Shown here in pieces: positions 1 through 64,000 of a stretch of DNA of 64,000 nt. Under the pieces are notes generated by a model. That model saw nothing but the letters and a program-made list of their open reading frames with translations, had not been told where the DNA came from and did not search any database. Numbering within the stretch: the first letter of the stretch is position 1; every line of letters begins with the position of its first letter. Both the position numbers and the translations under genes were made by a program. Source of the DNA: Nodularia sp. LEGE 06071 (lineage in GTDB: Bacteria > Cyanobacteriota > Cyanobacteriia > Cyanobacteriales > Nostocaceae). The DNA lies in the NCBI RefSeq assembly GCF_015207755.1, contig NZ_JADEWH010000005.1, positions 186,001 to 250,000 of the forward strand. Reading direction: 5' to 3'.

Positions 1-278
1 GTATTGGCTACATAGGCGCGTCGTTCTCTTCCATAGGTGCGAGTTTGTTCGGTATATAAAGTTACGGCTAGTAAGTCACCAATATAAGGTACTACCCACT
101 CATCGCAGGTTTCAATAAACCAGTTTTCATATAAATTGGCGATATCGGTTTCTACAGTTTCTAATTCCTGTTCAATTACACCGAGTAAGGCGCGTAGGGA
201 ACCGCCTTGGGTTTCGTCTCGGATACGGTAAATTGCTGGTATTAGGTTGTATAAACGTTCTGGGTTGGGGTTGTTCAT
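1..278 (-). CDS. Phage tail protein of the contractile injection system (partial, runs off left edge)
   Basis: The reading frame opens with ATG at 278 on the minus strand and stays open to the window edge (92 codons visible). It begins MNNPNPERLYNLIPAIYR and continues with an IRDETQGGSLRALL segment and an acidic helical stretch. This N-terminal look, a short YNLLP/IYR segment and then 'D..qGgsLraLl.vie.q', is typical of the phage tail proteins that follow the two large baseplate wedge genes in eCIS and phage-tail-like clusters. It lies 66 bp downstream of the propeller-containing wedge gene, on the same strand and in the expected order, so it probably belongs to the same operon. The C-terminal part is not in the window, so its domain content cannot be judged. 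Recognition is by pattern and context. Confidence 0.75.
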   Translation of the reverse strand, partial: MNNPNPERLYNLIPAIYRIRDETQGGSLRALLGVIEQELETVETDIANLYENWFIETCDEWVVPYIGDLLAVTLYTEQTRTYGRERRAYVAN

Positions 279-344
279 GTTGGGGTGGGGATTTATTTCA
301 CGCAGAGGCGCAGAGGCGCGGAGAGGAGGAGTTGAGGGAGGGAT

Positions 345-3300
345 TTATGGTTTGTTTATTAAGATGATACTTTTGGGATTGAGTAATAGTAATTGTGCGG
401 GTAAAACTTTACTCTGTTGTTCATCCCAGGTTGCTGTAGCTGCTGATAGGGATGGTTCTAAGGTTTTGGGACGAGAGGAGAGATAAAGTGCATCTAAATC
501 TACTGCAATTACACCTGTGATATTCTGGATAGCAGCGATCGCCTCTGAAGTAGTCACAGATTGTCCAAAACTCCGCCTTTCAAAGGAAAATGTTTCCTGT
601 AATGCAGTGCGAATTGCTGCTAATACTGGTTTGACTTCCCGTCGAGAATCTATCAAAATCTTAGCCTCCAAATTAAATAGCAATGGTTGATAGCTACCGA
701 TTTGCACATCTATCTGTTCCGGGGCGCGAGCTTTGGCGATCGCCTGCTCTAAATTGGTGTAAAGTTGAGAATCTGGCGTTACTGCTTTCCCATTCACCGC
801 CCCAATGGTCATATAAACAATGGGAATAGACTGATTAGGTATCACTTCCGCCTTGGCTTTACCAATACCAGCAAAAGCCCGACTAAAGTCTTCAAAGTCT
901 TGTAGAGAGACGATTCTATCCAAGGTGCGGACAGTTAGAGGTGCGCTGGTTCTTGCTTCATTTAATGCTTCTCTGGCTGCTGCGCCTGTTGCGGGTACAG
1001 GGTTTGTGACTTCCCGAATTCCCAAAGGTCGAGTTTTCAGTAAACTTAAGCTATCCTGTGCAATTTCTCCCGCTAACCCAATACCACTACGGTAACGCGC
1101 CATGATGTTTTCTAAACCACTGGGTAAACGTGCGCCTTTTTCACCATCTCCAAAGGTAATTGTCGTTGTGCCATCGTCATCTATGCGAGTAATATAATTT
1201 TGATCCAGGTGATTCAGTCCATACAATGAAGGGACTTCTTCCCAACGCACACCATCGACAAATAATTCTAAGGTAGTCTTAGCACCACTAGGAGTAGTTG
1301 CGGAAATGTAAGTCAGTGGTGGTTTATTTAATATAAAGTTTTGATTAGCTAAAGTACCATCACCGCTTCCTAAAACTTCCTCAATTGTCTCACCATGAGT
1401 CGCCGGAGTCACATTGGCGTAAATCACTGTAGTTGCAGGATCATAGCTATTTTGTAATGCTGTGCTTAAAGTGAGAATCGGTTGTAATTGGTCGTTTGGT
1501 GGTGTTTTGATTATACAAACCTCACTCACAATTTGATCATCTATGGAGGCTGGTTGTAAACTAATATCTTCTGGTGCATTCACTTCTAGAAAACCTTCAA
1601 ATCCGTTTCTATCTCGTAAATGCCATATTTGAGATTTTGGTGGTGAAAGTAATTGTAGTAAGTCGCCAATTTTAACCTCCACAGATGACAAGCCGTCAGG
1701 AGCGGTTAAAATGCCATATTTCTCCATTTTGGTACGGATGCGTTTACCACTGACAATGATGGTTTTTTCTGCTTCTAACCCTGAGACATACTCACTCAAA
1801 TAAATCTGATTTTCTCGAATCGGATCATGAAATATTTTTTGTTGTTGAATTTGAATACTCAAAGTTTCATCGGCTAGATTTAAACTTTCACTTTGAGCTA
1901 AAACTATGGTTTGACGCAGGTTGAAATCATTAGTGTTGAAACTATCTGCTGATAAAATACGGGTGATTTTATTATTTAGTCCAAAGTCTCGACGGGTGAT
2001 ATTTAATGAACCTTCAACTAGACAAGGCTTTGCAGTTTTAGCATCTTCTGTTAATAAGACTATCCAACTTTTTGGCAGAATTTTAGAATAAATATTGTCT
2101 AAATCTATCTCCTGGCTGGAAATTTCAAAGTTAGGCCATTCTTGTTGTGCATCTTCAACAAATCCAGCAAAGGTACTACCTGCAAAAAAGTTGTTAGCTG
2201 TACTAATAATTGTCGTAATATTTATATTTATGCCGATTTTAATTTTATTTGTAGTCCAATTATTATTTTGAGTTTTCTCATGGCTAAAAATCCCATTTTT
2301 GTTGCCTGATAATAAGTATTGGCTGACTGAATTATACGTTAAAGTCGTTACATGAGGATTTGAGTTAATTTCCACCCAATTGTCACCATGATCAATAGAC
2401 GAGAAAATACCATTCTGTGTCCCAGCAATTATATATTGTGCATCTTGAATAATCTCAGTAATTAGTGAATTAACTTGATGATTTAATTGTTGGAAAACCC
2501 AATTTTCTCCGTTATCTGAGGAACGATAAATACCATCATCTGTCCCAGCGAATATATAGTAATTCTCTTCAGTTTGATAAATCAGTAGCGACAGCACCGC
2601 TTTACCAATTAAGCCTTTAGCAGTCCAGTTTTTTCCTTGGTCTGGAGAGCGATAAATACCATCATCAGTTCCAGCAAATATATAAATTACGCCAATTATA
2701 AATGTTGTATCAGTTGATAAATTAGGGATAAAAGGTGCATTTACTGTAAAAGAAGTATCAGAAATAATACTAGTAACAGTTCTGACTTGATTTGCTGCTG
2801 TGATAATCTCGCCTAATTTGACACCTGTAGTTAAATTGTTTTCACTACTCGTTACAGTTGTCCCATCACTAGTAACTGTCCCAGTCCCATTATTAATGGT
2901 ACTATAACTGACTAAAGAACGAATAACGGTGTTAGGTAAGGCTGTATTAATAGTATTAACATTGGTATTATTATTTGTATATTCTACCCGCACGCTTCCC
3001 AAATTAATGGGAGTCCAATTTTCACCATGATCTTTGGAACTAAACACGCCACCGCCAGGAGTTCCGGCTAAAATATATCCCCGTGCATCAATATAAAATG
3101 TTTGAATAGTTAGATTTGTAATGCCAATATTGACAGATTTCCAGTTATCACCGTTATCTGTTGAGCGAAAAATACCTGCGCCTGATGTCCCGATAAACAA
3201 GTAATTGTTAGTTGGATTGACGGCTAAACAACGAATATCAATTGTTGGTAACCCGGCGTTAATTGCTGTCCAATTCTCACTATTATTACTACTGCGAAAA

Positions 3301-4151
3301 ATGCCGCCTTTAATTGTACCTTGGTAATCACGCTTAATTTCATTGGGCATATCTTCCCATTTGGGGGCATTATAACCAAATAGGGCAACTCGTTGGCGAA
3401 AGGCGAAAACTTGGGGATTTTGCAGGGGACTAGAAATTTCCGATGGTAACTGCTGTTCCCAGGTAATTTGGGTATAACCCATGCTGGCATTTGTCTGTAC
3501 TGTTGCTAAGGTGAGGAGATACCAAAGATTTTCTTCGGCTATTATTAAGATGCGATCGCCTGCTTGTAGTTGCGTATTTATACCCTGTAAATATAATCTT
3601 TTAGTATCGCTATTAACTTGCTGTGGTCTTGTCTGTCTGGGTTTAAGTAGATTCCACTGCACACGAGCAACAATTTCCGCACTGGTTTCAAAGGTTTCCG
3701 GAAGTTCATCTTCCCCAGGAATACTGACAATTTGTGTACCAGCAGGGACTGTAGCCATTCCCAAACTACCGGGCGCATCATCGACGGTAAAGGCTAAATA
3801 GGTACTCGCAGCTACACCGGGATCAAGTTCATAACCAATCGCCCTAGCTAATTCTAATACTGAGCGCAGTTCGGTAGCAGTTTCAATAAAACCTTCGTTA
3901 GCAATGCGTTCTTGGTAAAAAGTCAGGACATCAGCCACCACCGCCCAAGCATCTAAAATGGCGATCGCCGGATCATCTACAGCACGAGTTGTCAATTTTG
4001 CCAAGGGGGCAGTATTAGTAATATTATTTGCATATCGCGGTAAATTAGCTAATAGGCGATCGCGAAAACTAGCCCAATCACTAATGCGGTAAGCTAGGCT
4101 TGGTAAGCCAGGACGATTATAGATTTTTGGCGGTTTATCGGTAGGATTCAT
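345..4151 (-). CDS. Baseplate wedge protein (Afp12/TIGR02243-like) with an inserted Asp-box beta-propeller
   Basis: A 1268-residue protein. Residues 1-275 and about 690-1268 look like a 'putative baseplate assembly protein' of phage-tail-like systems: an N-terminal segment with DPAIAILDAWAVVADVLTFYQERIANE, and a C-terminal segment with an ITFGDGEKGARLPSG motif and a TVRTLDRIVSLQDFEDFSRAFAGIGKA motif, both seen in gp6/gpJ-like wedge proteins. Between them, residues about 280-660 contain six clear Asp-box (BNR) motifs of the form S-x-D/N-x-G-x-x-W, ending at W294, W337, W379, W509, W551 and W592, plus a degenerate one near W632. This spacing predicts a seven-bladed or nearly seven-bladed propeller. 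A small extra beta domain (about 420-480) interrupts it. The gene sits between the 839-residue wedge gene and the tail-protein gene. Inference: the propeller decorates the outside of the baseplate and could contact a membrane or glycan. Confidence 0.85.
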   Translation of the reverse strand: MNPTDKPPKIYNRPGLPSLAYRISDWASFRDRLLANLPRYANNITNTAPLAKLTTRAVDDPAIAILDAWAVVADVLTFYQERIANEGFIETATELRSVLELARAIGYELDPGVAASTYLAFTVDDAPGSLGMATVPAGTQIVSIPGEDELPETFETSAEIVARVQWNLLKPRQTRPQQVNSDTKRLYLQGINTQLQAGDRILIIAEENLWYLLTLATVQTNASMGYTQITWEQQLPSEISSPLQNPQVFAFRQRVALFGYNAPKWEDMPNEIKRDYQGTIKGGIFRSSNNSENWTAINAGLPTIDIRCLAVNPTNNYLFIGTSGAGIFRSTDNGDNWKSVNIGITNLTIQTFYIDARGYILAGTPGGGVFSSKDHGENWTPINLGSVRVEYTNNNTNVNTINTALPNTVIRSLVSYSTINNGTGTVTSDGTTVTSSENNLTTGVKLGEIITAANQVRTVTSIISDTSFTVNAPFIPNLSTDTTFIIGVIYIFAGTDDGIYRSPDQGKNWTAKGLIGKAVLSLLIYQTEENYYIFAGTDDGIYRSSDNGENWVFQQLNHQVNSLITEIIQDAQYIIAGTQNGIFSSIDHGDNWVEINSNPHVTTLTYNSVSQYLLSGNKNGIFSHEKTQNNNWTTNKIKIGININITTIISTANNFFAGSTFAGFVEDAQQEWPNFEISSQEIDLDNIYSKILPKSWIVLLTEDAKTAKPCLVEGSLNITRRDFGLNNKITRILSADSFNTNDFNLRQTIVLAQSESLNLADETLSIQIQQQKIFHDPIRENQIYLSEYVSGLEAEKTIIVSGKRIRTKMEKYGILTAPDGLSSVEVKIGDLLQLLSPPKSQIWHLRDRNGFEGFLEVNAPEDISLQPASIDDQIVSEVCIIKTPPNDQLQPILTLSTALQNSYDPATTVIYANVTPATHGETIEEVLGSGDGTLANQNFILNKPPLTYISATTPSGAKTTLELFVDGVRWEEVPSLYGLNHLDQNYITRIDDDGTTTITFGDGEKGARLPSGLENIMARYRSGIGLAGEIAQDSLSLLKTRPLGIREVTNPVPATGAAAREALNEARTSAPLTVRTLDRIVSLQDFEDFSRAFAGIGKAKAEVIPNQSIPIVYMTIGAVNGKAVTPDSQLYTNLEQAIAKARAPEQIDVQIGSYQPLLFNLEAKILIDSRREVKPVLAAIRTALQETFSFERRSFGQSVTTSEAIAAIQNITGVIAVDLDALYLSSRPKTLEPSLSAATATWDEQQSKVLPAQLLLLNPKSIILINKP

Positions 4152-4419
4152 GTTGAGTTAGGGTCAGGACTTACGAAAAATTAGGAGAAAACGAACCACG
4201 AAGGACACAAAGGACACAAAGTAAAGAGGGTTTTAGAGAGTTCTTGCGTAAGTCCTAAGAGTTTGATATCCGAGAATTATCTTTCTTTTTCTTTCTACCT
4301 TTGCGCCTTTGCGCCTTTGCGCGAAACAAATTATTTAAATAAACGAACCGCAGAGACGCAGAGGACACAGAGTTATGAGAGTTGGAGAGGTTTTTTGTGT
4401 TAGGTGGGGTTCAATTAAG
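4152..4419. repeat. Intergenic cluster of dispersed repeats between the two wedge genes
   Basis: AGGACTTACG (4166-4175) and its inverse CGTAAGTCCT (4247-4256) bound a 91-bp element that contains 'GAACCACGAAGGACACAAAGGACACAAAG'-type repeat words. A similar element lies at 63923-63967. Next comes a CTTTGCGCC triplicate (about 4299-4323) that recurs almost identically at about 57545-57572, and then a 'CGCAGAGACGCAGAGGACACAGAG' type repeat near 4350. No gene is seen here. The repeats separate genes that are probably co-transcribed. Confidence 0.6.
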
Positions 4420-6939
4420 CTAAAATCCTCCCGACATTTCAAAGAAAATTCTGCCATTTTGTGGTGCGCTGGGGTCATTATCTAAAATGCCAATTTCCAA
4501 ACGCCCAAAATTAATTTCACCTGTTTCGATTTCGTTCTGTGGTGGTTTTCCCCAACGCTGAAAACGCTGAGGATTTACAGAAACTACACCAGGAATTTGC
4601 ATGGCTGCTGTAATTACTTGACTTAAGTATACAGGTTGACCAAATGAAAAGTTATTGGGATGAAAAAATCCTAATTTCCCATCAGGTGAAATTTTATTAC
4701 TAAAGGTAAATCTTTGTAATTGTTGCTGGACATTATTAGCAAAATAATCATCTGCTACTTGTACATCTAAAATAATATCTAAAGGGACAAAAATTGGAGC
4801 TTCAATAGCTATATCTTGGGCTGCTAAACGGAAGCGTTCTAAAAAAGCCCCTAATTTCTGCTTGAAACTATCATCAACAGGTAAATTAGCTTGTCGATCT
4901 ACAGTGATAAATATAGTGTACCAATTACCTGTCCACCTCCTCGTAGCTACAGCTTTCCTAACTCCTGGATATAATTGAGCAACTTCAGCATAATCAGATG
5001 CAGTCACAGCCCGTTTTTGGTTACGAAATGCTTGCGGTGCATACAGCCGGACTTTTTCAATCGGTTCAGGATCAATACCCCCGGTAGCTGGTAAAGGGTT
5101 GCGTACTTGAGTAATCAAATTAGCTAAATCAGGGATTTGAGGATCAAGTAACGCTATGGCTTCTGCACCCACATTTCCAATAGTACCGTTACCAATGCGA
5201 TAAATAGCGGAAAAATCAGTTTCTGGTTGTGGTTTTTTCCCTAAAATGTTGTCTCCAAAACGCAGATAAGCCCGTTCATCGTCTTCTGTTTCCACGACAA
5301 ATTCCCGCGCGAAACTATCACTATTGAGTAAATCTCTTTGAGGTTGCCAATAATATATTGTATTCAGATCATCTTGTTCTGCTAACCAAATTTGAGGACG
5401 CACATCTCCTAGTTCCCAAAGTAGTGATTCCCTCGCTGGTGCTGTGGGATCAAAAGCAGATTGACGACTTTGATTGTTAATAGCAATATCTTTGGTGTAA
5501 AGTTCGCGAACACTCAAACGCACAAAACCTTGATGTGTCAAAGGGCCAAATTCTAATCGGGGATGATAGCGATTTTTGGCTGTCACTTCTGGGAGTTCTT
5601 CTTTCACTGTACAGCCATGATCTACTAAAACCACATTACCCCGTGCTACGGTAATATTAGTGTAGGGTTTACCGTTAACAATATTGCAAATCCATAAAGG
5701 AAAAGGTAAAGCATCTTCTTGATGCCATTGAATTTCGACAATATCCTGATTTAATAATTCATCTCTGCTGAGTTTTACAGAAGTTAAACGTACTGCATGG
5801 CGATGTTCAGGATTAGCATCAGCTTGAATACCACTGTCTTTCCCCAGCACTTCTTCAAAAATCAATACATCCCCAGATTGAAGTTTGAGTTGATGATTTT
5901 TTAACGTTGTCTGAGTTGTCCCGACCCCTAAATAATAAGGTAAAAATTCCTCTGCATTCCCCCAAGTATAAAACTCAATTTCGTTATGAGCCTCATATAA
6001 AGTAATATCGTGCATAGTTTCAAATACTTGCACTTGCTGTTGAATTAAACCTTGATGATTATCTAAAGATAACTGTTCTGTCCTAGTTAAAAATCTCATC
6101 CCAGGACGATTTGCTGCGGGTCCGAGTAAAACCTTACCGTCACCTTGAGAACTAACTTGTAAAGTTACCCAAGTCCTGGCATTGCAACCATCGTGCATGA
6201 GATAATCAAGTAACCGCGCATGACGGCGAATTGATACCCGTTTGCGGGCTGTACCCAAATAGGCCTCTGTCGCCACAGCATCTTGATAATAACTCAGGCG
6301 ATCGCCAGCATAAGCCAATAACTCTACCAGCATAACGCCCAAATCCGCCGGATTACGCTCTCTCCACTTCGGCATAGTCACCGTGAGACGGTCTAGCATC
6401 AACTGACGAAAACTAGCATAATCCTTCGCCAAATAATCTATAACTGGAGGCGTTTGTTTCGCTGCTGGGGGTAAATCTGGCTGAACTTTTGGGTCAAATT
6501 CACTTAATTCATTAACTTGAAAAGAAAATTCAACTTGTGACAACAGAGGATCAAAACCAGGGGGAGGCTGAGATATATCACTTAAACTATTGACCAAATA
6601 AAATATATAATTAGATACACTAGGTTCACCCACCTTCACAACCAAAACATTTGCAAAAGTAGATACAGACTCCACAGACAAAGTTTGTAGTCGTTCATTC
6701 CCTTGAATCACCACATTTTCCAGATTCAAAGGAACACTTCCCGTAAGTGAGACACCATCATCCTCACCAGGCAAATTATAGATAAAATGGACACTCAGAG
6801 TTTGTCTGTCCTTTGAAACCTCCACATAATCAATACCATTAACAACAGGTTGACCATCTGTACCCTTTGTCGTCCGAACCTTTTCCCGTCGTTGTTCAAT
6901 TCCCGCCTGATTAATCAAACTGTGGTATCGAGTATTCAT
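4420..6939 (-). CDS. Baseplate wedge protein (Afp11/gp6-like, putative baseplate assembly protein)
   Basis: An 839-residue protein with the layout of TIGR02243-type baseplate assembly proteins. Around residues 160-230 it has PPVIDYLAKDYASFRQLMLDRL, then NPADLGVMLVELLAYAGDRLSYYQDAVATEAYLGTAR, then RRHARLLDYLMHDGCNARTWV, which together are the family's hallmark. Further on come YLRFGDNILGKKP and an ASDYAEVAQLYPGVRKAVA segment shared with phage gpJ-like wedges. In Afp/PVC-type particles this protein forms heterodimers with the Afp12-like partner, which here is the next gene downstream. In the cyanobacterial tCIS an extended version of this component was reported to form the baseplate 'penton'. 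The start is ATG at 6939, and the gp25-like gene lies 80 bp upstream in the same direction. Confidence 0.88.
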   Translation of the reverse strand: MNTRYHSLINQAGIEQRREKVRTTKGTDGQPVVNGIDYVEVSKDRQTLSVHFIYNLPGEDDGVSLTGSVPLNLENVVIQGNERLQTLSVESVSTFANVLVVKVGEPSVSNYIFYLVNSLSDISQPPPGFDPLLSQVEFSFQVNELSEFDPKVQPDLPPAAKQTPPVIDYLAKDYASFRQLMLDRLTVTMPKWRERNPADLGVMLVELLAYAGDRLSYYQDAVATEAYLGTARKRVSIRRHARLLDYLMHDGCNARTWVTLQVSSQGDGKVLLGPAANRPGMRFLTRTEQLSLDNHQGLIQQQVQVFETMHDITLYEAHNEIEFYTWGNAEEFLPYYLGVGTTQTTLKNHQLKLQSGDVLIFEEVLGKDSGIQADANPEHRHAVRLTSVKLSRDELLNQDIVEIQWHQEDALPFPLWICNIVNGKPYTNITVARGNVVLVDHGCTVKEELPEVTAKNRYHPRLEFGPLTHQGFVRLSVRELYTKDIAINNQSRQSAFDPTAPARESLLWELGDVRPQIWLAEQDDLNTIYYWQPQRDLLNSDSFAREFVVETEDDERAYLRFGDNILGKKPQPETDFSAIYRIGNGTIGNVGAEAIALLDPQIPDLANLITQVRNPLPATGGIDPEPIEKVRLYAPQAFRNQKRAVTASDYAEVAQLYPGVRKAVATRRWTGNWYTIFITVDRQANLPVDDSFKQKLGAFLERFRLAAQDIAIEAPIFVPLDIILDVQVADDYFANNVQQQLQRFTFSNKISPDGKLGFFHPNNFSFGQPVYLSQVITAAMQIPGVVSVNPQRFQRWGKPPQNEIETGEINFGRLEIGILDNDPSAPQNGRIFFEMSGGF

Positions 6940-7019
6940 ACACTTCTCAACTCTCTCAAACCCTCTTTCCCCTCTTTCCTTAGTGTCCTTAGTGTCCTTT
7001 GTGGTTCGTTTCTCTTAAT

Positions 7020-7370
7020 TCATCTAGAAAACTCCCCTATCTGTCGCTGCTGAGTACGTAAAACCACATACTGAACCTTCACTTGTAGAGTAGATTCCAC
7101 CGTAGAAATTACCACCCCCTCCACCTCAATCACATCACCCAACCATTGTTCCAAAGCCCCCTTCACAATAAACTCAGTCGCCACACCCAACTCAGCACTA
7201 TTAGGTGAAAAAATCAGTTGTTGCAGATTACTCCCAAAATCAGGACGATTCACCCGTTCACCAGGATTAGTAAACAGCAACTGTTCAATCATCTGCAAAA
7301 TATGCTCATTCTCAGTAGCCGAAGCTACACGTCCACGTTGGTCAATGCGAAAAGGATAAGCTATATCCAT
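7020..7370 (-). CDS. gp25-like baseplate wedge protein (Afp9-like)
   Basis: A 116-residue protein, the usual size for the gp25/lysozyme-like wedge family (GPW_gp25). It shows the family pattern: MDIAYPFRIDQRGRVA at the start, IEQLLFTNPGERVNRPDFGSNLQQLIF in the middle (the conserved L.T..GEr..rPdFGs.l..l.F motif), and a beta-rich C-terminus with VQYVVL. This component ties the baseplate inner ring to the sheath. It begins 2 bp after the PAAR gene stop at 7373, so the two are translationally close. The start is ATG at 7370. Confidence 0.92.
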   Translation of the reverse strand: MDIAYPFRIDQRGRVASATENEHILQMIEQLLFTNPGERVNRPDFGSNLQQLIFSPNSAELGVATEFIVKGALEQWLGDVIEVEGVVISTVESTLQVKVQYVVLRTQQRQIGEFSR

Positions 7371-7372
7371 AA

Positions 7373-7696
7373 TTACATCCCTTTAACACGGGGTTGAGAC
7401 AAGACAACCGTCAGAGGAGTACCAGTAGGAACACAGACAGCTTGACTATCTAATAACAATACAGGCAAACCCATCACCTTGACACGCAAAGCCCCCACAA
7501 TCCAGTTGCCTACTATACAAGGGCCAACATTAGCCGGGGGAGGTGGATTAGCACAACCCGCAACCACATAAGGCGGCCCCTGAGTACAGACCGGCACACC
7601 CATCACCCGGACACGGGGATTAGGAACCGTGGGTTTAGCTTGTCCACCGTGGGCGCATAAGACTACACTGTTGACATTCAATAAAAATCCTGGCAT
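7373..7696 (-). CDS. PAAR-like spike tip protein
   Basis: About 107 residues. The chain is rich in Gly, Pro and Val. It has paired segments NPRVRVMGVPVCTQGPPY and ALRVKVMGLPVLLLDSQAVC, the internal two-fold repeat expected of PAAR/DUF4280-like tip proteins that sharpen the end of the spike. Conserved Cys and His residues (LCAHGG near residue 13, VAGCANP, VGPCIVG) could bind a metal ion. The better start is ATG at 7696, with a GGAGGTGAT ribosome site just upstream; a TTG one codon earlier is less likely. The ATG overlaps the stop of the spike gene by one base (TGATG), consistent with translational coupling. Confidence 0.88.
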   Translation of the reverse strand: MPGFLLNVNSVVLCAHGGQAKPTVPNPRVRVMGVPVCTQGPPYVVAGCANPPPPANVGPCIVGNWIVGALRVKVMGLPVLLLDSQAVCVPTGTPLTVVLSQPRVKGM

Positions 7697-8499
7697 CAAA
7701 TCACCTCCAAAGCACCATTATTCACATTCACACTCACAGGTGAAAGCTTCACATTTGCAGCACCATTACTTAATTCAATAGTTCCCGGTGATACCTTAAC
7801 ACTTGCAGGAGTGCTACTCAGTTCAACCCCAGAGGCGGTAATCTTGGCATTAGCAGGAGAATTATTCAACTCAATTCCTGAAGACGTTGTTAACTTCACA
7901 GTTGCAGGAGAACAAGTTAAATCAATACTATTATTTGTTAACTGAATTTCAATAGAACTTTCTTTTAACTGAATATCATTTTGGTTAACCGTAATAGTAG
8001 AAGAATCACGATTTTTAATTTCAATCATATTAGCTGCTAATTTAATAGTCGTTTCATCCTGATTATTAATTTCTATTCCCTCAGCATTAAAAACCATCTT
8101 CAATTTTCGGTCTACAATAGGTTTTTCCACCTCAATAGTCAAACCTTTATTATTTCCCAAATTACTTAAAGTAAAAGTAATTCCCGTAGTTCTAAACACC
8201 TGAACTTTAGCAGGATCGTCAACCTTAGCATTTTGAGGAAGTTCATTTTCTCCCCAAAAGCAACCAGTCCAAATGGGATAATCAGGATCACCCCCTTCAA
8301 ACTCCACCCAGACATTTGTATTTAGAGGAGGAATAGCAAAAAAGCCAATATCCTTACCAGCATAGGGACTACAAGGCATAGCCCAACTTTGCCGACCTTC
8401 CCCAAAAATAGCCGGAACACTCACCTGAACCCGACCCAAAAACAAAGGATCTTTATTAGCAGTAACCTTACCCCGATACTTCCCAAAAAATTGTGGCAT
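7696..8499 (-). CDS. gp5-like spike protein with OB fold and beta-helical needle
   Basis: A 267-residue protein. Residues 1-100 match the phage baseplate assembly protein V / gp5 OB-fold module: GKYRGKVTANKDPLFLGRVQVSVP, then WAMPCSPYAG, GFFAIPPLNTNVWVEFEGGDPDYPIWTGCFWG. Residues about 105-267 are a string of short beta repeats (examples: SGIELNNSPANAKITASGVELSS and GTIELSNGAANVKLS), which predict a trimeric beta-helix needle. There is no C-terminal toxin domain. In Afp8 the gp27-like and gp5-like parts form one chain, but here the gp27-like part is a separate gene just upstream (8552-9688). It is followed directly by the PAAR tip gene. A 'CTCTGCGCCTCTGCG' repeat occupies the short gap upstream. 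Confidence 0.88.
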   Translation of the reverse strand: MPQFFGKYRGKVTANKDPLFLGRVQVSVPAIFGEGRQSWAMPCSPYAGKDIGFFAIPPLNTNVWVEFEGGDPDYPIWTGCFWGENELPQNAKVDDPAKVQVFRTTGITFTLSNLGNNKGLTIEVEKPIVDRKLKMVFNAEGIEINNQDETTIKLAANMIEIKNRDSSTITVNQNDIQLKESSIEIQLTNNSIDLTCSPATVKLTTSSGIELNNSPANAKITASGVELSSTPASVKVSPGTIELSNGAANVKLSPVSVNVNNGALEVI

Positions 8500-8551
8500 A
8501 ACTAATCACTCCTCAAAACTCTCTGCGCCTCTGCGACTCTGCGTGAGAAAA

Positions 8552-9688
8552 CTAAACCTTTAAAACTCGTTTAGTCGTCCCCAAACCCTCACGAATAATA
8601 GTAAAACTTTGTTGATATTCTCCCTTTTTCAAAGTATGAGTTACAGATTTCACATAATAAAGACCATCATAAGTTTGACCAACCCCCCGCAAACCCACAA
8701 CCCCCCGCAACTCCAATAAATCGCCATAGCGGATTGTATTAAGTTTACCTGTCACCTGTAACACCTTATTTGTTGAACTATCAACCATTGCCTGAGCCTT
8801 AGACCCAGCTTGCAAAGCTTGCCTTCCAGTTTCCCTGAATTGGGTTTTACGTAGGAGTTTCTGGTTATTTAAAGCAGGTTGTTGTGATAGATTAGTGCGA
8901 TCGCTTTTCTTAGCCTGTACCGACTGAACTTTATTAGTTTTGCGGTCTTGAACCCGACCAACTACAGTAATAGGAGCTAAAGCATTATTTTGAAAATTAA
9001 TTGATTCAACGTTAGTATAAGTCCCCATATTCACAGTTAACGCCTTTTGTGGGTTAGTTTTCCGCATCGGCGGCCCCCAATAGGCGGTATTTTTTCCAGA
9101 AGCTGGCCCTGGTGTCAAATAAAAGACATAATCAAAACGCTGCGCCAACTTTTGCAGATATTCCAAATCAGTACCTTGTTGTACTGGTATCCGTTCATTA
9201 ATAGCAGGGCGATCGACTAACGGCGGCTTGATAACCTTGGGTATTAAACCATACTTGGCATAACTAGAAATAATTTGATTGACAATAATTGCTTCATCTT
9301 GAGCCGGATGTTCTACGGATTTTTCCTCCAAATCCATCATTACACTGACATCTTCACCAGTGATTGTAAACGTAGAACCACTGAGTTCCATACTGGGAGA
9401 GAATTGTTGATGAGTAATAATCCCATCCATCAGTACCTGGGCGGAAGCATTTAAAGTTACAATTAAAATTACTCTATTCCCTGGTTGAATCAGAGGATTA
9501 TTAATCAATTGATAGTCTTTTTGGTCACTTTTACCAGACCTTCCCACCTGAAAATTAATCTGAAATCCAGAAGGTTTCTCATCACTGTGAGTTACTTCCA
9601 CCTGCTGAAACGCCTCCATCAGCATTCTCGGAGCCGGCTTAGGGACATTTGCACCAATTAATACAGTTAAATTAACACCCAGTGGCAT
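8552..9688 (-). CDS. gp27-like hub protein (phage late control D / VgrG N-terminal-like)
   Basis: About 378 residues. The chain resembles the gpD/gp27 hub of contractile tails: an N-terminal beta domain (FQQVEVTHSDEKPSGFQINFQVGRSG), a LIQPGNRVILIVTLNASAQVLMDGIIT segment, and a second domain around LEYLQKLAQRFDYVFYLTPGP. The C-terminus carries GDLLELRGVVGLRGVGQTYDGLYYVKSVTHTLKKGEYQQSFTIIREGLG, the classic 'y.V..v.H.....Y.t.f...r.gl' ending of late control D proteins. It would form the trimeric adaptor between tube and spike. AGGAG lies 6 nt before the ATG at 9688; a GTG one codon upstream is less well placed. Confidence 0.88.
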   Translation of the reverse strand: MPLGVNLTVLIGANVPKPAPRMLMEAFQQVEVTHSDEKPSGFQINFQVGRSGKSDQKDYQLINNPLIQPGNRVILIVTLNASAQVLMDGIITHQQFSPSMELSGSTFTITGEDVSVMMDLEEKSVEHPAQDEAIIVNQIISSYAKYGLIPKVIKPPLVDRPAINERIPVQQGTDLEYLQKLAQRFDYVFYLTPGPASGKNTAYWGPPMRKTNPQKALTVNMGTYTNVESINFQNNALAPITVVGRVQDRKTNKVQSVQAKKSDRTNLSQQPALNNQKLLRKTQFRETGRQALQAGSKAQAMVDSSTNKVLQVTGKLNTIRYGDLLELRGVVGLRGVGQTYDGLYYVKSVTHTLKKGEYQQSFTIIREGLGTTKRVLKV

Positions 9689-9697
9689 CACAGACTC

Positions 9698-9988
9698 CTA
9701 AACTTGGGGAACTGGTACACGGATTCTTTGACCCAATTCAGCCGTCAGACTATCTGGATTCATAGCATTATTAGCATCACACACCTGCCAAAACTGTTCA
9801 GCCACCCCAAGACTTTGGGCTGTAATTAAATCCAGGCGATCGCCTTGTTTAACCACCACCTCCTGTAAAACTGGTAAACTATTACCCTGGGGCAAAAAGC
9901 GACGGCGTGCATAAGCAATTTTACGCCCACCAGCAGCAGTATATTGGGCTGTATCTAAGTTGTAATAACGACTAGTATGATCAAACAT
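9698..9988 (-). CDS. Small LysM-domain tail protein
   Basis: With the ATG at 9988 the protein has 96 residues. It contains LQEVVVKQGDRLDLITAQSLGVAEQFWQVCDANNAMNPDSLTAELGQRIRVPVPQV, a single LysM-like module of the kind found in phage tail 'X' / gp53-like proteins that staple the hub or wedge. An open frame continues upstream to 10099, but that extension is encoded by a dispersed repeat (10069-10108) and is very unlike the rest, so it is probably not translated. The gene ends 9 bp before the hub gene starts, which fits co-transcription with it. In eCIS clusters a small LysM protein regularly neighbours the spike genes. Confidence 0.82.
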   Translation of the reverse strand: MFDHTSRYYNLDTAQYTAAGGRKIAYARRRFLPQGNSLPVLQEVVVKQGDRLDLITAQSLGVAEQFWQVCDANNAMNPDSLTAELGQRIRVPVPQV

Positions 9989-10068
9989 ATAAAAGCATCT
10001 CAAGTTGCTAAAAATATAGAAACCAGACGTAAAAACCCTATAAAACCTCTTCCCTTGGCGTTCTTTGC

Positions 10069-10108
10069 GTCTTCTCCCAAAGGGAGAGGCTAGCGCCAAG
10101 GCGGTTCG
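10069..10108. repeat. Copy of the 35-bp 'CTCCCAAAGGGAG' dispersed repeat
   Basis: This stretch is the reverse complement of the 35-bp unit that is present twice in tandem at 63855-63924, differing at only a couple of positions. Its core CTCCCAAAGGGAG is a perfect palindrome. It sits between the Afp7-like gene and the LysM gene and creates an artificial upstream extension of the LysM reading frame. Confidence 0.6.
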
Positions 10109-10119
10109 TTTACTCCCCT

Positions 10120-10758
10120 TTATACTAGATTACCTAAGTTAGCAATACTACCCAGCATAGCCAGACGTTCCTTATTTTTCTGGTAACTCATAAATAACCG
10201 AGAACTCCGTTGACCCCAAGGCAAATCATCATAGCTGAGGACACGCAACCCCAAAGAAACTTTAGCCCGAATCGGGTTGAGGTTCACATCATAGGCTTCT
10301 TCAGTAATATTCAAATCCGTTAAGCGTACTGGGAGAACCCGATTTAATCCCCAAACCAGCAAAGTGACAAATCCTTCGAGGGGGATAATTTCTATTTGTC
10401 CCTGTCCGGCGCGGGTCATATTGCTCTGTACCTGACTACTTCTAGGGTAAATCATGACTTCCAACGCCGAAAGTTGGGGGTAAATACCAAAAAAGATAGC
10501 GTTAGGATCTTGCTTTTCTAACTGGTCAGTAGCATCAAGTTCTACATCTAACTTCATAGTTTCAATTGGCGCTCCCTTCAGACGTTGAGACTCACTTTGA
10601 GCGCCCCCTTCATTTTCCAGTGCTTGCACTTGGAGAGTGCGTGAGATGGATTCTGGATTGTACTGGAAGATGACTGTATTCATCACCATACTGGTAGTTG
10701 GAGACAGGGCAATAATCGCCCCTTTCAGCAGCCGAGGAGAACCGGGGAAAGTCGTCAT
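10120..10758 (-). CDS. Afp7-like spike/tube connecting protein
   Basis: About 212 residues from the ATG at 10758. A GTG at 10794 would add 12 residues; MTTFPGSPRLLKGAIIAL is the more family-like beginning. Diagnostic segments are VIFQYNPESISRTLQ (the 'FqyNPeslsrtl' motif of the eCIS/phage connector family), KLDVELDATDQLE, and GFVTLLVWGLNRVLPVRLTDLNITEEAYDVNLNPIRAKVSLGLRVLSYDDLP near the C-terminus. In Afp/PVC particles this protein links the inner tube to the spike. It opens the second injection-system block; upstream is a divergently oriented membrane-protein gene, so its promoter should lie in 10759-11195. Confidence 0.87.
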   Translation of the reverse strand: MTTFPGSPRLLKGAIIALSPTTSMVMNTVIFQYNPESISRTLQVQALENEGGAQSESQRLKGAPIETMKLDVELDATDQLEKQDPNAIFFGIYPQLSALEVMIYPRSSQVQSNMTRAGQGQIEIIPLEGFVTLLVWGLNRVLPVRLTDLNITEEAYDVNLNPIRAKVSLGLRVLSYDDLPWGQRSSRLFMSYQKNKERLAMLGSIANLGNLV

Positions 10759-11195
10759 TACTGGTTTTTTTGTATTACAGGAGACATCAGGCACGAGAAA
10801 GATAAATCTTCTCCTACCTCTCCCATTTTTTGTAAATTTTGTAATTTTAACCTTTAAGATTCACAATAACGCTTTGCTAGCAAATAGCCTAGATTTGTAA
10901 ACATCTTGACTAGATAGTTAACGTTAATTCATGACATCATATCGAGATTTATCAAAATTATGTGATGTTTTATGCTTTGAGCGCCGGAAAACACTACAAA
11001 TATGTGAACTTGCTAAACTGATACAAATTGTTTCCTTAAGCTGATATTTGGCGACAAATCTTGCCATTTTCGAGTAAAATCTGATCGTAAATATTATAAA
11101 AAAAATTACTCTTACCCTCACCAGCCACAGTCAAGGTGAGAAAGGCAGAGCAGAGTATAAATTAAATTATCCCTGATTCAGCACTTACAAAACCC
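10759..11195. promoter_or_regulatory. Divergent intergenic region upstream of the Afp7-like operon; two palindromes
   Basis: No convincing gene is present; a 65-codon frame on the minus strand has no family-like features. The region must contain the promoters of the leftward baseplate operon and of the rightward gene at 11196. Two perfect palindromes stand out: TTTGCTAGCAAA (10873-10884) and TTAACGTTAA (10918-10927). They could be operator sites. No clear -35/-10 pair was found. The regulatory role is inferred only. Confidence 0.3.
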
Positions 11196-11576
11196 ATGAA
11201 CCCTAACCCGATTAACTATCAAGCCATTGAATTATGGCAAACCTTGTCTGATAAAGAGACAACGTTGACTTTCAAACAAGCTGCAATCAAAACTTGGAAA
11301 TTGCTCCAGCAAGCCGGGAGACTACTTTTTTTAGTGAGTCTGTTCTTTGTGGTGGTTGTCGTCTGGTTGTGGAGTGTAGCTTACCGCAGTGGCAAAGACT
11401 TTCGCTACTGGTTGGAAACAGCCCAAGTATCACCTGAGACGCTTTTTTCTACAACCCTTGATATTTTGGTGCAACGACCAATTGCATGGTTGGTAAATTG
11501 GTCTGAGGTTAAACGTCAGGAATTAATGAGAACTCCAGAAGTCAAAGCATTGATATCTAAAACAGAATCAAAGTAA
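11196..11576 (+). CDS. Hypothetical single-pass membrane protein
   Basis: A 126-residue protein not recognised as a named family. It starts MNPNPINYQAIELWQTLSD. A strongly hydrophobic segment at about residues 43-63 (LLFLVSLFFVVVVVWLWSVAY) is one transmembrane helix, preceded by a basic/polar amphipathic region and followed by about 60 soluble residues with VQRPIAWLVNWSEVKRQELM. It points away from the injection-system genes on its left and lies between their two blocks. Since cyanobacterial particles of this class are reported to be attached to thylakoids, a membrane protein within the cluster deserves attention. However, there is no direct evidence that it is part of the system. Confidence 0.6.
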   Translation: MNPNPINYQAIELWQTLSDKETTLTFKQAAIKTWKLLQQAGRLLFLVSLFFVVVVVWLWSVAYRSGKDFRYWLETAQVSPETLFSTTLDILVQRPIAWLVNWSEVKRQELMRTPEVKALISKTESK

Positions 11577-11685
11577 ATTCAGGGTGCAGAGGAGAAATAA
11601 AATTTAAACTTATCATTTATGACCCCATTCAAGAGGTAATTCTGCAATAGATACCATAGAGACTTATCGCAATATAATTCAGTCG

Positions 11686-11982
11686 TTGTTGACTGCTTAT
11701 GCTGCCATCCCAATTGCCAATGGATTGATTGATTGCTACACGGTTTTTGATACCAAACAAGACCATTACCAAGTCATGAATGTGGGATGGGATGGCCATC
11801 GGCGGGTTTATGGTTGTGTTTTACATTTAGATATTCAGGAGGGAAAGATTTGGATACAGCAAAATATGACGGAAATGAGAGTGGCTCAGGAACTTGTGGA
11901 TCGAGGGGTTGCGAAGGAAGATATTGTGCTGGGGTTTCAAGCTCCTGAAATGCGCGAATATACAGGCTATGCAGTTGTTTAA
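11686..11982 (+). CDS. XisI family protein, start codon possibly lost (ATG to ATA)
   Basis: A XisI-like protein (fdxN excision controlling factor family). It shows the family's AYAAIPIANGLIDCYTVFDTKQDHYQVMNVGWDGHRRVYGCVLHLDIQEGKIWIQQNMTE and the ending VLGFQAPEMREYTGYAVV. The usual N-terminus (IDTIETYRNIIQSLL) is encoded just upstream from 11647, but where the ATG is expected there is ATA, with AAGAGGT about 8 nt before it. Translation could use this ATA poorly or begin at the TTG at 11686, which would drop 13 conserved residues. XisI genes normally follow xisH, but no xisH is seen. The gene is therefore either weakly expressed or a young pseudogene. Confidence 0.75.
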   Translation: MLTAYAAIPIANGLIDCYTVFDTKQDHYQVMNVGWDGHRRVYGCVLHLDIQEGKIWIQQNMTEMRVAQELVDRGVAKEDIVLGFQAPEMREYTGYAVV

Positions 11983-12011
11983 ATCAAAGAGCGATCGCAC
12001 TTGTGCATAAA

Positions 12012-12300
12012 TTATCGTTGCTGAGTCATTGCGATCGCAGTTTCCACAGTCAATTCTGAGATGTTGCCCAGGGTGGGGAGTGTGTCAGTTTCAGAATAAA
12101 CTAATGGTAACTCTTGATTTTCCCAAACCCAGATTTGCTTTCGCTGAATATCAATGAACCAAGCAAGCTGTGTCCCGTTACTTAAGCAGTGCAGGATTTT
12201 GTTTTGTAGTTCTATGGTGCTTTGGTCGGGGGAGCGAATTTCAATTAACCAGTCTGGTGAACCTTGTAGTGGCCCATCTTCATCCGAAAGGCGATCGCAC
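12012..12300 (-). pseudogene. Uma2 family endonuclease, 5'-truncated remnant
   Basis: The frame encodes roughly the C-terminal half of a Uma2 (DUF820) restriction-endonuclease-like protein: RLSDEDGPLQGSPDWLIEIRSPDQSTIELQNKI (the PD..iEi.SPs....l..K core), then LAWFIDIQRKQIWVWEN and a typical C-terminus. Uma2 proteins are normally around 180-200 residues; here the N-terminal half is missing and is replaced by the 124-residue gene of the injection-system operon, whose 3' end abuts this point. The conserved D and E/K residues of the core are still present, but without the N-terminus the product is probably not functional. Confidence 0.7.
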
Positions 12301-12312
12301 TTCCTGCACTGA

Positions 12313-12687
12313 TTATTTTGTCTCGGACATTTCAAGTAGATGCAATGTATTATCTGGATCTACCCAGTAAAACTCAAAGTCATGGGAAATAGAGTTTTTC
12401 GACTGTTCGGATATTGAAAATTCTTGGCGATACTTTTTTGGGACTGTTTGGCTAACCAATTTTTGAAATGCCCGAATTAAGAATTTACCCTCTTTGAACT
12501 CCAACTCCAATTTATAAATTTCTTTTGCAGAATTTCTCATGCTATGTGCGGTTTCTATAGTGAGATGAGTACCTTCTAAAACAAAAGTTGGTCTTTCTCG
12601 TAACTCGTTGAGATAAACTCCTTCATTGCCCACAAATATGCCGACACGCTCTAATCTTCTGAGGAAAATTCCGATGAAATTATCCAT
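12313..12687 (-). CDS. Hypothetical protein downstream of the DUF4157 cargo gene
   Basis: A 124-residue protein of no recognised family. It begins MDNFIGIFLRRLERVGIFVGNEGVYLNELRERPTFVLEG and has mixed alpha/beta character, with several charged segments and no signal peptide or membrane helix. It starts 14 bp after the stop of the cargo gene (12702) on the same strand, so the two are almost certainly co-transcribed. A gene in this position next to an injected effector is often a chaperone, an adaptor or an immunity protein. That is inference from position only. Its 3' end meets the Uma2 remnant. Confidence 0.6.
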   Translation of the reverse strand: MDNFIGIFLRRLERVGIFVGNEGVYLNELRERPTFVLEGTHLTIETAHSMRNSAKEIYKLELEFKEGKFLIRAFQKLVSQTVPKKYRQEFSISEQSKNSISHDFEFYWVDPDNTLHLLEMSETK

Positions 12688-12701
12688 AACTAAAAACCTG
12701 A

Positions 12702-13928
12702 CTATATACTTGGTCTTCCCGAACTTGTGCTAAAGCTGCCACCTATGCTACCGCTACCAATCGCGCTGTTTACTGTGTTACTGGAGATACCTATACTGCT
12801 GCTCGATGTACTACTAATAGTGTTTACACTGCTTCCCCTATCCGCCGGCAGCACACCTGCTGTGCCTCCGTTTGCCGCTACTATACCTACACCCAATGCA
12901 CTGGGATTAGGAATACCTAATGATTTATATGCGAGGCTTTCGTTAGTTACTGTCTTCCATCCTCGCGCTGCAAAGGAGGCACAATTATTTATGTATGACC
13001 ATCTGTTATTACCCACAATATAACCGTTTAGATTGCCCAAATCGGTAGCATCTAAATTAGTCGCTCTTTCTGCCGCAGCTGCTCTTCCTACTTCTTTATC
13101 TGAATAATAGCCGATTGGATCTTGATTCCCCCAAGTACCATGAGTTTCTTCACTACCTCCAACAGGAGTGTAGGACAACCAGGCGTGTCCGGAAATTAAA
13201 GAAGAGCCAACATCAGAAGATTTAATTTTTAATGTTCCAACAACTGCTCCGCCTCTGAACTGAATTGTACTGGATTGAGCTTTTCGCTGCAACACGCCCA
13301 TTTCCTTTAATTCTTCTTCTGTATTCTCTGGAAAGCTGGTTTCTTTGAGCTGTAGCGTAGATGCAGAAGGGGCCGATTTTCGTAATTGAGTGGTGGAAAC
13401 ATCTGATTGTAATGCCTTAGCCCCCATCACATCAGCTTCTCTCTCCAACCCCTGATTATCATTAATCGCCATACCCTTAGCCTGTATCGTCGGCTTTACC
13501 CGTCCCTGCTTCTGCTGGACAACGTGCCAAGCTTCATGGGGTAAATGCTTTTCTTGTCCTGGCGCAACATGAATATCTGTCCCTTGGGTATATGCCAACG
13601 CTTGTAACTGGGGAGGTTTAGAGGAATTGTAATGTACTCTCACATCATCCATAGCCATACCAGAGAGGTTTTCTATCCCGGCTTTCAGGGAATCAGGTAG
13701 TCCGGTTTTATTTGATCTCTCTTCCCCAGTTCCCGATGATTTTGCCTGCATTACTGCTTCTGTACCCGTAACTGGGACTCGGCTAAAGTCTTTATGGAAA
13801 CTTGACTCGCTATAGTGGGATGATTCTGCGTCTGGAGAATGCACAGCAGCACGTTGTAAAATCCCACTGACTAAAGGTGTATCACTCTTAGAGGGTGTTT
13901 GATTCTGTGTAACTTGTTGGCGATTCAT
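12702..13928 (-). CDS. eCIS core (DUF4157) cargo protein with putative cysteine-hydrolase C-terminal domain
   Basis: A 408-residue protein. Residues 1-75 are polar and look disordered. Residues about 78-175 form a DUF4157 'eCIS core' domain: MAMDDVRVHYNSSKPPQLQALAYTQGTDIHVAPGQEKHLP, then HEAWHVVQQ with the zinc-protease-like HExxH at H131-H135, and LEREADVMGAKAL carrying a possible third acidic ligand. Residues about 225-365 look like a permuted NlpC/P60 or papain-like fold, with a candidate catalytic His in GHAWLSY (H248) and Cys in NNCASFAARGW (C316). The tail (366-408) is Ser/Gly-rich. DUF4157 domains are known to mark eCIS-associated toxins, so this is the best candidate for the injected effector. 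The start ATG overlaps the upstream small gene by 4 bp (ATGA). Confidence 0.85.
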   Translation of the reverse strand: MNRQQVTQNQTPSKSDTPLVSGILQRAAVHSPDAESSHYSESSFHKDFSRVPVTGTEAVMQAKSSGTGEERSNKTGLPDSLKAGIENLSGMAMDDVRVHYNSSKPPQLQALAYTQGTDIHVAPGQEKHLPHEAWHVVQQKQGRVKPTIQAKGMAINDNQGLEREADVMGAKALQSDVSTTQLRKSAPSASTLQLKETSFPENTEEELKEMGVLQRKAQSSTIQFRGGAVVGTLKIKSSDVGSSLISGHAWLSYTPVGGSEETHGTWGNQDPIGYYSDKEVGRAAAAERATNLDATDLGNLNGYIVGNNRWSYINNCASFAARGWKTVTNESLAYKSLGIPNPSALGVGIVAANGGTAGVLPADRGSSVNTISSTSSSSIGISSNTVNSAIGSGSIGGSFSTSSGRPSI

Positions 13929-14179
13929 TGATTAAGTCCTGTATATATAGATTGGGCAATTTGCTCTCCCATCAAAGTGGGTTGGGAATTATTTGTAATA
14001 TTTAAACTTGCAGGTAACTTAGGAATATTACCGCCATTTTGCAAACTCGCAGGTACACCGTTTACTGTCATCAGCCGAGATAATTCAGTTTCTATAGCCG
14101 CTTGCAATTGGCGACGCTGACGGAGTGAAAGGTCTACTCCCTCTAAAATTATCCGGTCAATTTGCAGATTAATATTCAT
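13925..14179 (-). CDS. Small conserved eCIS-associated protein
   Basis: About 84 residues, starting at the ATG at 14179 with GGGAGC about 10 nt upstream; a GTG at 14200 is a longer but less likely start. The protein begins MNINLQIDRIILEGVDLSLRQRRQLQAAIETELSRLM, an N-terminal strand followed by a long helix, and ends in a polar tail with QIAQSIYTGL. Small proteins of this type often precede DUF4157 cargo genes in eCIS loci. It overlaps the cargo gene by ATGA, implying coupled translation. The role is unknown; loading or chaperoning of the cargo is plausible but unproven. Confidence 0.65.
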   Translation of the reverse strand: MNINLQIDRIILEGVDLSLRQRRQLQAAIETELSRLMTVNGVPASLQNGGNIPKLPASLNITNNSQPTLMGEQIAQSIYTGLNQ

Positions 14180-14248
14180 ATAAAAAGCGCTCCCGAACAC
14201 AAGACTCTTTTACTTAATTTTTTCTCTGGTTTTGAACTATATCTAACG

Positions 14249-14558
14249 CCCCCTAAATTCCCCATACTTGGGGGACTTTGGTATCTTTCCTTCCGCCTGA
14301 TTTGGCAAATATGCTTGGTAATTTATTAAAGATGAAAGTTTCATATAAAGCCCCCTAAATCCCCCAAGTATGGGGGACTTTGATATCTTTCTTTCCGCCT
14401 GATTTGGCAAAGATACTTGGTAATTTATTAAAGGCGCAAGTTCCATTCTGGTTCCTCCCAGACTTGGAAGGGCTAGGGGGGCAAATATATGACAATTTAT
14501 TAAAGGTAACATTTCCATTCTAGTTCCCCCCAAACTTGGGGGGCTAGGGGGGCTAAAT
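14249..14558. repeat. Tandem array of ~100-bp intergenic repeats with CCCCCAAGTATGGGGG-type hairpins
   Basis: Two nearly complete units (about 14249-14350 and 14351-14452) share 'GCCCCCTAAAT..CCCC', 'GGGGGACTTTG.TATCTTTC.TTCCGCCTGATTTGGCAAA', and 'CTTGGTAATTTATTAAAG'. Two shorter, diverged units follow up to 14558. Each contains a small inverted repeat of C and G runs. A related sequence lies at 45530-45630. Open frames across this block are artefacts of the repeat. It separates the small eCIS gene from the DUF559 gene. Confidence 0.7.
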
Positions 14559-14942
14559 TCAAGTTGTGGACGAAAGAACAAAACATCTAATTTTATCCAA
14601 AACTTTCGGCAAATCATGCATCACCTCTTCATTGCTGAATCTGAGAACTTGATACCCATATTCCCCTAATTTCGCCGTCCTTGACTGATCATATTCTGCC
14701 CGACTGGCGTGAATTTCTCCATCAACTTCCACAACTAATTTACAAGCAGGACAATAAAAATCTAAAATAAAATTGCCTACAGGATGCTGACAACGAAAAC
14801 GTAACCCATTCAGTTGCTTGTTTCGTAGTGCTGACCATAAACGCGCTTCAGCCTGGGTCAAATTTTGTCTTAATTTTCTAGCATTTTCTTCTATTTCCGG
14901 TATTGTTCCCCGAATTCTATTTTTAAGGTTTCTAGAGTACAT
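14559..14942 (-). CDS. DUF559 family endonuclease-like protein
   Basis: 127 residues from the ATG at 14942, which follows the ATPase stop immediately; an ATG at 14963 overlapping the ATPase gene is possible. It shows the DUF559/Vsr-like PD-(D/E)xK pattern: ARKLRQNLTQAEARLWSALRNKQLNGLRFRCQHPVGNFILDFYCPACKLVVEVDGEIHASRAEYDQSRTAKLGEYGYQVLRFSNEEV, with the catalytic D in FILDFYC, E in VVEVDG, and a following Gln/His. These are common free-standing genes in cyanobacteria. Its place inside the injection-system operon, next to repeats, suggests it was inserted rather than being a structural part. Confidence 0.85.
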   Translation of the reverse strand: MYSRNLKNRIRGTIPEIEENARKLRQNLTQAEARLWSALRNKQLNGLRFRCQHPVGNFILDFYCPACKLVVEVDGEIHASRAEYDQSRTAKLGEYGYQVLRFSNEEVMHDLPKVLDKIRCFVLSSTT

Positions 14943-14943
14943 A

Positions 14944-16878
14944 TTAAGAAAAATCCGCTTCATTAATCGGTCGTTCTAATTTGCGAAACTCTGTCCTGGC
15001 AGCTGACAATACTATTTTCATTGTCACAGGTGTTCCGGCTTGGGCTGCTAAAAAAGCCGCATTCACAGCGATGTTGTGGATATTTCCCCCCGTTAAATTG
15101 AATTTAGCTAACTTCTTAAAATCCAATTCTTCTGTTGGTGTCTCTGGGGGAAAAACCTTCTCCCACATGGCTTTTCGTTCATTCACTCCTGGAAAGACGA
15201 AATTCACAATAAACCGTAATCGCCGCATAAAGGCTGCATCCAAAGCACTCTTGATATTGGTGGCTAAAATAGCTAAACCGCGATAAGCTTCTAATCTTTG
15301 TAATAAGTAGTTAATTTCTATATTCGCATATCTGTCATGACTATCTTTAACTTCGCTGCGTTTACCAAACAATGCATCAGCTTCATCAAAAAACAGAATT
15401 GCTCCCCCGTCTTCGGCTGCATCAAATAACCTGCGGAGGTTTTTCTCAGTTTCCCCAATATACTTACTGACTACTGCGGAAAGGTCTATACGGTAAAGGT
15501 TCAACTGCAAGTCATTGGCTATGACTTCGGCGGCCATTGTCTTTCCTGTGCCACTTTCCCCAGCAAACATCACACTGATTCCCATTCCCCGGTTCATTCG
15601 TTCCCGAAATCCCCATTGGTCATAAACTATACTTCTTTGTCGCACTTGGTCGGCTATTTGGTGCAGTAAATCTAATTCTTCATCAGGGAGGACAATATCT
15701 GACCAAGTGGCTTTGATTTCTAGGCGTTGGGCAAGGGTATCTAACCGGGGGCGAGTGCTGGCTAGGCAATCATTCCACAGTTGATGGTGGGAATGTGAGG
15801 CAGATTTGGCAATTTTGGCGATTTCTACGAAATTCAGGTGAAATTGATTGGCTAATTGGGTTGCATATCCATCGGCTTGGGGTTCTAATGTTAATTCCCA
15901 CGCTTGTTGCTGTTCTGTTGGGGTAGGTTTGGCGATGTCAAATGTGACTGTGGGAAGTTCTAGAGAAAATCCCGTATCGCGGATATCTAAAAAAATGATG
16001 CCTTCGTTGTGAGTTAAAAATTGCCGTAGTGCGGTACTTCCCGTTTTCTCATCTATCCCTTGCACATCGATATACAAAGCCAGTGGTAATAATCTGCTTT
16101 CTCGCTGCCACAACCGCGCAAAATTTGCTAATTCAGTGCTTTGGGTGGGCAGTAGTTCCACAGGGAGACGATATAGTTGCAGTTCTAATTCTTGACAAAC
16201 TTGCCAAGTTACAGTTTGTTTGCTCTGGGTATCAATACCTGATAACTGGAAGATGGGGAAGTGTTGCTGTTGTATGCTTTGGTTGATTTGGAGAGCGATC
16301 GCATCTGCTATTCTTTGTTGAGATGGGGGTAACGGCAAAATCTCATCCTGTCCTGACCAAGGATTCAGGGGTAAAACGATTTTAGATAGGCGATCGTCAA
16401 GATAATTAACTCCTTTGATATAGTTAACAATGCGCTCATCTGCTCTGAGGGGACTGGTAGTTAGGGGTTGAATATTCGACTGATGAATTTCTAACAATTG
16501 CCAATAACGCAGCGGCCGATTTGGTAAGACTACATCCCAAGCTACATGATCAAGGCAACTGAGAGCCAGGGCAAAGGTAGGATAGGGACGCTGAGGATTA
16601 TCTTGAGCTTCAGCACATAATTGAGCAATGTCTGTGGCAAATTCCATTCCTGCACAGAGTAAAAGTAGCGATCGCTCAAAAGCTGATAATCCAAATATAT
16701 GACTGAGTATAATTAAGGCTGGGGGCGGTGCTATCTCTGCTAATTCCGCCATGATTTTCGCTGCTTTGTCAATGTCTTCCTGAGTTGTTGATTGTGACTT
16801 CAGCCGCGATCGCAACCAAGTTAAAGACACAGCCAAGTATGCCCCATTTCTTTCTTGCCAGGAACTATACTCTGTCAT
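14944..16878 (-). CDS. AAA+ ATPase of the contractile injection system (Afp15-like)
   Basis: A 644-residue protein. The N-terminal 390 residues are the less conserved eCIS-specific part. Residues about 390-640 form a classical AAA+ module with Walker A GESGTGKT (440-447), Walker B ILFFDEAD (494-501), and an arginine-finger region FMRRLRFIVNFVFPG. Such an ATPase is a core gene of every eCIS/PVC/Afp cluster and is needed for particle assembly, although its exact step is debated. Its ATG overlaps the stop of the cap gene (ATGA), showing coupled translation. Confidence 0.94.
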   Translation of the reverse strand: MTEYSSWQERNGAYLAVSLTWLRSRLKSQSTTQEDIDKAAKIMAELAEIAPPPALIILSHIFGLSAFERSLLLLCAGMEFATDIAQLCAEAQDNPQRPYPTFALALSCLDHVAWDVVLPNRPLRYWQLLEIHQSNIQPLTTSPLRADERIVNYIKGVNYLDDRLSKIVLPLNPWSGQDEILPLPPSQQRIADAIALQINQSIQQQHFPIFQLSGIDTQSKQTVTWQVCQELELQLYRLPVELLPTQSTELANFARLWQRESRLLPLALYIDVQGIDEKTGSTALRQFLTHNEGIIFLDIRDTGFSLELPTVTFDIAKPTPTEQQQAWELTLEPQADGYATQLANQFHLNFVEIAKIAKSASHSHHQLWNDCLASTRPRLDTLAQRLEIKATWSDIVLPDEELDLLHQIADQVRQRSIVYDQWGFRERMNRGMGISVMFAGESGTGKTMAAEVIANDLQLNLYRIDLSAVVSKYIGETEKNLRRLFDAAEDGGAILFFDEADALFGKRSEVKDSHDRYANIEINYLLQRLEAYRGLAILATNIKSALDAAFMRRLRFIVNFVFPGVNERKAMWEKVFPPETPTEELDFKKLAKFNLTGGNIHNIAVNAAFLAAQAGTPVTMKIVLSAARTEFRKLERPINEADFS

Positions 16879-18071
16879 AATACTTGCACCCGTTGACTGA
16901 GATCAAATACTGGCGGTTGCACGGCTCGATTAATCAATAAACTATCCACCCCATCGACTCGTAACCGGAGAAAGTATTCACCAGGGGGAATATTGCTGAT
17001 ATTGAAGGTTAAAGTATCAGTTTTTTGGGTAATATTTTGGGGCAGAAGTTCGCGATCGCCGATCAGCAAAACTATCCGTTGTTCTGGCCAAACTTGGGGT
17101 TGACAAGTCAGAGTTAATATGCTGTTGTTAATCTCAAATTGTGGGATTTTCGGGGCTAAAGAAAACGACAGTGTATTTGTGACTCGCTGTTGTCCGTCTT
17201 GTTGCAGCAGAACCATCACAGTGTAAAACCCGGCGAGCCAATCTTGATTTTCTCCAGGTATTTCTACGCTTATTTCTGTATTATTAGCTCCTGGTTGTGG
17301 AATCAAATCACGCGATATTGGTAAACGCGAATGCACAAATCGGACAATAATATTACCTTCACTTTGGAGATGATAACCCTTTAAAATCAAGCTTTCGCCT
17401 AATCGCACACTAGGCTGTTGATGGGGTGGTTGCACTGCTTGCAGGGTAGGAAAAGGTGGTAACAAACTAGCTTGTGCCAAAATCCCTTGATCATCAGATC
17501 CCCGTGTTAACACAGGTAAAGGAGTCCTCACAGGAAGACTACTATCAATTAAAACTACCGAAACTTCATAAGCCACAGTAATGCGATATTGAGTTTGAAA
17601 ACTGATCCAAAGTTTGGAAATTTCTTCTAAATTGAGATTTTGGGGTGTAATTTTCACCCGTTCTATTTGATTGTGCAAATCGCTTTCTGGTAAAGCGTTG
17701 CGAATATCAGCCGGGTTGAGAACGGCGTAATCGTGGAGAATACGCATGACTTCACCTAAAAGGCGGTGACTAATTATATCTTCGTTATCCTGAGCGTAAG
17801 CCGTAATGAGGTAATACAAATTCAATGCTAAGGGAAAATGTCCCGTTTCGCCTGGTCTAACTCGGCTGGGTAAATCCATATTTCGCCAAGCTGGATTCGG
17901 CAAAGTTTGATACAAAAAAATATTAATTTGATTGGTGTTATCTGCGTCATTACGGGCTTTATCAGGGGGACGAGTGGTAACAATACCGCTTCCAAGTTCT
18001 TCTGTAATGCTGCGTGCCAGTAAATTGCGTATAGTAGTAGTGACAGCTGCGATCGCTAAAGAGTTGCTCAT
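16875..18071 (-). CDS. Tail terminator/cap protein (DUF4255, Afp16/Pvc16-like)
   Basis: A 398-residue protein. Residues 1-190 are a DUF4255 (Pvc16 N-terminal) domain: MSNSLAIAAVTTTIRNLLARSI, the QINIFLYQTLPNPAWRNMDLPSR motif, and LALNLYYLITAYAQDNEDIISHRLLGEVMRILHDYAVL. The C-terminal half contains beta-sandwich (Ig-like/IPT-like) segments, for example SLILKGYHLQSEGNIIVRFVHSRLP and IPPGEYFLRLRVDGVDSLLINRAV. In Afp/PVC particles this protein caps the end of the tube and sheath that is distal to the baseplate. It overlaps both neighbours by 4 bp (ATGA). Confidence 0.92.
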   Translation of the reverse strand: MSNSLAIAAVTTTIRNLLARSITEELGSGIVTTRPPDKARNDADNTNQINIFLYQTLPNPAWRNMDLPSRVRPGETGHFPLALNLYYLITAYAQDNEDIISHRLLGEVMRILHDYAVLNPADIRNALPESDLHNQIERVKITPQNLNLEEISKLWISFQTQYRITVAYEVSVVLIDSSLPVRTPLPVLTRGSDDQGILAQASLLPPFPTLQAVQPPHQQPSVRLGESLILKGYHLQSEGNIIVRFVHSRLPISRDLIPQPGANNTEISVEIPGENQDWLAGFYTVMVLLQQDGQQRVTNTLSFSLAPKIPQFEINNSILTLTCQPQVWPEQRIVLLIGDRELLPQNITQKTDTLTFNISNIPPGEYFLRLRVDGVDSLLINRAVQPPVFDLSQRVQVL

Positions 18072-19408
18072 GATTTTTCTCCTTGGCGTTGTTTTAAATA
18101 GTCTTGCAGAGACAGCCCTGGTTCTTTGCGAGTCGATTTATGACTAGTTTTCGGGGATGTACTTTGATTACTCACCCGCACTTCGACCCGACCAATACTG
18201 ACTTGAATTGTCGGCGTTGGTGTTGCTGGTACAGGTTCGGGCTGATTTCCTCGTTCAGATTGCCTAGATTCTAATTCCCACTGGGGATAAACAGAAGAGG
18301 GGTGAGTCATAACAATAGGTTTAATTTTTGATGCTGTTTTTTGTGATAGACTAGCCGACTCCAACGTGTTTTGAGGGATCACAATATCTGGAATGTCAAT
18401 ATTTTGGGATATTCGACTATCAGTAATCAACTCAGGTGATTTCTCAGGTTCAGTTAATATAGAATCAAGAGATACAGAGGTGTTGGCTTCCATCATGAGA
18501 TTATTTTGTATATAATTATTTACCCTATTTTTATCTTTGTTGTTTAAAGATTCAACTCGAATAGGTGCAATTTTTTCCGAATTTACTAACCTTGGTTTCA
18601 TCTCAGATTCTGAAGTCGCTTGAAGCTGTATAGAATCAATTTCTGATATTTGATTTATAGACGGTGGTGTAACAGGATTAACTGATATTTCCGCCGTGGT
18701 GTTTTGTGGTCTTTCAGGGGAATCTATCAGAAATACAGGGGGAATTTCATCTATCTCTGGAATTGAATTTAACTGATTAACTACGCCTTCAACTCCAATA
18801 GGTGTGATTTTATCCGAATTAACTAAAGTTGATTTAACTTCAGATTTTGCAGTCGGCTGATTACCAGTAAAAACTTGTGTAGATTCAATTTCAGATATTT
18901 TATTTACCGAAGATGCTGTAACAGGATTAACTGATATTTTCGCCTGGGTATTTTGTAGTCTTTCTGGGGAATCGGGAGGAAATACAGAGGAAATTTCATC
19001 TATTTCTGGAATTGAATTTAACTGATTAATTACGGGTTGAACTCGAATAGGTGCGGTTTTTTCATAATTAACTAAAGTTGATTTCATCTCAGATTCGGAA
19101 GTCGGTTGATTACTAACTAAAAGCTGTTCATCAAGAGACTGCAATACATGATTTTCTAACTGTTTTGGTGAGATAGATATTTCATCAGTCCTTAGTATTT
19201 CGAGTGATGGCGTATATTCTAAGCTAAAAGACTCATGATTAGATTCCTGTTGCTGGAATTCACCGAACACAGAAGGTAGAACCTCGGAAGTAGAAGCGGG
19301 ATAAATTTCCCCCACCTCCCCCGCAGTAAATATAGAAGCAATCATGGGTTGCATTACTGGGGTTAAACCTAGAGTGCGTGTAGCCAATGTAGTGAGAAAG
19401 TCAGCCAT
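18068..19408 (-). CDS. Long disordered eCIS protein with internal ~80-residue repeats
   Basis: About 446 residues from the ATG at 19408; a TTG at 19426 would add six. It begins MADFLTTLATRTLGLTPVMQPMIASIF, a short conserved N-terminal module, and ends with PTIQVSIGRVEVRVSNQ, a motif that recurs in such proteins of cyanobacterial and actinobacterial eCIS loci. Between them the sequence is polar, rich in Ser, Glu, Pro and Asn, and probably unfolded. Two tandem units of about 80 residues and part of a third lie at about residues 103-290. The gene sits between the gp26-like and cap genes and is coupled to the cap gene. Its function is not established. Confidence 0.8.
   Translation of the reverse strand: MADFLTTLATRTLGLTPVMQPMIASIFTAGEVGEIYPASTSEVLPSVFGEFQQQESNHESFSLEYTPSLEILRTDEISISPKQLENHVLQSLDEQLLVSNQPTSESEMKSTLVNYEKTAPIRVQPVINQLNSIPEIDEISSVFPPDSPERLQNTQAKISVNPVTASSVNKISEIESTQVFTGNQPTAKSEVKSTLVNSDKITPIGVEGVVNQLNSIPEIDEIPPVFLIDSPERPQNTTAEISVNPVTPPSINQISEIDSIQLQATSESEMKPRLVNSEKIAPIRVESLNNKDKNRVNNYIQNNLMMEANTSVSLDSILTEPEKSPELITDSRISQNIDIPDIVIPQNTLESASLSQKTASKIKPIVMTHPSSVYPQWELESRQSERGNQPEPVPATPTPTIQVSIGRVEVRVSNQSTSPKTSHKSTRKEPGLSLQDYLKQRQGEKS
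18539..19102. repeat. Direct repeat inside the disordered eCIS gene
   Basis: Roughly 2.3 copies of a 240-250 bp direct repeat. On the protein level each unit contains 'SE(M/V)KS(T)LVN', 'NQLNSIPEIDEI', 'DSPER.QNT.A.ISVNPVT' and 'ISEI(E/D)S'. The number of units could vary between strains by slippage or recombination. Confidence 0.7.
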
Positions 19409-19422
19409 TGTATTGCCAAAAA

Positions 19423-20157
19423 TCAACCAGCTAAATCTAAATAAAACTGTCTTCTAACTGCGCTCATAGCGAGGATATCGGCTTCCCTCCAACCATAAAA
19501 TCGTGCCAGTGTATGAACTTCACGCAGCAAGCGCTTGGCTTGAACGCTAATTTCACTCCAAAAAAATGCGACTATATCAAATAAAATTTGCCAGTGATGA
19601 TTGCAAGCCGGACAGGTGAGATTTAATAATATTTCTGCTTGGGGGTCACATTCAGCCATCTGCTGTGCTAACAAAGTCATCAAATCAGGAGATAATTCTT
19701 TGTCATCAAGAGCAACTCCATCACGATTAACTTCTAATACACAACGCTGTCCAATTAAATAGCGGGCTTTGTTCACATCTTGATAGCCCACCACAGCAGC
19801 TAAATCCTTACTGTTAGGTAGACGAAACCGCAGTTGTAAATTCCCAGAGGTGAGCAGATATTCCTGGTTGATTGCTGGTATTGGTTCAGTCAGGCGAATA
19901 TCTGCGACATTAACTGTAAATTCCAAGCGTTCAGCACATTGAGGACACTCAGCATAACTTTCCATTTTGTCACCAAGGGTGATTTCTCTGAGTGTTAATA
20001 AAGATGTGTCTCGTTGTCCAATACTTAGTGATGCTAACTCATCTACCGATTTTTCTGGGTAAGCAAAACTCAGCATGGTCATGGCTCTATCTATAGGATG
20101 CTGATTCTGACCAGTTTCCCAAATTTGGAGCATATTTTGGGCGGACAACGAACGCAT
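19423..20157 (-). CDS. T4 gp26-like baseplate hub assembly chaperone with split zinc ribbon
   Basis: A 244-residue protein resembling the T4_baseplate family present in eCIS loci, where it is usually found between tube and cap genes. It begins MRSLSAQNMLQIWETGQNQHPIDRAMTMLSFAYPE. Two cysteine pairs, CPQC (about residue 73) and CPAC (about residue 182), could form a zinc ribbon, with the loop between them carrying the LTSGNLQLRFRLPNSKDLAAV segment. The C-terminus reads HTLARFYGWREADILAMSAVRRQFYLDL, the typical ending of these proteins (short helices with 'lA..YgW.e.eil.ms..rR..yl'). The start region is duplicated (20154-20207). Confidence 0.8.
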   Translation of the reverse strand: MRSLSAQNMLQIWETGQNQHPIDRAMTMLSFAYPEKSVDELASLSIGQRDTSLLTLREITLGDKMESYAECPQCAERLEFTVNVADIRLTEPIPAINQEYLLTSGNLQLRFRLPNSKDLAAVVGYQDVNKARYLIGQRCVLEVNRDGVALDDKELSPDLMTLLAQQMAECDPQAEILLNLTCPACNHHWQILFDIVAFFWSEISVQAKRLLREVHTLARFYGWREADILAMSAVRRQFYLDLAG

Positions 20158-20207
20158 AATTTCTACCAGTTTTGAGCGGCAACAAATGCATAATTTCTAC
20201 CAGTTTT
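20154..20207. repeat. 34-bp-period duplication over the start codon of the gp26-like gene
   Basis: The 20-mer GCATAATTTCTACCAGTTTT occurs at 20154-20173 and again at 20188-20207. On the minus strand it includes the GGTAGAAATTATG ribosome site and ATG. Because 34 is not a multiple of three, the second ATG opens a different frame, giving a decoy start 34 nt upstream of the real one. Confidence 0.8.
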
Positions 20208-20300
20208 AGGGATAGGGGAAATGAGGAGAATGAGAGAGATGGGAAGAGTATGTATTTTTCTTCTGCACCCTGCACCCTGCCCCCTGCCCCCTGCCTCCAA

Positions 20301-20825
20301 TTAAGCAGGTTCTAAGAAACTTGGCTCTGTGGGTTCGGAAACATCATAGTCACGTTCCCAGCCTTCGTTTTGGAGTTGAATGGTTTGGATGGCTATAGCA
20401 TTCGCACTTGCATCAAGTTCAGGTAAGGATTGAAATTCTGATACCCAGCAACGAAAGACTTTATAGGCGATCGCCACTTGTCCAGTTTCATTCATCACCT
20501 CTATAATGATGTCCTTACGAAAATCTTTCAGGGAAACTTCAGAACCCAAGCCAGAACCATAATTCCAAACTTTATTCGCCCACTGTTCAAAATCTTTATC
20601 GTGGGTAACACCCCTTTCTAAAGTAATCGCTTCGTATTTGGTTTGTCCTGGTGACACACGAGGGCTACTGGGGTCGCCGCCTTCGCGATGGGTGACTACT
20701 TCTGTAGTGCGTTTCAAAGCTCCAACCTTGCTAATTCCAGCTACATACCTACCATCCCACTTGACACGAAATTTAAAATTTTTATAAGGGTCGAAACGCT
20801 GGGCATTTACACTAAACTGAGCCAT
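20301..20825 (-). CDS. Inner tube protein (Afp1/gp19-like, Hcp fold)
   Basis: 174 residues from the ATG at 20825, preceded by TTGAGG; a TTG at 20840 is not needed. MAQFSVNAQRFDPYKNFKFRVKWDGRYVAGISKVGALKRTTEVVTHREGGDPSSPRVSPGQTKYEAITLERGVTHDKDFEQWANKVWNYGSG is the standard phage T4 gp19 / eCIS tube pattern (FrVkWDG..V.g.skv..l.r.tEv...r.G........pG...y..itLerGvT.D..F..W). The C-terminus has VAYKVFRCWVSEFQSLPELDASANAIAIQTIQLQNEGWERD, also diagnostic. It stacks into the hollow tube inside the sheath. Only one tube gene is visible here, whereas Afp and PVC have two. Confidence 0.95.
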   Translation of the reverse strand: MAQFSVNAQRFDPYKNFKFRVKWDGRYVAGISKVGALKRTTEVVTHREGGDPSSPRVSPGQTKYEAITLERGVTHDKDFEQWANKVWNYGSGLGSEVSLKDFRKDIIIEVMNETGQVAIAYKVFRCWVSEFQSLPELDASANAIAIQTIQLQNEGWERDYDVSEPTEPSFLEPA

Positions 20826-20840
20826 GATAACCTCAATCAA

Positions 20841-21011
20841 ATATGGTTAATTTATTTGTGCGGACAATACAGCAGTCCTCAAGCATTCGGGAAAACCTCT
20901 CTTTTCTATCTCTCTGCGTTCTCTGCGGCTCTGTGGTTAGATAAAAAAATTAAATTTAACCAATCAGATAAGATAACTACAGGTGTCAAGAAAACCTAAT
21001 TTTTCCCTAAT
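20841..21011. other. Gap between sheath and tube genes with 'CTCTGCG' type repeat
   Basis: A 186-bp spacer lies between the tube start and the sheath stop. It contains a CTCTCTGCGTTCTCTGCGGCTCTGTGG repeat word near 20911-20937, the same family as at 303-322, about 4350 and 8521-8544. No gene or clear terminator was seen. Confidence 0.4.
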
Positions 21012-22547
21012 TTAAACAGCAATTTGCCCAGCCATCTGCTGAAATTTGAGAATAACAAATTCTGCTGGTTTCAAGGGTGCATAACCGACGACGATATTAA
21101 CAATGCCCAGATTGATATCATTTTGCGTGGTTGTTTCACTGTCACATTTCACAAAATATGCTTCTTTGGGGGACTTACCCTGAAAAGCTCCTTGGCGAAA
21201 TAAATTATTCATAAACGCGCCTAGATTCAAGCGAATCTGCGCCCATAGTGGTTCGTCGTTGGGTTCAAATACCACCCATTGAGTCCCACGATAAAGACTT
21301 TCTTCTAAGAACAAAGCCAACCGTCTGACGGGAATATATTTCCATTCTGAAGCATCTTGATCAGCGCCTTGACGAGTCCGCGCTCCCCAAACTATGGTTC
21401 CGTATGTGGGAAATGTGCGTAAGCAATTAATCCCCAAAGGATTCAGAACCCCATTTTCGGGATCTGTTAAAGTGTAGCTGAGGCCTTGAGCGCCACGGAT
21501 GACAGCTTCAATACCTGCTGGTGCTTTCCATACACCGCGCTCGCTATCTGTGCGAGAAAATATGCCTGCGATCGCCCCTGAAGCGGGAAAGTCCCGTAGA
21601 CGGAAATCTTTCTTGGGATCAGCTGCCAAAATTCGCGGAAAGAAGATAGCCGCATTTTTATCTTTACTAGCGCCTACAGCCCAATCACCAATCTCAGTAA
21701 AACCTTTTGAGGGTGGGGGGTCAATAATATAAAATGCCCGTTGTTCTGCACAAAATTGGACTGCTTTCTGAATCACATCTTTACCAGCAGTTTCAGATAG
21801 TGTAGTGGTTTCTGGAATCACTAACAGATTAAACAAATCCACATCACGCAACGCATATATCCCGGTTTTGGCATCAGATTCACCTAAGATATCATTGGCG
21901 CTAGGTTTAGTACCATCTGCACCATTTGTCAATTGTGTCGATGTCTCTAATGGCCGAATCTCGTTATCACTGCTTTCTATGGGAATTTCTAGACGAATCA
22001 GCTGAGAATCACTATTTACCACATCTGGTGCGTATTTAGCAGATTTGCTATCCATACTCAGGTTGAGAAATTTTTCAATTTCTACAGGAACACGATCAGC
22101 ACTGTTCCCTTGTTGTACCTGACGGGTGACTGTGAGGTTAAAGGTAGTTGGAGAATCAGGAACGTGTTCTACTTTCACAAATAAGTCTTCACCCCACTTC
22201 CCGCCGTTAGCAGCTTTCACTGTCAACGCATTGTCATCTTCACCAGTTCCATACTTGAGTATTTGACTGGCTTGACTAGCACCTTGGGCGACACGCACGA
22301 CATAAGCATCACTACCACCATTCAAAAAGAATTGCTGTATAGAATAGCTGATTTCGCTATCTGGGTGTAATCCACCAAATGCACGTTCAAAATCGCCAAA
22401 ATTGAAGATGCGGACAGCTTTATTTAATGTGCCTCTGGGTGTGTAGCCAACAAATGCTGTAATTGAGGTAGAAACCCCTGTAATGGTGCGGACTCCACTG
22501 GAAATTTCCTCAATGTAAACACCTGGATAGGTGGGATTGACAGGCAT
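21012..22547 (-). CDS. Contractile sheath protein
   Basis: A 511-residue protein with the family start MPVNPTYPGVYIEEISSGVRTITGVSTSITAFVGYTPRG (the 'PGVYieEi.sg...I.gVsTSitaFvG' signature of tail sheath proteins). The C-terminal domain has ARTRQGADQDASEWKYIPVRRLALFLEESLYRGTQWVVFEPNDEPLWAQIRLNLGAFMNNLFRQGAFQG and ends DINLGIVNIVVGYAPLKPAEFVILKFQQMAGQ, the conserved sheath ending that makes the interlocking strands. It is the first gene of the leftward block, with AAGAGGAAT just before the ATG. Only one sheath gene is seen. Confidence 0.97.
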   Translation of the reverse strand: MPVNPTYPGVYIEEISSGVRTITGVSTSITAFVGYTPRGTLNKAVRIFNFGDFERAFGGLHPDSEISYSIQQFFLNGGSDAYVVRVAQGASQASQILKYGTGEDDNALTVKAANGGKWGEDLFVKVEHVPDSPTTFNLTVTRQVQQGNSADRVPVEIEKFLNLSMDSKSAKYAPDVVNSDSQLIRLEIPIESSDNEIRPLETSTQLTNGADGTKPSANDILGESDAKTGIYALRDVDLFNLLVIPETTTLSETAGKDVIQKAVQFCAEQRAFYIIDPPPSKGFTEIGDWAVGASKDKNAAIFFPRILAADPKKDFRLRDFPASGAIAGIFSRTDSERGVWKAPAGIEAVIRGAQGLSYTLTDPENGVLNPLGINCLRTFPTYGTIVWGARTRQGADQDASEWKYIPVRRLALFLEESLYRGTQWVVFEPNDEPLWAQIRLNLGAFMNNLFRQGAFQGKSPKEAYFVKCDSETTTQNDINLGIVNIVVGYAPLKPAEFVILKFQQMAGQIAV

Positions 22548-23059
22548 AAAATATTCCTCTTAGGCTGAGTCAGTGCAGATCGCACAAGATGATCTAAGAA
22601 TACAATGTCTCTTTCCTGATTTACGTATTTTAGGCTGTTGATGTGGAATTCTGTCTCAGAGGTTGTTTTAAAAGTGACCGGCTGTGATTTTAGGCAGGTA
22701 TGATCTCCCCTAGCCCCGCTATATACGGCTACGGTGTACACACAAGTCGAGAAACTCTCACCCACATTGGTTTGAATCTGGTAGGGTGCTAACGGATGTA
22801 TTAGCCTTACGGCATAACACGCCACTACGAATAATTTATATTTCTTGACATACATTGAATTTTTCTTGCTCACTTACTTACGCAACTGACGCAATGCGAT
22901 GGGCGATCGCCATTTTGTAGTGCTTCACTAATAAAATATTCATGAAAAAATCAGGAGAGTATCATTGTTGAGTTGTAGCTATCAAAGAAATTATTAAGCT
23001 AATGGCAAAAATTGATCATGCAATTCCCCAATGGACTATTCAATCAGGAGTTAACAATC
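22548..23059. promoter_or_regulatory. Divergent region between sheath operon and secreted-protein gene; one 20-bp repeat copy
   Basis: This region must hold the promoter of the sheath operon (leftward). It contains one copy of the dispersed 20-mer CTACGGTGTACACACAAGTC at 22729-22748; its other copies are at 25191, 25549, 45501 and 45652. An open frame across it (22424-22873, minus) is not credible because it overlaps the sheath gene and the repeat. No convincing -10/-35 pair was found. Confidence 0.4.
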
Positions 23060-23632
23060 ATGAAATCTCACAAACTTTATTGGATTCTGTTTTTCCTAAT
23101 TTTAATCCTGCCTACACCAGTTTTACAGATCCTAAAAAATTCTGTTGCTATTGCCCCAAAGACAAATACAAACACAGCAACTAACTTTAAAACTTATGTA
23201 GAAAAAAATACCTATTCGATTTCTTACCCATCAACATGGATTGCAGATAGAAGCAGTAGAGAGTTAGTAATTTTTTATAACCAAAAGCTTACAGGTAACA
23301 GTGAGGAACTGCCTTTAAATTTGGTTAAAACTGATATCAAAGTCGAAAATATTAATTTTGATGAAAAAATCAATAATTACAAGTCTGCTTCTGGAGTAGG
23401 CTTAGGTGATGAAATGCCAGTCAAAGAAGAAAAATTAAATATTGGCGGTACAGAAGCATATCGAGTTTGGTGGGGAATTGATCAAAAAATAGGTTCTGTG
23501 CTGACTTTATTCAAATATAAGAATCAAGTCGTATCAGTTCATACTTTCATTAATCCTAATAATACTCAAGCATTGCCAATAATTTATCAAACTCACAACT
23601 CTTTGAAGGTGTCACAAGACTATCCGCGTTAA
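23060..23632 (+). CDS. Secreted PsbP-like protein
   Basis: About 190 residues from the ATG at 23060, with CAGGAG about 10 nt upstream. Residues 1-30 (MKSHKLYWILFFLILILPTPVLQIL) form a signal peptide or N-terminal anchor. The rest has the layout of PsbP/PsbP-like lumen or periplasm proteins: YVEKNTYSISYPSTWIADRSSRELVIFYN, then NLVKTDIKVENINFDE, IGGTEAYRVWWGI and a VVSVHTFINPNN segment near the end. The family has a beta-sandwich and often associates with photosystem or membrane surfaces. The match is structural in style rather than close; the specific role is unknown. The fni gene follows 33 bp later on the same strand. Confidence 0.6.
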   Translation: MKSHKLYWILFFLILILPTPVLQILKNSVAIAPKTNTNTATNFKTYVEKNTYSISYPSTWIADRSSRELVIFYNQKLTGNSEELPLNLVKTDIKVENINFDEKINNYKSASGVGLGDEMPVKEEKLNIGGTEAYRVWWGIDQKIGSVLTLFKYKNQVVSVHTFINPNNTQALPIIYQTHNSLKVSQDYPR

Positions 23633-23665
23633 GCTGCCAATAACCACTCACTAAAGGAAATCAAG

Positions 23666-24721
23666 ATGACTAGTACTGTACCATCAGTCAATGCTGTAAC
23701 TGAAATTGAGAGCCGCAAAGCTGACCACCTACGTGTCTGTTTAGAGGAAGATGTCCAGTTTCAGCAGGTAACTAGCGGATTTGATCGCTATCGCTTGACT
23801 CATGATTGTCTTCCGGAAATCAATCGCAGTGATATTAATCTGCAAACCACCTTTCTGGGGAAAAATCTTGGCGCTCCCCTGCTGATTTCTTCGATGACCG
23901 GAGGAACCGAATTGGCGCAGTTAGTCAATACTCGTTTAGCAACTGTCGCTCAACGCTACCGATTAGCAATGGGAGTGGGTTCACAAAGAATTGTGCTGGA
24001 ACAGCCTCATTTAGCTCCTACCTTTGCTGTGCGCTCCTTTGCTCCTGACATTCTCTTGTTAGCAAATTTGGGGGCTGTGCAACTAAATTATGGCTGCGGG
24101 CTTGATGATTGCTTGCGCCTGGTAAATTCCTTGGAAGCAGATGCGCTAATTCTGCATCTTAACCCCCTGCAAGAGTGTGTGCAATCACGGGGAGATACAA
24201 ATTTTCGGGGGCTGTTGGCTAAAATTGCCCAGCTTTGTCAGCAACTACCCATTCCTGTGGTTGTCAAAGAAGTGGGAAATGGCATTTCTGCGCCAATGGC
24301 ACAAAAGTTAATTGATGCGGGAGTGACAGCCATTGATGTTGCTGGTGCTGGGGGAACTTCTTGGGCCAAAGTGGAAAGCCAACGCGCTCAAGACCATAAG
24401 CAGCGCCGTTTGGGTCAAACTTTTGCTGATTGGGGTTTACCAACCGCAGAGTGTCTTCAGTCTATCAGAGCGATCGCACCGACAATTCCTTTGATTGCTT
24501 CTGGTGGGATCATCAATGGATTGGATATTGCCAAAGCGATCGCTTTAGGAGCAGATGTAGCCGGTTTAGCCAGACCTTTTTTAGCAGCCGCCGTCAACTC
24601 CGAAGCCGCCGTGGATCAGTTGGTCGAAGTTCTGATTGCTGAACTCGAAACAGCTTTATTTTGTACTGGTAATGCCACCTTAGCAGAACTCAGAAGTTCT
24701 GGGGCATTGCAACGTGTCTAA
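23666..24721 (+). CDS. fni: Isopentenyl-diphosphate delta-isomerase, type 2 (FMN-dependent)
   Basis: A 351-residue protein, the normal length for type 2 IPP isomerase, which interconverts IPP and DMAPP at the start of isoprenoid synthesis and needs FMN, NADPH and Mg2+. Visible signatures are [17 protein letters not shown] at the N-terminus, [58 protein letters not shown], the phosphate/FMN-binding [14 protein letters not shown], and [28 protein letters not shown]. Cyanobacteria use this type rather than type 1. The product feeds the carotenoid pathway, whose crtP-crtB genes also lie in this window. A CTGCCCA/TGGGCAG hairpin follows the stop. Confidence 0.97.
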
Positions 24722-24730
24722 ATCCAAGGA

Positions 24731-24756
24731 CTGCCCAGAAATCAATCATTGGGCAG
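24731..24756 (+). terminator. Hairpin after fni
   Basis: CTGCCCA (24731-24737) and TGGGCAG (24750-24756) pair as a 7-bp stem with a 12-nt loop, 10 bp after the fni stop. No U-run follows directly, so it is either a weak terminator or an RNA 3'-end stabiliser. Confidence 0.45.
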
Positions 24757-25005
24757 ATGACAAAAAAAGCAATCGCATTCCTCCACTCCTGCCTCTAATG
24801 CTGTTTGTACTTGGCGCTGTTCTTATTCTTAACTAGCAGCAAAAAAATTATAAATGTAATTTTTAATAATGACTAAAATGCCGCAACTATTAGCCTTTTA
24901 ACGGAATTTAGACCGGATAATGCCACGAATTTGTTACCATCATCGTAAGGCTTTTAGCCAAATAAGAAAAATGTGTTTGTTTCATTCGTTGCGAGGGAAT
25001 TTAAT

Positions 25006-25030
25006 ACTTTTGACTTTTGACTTTTGACTT
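25006..25030. repeat. Short tandem heptad repeat (ACTTTTG)n
   Basis: ACTTTTG is repeated three and a half times without interruption. This is the STRR type common in heterocystous cyanobacteria. Confidence 0.85.
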
Positions 25031-25190
25031 CCCCTCCTGGGGCGCTCATATCTTGCACCTATCCAGAGAAACCCAGACAACATCGAGAGATGGGCGATAT
25101 GGCTACCTGATTTTATGGGCTGTTATCGCGAAATCAAAGGTGTTGGTTGAATACTGAGGAACTTATAATCTCCGTCCATTTATGGCGGGG

Positions 25191-25568
25191 CTACGGTGTA
25201 CACATATCCTGATCCAGAAAGGGTTTCCCGCCCTAAAAACAAGGTTTAAGCGGAAATCCGGTTCCCCTCCTCGCTTGCGGCTATCCATTACCCACAAAAT
25301 TCTTAACAATCTTGAAACCTCTATTTTGCAAGGGTCATAAGGATTCAAATTTATTACGTACTTGACAAATTAGCCCTTGTTGTTCTCGCTAAAAACCCAC
25401 TTTTATTGAGAATGGACAACGTAGGTTTAAGGCTTCGCGATTTGGAGAGCGATCGCTCTCGCAAATGTTAAGAAAGATCCGGGTAATGCATAGTCGCTTG
25501 CGGGGAGGGGCTAGGGGTGGGGTGTTATGACACAAACGAGAATATACCGACTTGTGTGTACACCGTAG
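25191..25568. repeat. MITE-like element bounded by CTACGGTGTACACA inverted repeats
   Basis: CTACGGTGTACACA at 25191-25204 faces GACTTGTGTGTACACCGTAG at 25549-25568 in inverted orientation; 14 bases match before the left copy diverges. The 378-bp interior has no credible gene; the open frames in it are not protein-like. It contains the side repeats 'AATCCGGTTCCCCTCCTCGCTTGCGG' (about 25254-25280) and 'CGCTTGCGGGGAGGGG' (about 25496-25510), which also flank the 45.5-kb copy. The rest of the 24757-25644 gap shows nothing further. Confidence 0.65.
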
Positions 25569-25644
25569 ATGGCGGGGAGAGGTCAAATCCATTTTTATTG
25601 ATGCAAGATGTGAGAAGAGAAAAATAACCATACAAAGGAAACAA

Positions 25645-26253
25645 ATGACAGAAATTATGGGCAGACAATACACTCTAATCATAGACAAGTCCGGCAGCAT
25701 GGAAAGCCCTAGCGAACTTCCAGGCAAAACAAGATGGGAAGTGATGCAAGAGAACACCTTAGCATTAGCTTGCAAGTGTGAGCAGCTAGACCCAGATGGT
25801 ATCAACGTTTACGTATTCTCTGGCAGACACAAACTTTACTCCGGCGTGACTGCTAGTAAAGTTAAGCAGATATTCCAAGAAAACAACCCGGCTGGAAGCA
25901 CCAACTTAGGAGGCGTACTTCAAGCCGCTTTTGATGACTTTTTCAACCGACGAGGACAAGGTTTAACGCCAAATGGTGAGACAATTATTGTTGTCACCGA
26001 TGGTGAGCCAGATGATCGTAAGCCTGTGTACGAGCAGATTATCCTCGCCAGCCGCAAAATAGATCATGACGAAGAATTAGCGGTGCTATTCTTTCAAATT
26101 GGTGATGATGCAAGTGCAACGAAGTTTCTACGCACAATAGATGACGAGTTGACCAACGCCGGCGCAAAGTTCGATATTGCTGACGTTACAACTGCTGATG
26201 AAATAGAAGACATCGGATTTGCCGCAGCTTTAGAAAAAGCTATCACTGACTAA
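25645..26253 (+). CDS. VWA domain protein
   Basis: 202 residues from the ATG at 25645, with AAAGGAA in front. It is almost entirely one von Willebrand factor type A domain: YTLIIDKSGSMES carries the MIDAS DxSxS motif, GSTNLGGVLQAAFDDF provides the MIDAS Thr, and IIVVTDGEPDDRKPVYEQIILASRK the MIDAS Asp. No signal peptide or membrane segment is visible, so it is a cytoplasmic, metal-binding protein-interaction module. Cyanobacteria often have such proteins next to tellurium-resistance-like or ATPase partners, but no such partner is seen here. The next gene is an HNH nuclease facing the other way. Confidence 0.85.
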   Translation: MTEIMGRQYTLIIDKSGSMESPSELPGKTRWEVMQENTLALACKCEQLDPDGINVYVFSGRHKLYSGVTASKVKQIFQENNPAGSTNLGGVLQAAFDDFFNRRGQGLTPNGETIIVVTDGEPDDRKPVYEQIILASRKIDHDEELAVLFFQIGDDASATKFLRTIDDELTNAGAKFDIADVTTADEIEDIGFAAALEKAITD

Positions 26254-26415
26254 ATCAAAGCTAAATTTTTGACACATTCCGTCCGGTGTTTGAGTTCATC
26301 GACCCAGAAGCATAAAATCGATGTTTCTCATTTATGGCATCGTGCGGAGGTGTCACCCTTGAAAAACTTTAATCTTATGTGGAGAAATCATTGAACCTCG
26401 CATGAATAGAAGTCA

Positions 26416-26664
26416 TCAGAAATCCTGAAAATGTCGCCGGAATCGAGGGTCAAGTTTGTCTGTTTTTCGCTGATTGCAGGTCAAGCAGAGGGTGTGTAAA
26501 TTACTCATATCATTTTGACCGCCACGGGCTAGGGGGATTATATGGTCAATGGTGAGATTAGTTTCTAACTGGGTTTTCCCGCAGCTTTGACATTGATATT
26601 TATCACGTTCAAATACATATTTTCTGACTGACGGTGGTATAGGAATACGGGGCGTTTTATTCAT
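26416..26664 (-). CDS. HNH endonuclease domain protein
   Basis: An 82-residue single-domain HNH nuclease. The core reads SVRKYVFERDKYQCQSCGKTQLETNLTIDHIIPLARGGQNDMSNLHTLCLTCNQRKTD: the two CxxC pairs (CQSC and CLTC) bind zinc, and DHIIP with LHTLC gives the H-N-H beta-beta-alpha metal fold with the catalytic His. This compact cyanobacterial type is common and usually stands alone; its role (repair or a degenerate mobile-element nuclease) is unknown. It is transcribed in the same direction as the preceding dynamin-like gene, 86 bp away. Confidence 0.88.
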   Translation of the reverse strand: MNKTPRIPIPPSVRKYVFERDKYQCQSCGKTQLETNLTIDHIIPLARGGQNDMSNLHTLCLTCNQRKTDKLDPRFRRHFQDF

Positions 26665-26750
26665 GAATTACTCTCGTTGATTATCTGGTGAATGTGAGAA
26701 AATGGAGAGGATTTAAGTCCTCTCTACAAAGTTTTAATTCTTGAGAATAT

Positions 26751-29222
26751 TCAATTTATACCATCCATTAAATCGTCGGAATCCCAAATATTGTTATTAT
26801 TTACATTGTCTTCCATAACTTCCGCATTAGTTTCTTGATCCTGCACAATTTGATTGCTAATTACAGGTAGTGAATAATGATCATATAAATGCATGGACTG
26901 TAAGCAATTATTGATCTGCGAAACTGCGGAATTATAATCAGCAATTTTTTGTTCAATCTTATTCAATAAGCTACGATTATTCAGAATTTTTTCTTCAGCT
27001 TCTTGTTGTAGACTTTGCTCTAAATAAGCAAGTGCTTGGGGGTACTGTTGCAAAATATCATCTGCTTGCTGTTCCGCCATTGCTAATAACCGAGTTTTGA
27101 GGGTTTGATTAATCTTTTGAGGGAAGGTTTGGCGAATTGTGTTCTTTACCTTCGGTTCAAATTCTAACTTTAAAAATTGTCTAATTGCTGGTTCTGCTTC
27201 TACCATGCTTTGCAAATCATAAGTTTGAGCAGTTTGCTGTAAAGTCTGGCGCAATTGATAGATGGAAAAATGACCTTCCTGATAAAATGTCGGACTTTCT
27301 CGGACGTAGCAATCGCACTCTCCACTAGCTGCTGTTATTAAAACTTCTGACACCATTTCTTGTATAGTTTTCATCTTTTGTTCAATGCCGCCATCATTAC
27401 CTAAAAACCGATACAATTGACGATAGTATTCTGATTTGCGAACCTTCTCCATTAATTCCTTAAATAAATTAGTCACTAATTTTTGGGAAGAATCAATCAA
27501 AACATCTTCTAATTCATTCGCTAGATAATAAAACGCATCGACTAAAATAGCTAATAAAGGCGCAGTTGCATTTCTTTTTTGACTTTCAGTCGCACGTTTA
27601 TGAGCATTAACTACAGAAAAAGTATTTATCAACTCATCTAAACGCCGAATCATACCTAATTTTAATTGTCTAAAATCTGACTCAAAAGAATCACAGGAAT
27701 TATTAATTATTTGGTTGATTTCATATTCAATCTGCTTGTAAAAATCTTTTCCAATTTGTTGCAATTGTTGATTTAACCGATGTAATTCCTGGGCTTTCAT
27801 CGCCTCAATTTCATTGGGCTGACTACCTAAATCTCGTTTTTGCTCTTGATAATGTTTCGTTAAGTTAATACAAATTTCATGCAAGTCCTCAGCCAAAGTT
27901 TTAAAAAGCTGTGGGCGTTTTTCCTCTGCTAAATATCTAGTAATTGCTGTGCGAAATTCTTCAATACCGCTATCTTTAATTAGCTGATAAATTAAAGGTG
28001 TCCCATGCTCAGATAAAATCCTCGCATAATTTTTATTGGGAGGTTCATTATTGACGGAAACATTAAACTGACTGCGTGGAAGCTTTCCAGAAATACAGTA
28101 TTTGTTAAACTCATAAACAAATTGCGGGGTTTCTTCTGTACCGTTTAGATTTTTAACACTCTCCGCAAAAATCGAGTCTAAACCAAATCTATCCTCTATG
28201 CTTGTGTATTTGATTTTACTACCATAAAATCCTAGTAATCCACTAGTTTTATAAACTCTGGGAGCATCTTGAAACTGTTGACTAATTAAATCATCTAAAC
28301 GCTGTCTTAAATCAGGATTATGCCAAGTTTCATCAATGCGGTTGAAAGTGTAGAAAATGCGATCGCGGATTCCCTGATTACCGCGCATTGTCTCCAACAG
28401 TTCCGTTTCTTCCTTAGTCATATCACCAGCAGAAGCAGATTTCAACACACACACTACCGCCGATGTATCGGGATCTTGAATCTTGGCGTAAGTTAACTGT
28501 GCATCCTTCTCCACAGGTGCATCAATTCCCGGCGTATCGATGATTACATTCCCGTCTTCTAACAGGGGATGGTTGCAGTAATATTCAATTCGTTTTAGCA
28601 CAGCGCTATTGCTACCACGTCGTGCATATCCAGCAGCTTCTTTAAGATTCGAGAAATTAAATTTCTCCATTGAATATGTAGCATTATTCATGGTATTAAT
28701 ATGTTGGCGATTTTCCTCATAGCCATCAAGCAGCAATATTAAAGCATTCGCTTTTTTTGCACGTTCTGATCTACTTTCTCCGCCTTCCTTCTGAATAATA
28801 GCCTCACAACCTTGACGCAAGAGGTTAATGACTTCAGCCTGATTGATATTAACTGTTGTTGGCAATTTCAACTGTTCACATAAAAAACTGGCTTGTTCCC
28901 GAATTTCGACTTCACTTAAAAACGTTAAAACCACCCGTTCGTTATTGGGTTCTGCATATTCAATTTTGCATTCTGTACCTGTAGCGTGTCCTTCTGCACT
29001 ATATAATAATTCCCGTTCTAGGAGTGCATTAATCAGCATCGACTTACCCGCACTAAATGCACCTGCAAACACAATCTCAAACTTCGGAGAAATCACTTTT
29101 CCTAGAGAAGTCCGCACAGGTATAACATCTTGAGAACGTAAAGATGGTTCTTGCTGTAAAAGTTGTAATATAGACTCAACTTGCTCTGCTAAATTTTGAC
29201 ACTGAGTAGGCACATCTGACAT
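26751..29222 (-). CDS. Bacterial dynamin-like GTPase
   Basis: An 823-residue protein. G1/P-loop GAFSAGKS lies at 54-61, followed by LINALLERELLYSAEGHATGTECKIEYA (switch I with the conserved Thr). G3 is DTPG at 229-232, and FNRID at 293-297 is the G4 element (N/TKxD type). The long helical remainder fits the neck and trunk of bacterial dynamin-like proteins such as the Nostoc BDLP, which bind and tubulate membranes on GTP hydrolysis. No obvious membrane anchor is present beyond a hydrophobic helical stretch around the middle (LLAILVDAFYYLANEL). A tandem BDLP partner, common in other bacteria, is not seen. Confidence 0.88.
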   Translation of the reverse strand: MSDVPTQCQNLAEQVESILQLLQQEPSLRSQDVIPVRTSLGKVISPKFEIVFAGAFSAGKSMLINALLERELLYSAEGHATGTECKIEYAEPNNERVVLTFLSEVEIREQASFLCEQLKLPTTVNINQAEVINLLRQGCEAIIQKEGGESRSERAKKANALILLLDGYEENRQHINTMNNATYSMEKFNFSNLKEAAGYARRGSNSAVLKRIEYYCNHPLLEDGNVIIDTPGIDAPVEKDAQLTYAKIQDPDTSAVVCVLKSASAGDMTKEETELLETMRGNQGIRDRIFYTFNRIDETWHNPDLRQRLDDLISQQFQDAPRVYKTSGLLGFYGSKIKYTSIEDRFGLDSIFAESVKNLNGTEETPQFVYEFNKYCISGKLPRSQFNVSVNNEPPNKNYARILSEHGTPLIYQLIKDSGIEEFRTAITRYLAEEKRPQLFKTLAEDLHEICINLTKHYQEQKRDLGSQPNEIEAMKAQELHRLNQQLQQIGKDFYKQIEYEINQIINNSCDSFESDFRQLKLGMIRRLDELINTFSVVNAHKRATESQKRNATAPLLAILVDAFYYLANELEDVLIDSSQKLVTNLFKELMEKVRKSEYYRQLYRFLGNDGGIEQKMKTIQEMVSEVLITAASGECDCYVRESPTFYQEGHFSIYQLRQTLQQTAQTYDLQSMVEAEPAIRQFLKLEFEPKVKNTIRQTFPQKINQTLKTRLLAMAEQQADDILQQYPQALAYLEQSLQQEAEEKILNNRSLLNKIEQKIADYNSAVSQINNCLQSMHLYDHYSLPVISNQIVQDQETNAEVMEDNVNNNNIWDSDDLMDGIN

Positions 29223-29565
29223 GATTCATCATCTATAAATATCTAAGTATATTTTAAGATTAAATTTTAGAAGCTTACTTCAGTATTATTACTATACATA
29301 TCTGCCTTTCTGAAATGTGGCTAGCCATAAATTTACCCAGAAGAATTGTGTATTAATACTTGGATGCGATCGCTCAAGTCGAACCATAGTAAAATTATCT
29401 GTGTACCTTGCGCTCAGTAGGGGCAGGTAAGACTAATCCACGCCAGCTATGTGAAGAAATTTCAATGTAGGGTGTGTTGTCGCGCAACGCACCGTTAACA
29501 ATTCCAGCCTTAGCCCACGCTTTGGCGTTCTGCTAGAGTAGCCACTAAAGCCTCTACATCTGTAG
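29223..29565. other. Intergenic region with dispersed repeat words
   Basis: No gene is seen. A 19-bp word AATTATCTGTGTACCTTGC (29395-29413) recurs exactly at 39510-39528 upstream of another gene. A 'TAGGGTGTGTTGTCGCGCAACGCACC' type hairpin (about 29468-29493), widespread in Nostocales, follows. The upstream region of the dynamin-like gene (29223 onwards) should contain its promoter, but no clear boxes were found. Confidence 0.45.
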
Positions 29566-30555
29566 TTAATTCAGGGAAAAATTCTCTGTGTTCTCAGCGT
29601 CTGTGTGGTTCTTATTCATCCAAACCCCAGACAAAGCATCTAAATCTACCTCCTGCGCCTTACCCATTTCAGTATTTTGAAAAAGCACCGTAAATGCACC
29701 CGCACCCAGCCTATCTTGGGGAAAAATCCGATAACAAGGAATATTACTTAAATGAGACTGATACTCATCTAAATAACTCACCTTTACTGCTTGAAACTGA
29801 GGAAATTTTCCCAAAAACCATTCACAAACCTGCTCATTTTCCTCGGAAGAGTAAGTACAAGTCATATAAGCCAGATAACCTTGTGGTGCGACTAATTGAG
29901 CCGAATTAGCGATAATTCTTTTTTGCCGATTGGCACTTCTATTAATAGCCGTGGGATGAAAACATCCAGGGGCTTTTTCACCTTTAGCGAGTAAAGATTG
30001 CCCAGTACAAGGTGCATCTACTAGGACTAAATCGCTAGATAATGGCATCTTTTCCGCAAAAATACTAGAATCTCGATTCACCACCGTACAAGGGCTAATT
30101 TGACAGCGCTTTAAGTTAGAAATCAGCATCCCCAAACGTTTACCAATCACTTCATTACTAATCAGTAACTCAGGCTGCAAAGCTTTCCAGGCAAAAACAC
30201 TCTTCCCGCCTGGGGAAGCACACATATCAAAAACCAAACGCAGCGGCTGAGGAATTGTTAATAGAACTGAAGCCGCAAACACCGAAGAAAAATCCAAACA
30301 ATAAAAATAACCTTGTTGATGTAGAGGATGTTTACCGGGCTTTTCTCCTAATAATAAAATATCGACAAAATCCGGTTGCCAACTTCTTGGTAATTCCACG
30401 GAAAAGGGCAGTACATCTGGCTTATTTTGACACCAAACAATAGCAGGATTAAAAGGCTGAGGGTTAATTAACGCATCAATAAATTGTTCTTGTTTATCAG
30501 GGTTTTCAAACAAACGTCGTGAAAGTTTAAGTAATAAATTTGATGGTTTTTCCAT
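29566..30555 (-). CDS. RsmB/NOP-family RNA (cytosine-C5)-methyltransferase
   Basis: A 329-residue SAM-dependent m5C RNA methyltransferase. Motif I is FDMCASPGGKS (110-119), motif IV LVDAPCTGQS (178-187, with the conserved PC), and motif VI MTCTYSSEENEQV (from 231), whose Cys233 is the expected nucleophile; GQSLLAKGEKAPGCFHP is also family-typical. It lacks the N-terminal NusB-like domain of long RsmB. The last about 15 residues are encoded by a 'CAGACGCTGAGAACACAGAG' type dispersed repeat, so the native C-terminus was probably replaced by repeat insertion. The rRNA or tRNA target is unknown. Confidence 0.9.
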   Translation of the reverse strand: MEKPSNLLLKLSRRLFENPDKQEQFIDALINPQPFNPAIVWCQNKPDVLPFSVELPRSWQPDFVDILLLGEKPGKHPLHQQGYFYCLDFSSVFAASVLLTIPQPLRLVFDMCASPGGKSVFAWKALQPELLISNEVIGKRLGMLISNLKRCQISPCTVVNRDSSIFAEKMPLSSDLVLVDAPCTGQSLLAKGEKAPGCFHPTAINRSANRQKRIIANSAQLVAPQGYLAYMTCTYSSEENEQVCEWFLGKFPQFQAVKVSYLDEYQSHLSNIPCYRIFPQDRLGAGAFTVLFQNTEMGKAQEVDLDALSGVWMNKNHTDAENTENFSLN

Positions 30556-30675
30556 TAGTAAAACTGTTACAGAAGAACAATGCTATCAAGGGTTTTGGCT
30601 GCATACTGAAAGTCTAATGACCGCCATTCTAATCATGCTTGCTAAGTTAACCCACTGCACCGGAGATGGTCATAA

Positions 30676-32097
30676 ATGTTAGATGATTTTCAGCAAAAAT
30701 TACGCCGAGAAGCAAAAATATGGCGAGATGAAGGACTGATTAGCGCTTCGCAGTACGAAGACCTAGCACAACGTTATCGATTTAATAACCTCGAAGCAGC
30801 TACACGCGATCGCTTTGTGATGATTGTGGTTTCTATAGGTAGTATCCTTTTGTGTTTAGGTATAATTACCTTTGTAGCAGCAAACTGGCAATTATGGTCA
30901 CGAGAAGTCAAATTCACCCTCATGATGAGTTTGTTTATATCAACGAGTATCACGGGTTTTTATACATGGAAACAAGCTAAATCAGGCAACAATGAAAAGA
31001 ATAAACAGCAGAAAAGCCAACGTATATTGGGAGAAGGGTTATTAATTTTAAGCGCTTTCATTTTAGGCGCAAACATACTCCTGATGGCACAGATGTTCAA
31101 TATTAACGGTTCCATTGCCGAACTGTTTTTTGCCTGGGGATTTGGTGTTTTGGTCATGGCTTACAGTCTGTCCTTAAGTTCCCTGGGAATTATGGCAATT
31201 ATCCTCATTCAAATCGGGTATTGGATGGGACGAGGAGACTTGCCGTTTTCTGTGGGTGACTTGAATTGGGTACGTTTGGCAGTTCGACATATGCCTTTGT
31301 TGTCATGGTTACTATTTGTACCCTTAGCATACTTTTGTCGATCGCGCTGGATTTTTGTCTTAGCAGCCTTAGTCTTTGCTGGTACTTTGCAGTTAAATCT
31401 CAATCCTCTACCATTGCAGAATTTTGCTAATATGGCTCCTTGGCTGGCATCCTTTGCTTTTGCACTGCCACCTGCATTATTCTGGAGTTATGACGATTTG
31501 CTTTTCCCGACAGTTAATTACAGGCTATTTCAACCTCTCGCCCGTAATCTCTCGTTGATATTTTTTGGACTGGTGTTTTATGCCTTGTCTTTTCGTTGGC
31601 AATGGGTAGCACCAAGCTTGAATTCTTTTGTGCCAAATAACACAAATAACCTGTTCATGTCTCTTCCTATAATCGATTTAGGAATTCTCAGTGGTTTAGC
31701 AGTATTACAATGGTTATCGCTGCTGCGTCTGAGAAATAACCCTCCTCGGAGGGAAGTAATCTTCACTATTGCTGTTGTTACTACCTTTTTGGCCTTCATC
31801 ATTATTACACCTTTCTGGCATTTAGCTATTACCCGTGTTGATGAATTAGGTAGTTTCATCTTTAATGTACTTTTGGCATTTTTAGCATCAGGGCTAATGC
31901 GAGAAGGGTTAAAGTTAAAGGACAGAAGTATCTTTTGGGGAGGTATGCTATTGTTAACACTGCAAATTATTAGTCGGGCCATAGAATACGACACTGACCG
32001 ACTTTTTCAGTCTCTTGTGTTTGTTCTATGCGGTTCGGCATTAATTAGCGCTGGACTTTGGTTTGAACGTCGTCTACCTGCTGGATCTAATTCATAA
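30676..32097 (+). CDS. DUF2157 multi-pass membrane protein
   Basis: A 473-residue protein. The N-terminal 45 residues (LRREAKIWRDEGLISASQYEDLAQRYRF) are the cytosolic DUF2157 head, whose 'L..W...GLIs..q...l..rY' pattern is diagnostic. After it come about ten to twelve hydrophobic helices, for example MIVVSIGSILLCLGIITFVAANW, with the remaining loops polar. DUF2157 proteins are conserved but uncharacterised membrane proteins, often encoded next to GDYXXLXY proteins. That is the case here: the next gene downstream (32283) is such a partner. Confidence 0.88.
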   Translation: MLDDFQQKLRREAKIWRDEGLISASQYEDLAQRYRFNNLEAATRDRFVMIVVSIGSILLCLGIITFVAANWQLWSREVKFTLMMSLFISTSITGFYTWKQAKSGNNEKNKQQKSQRILGEGLLILSAFILGANILLMAQMFNINGSIAELFFAWGFGVLVMAYSLSLSSLGIMAIILIQIGYWMGRGDLPFSVGDLNWVRLAVRHMPLLSWLLFVPLAYFCRSRWIFVLAALVFAGTLQLNLNPLPLQNFANMAPWLASFAFALPPALFWSYDDLLFPTVNYRLFQPLARNLSLIFFGLVFYALSFRWQWVAPSLNSFVPNNTNNLFMSLPIIDLGILSGLAVLQWLSLLRLRNNPPRREVIFTIAVVTTFLAFIIITPFWHLAITRVDELGSFIFNVLLAFLASGLMREGLKLKDRSIFWGGMLLLTLQIISRAIEYDTDRLFQSLVFVLCGSALISAGLWFERRLPAGSNS

Positions 32098-32282
32098 TTC
32101 GTAATTACTGTTTTGTAAGGGTTTGAGACATTTCATCAAGGTGGGTTCTTTACGCTGAACTATCTTAGCTGGTAAAATCTCTGTGTTTCACCCTTTTTAG
32201 AGGATCTCTGCGTCAGTCCTAATTCTGGTAATTGAACCAGACACATTTGTCACAAATAACCCTTCATTTTAGGACTACGCTC

Positions 32283-33044
32283 ATGAGCAGTGATTCCTCT
32301 GAATCGAGTGGAAATAAATCATCTAAAACATTATCACCTGAAGCTGAATTCTCTGAGAAGCTGACTTTTCGAGATTACTTAATTGCGACTGAACAAAAAG
32401 CGAACCAGCCTTTACCTTTTTGGCGGCTATTAGTTCCCCTGTTAATTCAAACAGGAATAATTTTAGCGGTTCCCACCCAAGCAATGTATACTAACATCGC
32501 GGGTAGGGATGTGATTCTGCAAACAGTGGCTCAAGACCCGAATAATGTTGTTCAGGATTTTGCCCTGTCACTGGAATACAATATATCCCGTGTGGAAAAT
32601 TTGAGAAGACTTTCCGGCTGGGATAATTTACTCAGATCAAATCAGGGGCGAAACAGACAACTGCAATCAGGAACCAACTTGTACGTGATATTGCAAGAGC
32701 AACAAATTGCTTCTGGTCGTGGTGTTCCCATTGCTTGGCGACCAATACGAGTGAGTAACAATCTGCCCGAATCTCTCCCCAGCAATCAAGTAGCCTTAAG
32801 AGGCGTGTATCAAGATAATGCTATTACCTATGGCATAGAAACATACTACCTTCCAGAACAACAACGGCAGCAAATTAGTAGCGACATCTTCCAAACTGTC
32901 CAGCAAACGAGAGGAAATAGAGGTAGACAAATTCGACCTATTACAGTGAGAGTCAAAGTAGATCCTCAAGGTAATGCTGTACCTGTTAGTTTGTGGGTGC
33001 GCGATGCTTCCAACGGGCGTAGCTATCGCAATTATAGTTTTTAA
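32283..33044 (+). CDS. GDYXXLXY-type membrane-anchored protein
   Basis: 253 residues from the ATG at 32283 (MSSDSSESSGNKSSKT); a TTG at 32232 would be longer but less likely. A hydrophobic helix (FWRLLVPLLIQTGIILAVPTQAMY) anchors it, followed by an extracytoplasmic part with GRDVILQTVAQDPNN and VQDFALSLEYNIS, which is the position and a relaxed form of the GDYxxLxY motif. RRLSGWDNLLRSNQGRNRQ and NLYVILQEQQIASGRGVPIAWRPIRV follow the pattern of this family. Members sit beside DUF2157 genes, matching the gene just upstream. Function is unknown; the two may form a complex. Confidence 0.75.
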   Translation: MSSDSSESSGNKSSKTLSPEAEFSEKLTFRDYLIATEQKANQPLPFWRLLVPLLIQTGIILAVPTQAMYTNIAGRDVILQTVAQDPNNVVQDFALSLEYNISRVENLRRLSGWDNLLRSNQGRNRQLQSGTNLYVILQEQQIASGRGVPIAWRPIRVSNNLPESLPSNQVALRGVYQDNAITYGIETYYLPEQQRQQISSDIFQTVQQTRGNRGRQIRPITVRVKVDPQGNAVPVSLWVRDASNGRSYRNYSF

Positions 33045-33152
33045 GCATAATTCGCAAAAATACCCCCAGGTTAGAAGCCATTGGCTCGAAGAACGGAGCA
33101 ACGCCCAGGCGTTGCTCAAATTCTTTATTTAAAATATGGATGCTGTGACAAA

Positions 33153-33392
33153 TTAATCTTCATGACGGGCATTCCATGCTGCACCGCCAGCCGCGCCTGC
33201 TCCTGCTACCAACCCGGTACTCATTCCTTGTATAGTCTTTTGCATGGGATTTTGTTTGAGGCAATCGCTTGTGACTGTTTCTGATTGCAAGCAAAGATTA
33301 CTTTCTGCCCAACTGGATGTACCGCCTAGAATTACACCAGTTAGACTACAGGAAAAAACGAGCAATAACAGGCGCTTGGTTTTTCTATCCAT
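33153..33392 (-). CDS. Small secreted hypothetical protein
   Basis: About 79 residues from the ATG at 33392; an upstream ATG at 33434 is less likely because the signal peptide then starts internally. MDRKTKRLLLLVFSCSLTGVILGGTSSWAES is a typical Sec signal peptide with a SWA-ES cleavage site. The mature part has two Cys (LCLQSETVTSDC), a QGMSTGLVAGAGAAGGAAW glycine-rich hydrophobic segment, and a polar end. This looks like a small periplasmic or lumenal protein with a possible disulfide. It belongs to no family I recognise. Confidence 0.55.
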   Translation of the reverse strand: MDRKTKRLLLLVFSCSLTGVILGGTSSWAESNLCLQSETVTSDCLKQNPMQKTIQGMSTGLVAGAGAAGGAAWNARHED

Positions 33393-33612
33393 AGATGGAT
33401 GCTTTAAAGGTGAGGATGAGATTAATGACCTCATCTACTCTACACCCGTTTCCATAAATTGGCTAGAAATTATCAGTATTTAACAAATCACCTGTGGCGA
33501 AAAAATATTGGTGTTTAGGGGCGGCTAGTAACCTTTGCTACAAAACCAGAATTTTGATATTACCTGGTATAGCATGAGAGTAATAAATCAACCGTGAACC
33601 AACCTAAAGAAG

Positions 33613-33864
33613 ATGGGACTACAGATTTCAATTTCTGATTCCATTGTGCAAGCCATTCGTTTACCTGAACAGCGTATTGAGCAGGAGTTGCTGCAAGAAT
33701 TAGCGATCGCTCTTTATGCACAAGATATCCTATCATTTGGCAAAGCACGAGAACTGGCGCAAATGGATAAATATGAATTTGGGCAATTACTCGGTCGCCG
33801 TGGAGTTTTACGACACTACGGTGATGAAGAATTAGACGATGATTTAAATTATGCCCGTAGTTAG
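33613..33864 (+). CDS. UPF0175 family antitoxin-like protein
   Basis: An 83-residue protein. MGLQISISDSIVQAIRLPEQRIEQELLQELAIALYAQDILSFGKARELAQMDKYEFGQLLGRRGVLRHYGDEELDDDLNYAR matches UPF0175 closely: 'ELA..LY....lSfGkArELA.m.r.eF..lL..RgI..hY..eel..Dl.y'. This is a helix-turn-helix-like antitoxin that in cyanobacteria is encoded before a DUF3368 PIN-type toxin. Here the reading frame of such a partner starts inside the last codons but is broken (33851-33973). The antitoxin itself is intact. Confidence 0.9.
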   Translation: MGLQISISDSIVQAIRLPEQRIEQELLQELAIALYAQDILSFGKARELAQMDKYEFGQLLGRRGVLRHYGDEELDDDLNYARS

Positions 33865-33973
33865 TAACACGTCACCGATTTTGAATTTAGCTATTGTTAA
33901 TCAGCTTGACCGGATTGTTAGTTGGTGTTGTTGGGTTTTACAATCAGAGAATTTCCCCAAGGAAATCATCTAA
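33851..33973 (+). pseudogene. DUF3368 (PIN-like) toxin, truncated after about 20 residues
   Basis: Starting with ATG at 33851, which overlaps the UPF0175 gene in another frame as such pairs usually do, the frame reads MPVVSNTSPILNLAIVNQLD. This is the exact N-terminal signature of DUF3368 toxins (a PIN-domain family whose conserved Asp/Ser-Asn motif is VSNTSPIlnLa..). After residue 20 the similarity ends: the frame continues with unrelated residues to a stop at 33971-33973, and no remaining DUF3368 sequence is found in other frames nearby. The gene was probably truncated when the 390-residue gene on the other strand was inserted here. Confidence 0.7.
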
Positions 33974-35116
33974 ATTCAACTTAGTTTTTATCTCAAATGA
34001 CCCAGTTTTTAGGGAAATAATATCATCTAATAGCATGATTGTTCGCAATAGACACCTGCGTGTTTCTCCTCTGTAAACATCTGCATGAACTCCTTTATTA
34101 GCCAGCTTAGACAACTTCTCCATCTGCTCGCTAAGAGTTTTTGCACTGACCCAAATAAGATCAATATTAGTGTCACTTTTTCTTGTGTCACCAACGAATG
34201 CTAAAAGACGATTTCGATAATCCTTTGATCCAAGCTTATGTCCTTCAACTTCTCCTTCTATAGGAGGAAATAATTCATCTGAAATATATTCTACTATTCG
34301 CCTACAAGAGGCTGTAACTTGAGCAAATTCTTCATTTGTTTCTGCTTCATTAAAAGTTTTTAAAGCTGCCCATAATTTATCACCTAAATCAGGGGTAGCA
34401 TCACCTAATCTATGCGCTATACCATCAGCAATAAAAGCAAGTAAATGGCTGCAATGTTTCTTCCATTCTGCAACTCTTCTTGCATGATCAAAATCATGAT
34501 ATTCGTCAAAAATTGTATACCTACCATTCAAGCTTTCAAAGCTAACACACTTAAAACCAAATTGTGTGAGTCGTTCAATTATAGACTCATCTTTCGAGTC
34601 TTCAGAAATACCATCCCAAAAAACTGAAGCCGTTTTGTTATTAATTCTGTATCTCAGTCCTATTGAATTTGAATACACCCACCAATGTAAATAAGATGCA
34701 TCATCTACCTCCATTGCACCGATATATGCTTCAGATATTTCTCGAAGTTGATCATCTAAATAATCTGCAAGACACATTTCGATTGTCTCAAAGCAAATTG
34801 TAAAAATTTCACCATTCAGGGCTTGCATCAACTTGTTTATACTCATGCTTGACCATATTGTATTTTCAGGTTGAAGCCACAGTTTTACAATTTCAGAGTA
34901 TTTTTTTTGGCTAAATTTGCGTGTTTCTTTCCTTTCACTGATTTTTTCAACCTCATAAGCCAAGTTAGATAATAATAAATCACCCGTTAGTACTTTTGAT
35001 GACAAATTTAAGCTTCGATAACTTAGAATAATTCTGAATAGAAGCTTTTCCACATTGTTTCCATAATTTGAACCCAAGCTTGGATGAAAAGCATTAAAGT
35101 GAAAAGCAACTTTCAT
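33944..35116 (-). CDS. Unrecognised 390-residue protein with HEPN-like C-terminal tail
   Basis: A soluble 390-residue protein I cannot assign to a family. The N-terminal part (MKVAFHFNAFHPSLGSNYG) starts with a short beta strand. A mid-part has FDHARRVAEWKKHCSHLLAFIADGIAHRLGD. The last 70 residues have an all-helical pattern ending KLANKGVHADVYRGETRRCLLRTIMLLDDIISLKT, where N340-K-G-V-H344 and R349 resemble the N/R..H motif of HEPN/AbiV-like helical domains seen in abortive-infection and defence proteins. The neighbourhood supports this: a UPF0175/DUF3368 pair on one side and a Doc toxin pair on the other, and its 3' end overlaps the broken DUF3368 gene. Base composition is AT-rich. A role in defence is inference. 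Confidence 0.6.
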   Translation of the reverse strand: MKVAFHFNAFHPSLGSNYGNNVEKLLFRIILSYRSLNLSSKVLTGDLLLSNLAYEVEKISERKETRKFSQKKYSEIVKLWLQPENTIWSSMSINKLMQALNGEIFTICFETIEMCLADYLDDQLREISEAYIGAMEVDDASYLHWWVYSNSIGLRYRINNKTASVFWDGISEDSKDESIIERLTQFGFKCVSFESLNGRYTIFDEYHDFDHARRVAEWKKHCSHLLAFIADGIAHRLGDATPDLGDKLWAALKTFNEAETNEEFAQVTASCRRIVEYISDELFPPIEGEVEGHKLGSKDYRNRLLAFVGDTRKSDTNIDLIWVSAKTLSEQMEKLSKLANKGVHADVYRGETRRCLLRTIMLLDDIISLKTGSFEIKTKLNLDDFLGEIL

Positions 35117-35263
35117 AGATGAAAAAGAAAATAAATACAGGTCTAATTTTATTGTACAATTCTAAGGTTTTAGATTGATAATAACTTGGATAATATAAAG
35201 AGAATTATTCTGTTAACTAACCAAGGAACGCATAAATTTTCGATACCATCTTTATCTACAATT

Positions 35264-35647
35264 TTAGCTTGTAGTATGCTGCCGTAACCATTCACCAAAA
35301 GCCTTGCGCCTTAAATCACCTGATGCTACTGCCAAAATAACTTGCTCTTGTTCATCTACAGAAGCACTAATTTCCATACCATTCAGTATCAGAAAAATTT
35401 CCATTGCAGCGTGACCTGTGCGCTTATTGCCATCAATAAATGGATGATTCATGATAATTGAAAAGCCTAAAGCAATAGCTTTATCAATGACAGTTGGATA
35501 CAAATCTTCACCGCCAAATGTCATGCCGGGTTGAGCAAGTGCAGATTCCAAATTACCTAAATCACGGATACCTATTGACCCTCCTGACTGCTCAATAAGT
35601 TGACGATGTAGTTCTAAAACCTCGGTTAATGACAAATAACGCATCAT
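35264..35647 (-). CDS. doc: Death-on-curing (Doc) family Fic-fold toxin
   Basis: A 127-residue protein of the Doc type: MMRYLSLTEVLELHRQLIEQSGGSIGIRDLGNLESALAQP is the standard start, and the Fic motif HPFIDGNKRTGHAA is intact (HxFx(D/N)GNxR, here with Asn-Lys-Arg in place). Doc is a kinase that phosphorylates elongation factor EF-Tu. Since the catalytic His, Asp, Asn, Lys and Arg are all present, the toxin is predicted active. Its start overlaps the stop of the antitoxin gene by 4 bp (ATGA), which keeps production coupled to the antitoxin. Confidence 0.93.
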   Translation of the reverse strand: MMRYLSLTEVLELHRQLIEQSGGSIGIRDLGNLESALAQPGMTFGGEDLYPTVIDKAIALGFSIIMNHPFIDGNKRTGHAAMEIFLILNGMEISASVDEQEQVILAVASGDLRRKAFGEWLRQHTTS

Positions 35648-35841
35648 GCCAAACGTCGGTAAAGTTCAGCATTTTTTTTCAGCACATAATTGGCTGCATC
35701 GGTGAAGTCGCTTTTTTGATCACTTAACCATTCTTCGATTCTGGCACTTAGTAACTCTTCAAGAGAAATGCCATGTAATCTCGCTAGTTCTTCTAGCTTT
35801 TCTAATTGGCTATCTGGAATATCGATAGTAATTGCAGCCAT
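35644..35841 (-). CDS. Antitoxin of the Doc pair
   Basis: A 65-residue protein. MAAITIDIPDSQLEKLEELARLHGISLEELLSARIEEWLS is a ribbon-helix-helix-like DNA-binding N-terminus, and FTDAANYVLKKNAELYRRLA is the toxin-binding C-terminal helix, with the conserved 'a..yvl.kN.eLyrrLa' pattern seen in antitoxins for Doc. It lies first in the pair, 4 bp overlapping the toxin, and probably represses its own promoter. Confidence 0.88.
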   Translation of the reverse strand: MAAITIDIPDSQLEKLEELARLHGISLEELLSARIEEWLSDQKSDFTDAANYVLKKNAELYRRLA

Positions 35842-35910
35842 AACTATTCATCCTCCGAATTTGTGAGTAGAGTGTAAAATTTATTTAGTTATTCCTAAAT
35901 TATGGACAAT

Positions 35911-38900
35911 TCACACAACAACCGCCTCTGCAACAGCACCTTGCATTTTATTCATCGCATCCAGCAAACTTTGCAATTGTTGGTCAGCTTTTAGAACTGC
36001 TAAACCGCGTACTGTCACTTTACCAGGAGAGTAAACAAAACGCGTCTTCAAATGTTCGGGTAAATTCGCCGCTAGTAAATTCCAAGCGGGTTCTTCCATC
36101 GGCGTTTCTAAAACAATGTGCTGCTTATTCTCTGGTTTAATGCGGCTAAATCCTAACTTTTTCGCTAGCTGTTTGAGTTGCATAACTCGTAAAAGTTGAT
36201 TCGCTGGAACTGGTAACGCCCCATAGCGATCGCTCCACTCAGCTGTGATATATTTTAATTCGTCTGGAGACTTCGCCGCCGCCACTGCACGGTATGCACT
36301 CATCTTTTGATCCACGTCGGGAATATAATCGGAAGGAATAAATGCTGTGAGGTTGAGGTCAATTTGTGTATCATCAACTTTGGGTATTTCTTGTCCTCTA
36401 ATTTCTCGAATCGCCTCTTCCAACATTTCCATATACAAATCAAAGCCGATCGCTTCCATTTGACCAGATTGTTCTGCACCTAGCAAGTTACCCACACCCC
36501 GAATTTCCATGTCGCGCATCGCTAGCTGATAGCCAGAACCGAGTTGGGTAAATTCCTGAATCGCCCGCAACCTTTGCCGTGCTGCATCTGATAACGCCCG
36601 TTGCTGGGGATAAAATAACCAAGCGTGGGCTTGGATTCCGGCACGTCCTACACGACCACGTAATTGGTATAATTGCGATAAACCGAAGCGGTGAGCATCT
36701 TCAATTAAAATGGTGTTGACTCGCGGAATATCTAAACCAGATTCAATGATTGTTGTACAAACCAGAATATCCGCATCACCATTACTGAAAGTCAGCATGG
36801 TGGATTCTAACTCGCTTTCATCCATTTGACCATGAGCGATCGCAAATCTACCCCCCGGTATCATTTCTCGTAAATTAGCTGTGAGTTCTTCAATGCCTTC
36901 CACTCGTGGAACTACATAAAATATTTGTCCCCCTCTGTCTAATTCTTGACGAATAGCACTGCGGACAATTTCCGGGGTTAATGGCGAAAGGTGAGTTTTA
37001 ATTGGTCTTCTGCTGGGGGGTGGTGTGGTAATTAAACTCATTTCCCGAATCCCCGACAAAGACATATATAAGGTACGAGGAATGGGAGTCGCGGAAAGTG
37101 TCAGCACATCAACTTGAGTTTTCAAGCTTTTAATTTTTTCCTTTTGGTTTACTCCAAATCGTTGTTCTTCATCCACCACCAAAAGTCCTAAATCCCGAAA
37201 GCTGACATTTTTCCCTAAAAGTTGATGTGTCCCGACGACTATATCTAACTCCCCCGTAGCTAATCGCTTTTGAATTGTGCGGCGTTCTTCAGCACTGCGG
37301 AAACGATTCAGTAAGCCGATATTTACCGGGTAAGGTGCAAAGCGTTCTTTGAGGGTGTGGTAATGTTGCTGAGTCAGAATAGTCGTGGGTGCTAACAGGG
37401 CGACTTGTTTACCTGATGTCACAGCTTTGAAAATCGCCCGAATTGCTACTTCGGTTTTACCAAATCCTACATCGCCACAGACTAAACGATCCATTGGGCG
37501 ATCGCTTTCCATATCTCGCTTGACATCTTGCACAGCTTTTAGCTGATCGGTGGTGGCTTGGTAGGGAAAAGAATCTTCCATTTCTTCTTGCCAAGGCATA
37601 TCTTGAGGATAGGTATAGCCTTCCTGCTTGGATCTGGCTGCATAAAGTTTCAGTAAATCCACTGCTAACTTTTTGATGGCTTTACGAACTCGGTTCTTCG
37701 TATTCTCCCAAGCCTTACCAGTCATTTTGTGCAGTTCTGGGGCTTTATCCCCTGTGCGGCGAAATCGGGATAAAGAACCAACTTGATCGGCTGCAACTCT
37801 CAGAATCCCGTCAGCATACTGTACTACCAAATAATCGCGGGTTTCGTGGTTAATCGTTAAACTTTCCAATTTGACAAATTTACCAACTCCGTGGCTGCGG
37901 TGAACCACATAATCACCTTCACGTAGCTTGTTTGGGTCTACTTGCTTAGAACTCGCCTGGCGACGCTTGCGGATATATCCCGGTGTGGCGAGGGAATGCT
38001 GTCCGTAAAATTCGCGGTCTGTAACAACTACCAGCCGATATGTCGGCAAAATAAAGCCTTCGAGTTCCGCCAAACCGGAATATTTCAGGGCTACAGGTGT
38101 ATGGTTAATTTGTAATTTGTCAATTGCTTGGTAGTCGCGAGGATTGGGGATAAATTGCGCCGGACAATCGTGTTCTTGGAGTAGGGATACAGAACGGGAA
38201 GGTTGGGCAGAAATTAGCCAAATTGAGAAATTGCGATCGCGCTCTTGTCTCACTGTTTGCGCTAGTTTATTAAATTGGTGCGGTGTCACAGGTAACGACC
38301 GACTCGCCAAATTTATCCCACTGTTTTCCTCTGATAGTTCTGATAAATATATAGTGGGAAATTTAGTTACATCAGTCAGACACTCATCAAAACTTCGGTG
38401 AATTTTCGGTAATTCTGAGGTAATTGGGCTAGATTCTTCCCCACGCCCTACTCCCCACTCCCTACTCCCCACTCCCCATTGTTCCTCTGCATTTTCCACC
38501 CAGCGATCGCTATGTGCATGACACTGTTCTGGTTCATCCACAGCAACCAGAGTATTTTCACCTAAGTAGTCTAAAAGCGAAGCCGGTTGTGCAAAAGCCA
38601 AACCCAAAAAACGCCGACTACCTTCTGAAAGTTCTGAATCTGTAAAATCAGCGTTATCTTTCAGCGCTTCCGAGACAATGGGAGCAAAGCTAGTGGGGGT
38701 AAGGGTAAGTTGGTCAACTTTGTCAAGGGCAGAACGTTGAGTTGCGGCATCAAATTCGCGGATTTTTTCGATTTCATCCCCAAACCACTCTAATCTGACT
38801 GGCATTTCCGACGAAACAGGATAAACATCGACAATATCACCGCGCCGACTCCATTGACCTTCTGTTTCCACCAGTGGGACTCGTTCATAGCCCAAAGTCG

Positions 38901-39405
38901 TGATTTTTTCGCCAAAGGTATCGAGGTCAAATTCCATCCCCCGCTTCACAGTCAGACAGAAAGGTATAAAAGCGGCTCGCGGTGGTAAATGGGGTTGTAA
39001 CGCCCCAGCCGTGGCGACAATTGCCAAGGAAGGCTTGACTGTGGGATTTTGGCTTGATTCCCAGTTCCCATTGATCACATCAGCGAGAACCTGCATCTGT
39101 CCCCAAGTCATTTCCGTTTCCGGATCAAAGGGTTCGTAAGGAGAGGCTTCAGAAGTCGGGTAAAAATGCACTGTTTGCCATCCCATCGCCTCCAACTGAG
39201 CAAAAGCGCGTCCAGCTTCCTCCAGGGTTGGCACTATTACCAATAAATTCCTGCCTGAATTTTGCGCTAACGCCGAAGCTACAAGACCTTTAGGGAGGCG
39301 AGAGATGCCATTTAACCGCAATTCTTGTTGGCGATTTAATTTAGAAAGTAATTCAGTAGTCAGAGGCGATCGCGCCAAGGCACGCACAATAGAAGAAAAT
39401 GCCAT
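35911..39405 (-). CDS. mfd: Transcription-repair coupling factor Mfd
   Basis: A 1164-residue protein with complete Mfd architecture: the UvrB-like N-terminal region, the RNA-polymerase interaction domain after [19 protein letters not shown] (about 490-560), the superfamily-2 translocase with [14 protein letters not shown] (motif I), [13 protein letters not shown] (DEEQ), [13 protein letters not shown], and the helicase motif VI region [12 protein letters not shown], and the TRCF C-terminal domain. It frees RNA polymerase stalled at DNA lesions and recruits UvrA. Oddity: about residues 310-322 (nucleotides 38443-38477) are encoded by five heptads of the ACTCCCC repeat inserted in frame ([18 protein letters not shown]). 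The start is ATG at 39405. Confidence 0.96.
38443..38477. repeat. Heptad repeat (ACTCCCC)5 inside mfd
   Basis: Five 7-bp units (ACGCCCT, ACTCCCC, ACTCCCT, ACTCCCC, ACTCCCC) lie inside the coding region in a part of Mfd that varies between species. The same repeat occurs outside genes at 40969-41002 and, inverted, inside nirA at 61146-61173. Confidence 0.85.
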
Positions 39406-39624
39406 AAGTTTTACTACAGGAGGAAGTCGTTAAAAATAAGAAAAATTAGAGTTAGTTTATATTCACCATTTTAAAAGTGTTGTAGCGTTTCCTCATCTTC
39501 TCGATCCGGAATTATCTGTGTACCTTGCAGTTAGGAGGGTGAGTTTACAGATATTATCAACCATTAACAATGATCTCAATTAACCCTCCCCTGCATTCGC
39601 TTTCATCAGCGACGATTCTAATAT

Positions 39625-40953
39625 ATGTCCTCCATCAGTTTTGAAATTTTTATCATTTTGGTGCTAATTATTGCCAACGGTGTATTTTCTATGTCTGAGA
39701 TGGCAGTTGTCTCGGCACGTAAAGTCAGGTTACAACAGCTTGCCAATCAAGGGAATGTCAAGGCACTGGCAGCATTGAACCTGGCTGAGTCGCCAAATCA
39801 TTTCTTATCCACCATTCAAATCGGAATTACCCTCATCGGTATCCTCACAGGTGCTTTTGGAGGAGCAACAATTGCCACTAGACTAGCGGGATATATCCGG
39901 TTAATTCCCTTTTTGGTACCTTATAGTCAACCAATTGCTTTCGGGGTAGTAGTTCTGATCATCACCTATTTGTCGCTGATTATTGGTGAACTAGTACCAA
40001 AACGTCTGGCATTAAATAACCCAGAAAGTATTGCGGCTTTTGTGGCTATTCCCATGCAGGCCGTAGCAGCACTGCTTTCCCCCGCAGTGTATCTTCTGAG
40101 TGCTTCCACAGATATGATACTGCGAGTATTGGGCATTACACCCTCCACTGAACCGCTAGTCACCGAAGAGGAAATTAAAATTTTAATCGCCCAAGGTACA
40201 GAAGCCGGAACCTTTGATGAGGCTGAACAAGATATGGTGGAGCGCGTTTTTCGTTTAGGCGATCGCCCTGTCAATTCCTTTATGACACCTCGTCCTGATA
40301 TTGTCTGGTTAGACCTAGAAGACTCTCCTGTAGAAAACCGCCAAAAGATGGTGGAAAATGCCTATTCCCGCTATCCCATTTGTCAGGAAGGACTAGACAA
40401 TGTACTGGGCGTAATTTCAGTTACCGACTTATTAGCCCGGAGTTTCAGCAATGAACCCCTGGACTTAACAGTAGGATTGAGGCAACCTGTATTTGTGCCA
40501 GAAAGTACTCATGGGTTGAAAGTGTTGGAGTTGTTCAAACAAAATGTTACCCACATGGCGTTGGTAGTAGATGAATATGGCGTAATTCAAGGATTGGTAA
40601 CTCTTAACGACATCATGAGCGAAATTGTCGGTGATGTTCCGGAAGGAGTAGAACAAGAAGAACCACAAATAGTGCAACGGGAAGATGGTTCCTGGCTCTT
40701 GGATGGAATGTTATCTGTAGATGAATTTTATAAATTTTTCCATCTCGAACAGTGGGAAATCGAAGAGCCAAGTAGTTACCAAACATTGGGTGGGTTTGTG
40801 ATCAATAATCTTGGTCGCATCCCTATATCCGCCGATTATTTTGAATGGCGTGGGATGCGGATTGAAGTCATGGATATGGACGGTAACCGTGTTGATAAAG
40901 TGCTAGTAATACCAAGGATCAATGAGGAAGTAGAAACTACGGGTTTAACTTAA
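39625..40953 (+). CDS. CNNM/CorC-type membrane protein with CBS domains (hemolysin family)
   Basis: A 442-residue protein. Residues 1-180 contain the four-helix DUF21/CNNM domain (IFIILVLIIANGVFSMSEMAVVSARKVRLQQLA, with the ESPNHFLSTIQIGITLIGILTGAFGG and LSLIIGELVPKRLALNNPE motifs). Residues about 190-340 carry a CBS pair starting at FMTPRPDIVWLDLEDS and VVDEYGVIQGLVTLNDIMSEIVGD. Residues about 350-430 are the CorC_HlyC domain (DGSWLLDGMLSVDEFYKFFHL). The family transports or senses Mg2+/Co2+ and its 'hemolysin' label is historical. It stands alone; the following gene converges on it over a heptad repeat. Confidence 0.92.
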   Translation: MSSISFEIFIILVLIIANGVFSMSEMAVVSARKVRLQQLANQGNVKALAALNLAESPNHFLSTIQIGITLIGILTGAFGGATIATRLAGYIRLIPFLVPYSQPIAFGVVVLIITYLSLIIGELVPKRLALNNPESIAAFVAIPMQAVAALLSPAVYLLSASTDMILRVLGITPSTEPLVTEEEIKILIAQGTEAGTFDEAEQDMVERVFRLGDRPVNSFMTPRPDIVWLDLEDSPVENRQKMVENAYSRYPICQEGLDNVLGVISVTDLLARSFSNEPLDLTVGLRQPVFVPESTHGLKVLELFKQNVTHMALVVDEYGVIQGLVTLNDIMSEIVGDVPEGVEQEEPQIVQREDGSWLLDGMLSVDEFYKFFHLEQWEIEEPSSYQTLGGFVINNLGRIPISADYFEWRGMRIEVMDMDGNRVDKVLVIPRINEEVETTGLT

Positions 40954-40968
40954 AGTAGGGAAGAAAAA

Positions 40969-41002
40969 ACTCCCCACTCCCCACTCCCCACTCCCCACTC
41001 CC
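40969..41002. repeat. Heptad repeat (ACTCCCC)n between convergent genes
   Basis: About 4.9 copies of ACTCCCC fill the gap between the CNNM gene and the aldo/keto reductase and reach the reductase stop codon. It is the likely parent type of the copies seen inside mfd and nirA. Confidence 0.9.
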
Positions 41003-42183
41003 TAAGTCTTCGATAACCGCTTAACTTCAGCACCTGCTAACATCTCATGGGCTTTTGCTAACATTTGCGGAATTTTCTCGGCGTGGGGACTATTGGCGAG
41101 AGATTGTCCCAAGTCGAGTTCATCTAGTTGGTCTGCTTTGTTACCGGGGAACCAATGACTAGCATTACCCAGTAGGTTGTAACGCATTTTGGCGTAGTCT
41201 ACTAAATCGTAGGCGATCGCTAAATTCCACAACCACAAAATCACACGAATATTCACTTCTCCCGGTGTTGCTTCCCAGGTAGGTAAATTCGTCTCCCAAG
41301 TCTTTACCCAGTCTTCTCCTAAAGTTGCGATCGCTTCTTGTTCTAACTTACTCAAAATTGGCGGCAAAAATTCCTCCGCCCGATCTAAGTAATCTAAAGT
41401 TTTCAGATGTTCATCAAAATCTTCAGGTCTGGCTGCACCCAAACTCAAAGTATGTACATTTTCATGACTCAGACAAAACAAATCATTAAACACCATCGGA
41501 CTTAAAGGGGCGCAAAGATTAACTAACTTTTGCGGTGGTTTATATAGCATCCCCCCTTTATCTGAAGGACTAATAATAAATACCCCCATATCATGACTGT
41601 TAGCGGCTGTAATTGCCTCCCAATTCCATTGATTAATGTAATACCAATGCAGGTTGACATAATCAAATTGGTTAGTATTAATAGCCTGGATAATTACCTC
41701 TTTAGGTCCATGAGTAGAAAAGCCGATAAATCTCACTTTTCCTTCTGCTTGTAGCTGCCGCGCCACATCTAAACAGCCACCGTCACGCATACTATAGTCG
41801 AAAGATTCAGCATGATTTATGCCATGTATTCCCAGTAAATCCACATAATCTAACTGGAGATTTTGCAGTGATTGTTCAAACGTTTCGCGAAATTTCTGGG
41901 AATCTGCAACCGGGCCGACTTTTGTCTGGACAATTAATTTCTCACGGGGAAACTTCGGCAATATTTGCCCCAATTGTATTTCTGATGTACCATAACCACG
42001 GGCAGTTTCAATGTGATTAATTCCCACTTCCAGAGAGCGGCGAATAGTCGCTTCTAGATTAGCCTGATTATCTGCCGGAATTTCGGAATTAGGAACATCT
42101 TGCCATTTGAATTGATATCTCATACCGCCACAAGAAAAAACAGGCATCTGTAATTCTGTGCGACCAAATCTTTTGTAAAGCAT
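41002..42183 (-). CDS. Aldo/keto reductase
   Basis: 393 residues from the ATG at 42183, giving MLYKRFGRTELQMPVFSCGGMRYQ; an ATG at 42204 would add seven. The (beta/alpha)8 NADPH-dependent reductase pattern is visible: INHIETARGYGTSEIQLGQIL (catalytic Tyr), LIVQTKV (catalytic Lys), LDYVDLLGIHGIN, GKVRFIGFSTHG, DYVNLHWYYIN, and an LGAARPEDFDEHL segment. This longer cyanobacterial and bacterial subgroup has an extra C-terminal domain of about 100 residues (here EDWVKTWETNLPTWEATPGEVNIRVILWLWNLAIAYDL), but the C-terminal ferredoxin-like CxxC cysteines found in relatives are absent. Substrate unknown. Confidence 0.87.
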   Translation of the reverse strand: MLYKRFGRTELQMPVFSCGGMRYQFKWQDVPNSEIPADNQANLEATIRRSLEVGINHIETARGYGTSEIQLGQILPKFPREKLIVQTKVGPVADSQKFRETFEQSLQNLQLDYVDLLGIHGINHAESFDYSMRDGGCLDVARQLQAEGKVRFIGFSTHGPKEVIIQAINTNQFDYVNLHWYYINQWNWEAITAANSHDMGVFIISPSDKGGMLYKPPQKLVNLCAPLSPMVFNDLFCLSHENVHTLSLGAARPEDFDEHLKTLDYLDRAEEFLPPILSKLEQEAIATLGEDWVKTWETNLPTWEATPGEVNIRVILWLWNLAIAYDLVDYAKMRYNLLGNASHWFPGNKADQLDELDLGQSLANSPHAEKIPQMLAKAHEMLAGAEVKRLSKT

Positions 42184-42266
42184 AAAGACGTAGATATACT
42201 GCATTTCGTGGAGACGCGACTAATCACGTCTCAACTTACCAATGGAAATTTCCCAAAAATAGTAGG

Positions 42267-42290
42267 GTGGGTTAGCGTAGCGTAACCCAC
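42267..42290. repeat. GTGGGTTA...TAACCCAC hairpin repeat
   Basis: An 8-bp inverted repeat with an 8-nt loop, upstream of the reductase and downstream of the protease gene. It is a member of the widespread 'GTAGGGTGGGTTAGCG.AGCGTAACCCAC' intergenic repeat family of cyanobacteria and could act as a terminator for the leftward protease gene. Confidence 0.55.
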
Positions 42291-42348
42291 AATTATCCTA
42301 ATGTCCTAACCCTACAAATTAATTGGGGATTTGATTCCTTGGAAGTTG

Positions 42349-43563
42349 CTAAACAGGATCTTGTAACTCCGCCGTGCGGACTGAAAGCAGCTGTATCTGA
42401 TTACCCCGTTGCACTTTCACATTTAACAACTGACCCAGGCGACTGTTGTCTACAAGGTTCTGTAATTTATCAGCACTGGTGACGGGTTCACGGTCAATTT
42501 GCACAATCACATCGCCACGTCGCACACCCGCATTCGCAGCTGGGGAATTAGGTATAACCCGCATCACCAAAACCCCATTAATTTCTGGTATTTGAATGGG
42601 AGAGTTGGGGTCAGTATTATTCTGCTTTGCTAATTCGGGCGTTAAAGTTACCATTTGCACACCTAAATAAGGGTGAATAACTTTGCCGTCACGTTGCAAT
42701 TGCAAGGCGATCGCTTTAGCCTTATCAATAGGAATCGCAAAACCAATACCCATCGCGTCCGGACGAATAGCTGTATTAATCCCAATTACTTCGCCCCGTT
42801 CATTCAATAGTGGACCCCCGGAGTTACCAGGATTAATCGCCGCATCGGTTTGAATAAAGTCCAAGCGTTTGTCAGCAATTCCCACTTGGGCGCTGGAACG
42901 TTTGAGGGTGCTAACAATTCCCAAAGTTACGGTATTATCAAATCCTAAAGGATTACCCACTGCGATCGCCCAGTCTCCCACTTGTACTGCATCAGAAGAA
43001 CCCAAAGGCGCAACAGGTAAATCTTTATCAGGGTTAATCTTCACCACTGCTAAATCTGTGACTTCATCAATACCCTGAACTTTGCCTTCATAGGTGCGAC
43101 CATCTTTGAGGCGGACTGTGACTTTATCAGCTTTATCAACTACATGGGCGTTGGTCAACACCAGACCACCTTTGTCAATAATGAAACCCGAACCTAGACC
43201 ACGCAATTGTTCAGAAGGCAACTGTTGGGGAAAACCCTCACCAAAAAATCGCCGGAAGAATGGGTCTTCCATAAATGGGTCCATACGACGGGTAATAGTG
43301 CGTTCAGTGTCAATACGGACTACTGCCGTTCCCACACGATTTACAGCCGCTGTGACAAAGCTAGTGCTACCTATAGCCGCAGTTGCTGGTGATTGTCGGG
43401 CAATTACATCTAAGGCAGCAGTAGCAGTCTCAGCATCAGGTGCAGGTTCGGCTTGAGAGGGTAATACCTGCCAAGTGCTGACCGTTAGTGTAACGCCGAT
43501 AATTAGGGCTAACACATAAGCAGCAAATTGACGTATAGAACTTGATATTTGGGAGAATTGCAT
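42349..43563 (-). CDS. Deg/HtrA-type serine protease (HhoA/HhoB/HtrA)
   Basis: A 404-residue protein. An N-terminal helix (FAAYVLALIIGVTLTVSTWQVL) targets it to the periplasm or lumen. The trypsin-like domain carries the triad His140 (TNAHVVD), Asp170 (TDLAVVKI) and Ser248 (NPGNSGGPLL). A single PDZ domain follows (PYLGVQMVTLTPELAKQN ... AGVRRGDVIVQID). With one PDZ it matches the three cyanobacterial Deg proteases; which one cannot be decided from this sequence alone. The PVVRGL..GFI insertion before the His and the acidic PFMEDPFFRRFFGEGFP loop are typical of HtrA. It removes damaged proteins. Confidence 0.94.
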   Translation of the reverse strand: MQFSQISSSIRQFAAYVLALIIGVTLTVSTWQVLPSQAEPAPDAETATAALDVIARQSPATAAIGSTSFVTAAVNRVGTAVVRIDTERTITRRMDPFMEDPFFRRFFGEGFPQQLPSEQLRGLGSGFIIDKGGLVLTNAHVVDKADKVTVRLKDGRTYEGKVQGIDEVTDLAVVKINPDKDLPVAPLGSSDAVQVGDWAIAVGNPLGFDNTVTLGIVSTLKRSSAQVGIADKRLDFIQTDAAINPGNSGGPLLNERGEVIGINTAIRPDAMGIGFAIPIDKAKAIALQLQRDGKVIHPYLGVQMVTLTPELAKQNNTDPNSPIQIPEINGVLVMRVIPNSPAANAGVRRGDVIVQIDREPVTSADKLQNLVDNSRLGQLLNVKVQRGNQIQLLSVRTAELQDPV

Positions 43564-43853
43564 AATTACAACCTAATATGGCAGCCTAATTTTTGCCTAA
43601 AAATCTATTTACAGTTATTTTTACCGAATGGCAGATTATTCGTCATAAACTACCTATATCAAAATTAATAGAATATTTAACATCATAGCTATTATGGAGA
43701 TTCACCCTTTCTAGGTTCGGGTTCCACCCTTGAATCAGATTCTGACGATGACTTAAGCAAAGCGATCGCTAATTGGCAGAAATACTTTTTCCCTTACCAA
43801 TTATCCTCTAGGCTAGGATCTTAATAGTACCAGTGCTTTGGCAACATGAACTC

Positions 43854-44252
43854 ATGAACGGATCAAACCGATTAGCTAAAAAATCTGTGCCGGCATCCCA
43901 GGCAGGAGAAAACGCCCAGAATCATCATGTAGAAGACCAGAAAAATCATCCTCATGAGCCTGGAAAGTCGGTACATCCTCACGTTCATAGTGAAGAGTCA
44001 CTACGGAAAATTGTTAATCGACTATCTCGGATAGAAGGCCATGTTCGCGGCATTAAAACAATGGTGCAGCATGATAGCCCTTGTCCTGATGTTTTATTAC
44101 AAATTGCAGCTGTGCGAGGCGCTTTGGATAAAGTCGCGAGAATTGTTTTGGATCAACATTTAACTGAATGTATTGCTAGAGCTGCTCAAGAAGGCAATAT
44201 GGAAGTGGAAATTGAACAGTTAAAAGCTGCTTTAGATCGGTTTTTACCTTAA
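43854..44252 (+). CDS. CsoR/InrS-like metal-responsive repressor with His-rich N-terminus
   Basis: 132 residues from the ATG at 43854; an upstream GTG at 43833 is possible. The C-terminal 90 residues are a DUF156/CsoR helical domain: SLRKIVNRLSRIEGHVRGIKTMVQHDSPCPDVLLQIAAVRGALDKVARIVLDQHLTECI. Candidate metal ligands are Cys84, His109 and Cys113 (numbered from 43833), the C-H-C set of CsoR/InrS. The N-terminal 50 residues are rich in His (NHHVED, NHPHEP, HPHVHSEE), as in cyanobacterial InrS, the nickel sensor that represses the nrsD exporter. No exporter gene is adjacent, so the target is unknown. Its stop overlaps that of the convergent nagZ by a few bases. Confidence 0.88.
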   Translation: MNGSNRLAKKSVPASQAGENAQNHHVEDQKNHPHEPGKSVHPHVHSEESLRKIVNRLSRIEGHVRGIKTMVQHDSPCPDVLLQIAAVRGALDKVARIVLDQHLTECIARAAQEGNMEVEIEQLKAALDRFLP

Positions 44253-45352
44253 AATTCCCCACTCCCCTCAAAACAACAAGCGATCGCCAGTTCAGCGTGT
44301 TGCTGTAGGATATTTTTATCCAAAGCATAAATCTTATGCTGGGGAGTTACCGCCAGTAGGTTTTCAATTCTGTCTCTAGCTGCGGCCACAACTGATTCAT
44401 CCAGACTACCCCTGCTTAAAGAATCAGCAAAATCCTCAGCCATCTGATAAGTTCGTTCAATAGATAATGAATTAATATTCCGCGAGACAATAAACAAGTC
44501 ACAGCCAGCATCAAAAGCCTGCGCGACTGTCCCACTTTCGGTAAACATATCTGAGACAGCTTTCATATCGAGGTCGTCAGATACAACCACTCCTGCAAAA
44601 CCCAATTCTTCCCGGAGGATCTTTTTCAGGATAGCTGGGGAGAGTGTCGCCGGAAATTGCGGATCTATTTTGGGAAACAGGATATGCGCCGTCATGATTA
44701 AAGGAATTTGCTTTTCAATCAGCGCTTTAAACGGAATCAATTCCCGAAGCCGTAATTCTTCAAGGGTGAGATTGAGTACTGGTAATTCAAGATGAGAATC
44801 TTTGCTAGTGTCTCCATGTCCAGGAAAGTGTTTAGCACATCCTAAAATTCCCCCTTCCTCAAGTCCCCTATAGTATTCACACACACCTTCAGCAGTTGTT
44901 TCCGGGTTGCGACCAAAGGCACGCGGACCGATAATCGGATTTTGAGGATGGGAAAAAATATCTGCTACAGGTGACCAGGATAAATTTATTCCCAAAGATT
45001 TCAATTCCAAAGCTGTAGCTTTTGCGACTTCTCTTGCGTGGGATTTCCACAACAAAGCATAAGGAAATCGGGTAATTGGTAACGGTGTCCTAACTACTCG
45101 TCCCCCTTCGTGATCTAATGTCATAAACATTGAGTCACGTTCAGTATATTCTCTGATTTGCTCGTTGAGCTTCTGGAAGCTTTCTAGCCAAACTTCATAA
45201 GGGGTAGCATCCAGAAAGTTTTTAGCAAAATAAATTACCCCAACTGGTTTTAATTCACTCAGTGTACGTTTATCGTCATCACTTAACGAAGTACCTGAAA
45301 TACCAAGTATTAAGTGATGTCCAAAGCGCTCTAACTCTTGCGATACAGCCAT
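44249..45352 (-). CDS. nagZ: Glycoside hydrolase family 3, beta-N-acetylhexosaminidase (NagZ)
   Basis: A 367-residue protein of the short NagZ type (single-domain GH3). The signature KHFPGHGDTSKDSHLELPVL holds the conserved Lys-His and the His/Asp acid-base dyad of NagZ (GHGDT). LSWSPVADIF, RAFGRNPETTAEGVCEYYRGL, and LGFAGVVVSDDLDMKAVSDMF (nucleophile Asp in the SDDL motif) complete the pattern. NagZ removes N-acetylglucosamine from recycled peptidoglycan. The start is ATG at 45352. Confidence 0.93.
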   Translation of the reverse strand: MAVSQELERFGHHLILGISGTSLSDDDKRTLSELKPVGVIYFAKNFLDATPYEVWLESFQKLNEQIREYTERDSMFMTLDHEGGRVVRTPLPITRFPYALLWKSHAREVAKATALELKSLGINLSWSPVADIFSHPQNPIIGPRAFGRNPETTAEGVCEYYRGLEEGGILGCAKHFPGHGDTSKDSHLELPVLNLTLEELRLRELIPFKALIEKQIPLIMTAHILFPKIDPQFPATLSPAILKKILREELGFAGVVVSDDLDMKAVSDMFTESGTVAQAFDAGCDLFIVSRNINSLSIERTYQMAEDFADSLSRGSLDESVVAAARDRIENLLAVTPQHKIYALDKNILQQHAELAIACCFEGSGEF

Positions 45353-46012
45353 AATGCTTCACCTAGACTTGTCTAACCAACAACTGGGATTTTCAACTTT
45401 CAGGAAATAAAAATAGTACTTATACCAATTATTTGTGAGGCTGCATATTATTTTACCCCACCCCTTAGCCCGCAAAAATCCGGTTCCCTCCTCGCTTGCG
45501 CTACCGTGTACACACAAGTGATCGAATCGCCCCCTAACCCCCAATTATGGGGGAACAAGAATTTTCAAAGTCCCCCATTTTACCCCCAAATTTGGGGGTC
45601 ACGGGGGCAGGGGATTTAGGGGGCAAAACAGGCTCAAACGCAGACAGGCAGGACTTGTGTGTACACCGTAGCCTCGCTTGCGGGGAGGGTTAGAGAGAGG
45701 TTCTTTTTATGCATCTTTAATATAAAATTGGTATAATACCAATTTAAAAATCTTTGCCATGCCATAAAGCGGCTGTATGGGCTGACCTGATGATACTCCT
45801 ACTTATGTATCTGGAGTACATATTCACAAGAATGCGCTCATATGCTTGCTGTATAAAATTATATAAGTTTTGCTAGCCACGACATCGGCAATACACTGAT
45901 CCAAAACTCTGATGCAGTTATCCCGTGACTCCGACTTTTGATCAGCCTGGGAGTCTCAAAAAGGCACATTGTGGCAGCAAATTTAGATGGCTATTTCCAC
46001 TAGATTTAGCAA
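45353..46012. repeat. Nested repeat element in the nagZ-oxygenase intergenic region
   Basis: No gene. TATACCAATT (45421-45430) and AATTGGTATA (45726-45735) form an outer inverted pair. Inside it, CTACCGTGTACACACAAGTG (45501-45520) and GACTTGTGTGTACACCGTAG (45652-45671) form the inner 20-bp inverted pair, the same repeat as at 22729 and 25191-25568. Between them lies a 'GCCCCCTAACCCCCAATTATGGGGG' hairpin block (45530-45630) related to the 14.3-kb array. A near-perfect 21-bp palindrome AAATTGGTATAATACCAATTT sits at 45725-45745. The rest (45746-46012) shows nothing recognisable. Confidence 0.65.
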
Positions 46013-46864
46013 CTACCCACACTTGTTTATAGTATTATTTAATACTCGATTTTTATAAAAATGTGGCTTTTTAATTCCATGTTTAAAGATTTTACGCACC
46101 ATATTTCGTAAGCTAGCGTCTCCTCTCAACACGATATCTCTGAGATTCTGTTCGGGGCGACCTCGAAAAGAAGTAACATGATAGTACTTGTGTACATCAG
46201 CAGGTTTTGGCGAAAAATAGTAGTTAGATACACAACAGCGCTGACCATGATAATTAATGGGGCTAACGGAGTGCCAAGAAGTTTTATTAGTCACCATAAT
46301 AACTAGCCGATTGAACTTACTGTGAATAGTTCTACAAGGCTGCTTTAAATCTTGATCCCAAAGCTCTAAGTTACCGCCATAATTTTCTTGCCAATTGGGA
46401 GTTACATAGTACAGTAAATTCAACACACGATAGTTACTGATATCTTTATCATGGGAATTATCTAGATGGGGATTTAAAAAACAGCCATAATCCATGAGGC
46501 TAACACCACCAGCATAAAGGTATTCATCTGGCATCAATTGTTCCAATCCCGTTATTTCGGCAATCAGGTTCACTATTCTAGTATCCTGAAACGCATAGAT
46601 AATTTCTTCTAAGAGCGGGTCATACTTGTCTAATTGTATACCAACGTACTTATGTTCTCTCAGGTCTTTTAACTGCAATAAGTTTTTTTTATCGGGAAAT
46701 GCATGATATATTTTTAATACATCCTCTTCATTTAATAAATCATCTAAGTAACAGGTATTTATCCTGTTCTCGATCATAAATTGTTTTTTTAAAGCCGATT
46801 TAGATTGTTCAAGTTTATTTAAAATTTGCTCGGTATAATAACTTTTTGAAGTTTTGGTTAGCAT
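46013..46864 (-). CDS. 2-oxoglutarate/Fe(II)-dependent oxygenase (prolyl-4-hydroxylase-like)
   Basis: A 283-residue protein. The metal ligands are readable as the His-x-Asp ... His set: NPHLDNSHD (H133, D135) and TSWHSVSPI (H198), with R209 (GQRCCVSNYYF) in the position that binds 2-oxoglutarate. NYGGNLELWDQDLK and NRLVIMVTN are standard segments of the double-stranded beta-helix. Such oxygenases hydroxylate small molecules, peptides or polysaccharide sugars. It is divergently oriented from a methyltransferase gene that is followed by a glycosyltransferase, which suggests a cell-surface glycan function, but the substrate is unknown. Confidence 0.85.
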   Translation of the reverse strand: MLTKTSKSYYTEQILNKLEQSKSALKKQFMIENRINTCYLDDLLNEEDVLKIYHAFPDKKNLLQLKDLREHKYVGIQLDKYDPLLEEIIYAFQDTRIVNLIAEITGLEQLMPDEYLYAGGVSLMDYGCFLNPHLDNSHDKDISNYRVLNLLYYVTPNWQENYGGNLELWDQDLKQPCRTIHSKFNRLVIMVTNKTSWHSVSPINYHGQRCCVSNYYFSPKPADVHKYYHVTSFRGRPEQNLRDIVLRGDASLRNMVRKIFKHGIKKPHFYKNRVLNNTINKCG

Positions 46865-47155
46865 TTACAATTTTTTCCGGATCGAGTAAAAAAGATTTGA
46901 ATATAATATAGCATTTTTAGAAAAATGGTCTAACTGAAGACTAAAAAAATTTAAAATTATTACATAAGTCAGTTTTATTTCACAAAAAAAATAATTATTT
47001 GGGGATTTTTCCTGTTAAATTTATACTAAATTACGATAGGCAACGATAAATATACATAATTGTCCCGAAAATAATCGCTGCAACCAAAAGTAATTTGCTA
47101 TACTTCGTGCTATCAAAAAGCAAATAAGTAAATACACGCTTAAATAATTGACTAT

Positions 47156-48049
47156 ATGTTAAAAGAAGTGGATACAAATTGCTCTCAGTATTTTGCTCAA
47201 CCAAACAAAATTGATGGATGGGATGAAGATATTATTATTTGCCCTATTTTAAATCCCACCCCAGCTATCCAAGCCAACAGCTACTACTTTGGACATCCAG
47301 AATGGGGATTAAATTATTTTCAAGCCTGTCACAGAAATGAAAAGTTTGTAGAACTGTGGCAAGCTGTGATTGGTAGTTGGCAAGATAAAGTAGTGGTGGA
47401 TATCGGTTGTGGCCCAGGCAATGTCTATGCCTCTCTCAAAGAGTTTTGTGGTGAACCGCAGTTATTACTGGGTGTAGATGTTTCTCTCGGCGCACTGAAA
47501 ATGGCTCGCCAACTCGGATATACAGCAGTCCTAGCAGATGCTCAAAATCTACCTTTTGTTTCTGGGTTTGCTGATATTGTGATGCTTAATGCTAGCTTGC
47601 ATCATTGCGATGATATGCCAAAAGTTTTGCAAGAGGCAGCTAAATTGGTACGTCCTGGCGGGCTTTTAATTACAGATCACGATCCTCAAAAAAGTGCTTA
47701 TCAGTTTAAAGGTTTAGGTTCACTACTGTGGAAAATACGGTTACCAATTTATAAGTATATTAAACGTGGGGGACATTCTAGCTCAGAGGAGCAATTCTGG
47801 GGCTTGGCAACAGAGGTACATCACAAAGCGTTTGATGGTGTGACATCAGAGATGTTTGATCAAGTCTTAGAACCGATGGGCTTTAGAGTTAAGGTTTACC
47901 CCCATAACCATACTGTCGGTGCAGAAGCATTAAAGGGTAATTACGGTAAGCCTTTTTGGAAGTATCGTCTAGCTCAAAGACTATCAGGCATAGACCCCAA
48001 TTCTCTAGAAGCTGCATTGTCGTTGATGTGTGTTGCCACACGGTATTGA
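47156..48049 (+). CDS. Class I SAM-dependent methyltransferase
   Basis: A 297-residue protein. Residues about 75-190 hold the Rossmann methyltransferase core: KVVVDIGCGPGNVYASLKEF (motif I), LLLGVDVSLGALKMARQLG, AVLADAQNLPFVSGFADIVMLNASLHHCDD (motifs II-III), and LVRPGGLLITDHDPQ. The N-terminal 70 residues and the C-terminal 100 are family-specific. It faces away from the oxygenase gene (46013-46864), and the following glycosyltransferase gene converges on it. The substrate is unknown; the setting suggests a sugar or lipid of the cell surface. Confidence 0.85.
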   Translation: MLKEVDTNCSQYFAQPNKIDGWDEDIIICPILNPTPAIQANSYYFGHPEWGLNYFQACHRNEKFVELWQAVIGSWQDKVVVDIGCGPGNVYASLKEFCGEPQLLLGVDVSLGALKMARQLGYTAVLADAQNLPFVSGFADIVMLNASLHHCDDMPKVLQEAAKLVRPGGLLITDHDPQKSAYQFKGLGSLLWKIRLPIYKYIKRGGHSSSEEQFWGLATEVHHKAFDGVTSEMFDQVLEPMGFRVKVYPHNHTVGAEALKGNYGKPFWKYRLAQRLSGIDPNSLEAALSLMCVATRY

Positions 48050-48075
48050 TCCTAAAGATGGCTATGCTAGCTTTG

Positions 48076-48903
48076 TCATTGACGTTTTAATTTCTCTGCT
48101 TCAATGATCCGAATTGCCAGGATAGTCTCGGCTAAAACCCGATGAAATACGTAATACCAACCATGCCAACCATCGAAAATCCAGCCTTCGATGATCAAGC
48201 AATAGAGAAAGACCATCCCAGGAGCCAAGATTTTTTTTCTGCGGATACGATCAACCCAATCAAGTTCGTTGATGGGAGTTTCTAGTATTTTCTTGGCTTC
48301 AAGTACTGTATAACGTTCTTGTGACCATAACCAACGACTAAATGGTTTGCGATCGTCATGGTAGAGATAAGCAGATAGGACATCTGATTTACCAGTCAGT
48401 TGTAAAACTTGTGTATGTCCATCATCAATATAAATAGCTTTGCTTTTTTGAAATAGAACTTGACGAGGCGGGAGGATTCTGGTGTTACGCACGGGTTTGC
48501 CAAACACACAATACTTGAATCTGACAAAGTAGCCATCAATTTCTCCATCCATCGGTAAAGCGGCTATTTCCGAGATTAAATCATCTGTAACTATATAGTC
48601 TGCATCTAGAGAAAGCACCCAGGGAGATTTGACTTGTTCTAAGCCATAGTTCCATTGTTTACCGTGGGTATCAAATTCACGCTTAAATACCTGGACTTGT
48701 GAATAGGAGTGAAGAATTTCCAGGGTTGTATCCGTACTATAACTATCAATAACTATGATTTTTTTTGCCCAAGTGAGATGCTCAAGGGTGCGTCTAATAT
48801 TGGCCGCTTCATTATAAGTGAGAATCAGAGGAGTAATGTGTTCTAACATGGATACAATAATTTCATTAGAATTAGAGCAATTCTCTGTAGTAGGCGTTTG
48901 CAT
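48076..48903 (-). CDS. Family 2 glycosyltransferase
   Basis: A 275-residue GT-A fold glycosyltransferase. ITPLILTYNEAANIRRTLEHLTWAKKIIVIDSYSTDTTLEIL is the N-terminal nucleotide-binding part, and SLDADYIVTDDLISEIAAL contains the DxD-type metal motif (here DAD). Residues near the end (WLWSQERYTVLEAKKI and RKKILAPGMVFLYCLIIEGWIFDGWHGWYYVFHRVLAETILAIRIIEAEKL) contain a hydrophobic, membrane-associating stretch. The closest pattern is the lipopolysaccharide core-type glycosyltransferase group. It converges on the methyltransferase gene with a 26-bp gap. Confidence 0.88.
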   Translation of the reverse strand: MQTPTTENCSNSNEIIVSMLEHITPLILTYNEAANIRRTLEHLTWAKKIIVIDSYSTDTTLEILHSYSQVQVFKREFDTHGKQWNYGLEQVKSPWVLSLDADYIVTDDLISEIAALPMDGEIDGYFVRFKYCVFGKPVRNTRILPPRQVLFQKSKAIYIDDGHTQVLQLTGKSDVLSAYLYHDDRKPFSRWLWSQERYTVLEAKKILETPINELDWVDRIRRKKILAPGMVFLYCLIIEGWIFDGWHGWYYVFHRVLAETILAIRIIEAEKLKRQ

Positions 48904-50812
<1,909 letters not shown>

Positions 50813-50825
50813 TTCCCCTCCGCGC

Positions 50826-51728
50826 ATGAAAACGCTGGTCTCTGTAGACGAGTCCTACAAACTTTGTCGGCAACTTATAGCCAAGTATTCCGCGACTTTT
50901 TACCTAAGCACTTTGCTCCTGAGCGAAGAAAAACGTCCTGCCATTTGGGCGATTTACGCTTGGTGTCGCCGCACAGATGAACTGGTAGATGGCCCCGGAT
51001 GTGCCATGACTACGCCAGAAACCCTAGACTTATGGGAAGAGCAGCTCGAATCAATTTTTGCTGGACACCCAGTGGAAAATTATGACGTAGCTTTGGCTGA
51101 TACTGTTCGACGCTTTCCAATGGACATTCAGCCCTTCCGGGATATGATTGCTGGTCAGCAAATGGATTTATATCGTAGTCGCTATGAAACCTTTGAGGAT
51201 TTATACCTCTACTGTTACCGCGTCGCTGGTACTGTCGGCTTAATGTCAACGTCAGTCATGGGATTGGATGAAACCAGAAATACAGCCCCGTGGAACTGTC
51301 AACAACAGCACTATATGCCGACTGCTGAAGAAATTGCCTTGGGAATTGCCAAACAACTCACAAACATCCTCAGAGATGTAGGTGAAGATGCACAACGTGG
51401 GCGAATTTATATTCCTCTAGAGGATTTGGCACGATTTAATTACACCGAGCAAGATTTGTTGAAAGGTGTAGTAGATGACCGCTGGCGCTCCCTCATGCAA
51501 TTTCAAATTAACAGAGCCAGACAGTTTTATACTAAAGCCGAAAGAGGTATTACTTACCTATCAACTGATGCCCGTTGGCCTGTATGGGCGGCTCTCATGC
51601 ATTACAGTCGAATTTTAACCATAATTGAACGCAACGATTACAACGTGTTTACTCAACGTGCCTACGTACCCCAATGGCAAAAATTACTTTCTTTGCCAGT
51701 AGCGTGGATGCGATCTCAAGTGCTTTAA
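50826..51728 (+). CDS. crtB: Phytoene synthase
   Basis: 300 residues from the ATG at 50826, 13 bp after the crtP stop; an in-frame upstream start at 50796 would overlap crtP. The phytoene/squalene synthase motifs are intact: YLSTLLLSEEKRPAIWAIYAWCRRTDELVDG with the first Asp-rich motif (DELVD), YCYRVAGTVGLM, and QLTNILRDVGEDAQRGRIYIPLEDLARF with the second (DVGED). It condenses two geranylgeranyl diphosphates to phytoene, the substrate of CrtP. Co-transcription with crtP is conserved in cyanobacteria. Confidence 0.97.
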   Translation: MKTLVSVDESYKLCRQLIAKYSATFYLSTLLLSEEKRPAIWAIYAWCRRTDELVDGPGCAMTTPETLDLWEEQLESIFAGHPVENYDVALADTVRRFPMDIQPFRDMIAGQQMDLYRSRYETFEDLYLYCYRVAGTVGLMSTSVMGLDETRNTAPWNCQQQHYMPTAEEIALGIAKQLTNILRDVGEDAQRGRIYIPLEDLARFNYTEQDLLKGVVDDRWRSLMQFQINRARQFYTKAERGITYLSTDARWPVWAALMHYSRILTIIERNDYNVFTQRAYVPQWQKLLSLPVAWMRSQVL

Positions 51729-52239
51729 TCAGGTCAGTAGTCAGAATAATTCGTAATTCGTAAGTTTTGCACCCCATAAATAAATTGAGCAAAACCTGAA
51801 ACATTGACTGCATTTCGTTTTTATCCATTGATAAATTAAGTAGCTCTGTCTATGAATTACGAATTACGAATTATTTAATTAATTAGTCATTGGTCATTTG
51901 CCATTCGTGAGTGAGTGCAGTCTGATCCCAGGGGAATCAGCCAAGGGATTCATCGACCAGCTTTAGTCATCCATAAAGCCCGTGCGAGCATAGCTGCACT
52001 CAGGATTATGAGTTTTTCTGACATACCGAGTGGAATTATGCAGCCACTATGTTGCTTTGTTTCCCCCCGTTGTAGCCTGAGAACACTCCTAGATTTTGCC
52101 CTAGTTCCCACCACTTCCCTTGTGGACATGGTATTTCCAGGACTAATGACTGAGGACGAATGACTTGGCAAAGTGGTTTGATAATTGACAGTTGACTAAC
52201 TCAAAAAAGTCTGCTACTATTATTATCTGTAGCCCACCT
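51729..52239. repeat. Intergenic region with an 'AATTCGTAATTCGTAA' inverted repeat
   Basis: AATAATTCGTAATTCGTAA (51745-51763) pairs with its inverse TTACGAATTACGAATTATT (51857-51875), a 19-bp perfect stem around a 93-nt loop just downstream of crtB. Similar 'TAATTCGTAATT' words follow the DUF2157 gene (about 32093) and nirA (about 62079). A 249-bp frame at 51915-52163 has no protein-like features. No gene is seen here. Confidence 0.55.
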
Positions 52240-52331
52240 GGAGAGGTGGCTGAGTGGTCGAAAGCGACAGATTGCTAATCTGTTGTACGGCAGGTAACTC
52301 CGTACCGAGGGTTCGAATCCCTCCCTCTCCG
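52240..52331 (+). tRNA. tRNA-Ser(GCU)
   Basis: A 92-nt class II tRNA. The acceptor stem GGAGAGG (52240-52246) pairs with CCTCTCC (52324-52330), with G at 52331 as the discriminator base. The anticodon loop TTGCTAA is closed by ACAGA/TCTGT and has GCT at 52274-52276, reading AGC/AGU serine codons. A long variable arm (TACGGCAGGTAACTCCGTA) is present, as expected for serine, and GGTTCGAATCC is the T loop. No CCA is encoded. Confidence 0.97.
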
Positions 52332-52568
52332 TTTTGCTGAATTGAAACACAAGTCTTGAGTTTACTGTCTAGCCATAAATCAAGTTTAGCTAGAGTCAGT
52401 CTTACCAAGGTCAAATCAACCAACAAATATTGATGTGTTGGTAAACAGTTTTACTTCTCTGGGTAGATGTTATCATTTATCCTTTGGAGTCTGTTAAGAT
52501 GGGGCTAATTTAAAAACTTAGCTGGAATCTTAGTTTTAGGCTCCTATATCTGAGGAGTGGAATAAACT

Positions 52569-53876
52569 ATGCCAAGAATTAATACTACCCTAGCGTTGAG
52601 TATAGCTACCCTAGCAGCAGGTTTGCTTTTGGGAGCTTGCGAAAATGCTAATAACACCAATAGTACAACTGATAGTACTCCAGGGAACACAACCGCTAGT
52701 AGTCAAGGATTAAAAATTGGGACTTTATTACCAGCAACTGGTGACCTAGCTTCTATTGGACAGCAAATGTCAGGCTCAATTCCCTTGCTAGTGGAGACTG
52801 TTAACGCTTGCGAGGGCGTGAATGGGCAACCAGTCTCATTGATAGAAGTAGACGACCAAACCGATCCTAGAGCTGGTGCGGCGGGGATGACCAAATTGGC
52901 AACTCTGGACAAGGTAGCTGGTGTCGTTGGTTCCTTTGCTAGTAGCGTTTCTACTGCTGCTGTCTCAGTTGCCGTACCGAATCAAGTGATGATGATTTCT
53001 CCTGGTAGTACTAGTCCAGTTTTTACACAAAAAGCCCAACAAGGCGACTTTAAAGGTTTTTGGGCGCGCACAGCTCCTCCTGATACCTACCAAGCATTAG
53101 CATTAGCTCAACTAGCTAATCAAAAAGGCTTCAAGCGAGTTTCCACAGTTGTGATTAATAACGACTATGGGGTTGGATTTGAAAGAGCATTTGTCGAAGC
53201 TTTTGAAAAATTGGGTGGAACTGTAATTAATAAAGATAAGCCAATCCGCTACGATCCCAAAGCTCAAACATTTGACACCGAAGCTGCTGCTGCTTTTGCG
53301 GGAAAACCAGATGCAGTGATTGCCGTTCTCTATGCTGAAACAGGCAGTCTGCTCCTCAAAACTGCTTACCAGCAAGGTTTGACTGATGGTGTGCAAATTC
53401 TGCTGACAGATGGAGTCAAATCACCCACTTTTCCCGACCAAGTAGGCAAAGGCGCTGATGGCAGACATCTCTTAGCTGGGGCGCTAGGTACAGTCCCCGG
53501 TTCCGATGGGAAAGCTTTAGCAGATTTCAATAAGCTTTGGCAAGAGAAAAAAGGTAGTTCCCCTGGGGAATATGCTCCCCAAGCTTGGGATGCTGCTGCT
53601 TTGTTGGTACTCGCAGCACAAGCCGCCCAGGAAAACACAGGCGTTGGAATTTCTAATAAAATCCGTGAGGTTGCCAATGAACCTGGTACAGAAGTTACTG
53701 ATGTCTGCGCGGGGCTGAAGTTACTGCGAGAGGGTCAAGACATTAACTATCAAGGTGCTAGTGGCAATGTAGATATTGATGCCAATGGTGATGTTGTCGG
53801 TGTCTACGATGTTTGGAGTGTGGCAGCAGATGGCAAAATTCAGGTGATTGACAAAGTTAGTCCTAATCCTCAATAG
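52569..53876 (+). CDS. Branched-chain amino-acid-type ABC transporter substrate-binding lipoprotein
   Basis: A 435-residue periplasmic binding protein (type 1 fold, Leu/Ile/Val-binding family). The N-terminus MPRINTTLALSIATLAAGLLLGAC ends in a lipobox LLGAC with the lipidated Cys, followed by an Asn/Thr-rich linker. The mature part has KIGTLLPATGDLASIGQQM, LIEVDDQTDPRAGAAGMTKLA, VSVAVPNQVMMISPGSTSP, VINNDYGVGFERAFVEAFEKLGGTV, and DAVIAVLYAETGSLLLKTAYQQGL, all in the expected order. No permease or ATPase gene is adjacent, so the partner components are elsewhere. The specificity cannot be told. Confidence 0.9.
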   Translation: MPRINTTLALSIATLAAGLLLGACENANNTNSTTDSTPGNTTASSQGLKIGTLLPATGDLASIGQQMSGSIPLLVETVNACEGVNGQPVSLIEVDDQTDPRAGAAGMTKLATLDKVAGVVGSFASSVSTAAVSVAVPNQVMMISPGSTSPVFTQKAQQGDFKGFWARTAPPDTYQALALAQLANQKGFKRVSTVVINNDYGVGFERAFVEAFEKLGGTVINKDKPIRYDPKAQTFDTEAAAAFAGKPDAVIAVLYAETGSLLLKTAYQQGLTDGVQILLTDGVKSPTFPDQVGKGADGRHLLAGALGTVPGSDGKALADFNKLWQEKKGSSPGEYAPQAWDAAALLVLAAQAAQENTGVGISNKIREVANEPGTEVTDVCAGLKLLREGQDINYQGASGNVDIDANGDVVGVYDVWSVAADGKIQVIDKVSPNPQ

Positions 53877-53909
53877 TAGCTCCCACAGGCTGGAGGTTGA
53901 AGTTACAGC

Positions 53910-53948
53910 GTCAGGACTTTAGTTGTCAAACAGGGCTAAAGTCTTGAC
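53910..53948. terminator. Bidirectional hairpin between convergent genes
   Basis: GTCAGGACTTTAG (53910-53922) pairs with CTAAAGTCTTGAC (53936-53948), 12 of 13 positions matching with a 13-nt loop. It lies midway between the stop of the binding-protein gene (+) and the stop of the next gene (-). No U-run follows on either side, so strength is uncertain. Confidence 0.5.
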
Positions 53949-53971
53949 TTGAGAAATGCGAGAGTTAGGCT

Positions 53972-54616
53972 TTACTCTGTCCGCAGAATAATCTCAGAGT
54001 CTTTAGACCTGATAGTGTCAGTCACGCTAGCTTCTAGAGTTTTGACCTGAGTTTGTAATTCTACGATTCTTTGCATATGCGATCGCTCTAGGGAATAACC
54101 TAACCAGAGAAAGCTACCACCGAACACAGTCACGACCGCAGCCAAAATACCAGTCAGCAATGTCACCTGGGAGCGAAGATGTTTTACTTCCTGAAGCTGA
54201 TACTGAGGCTTGGGAAGAGGATTCAGGTTTGTGTCCGGATTTTCCAGAACCAATTCTGCGATCGCTACTTTCGCTTCCTCTATGCTTGTGAAAGCTACCT
54301 GGCTTTGCAACCAGTTAGTAATTAATGGAGAACCATTTTTTTGAAACCAGCGCCAGGCCAAAATTCTAAATACTGGCTTGGATGTCCTGGAAATTAGTTT
54401 CAGACTTCTATTGAGAGTCCGAGAACGAAGCTTCTGGTTAATCAGGTTAGTTGAGCCGACATGATAAAGATAATCTAATATTAACTTGATTGTAGTTTCT
54501 TCTCTAGAAATCAAATTTTCCAGCAATAAATGAACATCATGCATGAGTTCTTTTTCTTTTTGCTTTTCTACCAGAAAATTTGTGGTGTTCTTAGCTGTTT
54601 CATCTGGTTGATTCAT
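53972..54616 (-). CDS. Hypothetical protein with C-terminal membrane helix and coiled coil
   Basis: A 214-residue protein not recognised as a named family. Residues 1-110 are polar and helical. A single transmembrane helix (LLTGILAAVVTVFGGSFLWLGYSL) lies at about residues 151-175, and the last 40 residues (HMQRIVELQTQVKTLEASVTDTI) have heptad spacing typical of a short coiled coil. The protein is probably anchored in the thylakoid or plasma membrane with its bulk in the cytoplasm. No partner can be inferred from the neighbours. Confidence 0.6.
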   Translation of the reverse strand: MNQPDETAKNTTNFLVEKQKEKELMHDVHLLLENLISREETTIKLILDYLYHVGSTNLINQKLRSRTLNRSLKLISRTSKPVFRILAWRWFQKNGSPLITNWLQSQVAFTSIEEAKVAIAELVLENPDTNLNPLPKPQYQLQEVKHLRSQVTLLTGILAAVVTVFGGSFLWLGYSLERSHMQRIVELQTQVKTLEASVTDTIRSKDSEIILRTE

Positions 54617-54968
54617 ATATATACGCCAGTTTTTAATTAAATATTTATTTGTTATTATTCAACTTGAAATAATTGCTGCCCATCTCCAAAGCTAGAAAGT
54701 GGCATGATTTGGTAAACTGTGGTGTGACTTGATCGCAGTTTAGCTGTGAAAGTAGATATTTTGAATTATCGCAGAATTTAAGCATGGTATCAAGATGAAA
54801 AAATATGTAATTTCAAGTGATACTCATGATGTCACCGATATCACTCGTTATAACTATTAACTCACTATTTTATAGTCTCTTAGGTGTTGATTAAAAAATC
54901 AGAAACTTTAAAGTTGCCAAAGGCAAAAGCGTAAATCACTTTTGCCTTTTATTTTTCAGATTATGTGA
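54617..54968. other. Intergenic region without gene; hairpin at its left boundary side
   Basis: This 352-bp stretch is AT-rich and shows no coding signal. It contains a short inverted pair AGTGATA/TATCACT near 54816-54845 and the terminator hairpin 54919-54949 described separately. The upstream side (54617 onwards) should contain the promoter of the leftward hypothetical gene, but no clear box was found. Confidence 0.4.
54919..54949. terminator. Strong 11-bp hairpin terminator
   Basis: AAAGGCAAAAG (54919-54929) and CTTTTGCCTTT (54939-54949) pair perfectly around a 9-nt loop, followed on the plus strand by TATTTTTC. It lies 20 bp beyond the stop of the leftward outer-membrane-like gene (54969) and probably terminates it; the T-run is stronger for rightward transcription. 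Confidence 0.7.
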
Positions 54969-55733
54969 TTAGAAGCCACCGAAATTGTAACCAACTCCTA
55001 ACAACAAACCGACATCAGTCTCTCTAAAAAATCCAGCATTCACGGAAGCTGTGGCAGTGAATTGAGGATTTAGAGGAAAATCTATACCCCCAGTTATTAA
55101 CAAGGCCGTTTTGGAGTCATCACCGGTTTTAATCGCTGCACCTACTCCAACATAAGGGGCGATCGCTAAGGGTTCGTCAAATGGATCTGCTGACTGTAAG
55201 CTGAAATCATAGGTGACGGGAACCAGGATTGTGGTGTTTTCGCCAAACACTGCTGACGGTCTGACCGATATGGTATTTGTCAGTCCCACTTTACTGATGA
55301 CTGCAAAATTGCCGTCAGCTAAAGATGAGTCACCACCACCTATACCAATGTTACCACCTACACCAACATAGGTTCTAGCGCGAGGAGCAGATCTACGAAC
55401 ATCTATATCTGCTTGTGCTACCTGAGTAGGAGAAGATTGAGCCGTCGGTTTTGATTCAGGAATTAAGGCTGCTGATGAAGTTAATGCTGTTCCTGGTACA
55501 GGTGTGAGTGTGAGATTAGCAACTTCCTGGGTTTGAGCGCTGGGGAATTGCTGTAAAGTAATGGCATCGGCAGATGTGGCATTTACAGAAGACTCAGCTA
55601 GCATTTGAGTATCCACTGTTTCAGCAACAGCAGACAGACTACTTCCCAAGACTGTCAGGACAGCTAGACTGGGTAAGTAAAACAAACCTTGGCGTTCGCG
55701 TAGGGTATTGTAGACAAGAAAAATAATATTCAC
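54969..55733 (-). CDS. Secreted, outer-membrane beta-barrel-like protein
   Basis: 254 residues from a GTG at 55733, which is preceded by GGAAGGAGT; an ATG at 55787 is longer but poorly placed. The N-terminal RQGLFYLPSLAVLTVLGSSLSAVAETV is a Sec signal peptide with a likely AVA-ET site. Residues about 60-120 are an Ala/Ser/Thr-rich linker. The C-terminal 140 residues alternate hydrophobic and polar residues in strand-like units (TYVGVGGNIGIGGGD, TILVPVTYDFSLQ, LAIAPYVGVGAAIKTGD, ALLITGGIDFPL, QFTATASVNAGFF) and end in aromatic GVGYNFGGF, the usual terminal Phe of outer-membrane barrels. Function unknown. Confidence 0.65.
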   Translation of the reverse strand: MNIIFLVYNTLRERQGLFYLPSLAVLTVLGSSLSAVAETVDTQMLAESSVNATSADAITLQQFPSAQTQEVANLTLTPVPGTALTSSAALIPESKPTAQSSPTQVAQADIDVRRSAPRARTYVGVGGNIGIGGGDSSLADGNFAVISKVGLTNTISVRPSAVFGENTTILVPVTYDFSLQSADPFDEPLAIAPYVGVGAAIKTGDDSKTALLITGGIDFPLNPQFTATASVNAGFFRETDVGLLLGVGYNFGGF

Positions 55734-56172
55734 ATTCACTCCTTCCGAAATATTGCCGTAATCGGCATTCTGTGCTGATGATTTCACAAAATTGGGCGAT
55801 ATTCAAACTGTAACATTTGAAATTCAGTTATCACATCCTTAAGTAGACATAAGTCTTGTTAAAAATACTGGGTACTGAGTAGTAAAAATGAGGAGATCAC
55901 AAGGGCAGGCACTCAATAAATGCACGGTATGGGGTGCTGGTGACTCGAAAATTAATTGTTTAATCGATTGCGTAGCATGATTTTCAGAATGCGTAACAAC
56001 ATTGACATGATATTTATCTATCTCTAGGAGGAATTAAAGTCGTGGTGATTAATACTAAATAAGTAACTATTCCGATCACCTGACGAACTTTAACTGTAAA
56101 TCTCCTCTGGGCTATTTTTGATCTGGGGGAGATTTTTTTTCAATCCGCTTTGGATCTCTTGTTTGAAGGACT
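55734..56172. other. Region with a rightward terminator and a possible short RNA
   Basis: No protein gene of normal size. TTGACA at 56002-56007, AGGAGG at 56026-56031 and a six-codon frame (GTG at 56042 to TAA at 56060-56062) precede a hairpin made of AAATCTCC (56098-56105) and GGAGATTT (56128-56135), followed by T8. This could be a small RNA or peptide gene of about 130 nt on the plus strand; no -10 box of good quality was seen. Confidence 0.35.
56098..56140 (+). terminator. Hairpin with U-run (plus strand)
   Basis: AAATCTCC (56098-56105) and GGAGATTT (56128-56135) pair as an 8-bp stem with a 22-nt loop, with eight T in a row starting at 56133 for rightward transcription. No plus-strand gene ends nearby, so it may terminate a small RNA, or serve the leftward HEAT gene, which ends at 56173. 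Confidence 0.5.
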
Positions 56173-57486
56173 TTACCATTCCGCCAGAGCGATCGCTATT
56201 CCTTGTTGCAAATCTGGTGTGAGTGTGGAATTATTCGCTAATTGCTGTAATTGTTGATATGCAAAAGTTGCATCCAGTTTTTTGAGTGCGGCGATCGCAT
56301 TTAATCTCACAATTTGATTACCATCTGCTAGCAATAAAATTAATGGTTCCACAGCCTGCTTGTTTCCTAACTGTCCCAAACCCAAAGCGATCGCACTTTT
56401 AATCCTCGCCTCCAAAGGATGTGCCACTGTGAGCAGATGCGGTGACTGCAAAATATCTAATAAAATTTCGGCAGATGGTGTCATTAACTGCGGCTTCTGC
56501 ACTTGCCCCAAAACTGTGATAATTTCCTGCCAGAGTGTCTGTGATCTGCTGTGATAGAGTGCTTGTTGCAAATACGCCAAACCGGATAAAGTCTCCACCC
56601 AGACTAAAGCGCGGATAATTTCTAATTGCAGCTTGAGTGGTGTATTGGGTGAAATTAACACCTGAAATAAATGCTGCGCCGCCGCATCAGTACCCATTCG
56701 GGAAAGAGCGATCGCAGCTGCACAACAAACCTCAAGATTCAAATCGGATAATCGAGGTTGCAATCTCGCCACTAAATCTAGTTCTAGACATAAATCAGGG
56801 CGACAACCTAAAGCCAGCACTGAGGCACGTCTGACAGTGGCGGAAACGTCATCTAAAGCATTTAATAGGACTGGTGGTACACGTTGATCATGAAAGCTGC
56901 TGAGGGCTTCTAGGGTGGCGCTGCGGACTGCGGCTTGTGAATCTTGGACAACACTCAATAAAGGTGTAATTGTCTCCTGAGTGCGAATGTAAGCAAGCGA
57001 TCGCACTGCTAAAAGTCTTGTCTGTTCCTCAGCCAAAAGTTGAGTTAGGGCTGTAATCGCCAGAGTCCCCATTTGCCCTAATGCTGATGCAGCCATCGCC
57101 TTGAGTTCTTGATTTTCACTGGTTTTCAGTAAGTCCACTAAAGAGACTATGGCCTCTGGGTGTTGAAACTCGCCCAAAGTGCGAACTGCATACCAACGTA
57201 AATCTTCTTCGGCATCTTCATCTTCGAGAATATCAATCAATGGGGGGATAGCAATATTTCCTAATTGCCGCAAGACTTTGGCAATATCCCAACGTTGCTG
57301 AAAATCTCCCATTTCTAAAATTGAGAGTGCTAATTTCAGCAGATATTCCCGATGTTTAACTATTTCTGGATGGTTAGAGTCTACTGTCAACATCAACTTT
57401 TGGAGATATTGAGTCACCAAAGACCAATCTGCTGCATCGGATGCGGCTTGTGCTTGGACTAAAAGCTGGTTGATAGGATTCACCAT
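56173..57486 (-). CDS. HEAT-repeat protein (PBS-lyase-type repeats)
   Basis: A 437-residue protein made almost entirely of short helical HEAT repeats of the cyanobacterial PBS lyase type, for example AIPPLIDILEDEDAEEDLRWYAVRTLGEF, EAIVSLVDLLKTSENQELKAMAASALGQM, ALTQLLAEEQTRLLAVRSLAYI, SAIALGLGQLGNKQAVEPLILLLADGNQIVRLNAIAALKKL. No signal or membrane segment. Such proteins act as docking scaffolds and, in phycobilisome biology, as CpcE/NblB-like lyases or adaptors. NblB-like is possible, but no decisive residues were recognised. Start ATG at 57486. Confidence 0.85.
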   Translation of the reverse strand: MVNPINQLLVQAQAASDAADWSLVTQYLQKLMLTVDSNHPEIVKHREYLLKLALSILEMGDFQQRWDIAKVLRQLGNIAIPPLIDILEDEDAEEDLRWYAVRTLGEFQHPEAIVSLVDLLKTSENQELKAMAASALGQMGTLAITALTQLLAEEQTRLLAVRSLAYIRTQETITPLLSVVQDSQAAVRSATLEALSSFHDQRVPPVLLNALDDVSATVRRASVLALGCRPDLCLELDLVARLQPRLSDLNLEVCCAAAIALSRMGTDAAAQHLFQVLISPNTPLKLQLEIIRALVWVETLSGLAYLQQALYHSRSQTLWQEIITVLGQVQKPQLMTPSAEILLDILQSPHLLTVAHPLEARIKSAIALGLGQLGNKQAVEPLILLLADGNQIVRLNAIAALKKLDATFAYQQLQQLANNSTLTPDLQQGIAIALAEW

Positions 57487-57539
57487 GCTTGCAAATAGGG
57501 CGTTGCTGAACTATGAAATTCCAAAATTACCTTAATTTT

Positions 57540-57574
57540 CTTCCTACCTTTGCGCCTTTGCGCCTTTGCGCGAA
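57540..57574. repeat. CTTTGCGCC triplicate repeat
   Basis: 'CTTCCTACCTTTGCGCCTTTGCGCCTTTGCGCGAA' is nearly the same as the repeat at about 4291-4324. The 9-bp unit CTTTGCGCC is present about three times. It lies between the HEAT gene and the Rieske gene. Confidence 0.8.
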
Positions 57575-57626
57575 CCTAATTCATATTTGAAATCAGCAAC
57601 GCCGCAAATAGGGTGAGGAAAGAGCG

Positions 57627-58037
57627 CTAATTTTGTTTAACTAAAACAGAATTATTCTCAATCTTCGCTGTGTAAGTTTTGAGTGGTTCTGTAGCCGGGC
57701 CTCTTTGCACCTGACCATCACTGCCATATTCTGCACCATGACAAGGACAGTTAAATTTATTGCCTTCAGTTTGCCATGTCACGGTGCAACCTGAGTGAGT
57801 ACAAGTAGGGTCAACAGCAATGAGATTGCCGCTTTTCGATGTACCCACTACTAAAACATTCACAGATGGCCAGTTTTTGACTAGCAATTGACCATCTTGG
57901 TCTAACTCTGCCACAGTCCCCACAGTTTGCCAATCGTCAGATGTAATGCTTTGCTCAGAACAAGCCGCGATTGCTATAGGTAAGCTACTAATTATTGCAC
58001 CCAAACCTACCCAATTAATGAAATCACGACGTTTCAT
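57627..58037 (-). CDS. Small Rieske [2Fe-2S] protein with Tat lipoprotein-like signal
   Basis: A 136-residue protein. Box I CTHSGC (Cys79, His81, Cys84) and Box II CPCHGAEYG (Cys97, Cys99, His100) give the full set for a Rieske cluster (C79, H81, C97, H100 as ligands and C84-C99 as a disulfide). The N-terminus MKRRDFINWVGLGAIISSLPIAIAACSEQ has twin Arg followed by a hydrophobic stretch and a lipobox-like IAAC at Cys26. It is about 40 residues shorter than the usual PetC, lacks the single long anchor helix of b6f Rieske proteins, and has no b6f genes nearby. It lies next to ndhD on the same strand (57-bp gap), so a role in an electron-transfer side branch is suggested but unproven. Confidence 0.85.
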   Translation of the reverse strand: MKRRDFINWVGLGAIISSLPIAIAACSEQSITSDDWQTVGTVAELDQDGQLLVKNWPSVNVLVVGTSKSGNLIAVDPTCTHSGCTVTWQTEGNKFNCPCHGAEYGSDGQVQRGPATEPLKTYTAKIENNSVLVKQN

Positions 58038-58093
58038 AGTTCTAGAAATTCTCTGTAATACTTACTGACCATCATCTTAGCAGGTCAATAAAA

Positions 58094-59782
58094 TTACTTG
58101 ACAACTCCCAAAACAGGCGCTACTTCCGGTGTGGCAATTGTAGGAACTAACAAACCTTGAGCATAGATTTGGGGATTTGTTTGCGCGATCGTCATCAGAG
58201 ATTGGCGCACCTGAGCATTTACCGCCACAGTCTTGACATCATACATTTGCATAGCCAGCTTAGGGTAAAACCCAATACCGATAATTAGCACGATAAAACA
58301 GGCAGCAATAAATATCTCACGCGGTTTGGCATCGCTATAAATGGTTTCATCAGGTAGCAGACAGTCAGTACCAAAACAAGCTGTTCCCTCATCCTCCTGA
58401 TTCTCCAAAGCGGCATTATTAATGTCACACATCAGGGCTGCACTACTGCCGTAAAATACCTTTCGCAGCAGGTTGAGCAGATAAATTGGCGTGAGAATAA
58501 CTCCCACTGCGGCTAGGAATACTGTGACAATACAGAAGGCTGAACTATAGACATCGCTGGTAGTTATGCCCACAAAAACCGCAAGTTCGCCCACAAAGCC
58601 GCTCATACCAGGGAGAGCTAAAGAAGCCATCGCGCTGATTGTAAATAGTGCAAACACTTTGGGCATTACCTGACCAAGACCGCCCAGATCATCCATGATC
58701 ATTGTGCGAGTGCGATCGTAAGTCACACCTGCTAGGAAGAACAGCACCGACGCAATTAAACCGTGGGAAATCATCTGTAACATTGCGCCGCTAATGCCTA
58801 AATCAGTGAAGGACGCAATACCCAATAGTACAAATCCCATGTGAGAAATCGACGAATAAGCCAGCCGACGCTTCATATTCCCTTGGGCGAATGAGTTCAA
58901 CGCACCATAGATAATGTTGACAACTCCCAGAATCGCTAGAACTGGTGCAAAGTAAATATGTGCATCAGAAAGAATTCCCAGATTCAGCCGGATTAGTCCG
59001 TATCCGCCCATCTTTAGCAATACACCTGCAAGAATCATCGATACTGGAGAAGAAGCCTCTCCGTGAGCATCTGGCAACCAAGTATGCATGGGGAACACAG
59101 CTAACTTGACACCAAAGGCAATCAGCAATCCTGCATATAGCAGCAGTTCTAAATTCAGGGGGTAATCCTTTAGTCCTAGATCAACTAAATCAAAACTGAC
59201 ATTACCGCCACCGTAAAGCCCCATTGCCAATGCTGCTACCAGAATAAATATAGAAGCCGCAGCCGTATAGATCAAAAATTTTGTAGCGGCGTAGCGTCGC
59301 TTCTGCCCTCCCCAAATACATATAAGTAGGTAGACAGGAATTAACTCTACTTCCCACATGATGAAAAACAGCAGCAAGTCTTTGGCGACAAATACCCCTA
59401 TCTGCGCCGAGTACAACACCAGCATCAGAAAATAGAAAAGCCGGGGTCTGCGATCAACTTGCCAAGCCGAAAAAATCGCGAGTGTCGTCACCAGTCCAGC
59501 TAGAAGTACAAAGGGAACTGATAACCCATCCACGGCAACTGCCCAATTAAGTCCTAATTGCGGCATCCAGGTATAATTTTCTTCTAGTTGAAAAGTCGCA
59601 TTGCTGGCATCATAATGGTGCCAAAAGGCATAGCACATCAAGATTAAGTCTACAACTCCCACACCCAATGCATACCATCGTACCCACTTGCCGTCTTTAT
59701 CGGGTAGCACAGGGATAACCATAGCAGCAATGAATGGTAGCAGGACAATTGCGGTTAGCCAGGGAAATTGATCTGCCATCAT
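58094..59782 (-). CDS. ndhD: NAD(P)H-quinone oxidoreductase chain 4 (NdhD)
   Basis: A 562-residue integral membrane subunit of NDH-1, one of the proton-pumping antiporter-like chains. [49 protein letters not shown], then [32 protein letters not shown] (the conserved 'LPDAH.EAP..gS..LaG.lLK.GgYG..R' block), and [27 protein letters not shown] are diagnostic. A cytosolic or lumenal loop near residue 450 contains several Cys and acidic residues ([23 protein letters not shown]). Cyanobacteria have several ndhD copies with respiratory or CO2-uptake roles; the length and conserved blocks fit the D1/D2 respiratory type, but the exact copy is unclear. No other ndh gene is next to it. Confidence 0.94.
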
Positions 59783-60507
59783 ATCACTAAGAAATAATAC
59801 TTATTTAGAGATCATGTCATATTATTCAACTTTTTAATAATTATTTAATTTGTATTGACAATAGAAAAGTCGAAAAATCAATCATGAATTGCCGATAAAC
59901 GCCGATAGAAGCGACTTATACGAAAGGCTTATGGTTACCATAACTCACAGAACTCAGCATTTGCTGCCTTCAACTTGATTCTGCACAACATATTTAAATA
60001 CAACTCTTGTGGGAGAGGGCAAAGATGCTCTTCCAAATTGTGCAAATTGAATGCTCAACAGCTGACATACAAGAATGAAGGCGGGGTGTATCAACGGTTA
60101 TGTTTGATAATAAAAAAGACTTTAATGCAGAAATTGCATCGAATCGATACGTATTTTCCAACTTTATCTAAAAAACGTAACAATTTATACGATTTTAACT
60201 ATAATCTCACCTTAACCTGATGAGTATCAAAATCGTTACATAAACAGTAACCAAACCTGCTTGACAAATTCCCGAAATGTCCAAGAATACAACCGGTTCC
60301 CAACTAACTACAATTTGAGTTCACTCGATACACTTGCATCTTGCTGATGAGTCACCTGGGAAGACTCTTGAGTACAAGAAATTAGCCACAAACAGATATA
60401 CATACGTGTTAAATCACTAAACTTTGTAGACCCAGTAATCAAAAGATATTGGGCAAATAGCGTCCAAAGTTTTGACTGGATTAACCATAAGCAATGAGAG
60501 TCAGTTC
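59783..60507. promoter_or_regulatory. ndhD-nirA intergenic region with long nirA leader
   Basis: This 725-bp region divides ndhD (leftward) from nirA (rightward). The plus-strand NtcA-type promoter is at 60177-60218 (own entry). Its predicted start point (about 60225) leaves a leader of about 283 nt before the nirA ATG. An 81-codon frame at 59975-60220 overlaps the promoter and lacks protein-like features. Nothing else was recognised. Confidence 0.5.
60177..60218 (+). promoter_or_regulatory. NtcA-activated promoter of nirA
   Basis: GTA (60177-60179), eight bases, TAC (60188-60190) is a perfect GTAN8TAC NtcA site. After exactly 22 nt follows TAACCT (60213-60218), a perfect TAN3T -10 element. 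This is the standard class II NtcA promoter layout used for nitrogen-assimilation genes in cyanobacteria, so nirA is expected to be induced when ammonium is absent. A TATAAT at 60200-60205 is at the wrong distance and probably not used. Confidence 0.85.
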
Positions 60508-62088
60508 ATGACAGATACAGTAACTACTACCAAAACCAACCTGAATAAGTTTGAGAAACTCAAAGCCGAGAAAGATGGTCTGGCTGTCAAAGCAGAAATA
60601 GAAAAATTTGCGGCTCTCGGTTGGGAAGCAATGGACGTAAACGATCGCGATCATCGCCTCAAGTGGCTAGGTGTATTCTTTCGCCCAGTCACCCCAGGTA
60701 AGTTTATGATGCGAATGCGGATACCTAACGGTGTTCTCACTAGCGATCAGTTGCGTGTTTTAGCGGCAGTATTACAGCGTTACGGAGATGATGGTAGTGC
60801 TGATATTACTACCAGACAGAATATTCAACTGCGGGGGATCAGAATTGAAGACTTACCAGATATCTTTCAAAAACTGGACTCAGTTGGTTTAACCAGCATT
60901 CAATCAGGAATGGATAACGTTCGTAATATCACTGGTGATCCTGTGGCTGGTTTAGATGCGGATGAGTTATTCGACACCAGAGAATTAGTGCAGCAAGTTC
61001 AAGATATGCTGACTAATCAAGGACAAGGAAACCCAGAGTTTAGCAACTTACCACGGAAATTTAATATTGCGATCGCCGGAGGTCGTGATAATTCAGTTCA
61101 TGCAGAAATTAACGATTTAGCCTTTGTTCCAGCTTTTCAAGAGGGGAGTGGGGAATCGGGAGTGGGGAGTAGTGAATCTCAAAAAGTCTTCGGCTTTAAC
61201 ATCCTTGTCGGTGGCTTTTTCTCAGCCAAACGCTGTGAGGCGGCGATTCCTCTCAATGCTTGGGTGTCTCCAGAGGATGTAGTAGCTGTATCTAGAGCAG
61301 TTTTAGAAGTTTATCGTGACAACGGCTTACGCGCTAACCGCCTCAAGTCTCGCTTAATGTGGCTACTTGATGAATGGGGTGTCGAAAAATTTCGTTCAGA
61401 AGTAGAAACGCTTTTAGGTAAAACACTGTTACCCGCAGCCGCTAAAGACGAGATTGACTGGGAAAAACGCGACCATATTGGGGTATATAAACAGAAACAA
61501 CCAGGATTAAACTACGTAGGTTTAAATATTCCTGTGGGTCGGCTATATGCCCAAGATATGTTTGAAGTTGCCAACTTAGCAGAGGTTTACGCCAGTGGTG
61601 AAGTTCGGTTGACAGTTGAGCAAAACGTGATCATCCCCAATATTCCCGACTCGCGTTTAGCAACATTTTTAACAGAGCCGCTACTACAGAGATTTCCAGT
61701 TAACCCAGATATGTTAACGCGATCGCTTGTTTCTTGTACAGGCGCACAGTTTTGTAACTTTGCCCTCATCGAAACCAAAAACCGCGCCTTGGAAATGGCT
61801 GAAGCCTTAGCAGCCGAGTTAACCCTGACTCGTCCCGTGCGAATTCACTGGACTGGTTGCCCTAATTCCTGCGGACAGCCTCAAGTTGCAGATATCGGCT
61901 TGATGGGAACCAAAGCCCGTAAAAATGGCAAAGCTGTAGAAGGCGTAGACATCTATATGGGTGGCACAGTTGGCAAAGACGCGCATTTAGGCAACTGCGT
62001 ACAAAAAGGCATCCCCTGCGAAGATTTACAGCCTGTATTGCGAGATTTACTCATTCAGCACTTCGGGGCAGAACCGAATAATTCGTAA
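60508..62088 (+). CDS. nirA: Ferredoxin-nitrite reductase
   Basis: 526 residues from the ATG at 60508 (MTDTVTTTKTNLNKFEKL); an upstream in-frame start at 60472 is not needed. It reduces nitrite to ammonium with six electrons from ferredoxin, using siroheme and a [4Fe-4S] cluster. Signatures are LKWLGVFFRPVTPGKFMMRMRIPNGVLTSDQLRVLA, TTRQNIQLRGI, the cluster cysteines in SCTGAQFCNFA and TGCPNSCGQPQ, and NRLKSRLMWLLDEWG. Oddity: residues about 211-225 are encoded by an AGTGGGG heptad repeat (61146-61173), giving EGSGESGVGSSESQK between AFVPAF and FGFNILVGGFF, a spacer that varies in the family. Confidence 0.97.
   Translation: MTDTVTTTKTNLNKFEKLKAEKDGLAVKAEIEKFAALGWEAMDVNDRDHRLKWLGVFFRPVTPGKFMMRMRIPNGVLTSDQLRVLAAVLQRYGDDGSADITTRQNIQLRGIRIEDLPDIFQKLDSVGLTSIQSGMDNVRNITGDPVAGLDADELFDTRELVQQVQDMLTNQGQGNPEFSNLPRKFNIAIAGGRDNSVHAEINDLAFVPAFQEGSGESGVGSSESQKVFGFNILVGGFFSAKRCEAAIPLNAWVSPEDVVAVSRAVLEVYRDNGLRANRLKSRLMWLLDEWGVEKFRSEVETLLGKTLLPAAAKDEIDWEKRDHIGVYKQKQPGLNYVGLNIPVGRLYAQDMFEVANLAEVYASGEVRLTVEQNVIIPNIPDSRLATFLTEPLLQRFPVNPDMLTRSLVSCTGAQFCNFALIETKNRALEMAEALAAELTLTRPVRIHWTGCPNSCGQPQVADIGLMGTKARKNGKAVEGVDIYMGGTVGKDAHLGNCVQKGIPCEDLQPVLRDLLIQHFGAEPNNS
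61146..61173. repeat. Heptad repeat (AGTGGGG)n inside nirA
   Basis: Four units (AGTGGGG, AATCGGG, AGTGGGG, AGTAGTG) are the inverse of the ACTCCCC heptad present inside mfd and at 40969-41002. The frame of nirA is kept. Confidence 0.8.
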
Positions 62089-62237
62089 TTAAGCCGATCA
62101 AAATCTACCCAGTTTTCGCCCTAACTTCTTGTTTAGTTGATGCGCTGATTTGTGCATATTAAAAATGCAATTCATCGCGTTTTTACAAGCAGATGATTAA
62201 TCGTCTGTTGTCTCCCCATTTAACAAAGGAATATTAA

Positions 62238-63749
62238 ATGTTTAGAGGATTATTTTCATTCAACGGTCGCTACCGCATCTTACATCTGACTTGGTTTGCA
62301 TTCTTTTTATCATTTGTAGTCTGGTTTAACTTTGCACCTTTTCAAACAGCTATTAAAGAAGCACTGAGTTTAACAGAAGGACAAGTTAGAACGATCGCTA
62401 TTTGTAACGTAGCTCTAACTGTGCCAGCCCGGATCATTATCGGTATGGTTCTAGATAAGTATGGACCAAGAATTACTTACTCAATCTTGCTGATGTATGC
62501 GGCTATTCCCTGTCTGGCTTTTGCTTCAGCCCAAAACTTCAGCCAGTTGATTATCAGTCGTTTGGCGCTCAGTATAGTCGGTGCTGGGTTTGTAATTGGG
62601 ATTCGCATGGTTGCTGAATGGTTCCCTCCCAAAGAAATCGGTATTGCAGAGGGAATTTATGGTGGTTGGGGGAATTTTGGTTCAGCAGCTGCGGCGTTTA
62701 CTTTACCTTCACTAGCGGCGGCAACAGCTTTTTTCACTGTTGGTCAACTTAACTGGCGGTTAGCGATCGCCTTAACTGGGATAATAGCTGCTATCTATGG
62801 AGTGGTCTATTTCTTCAACGTTGAAGATACTCCCTCTGGCAAAGTTTATCAGCGTCCCTCTCGTCACGGTGGCATAGAAGTTACTACCAAGAAAAGCTTT
62901 TGGCTGCTGATGTTAACCAATATTCCCTTAGTGGGCATCTTAGCCGTATTAGCTTGGCGCATCTCTAAAATTGGTTTACTCTCTCCAACACAGCTATTTA
63001 TTGTCTACCTGTTGTTAATTGGTCTGTACCTCTTCCAAGCCTATAAATGCTGGGATGTGAATCAAGAATTGATGATTGGTAAAAAACAATATGCTGCTAA
63101 AGACCGTTATGAATTTTCACAGGTAGCAATTTTAGAACTAACTTATTTTGTCAACTTTGGTTCAGAGTTAGCAGTGGTTTCCATGCTACCGGCATTTTTT
63201 GAATCTACTTTCAGTCTCAGTAAAGTCTTAGCAGGGATGATTGCTGCTACTTACGCATTTATGAATTTAGTTGCACGTCCCGGTGGCGGTTGGGTTTCAG
63301 ATACAGTTGGCAGTCGTAAATGGACAATGACCATACTAACTGGTGGTATGGGTATTACTTATCTATTCATGAGTAGTGTCAGTAGTAATTGGTGGTTACC
63401 CATAGCAATTATATTGACTATGACTTGTTCATTCTTCGTCCAAGCTGGAGAAGGTTCTACTTTTGCGATTGTGCCTTTAGTAAAGCGGCGAATTACTGGT
63501 CAAATTGCTGGGAACGTCGGCGCATACGGCAATGTTGGCGCTGTGGCTTACCTGACTTTATACAGTCTTTTACCAGCAGGTGATGTTGGGAACCGAATCT
63601 TTTTTCAGACTCTTGGTGTTACCGCGTTGATTGTAACTTTCCTTTGTGCCTTTTTGCTGAAAGAACCTCAAGGCTCATTTGCTGAACACCATGAGGGTGA
63701 TGAACCAGAACTGACACCAGAAGAGTTCCCTGCTTTTACTAAGGATTAA
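62238..63749 (+). CDS. nrtP: Nitrate/nitrite permease of the major facilitator superfamily
   Basis: A 503-residue, 12-helix NarK/NrtP-type transporter. LTWFAFFLSFVVWFNFAPFQTAIKEALSLTEGQVRTIAICNVALTVPARIIIGMVLDKYGPR is the N-terminal block with the 'RI..G...D.yGpR' MFS loop. EIGIAEGIYGGWGNFGSAAAAFTLPSLA is a nitrate-signature-like region (G.Y.G.GNfGsA), and MIAATYAFMNLVARPGGGWVSDTVGSRKW matches the second half of the protein. It follows nirA with a 149-bp gap and would bring nitrate and nitrite into the cell. Some Nostocales use this single permease instead of the ABC transporter NrtABCD. A narB gene would be expected beyond the right edge. Confidence 0.93.
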   Translation: MFRGLFSFNGRYRILHLTWFAFFLSFVVWFNFAPFQTAIKEALSLTEGQVRTIAICNVALTVPARIIIGMVLDKYGPRITYSILLMYAAIPCLAFASAQNFSQLIISRLALSIVGAGFVIGIRMVAEWFPPKEIGIAEGIYGGWGNFGSAAAAFTLPSLAAATAFFTVGQLNWRLAIALTGIIAAIYGVVYFFNVEDTPSGKVYQRPSRHGGIEVTTKKSFWLLMLTNIPLVGILAVLAWRISKIGLLSPTQLFIVYLLLIGLYLFQAYKCWDVNQELMIGKKQYAAKDRYEFSQVAILELTYFVNFGSELAVVSMLPAFFESTFSLSKVLAGMIAATYAFMNLVARPGGGWVSDTVGSRKWTMTILTGGMGITYLFMSSVSSNWWLPIAIILTMTCSFFVQAGEGSTFAIVPLVKRRITGQIAGNVGAYGNVGAVAYLTLYSLLPAGDVGNRIFFQTLGVTALIVTFLCAFLLKEPQGSFAEHHEGDEPELTPEEFPAFTKD

Positions 63750-63807
63750 AAGTAGTCTTTGGGCTTTAGGGACTTCCAAATAAAAAATATCCCAAAAGTT
63801 ATTGTAG

Positions 63808-63826
63808 AGCGGGCATCTTGCCCGCT
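63808..63826. repeat. AGCGGGCA-TCT-TGCCCGCT hairpin
   Basis: A perfect 8-bp stem with a 3-nt loop, 59 bp after the nrtP stop. It belongs to a widespread 'GAGCGGGCATCTTGCCCGC' intergenic repeat family and may act as a terminator or RNA stabiliser. Confidence 0.6.
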
Positions 63827-63854
63827 AATGACTGTAAGAATTATTAACGAACCG

Positions 63855-63924
63855 CATTGGCGCTAGCCTCTCCCTTTGGGAGAAGGACGCATTGGCGTTA
63901 GCCTCTCCCTTTGGGAGAAGGACA
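63855..63924. repeat. Tandem 35-bp repeat, two units
   Basis: Unit 1 (63855-63889) and unit 2 (63890-63924) read GCATTGGCG(C/T)TAGCCTCT... and differ at one base. Each holds the palindrome CTCCC(T/A)TTGGGAG-type core. A single inverted copy lies at 10069-10108. The following bases resemble the 91-bp 'GGACACAAAG ... TTGCGTAAGTCC' element of 4166-4256. Confidence 0.85.
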
Positions 63925-64000
63925 CAAAGAAAGAAGGAAGAGTTTTAGAGAGTTTTTGCGTAAGTCCGTACTAATTAAAAAATTCTTCCCTTCCCATTTC

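Follow-up and report, generated by a model that had tools for sequence, protein, structure and literature searches.

The window, a 64,000-nucleotide stretch of Nodularia sp. LEGE 06071 DNA (contig NZ_JADEWH010000005.1, positions 186,001 to 250,000), contains genes of a contractile injection system (CIS) at its left end; all coordinates below refer to the window, and all features with coordinates are on the minus strand. P0001 (345..4151, 1268 aa) is a baseplate wedge protein of the TIGR02243/Baseplate_J class, matching TIGR02243 with an E value of 2.7e-69 (234.4 bits, above the curated cut-off of 155.8), Baseplate_J at 4.3e-5, and the phrog_219 baseplate wedge family at 8.9e-20. Its partner, P0002 (4420..6939, 839 aa), is a second TIGR02243 protein (284.1 bits, above the same cut-off) that has no propeller blades. 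On the other side of P0001 are the first 92 residues (3..278) of an adaptor resembling Tail_P2_I and TIGR02242, although both models score it below cut-off; its full 1536 residues extend beyond the window (L007, 11668-16278, minus strand). A fibre-like gene encoding a DUF6519 protein with an S74 chaperone follows, and the order of partner, wedge, adaptor and DUF6519 gene corresponds to the placing expected of TIGR02243 genes in a CIS locus. A candidate cargo protein with an eCIS_core domain (PF13699, 6e-11) is encoded at 12705..13928. When P0001 was used to search its own genome (E≤0.001) it matched only itself, P0002, and the downstream adaptor, with which it shares 39% identity (3.2e-21).

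The closest solved relative of both wedge proteins is Cis11 of the Streptomyces coelicolor CIS (9GTP), with chain 9gtp_1K the best PDB match to P0001 (4.1e-13) and to P0002 (3.9e-14). In the available text of PMC12237407 the Streptomyces wedge is built of two Cis11 subunits and one Cis12, with Cis11 peripheral and surface exposed, and the two TIGR02243 genes and single adaptor gene found here fit that composition. By this analogy P0001 and P0002 would correspond to the pair of Cis11 subunits, and the adaptor to Cis12. There are differences, in that the Streptomyces system uses two copies of one protein whereas here there are two different genes, and the 9GTP Cis11 is only 652 aa long and is not matched by the propeller profile described below. 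A plasmid-borne eCIS of Streptomyces europaeiscabiei (NZ_CP109155.1) has the same gene order (gp25, a 2568-nt gene, the TIGR02243 wedge, a 2220-nt gene and DUF6519), but its wedge gene is 2451 nt long, has a short loop after FGWNAP, and contains no Asp box in frame.

P0001 carries an Asp-box beta-propeller (2172..3302, aa 284-660 by predicted strands). Six Asp boxes (2376..3293) begin at residues 287, 330, 372, 502, 544 and 585; the last five conform strictly to [ST]x[DN]xGxxW, and the first is a variant, SSNNSENW, with S in place of G. A further degenerate repeat can be recognized by eye at about residues 622-632. Spacing between the boxes is 41-43 aa, save for one step of 130 aa that holds a small beta-module. 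Shuffling the entire protein 5000 times never produced five strict boxes (on average 0.02, at most 1), so these are not chance motifs. The insert scores above the Pfam cut-off for sortilin-Vps10-like repeats (2.6e-16), and a profile (A2) built from the P0001 propeller and those of four relatives retrieves 27 distinct sequences of solved structure (E≤0.001), including the BNR protein 3b7f (1.4e-13), GH74 enzymes, Ycf48 and sortilin. These Asp-box propellers, a family reviewed in PMC2716378, share motif, fold and profile match with the insert, but there is no CIS wedge protein among the profile matches listed. An AlphaFold2 model of the insert, built on a five-row alignment (A7; alignments A3, A5 and A6 were set aside owing to rows misplaced by MAFFT, in A5 and A6 at blades 4-7), predicts a closed propeller, for which strand count and fold match give seven blades. 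Confidence is low for residues 382-401 and for the beta-module, and middling for the first strand of blade 3; prediction from the single sequence gave no usable fold (pLDDT 30.4). Prediction and comparison thus show a closed seven-bladed Asp-box propeller sitting on a loop of a CIS wedge protein. An earlier note on this DNA had proposed such a propeller between the two conserved halves of the wedge protein, counting six Asp boxes and a degenerate one and placing the insert at 2170..3315, and had looked to structure prediction for blades; the motifs, their position, the bounds and the predicted blades all bear this out.

The likeness to GH74 enzymes raises the question as to whether the propeller could be a glycosidase that trims glycans on a target surface. 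GH74 structures head the Foldseek list, and the best NCBIfam likeness of the insert is to the F510_1955 glycosylhydrolase family (5.6e-33, 114 bits), but this falls below its cut-off of 175, and no glycosidase model scores P0001 above its curated cut-off. The GH74 chains in the Foldseek list are about 700-780 aa long, whereas the P0001 insert is a single propeller; GH74 chains of that size comprise two propellers. Positions conserved in nine of 11 aligned sequences also mostly resemble, by eye, blade-framework motifs, and we consider an enzymatic role very improbable.

The insertion site is well located, with an N-terminal edge at 3303..3401 (FRQRVALFGYNAPKWEDMPNEIK) and a C-terminal edge at 2052..2171 (EWPNF to IDLDNIYSKILPKSW), so that the propeller loop is bounded by FGxNAP..MP and WPxF..SWxVL. 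The flanking motifs FR..xxFGxNAPxW..K and EWxxF..IDLDxxYxxILxxSWxVL are conserved in 11 chosen wedges, and the site spans 401-1051 aa in the 15 wedges measured. The beta-module of about 72 aa (GTVTSDGTTVT to VRTVTSIISDTSFTVN; 2688..2903) is predicted, with low confidence in its fold, to occupy the A-B loop of blade 3, and as a fragment has no match in PHROG. Some relatives have the module and others lack it: P0001 carries propeller and module, G680 the propeller without the module, G554 and G462 the module alone, and G499 just a short loop (FGHNAPDPNYLPPTTVSGSSTGNQWNNFNIFYG). Elsewhere in other lineages the loop is short, or is filled by segments without Asp boxes that seem by eye to be unrelated.

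As the earlier note observed, the insert is AT-rich relative to its flanks, with a GC content of 0.350 for residues 281-671 and of 0.444 and 0.433 for residues 1-252 and 884-1268. The GC content nevertheless stays low beyond the propeller (0.333 for residues 672-800), and the wedges of some relatives that have no propeller also dip in the middle (in G466 to 0.355, flanked by 0.425 and 0.449). AT-richness alone is therefore no evidence of foreign origin, and a recent foreign acquisition argued on this ground is unsupported.

Related propellers are found in two other loops. A blade HMM made from 33 repeats of five genomes (G000, G012, G032, G002 and G084) detects a second, more C-terminal group of blades in 21 of 26 propeller wedges; in the relatives in alignment A1, and in G012 and G515 where the sequence was read directly, these follow VSGK(R)xR. 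The corresponding loop of P0001 (VSGKRIR to GILT; 1707..1760) is empty, and the second group is likewise missing from G680, is the sole one in G515, and is unscorable in G627 (cut) and G677 (split). The third loop is in the adaptor. That of Nodularia sp. LEGE 06071 has seven hits to the blade HMM, with Asp-box blades at about residues 988-1460, bounded by RYRCQPDLAL and PxFTSxxYGxPxYAQLS. A pattern search found both edges in eight of 27 adaptors, 403-499 aa apart in the six with blades (G000, G002, G548, G551, G571 and G799), and 36 and 8 aa apart in two plain adaptors (G079 and G033). The presence of related propellers in the second wedge loop (in relatives) and in the adaptor loop (here and in relatives) is thus shown by prediction and comparison.

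Wedge and adaptor propellers are associated, though not one to one. Of the 26 loci with a propeller wedge, four offer no complete adaptor (three not found, one cut), and blades are present in 16 of the 22 other adaptors, that of the present genome included. None of 33 adaptors beside plain wedges has blades (that of G535 breaks off near the loop), giving 16 of 56 overall. Six loci (G667, G580, G677, G604, G635 and G627) combine a bladed wedge with a bladeless adaptor, which rules out strict coupling. No blades were detected in 58 partner TIGR02243 proteins, many of them truncated where the available sequence ends. A locus with propellers encodes one, two or three of them.

Matches to the wedge core are present in 43 of 217 genomes of the family and in 33 of a 388-genome sample of the order, ten of these 33 belonging to the family (both at E≤1e-25); a sample of 386 genomes from the phylum gave six (E≤1e-20). 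We read 59 loci, our own included, from 58 of the 66 matching family and order genomes; the other eight, G445, G522, G661, G712, G716, G723, G769 and G815, show open frames shorter than 1140 aa (fragments only in G661), and second loci in G515, G521 and G604 are outside the count. Wedge blades (at least six hits each) are present in 26 of these loci and absent from 33; the loci are not independent of one another. The propeller in the wedge is real, well located, and not peculiar to this genome. A tree was made from 57 wedge cores and two outgroup rows, omitting the split G677 and the cut G627. In it all 24 propeller wedges fall in one clade of 29 (support 97/99) that also includes five plain wedges, and 19 form an all-propeller subclade (support 95/99); the placing of G805, G476 and G033, on long branches, is less sure. 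By eye, this pattern would fit either one early gain followed by losses or more than one gain. Other phyla were covered through plasmids: 18 plasmid records matched the wedge, and none of the three non-cyanobacterial wedge frames read has an Asp box, with the loop itself read in two. Protein searches of viral contigs confirmed no relatives of the wedge or the propeller. Twelve phage records have weak matches covering no more than 27% of P0001, and six phage contigs contain the Asp-box pattern at the DNA level; their similarity is only remote, and they do not form part of the model below.

A published cyanobacterial system is the thylakoid-anchored tCIS of Anabaena (Cis11, All3317; Cis12, All3315), which shares with this locus the presence of extra domains on baseplate proteins; as far as the available text of PMC8894136 describes, its Cis11 has three, one of them forming a cage, and a Cis12 extension lies at the thylakoid. 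The earlier note had suggested a possible tie between the insert and this extended baseplate. We find no support for it: the tCIS entry 7b5h, which holds All3317, was not retrieved by P0001 or P0002 (E≤1), by the propeller profile (E≤0.001), or by the core profile A4, so that the insert is not seen as a normal part of every tCIS either. The word 'propeller' does not occur in the main text of PMC8894136. A profile-profile comparison of the cores aligned their C-terminal parts only, a model named CIS12_fam has no match in the Nodularia genome, and a search of 60 family genomes for a full tCIS Cis11 gave no assignable frame. Loci L055 and L108/L109 were at first read as tCIS loci, a reading dropped for L055 on its wedge matches, the best of which is Streptomyces Cis11 (3e-65), with no more than a weak likeness to All3317 (7.7e-8). 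Judging from its sequences, the P0001 locus does not seem to resemble the tCIS as published: it has a pair of complete TIGR02243 genes, together with a Tail_P2_I-like adaptor and a fibre-like DUF6519 gene.

These differences also bear on the proposal that the propellers fix the particle inside the cell that makes it, to one of its proteins or membranes (the thylakoid, for instance). There is a precedent in the Anabaena tCIS, where in the available text of PMC8894136 the Cis12 extension serves as a connector to the thylakoid, which Cis13 penetrates, and P0001 has a Ycf48-like match (PSII_BNR, 7.9e-5). It is a weak one, at 22.5 bits against a cut-off of 27, and the NCBIfam Ycf48 model gives 31.7 of the 326 bits required; since it is weaker than the sortilin-Vps10 and glycosylhydrolase matches, it probably reflects the shared motif. 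Together with the different gene set, this makes an intracellular anchor improbable.

Conservation within the propeller is uneven. In all 91 pairs of 14 sequences, which are not independent pairs, conservation is lower in the propeller than in either half of the wedge core (G476 and G515 gave no measurement). Nine or more of 11 sequences share the same residue at 59 of 144 positions in blades 1-3 and at 17 of 124 in blades 4-6, the latter count being lowered by alignment gaps; the beta-module, missing from five of the 11, was kept outside this scoring. Conserved blades 1-3 combined with variable blades 4-6 are the pattern that a mounted head for recognition or docking would be expected to show. 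Blades 1-3 may form a constant mounting side towards the baseplate and blades 4-6 a variable side holding the partner. Conversely, binding could fall to the conserved blades, and fast divergence is also expected of a decorative loop.

An alternative is that the propellers have no outside ligand and are a structural scaffold, bracing adjacent wedges, caging the spike or docking the fibres. Conserved blades 1-3 would fit a protein-protein interface, the propellers of wedge and adaptor are related, and Cis11 extensions cage the spike in tCIS and AlgoCIS (in the available text of PMC8894136 and PMC12237407). The wedge is without blades in 33 of 59 loci, however, and both the number of propellers in a locus and their size vary, where a symmetric brace would hardly be expected to. 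We regard a scaffold as unlikely.

We favor a role for the propellers as multivalent recognition or docking heads that would place the particle on a surface before the baseplate fires, and put the chance of this explanation as a whole at roughly 55%. They are probably gripping heads that tell the injection machine where to dock; the candidate surface is the envelope of a target or, in the producer itself, a membrane or a protein. By analogy with solved CIS, a baseplate of six wedges would carry 12 propellers in this genome, a number rising to about 18 where relatives have three in each wedge. According to the available text of PMC12923769 target binding by eCIS is credited to tail fibres, and the fibre-like gene in the same locus, along with the eCIS_core cargo candidate, suggests that the propellers add to the fibre and do not replace it, although the DUF6519/S74 protein could alone do all of the target recognition. 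Propellers are also found on the eBAP3 fibres of eCIS, where in the same available text a lectin is proposed for glycan binding, but these are on tail fibres with collagen-like shafts and not on a wedge. The accessible, mostly open literature on contractile injection combined with propeller, Asp-box, BNR or sortilin contains no wedge-protein propeller that we could find, and the available text of PMC12998442 and PMC12210884 has nothing bearing on one.

If the docking role is correct, baseplate-wedge propellers would give a clade of cyanobacterial systems a second, fibre-independent means of picking a docking surface or gating firing. A broader and more tentative proposal, which we hold at slightly less than even odds, is that the propeller-studded baseplate is an undescribed CIS architecture, whose exchangeable heads plug into two loops of the Cis11-type wedge and a third in its wedge-complex neighbour, the Tail_P2_I-like adaptor. 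Each particle would then display between 12 and about 18 heads with constant and variable faces, and could be retargeted independently of its tail fibres. The three loops are in any case marked as accepting large inserts, and the graded series among relatives, from short to module-only, one-propeller and multi-propeller loops, makes the docking question directly testable. A stretch resembling the beta-module is also seen in a different blade of G002 and of G012.

A separate type of contractile injection system (CIS), near that of Streptomyces, is present in cyanobacteria (DNA stretches L055, L056, L057, L108 and L109), with a wedge protein of ~1068-1219 residues and a second wedge protein of ~312-335 residues; the family test of these wedges was applied to L055 only. 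Both this L055 wedge type and that of P0001, the Nodularia wedge with the propeller in its loop, are matched in genomes G002, G012 and G029.

In L066 and L067 the small beta-module is located in the same wedge loop, after the sequence FGHNA and without the propeller, and it is possible that this lone module is a remnant or a seed of the propeller insert. The propeller region of the Crocosphaera wedge (L006) contains an unusually hydrophobic run (residues ~577-618), which may reflect a frameshift or a membrane segment.

The 1083-residue DUF6519 protein encoded on the minus strand of the locus beyond the window edge (L007 coordinates 8414-11665) contains repeated blocks, carries an S74 chaperone domain at its C-terminus, and is probably the tail fibre. 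The minus-strand gene at window coordinates 12705-13928 encodes an eCIS_core protein (PF13699, 6e-11) with no other Pfam matches at E<=0.001, and is a candidate cargo of the present injection system. Adjoining the sheath gene, on the opposite strand, is a plus-strand gene (window 23012-23632) with a weak, below cut-off match (2.9e-5) to PsbP-like proteins.
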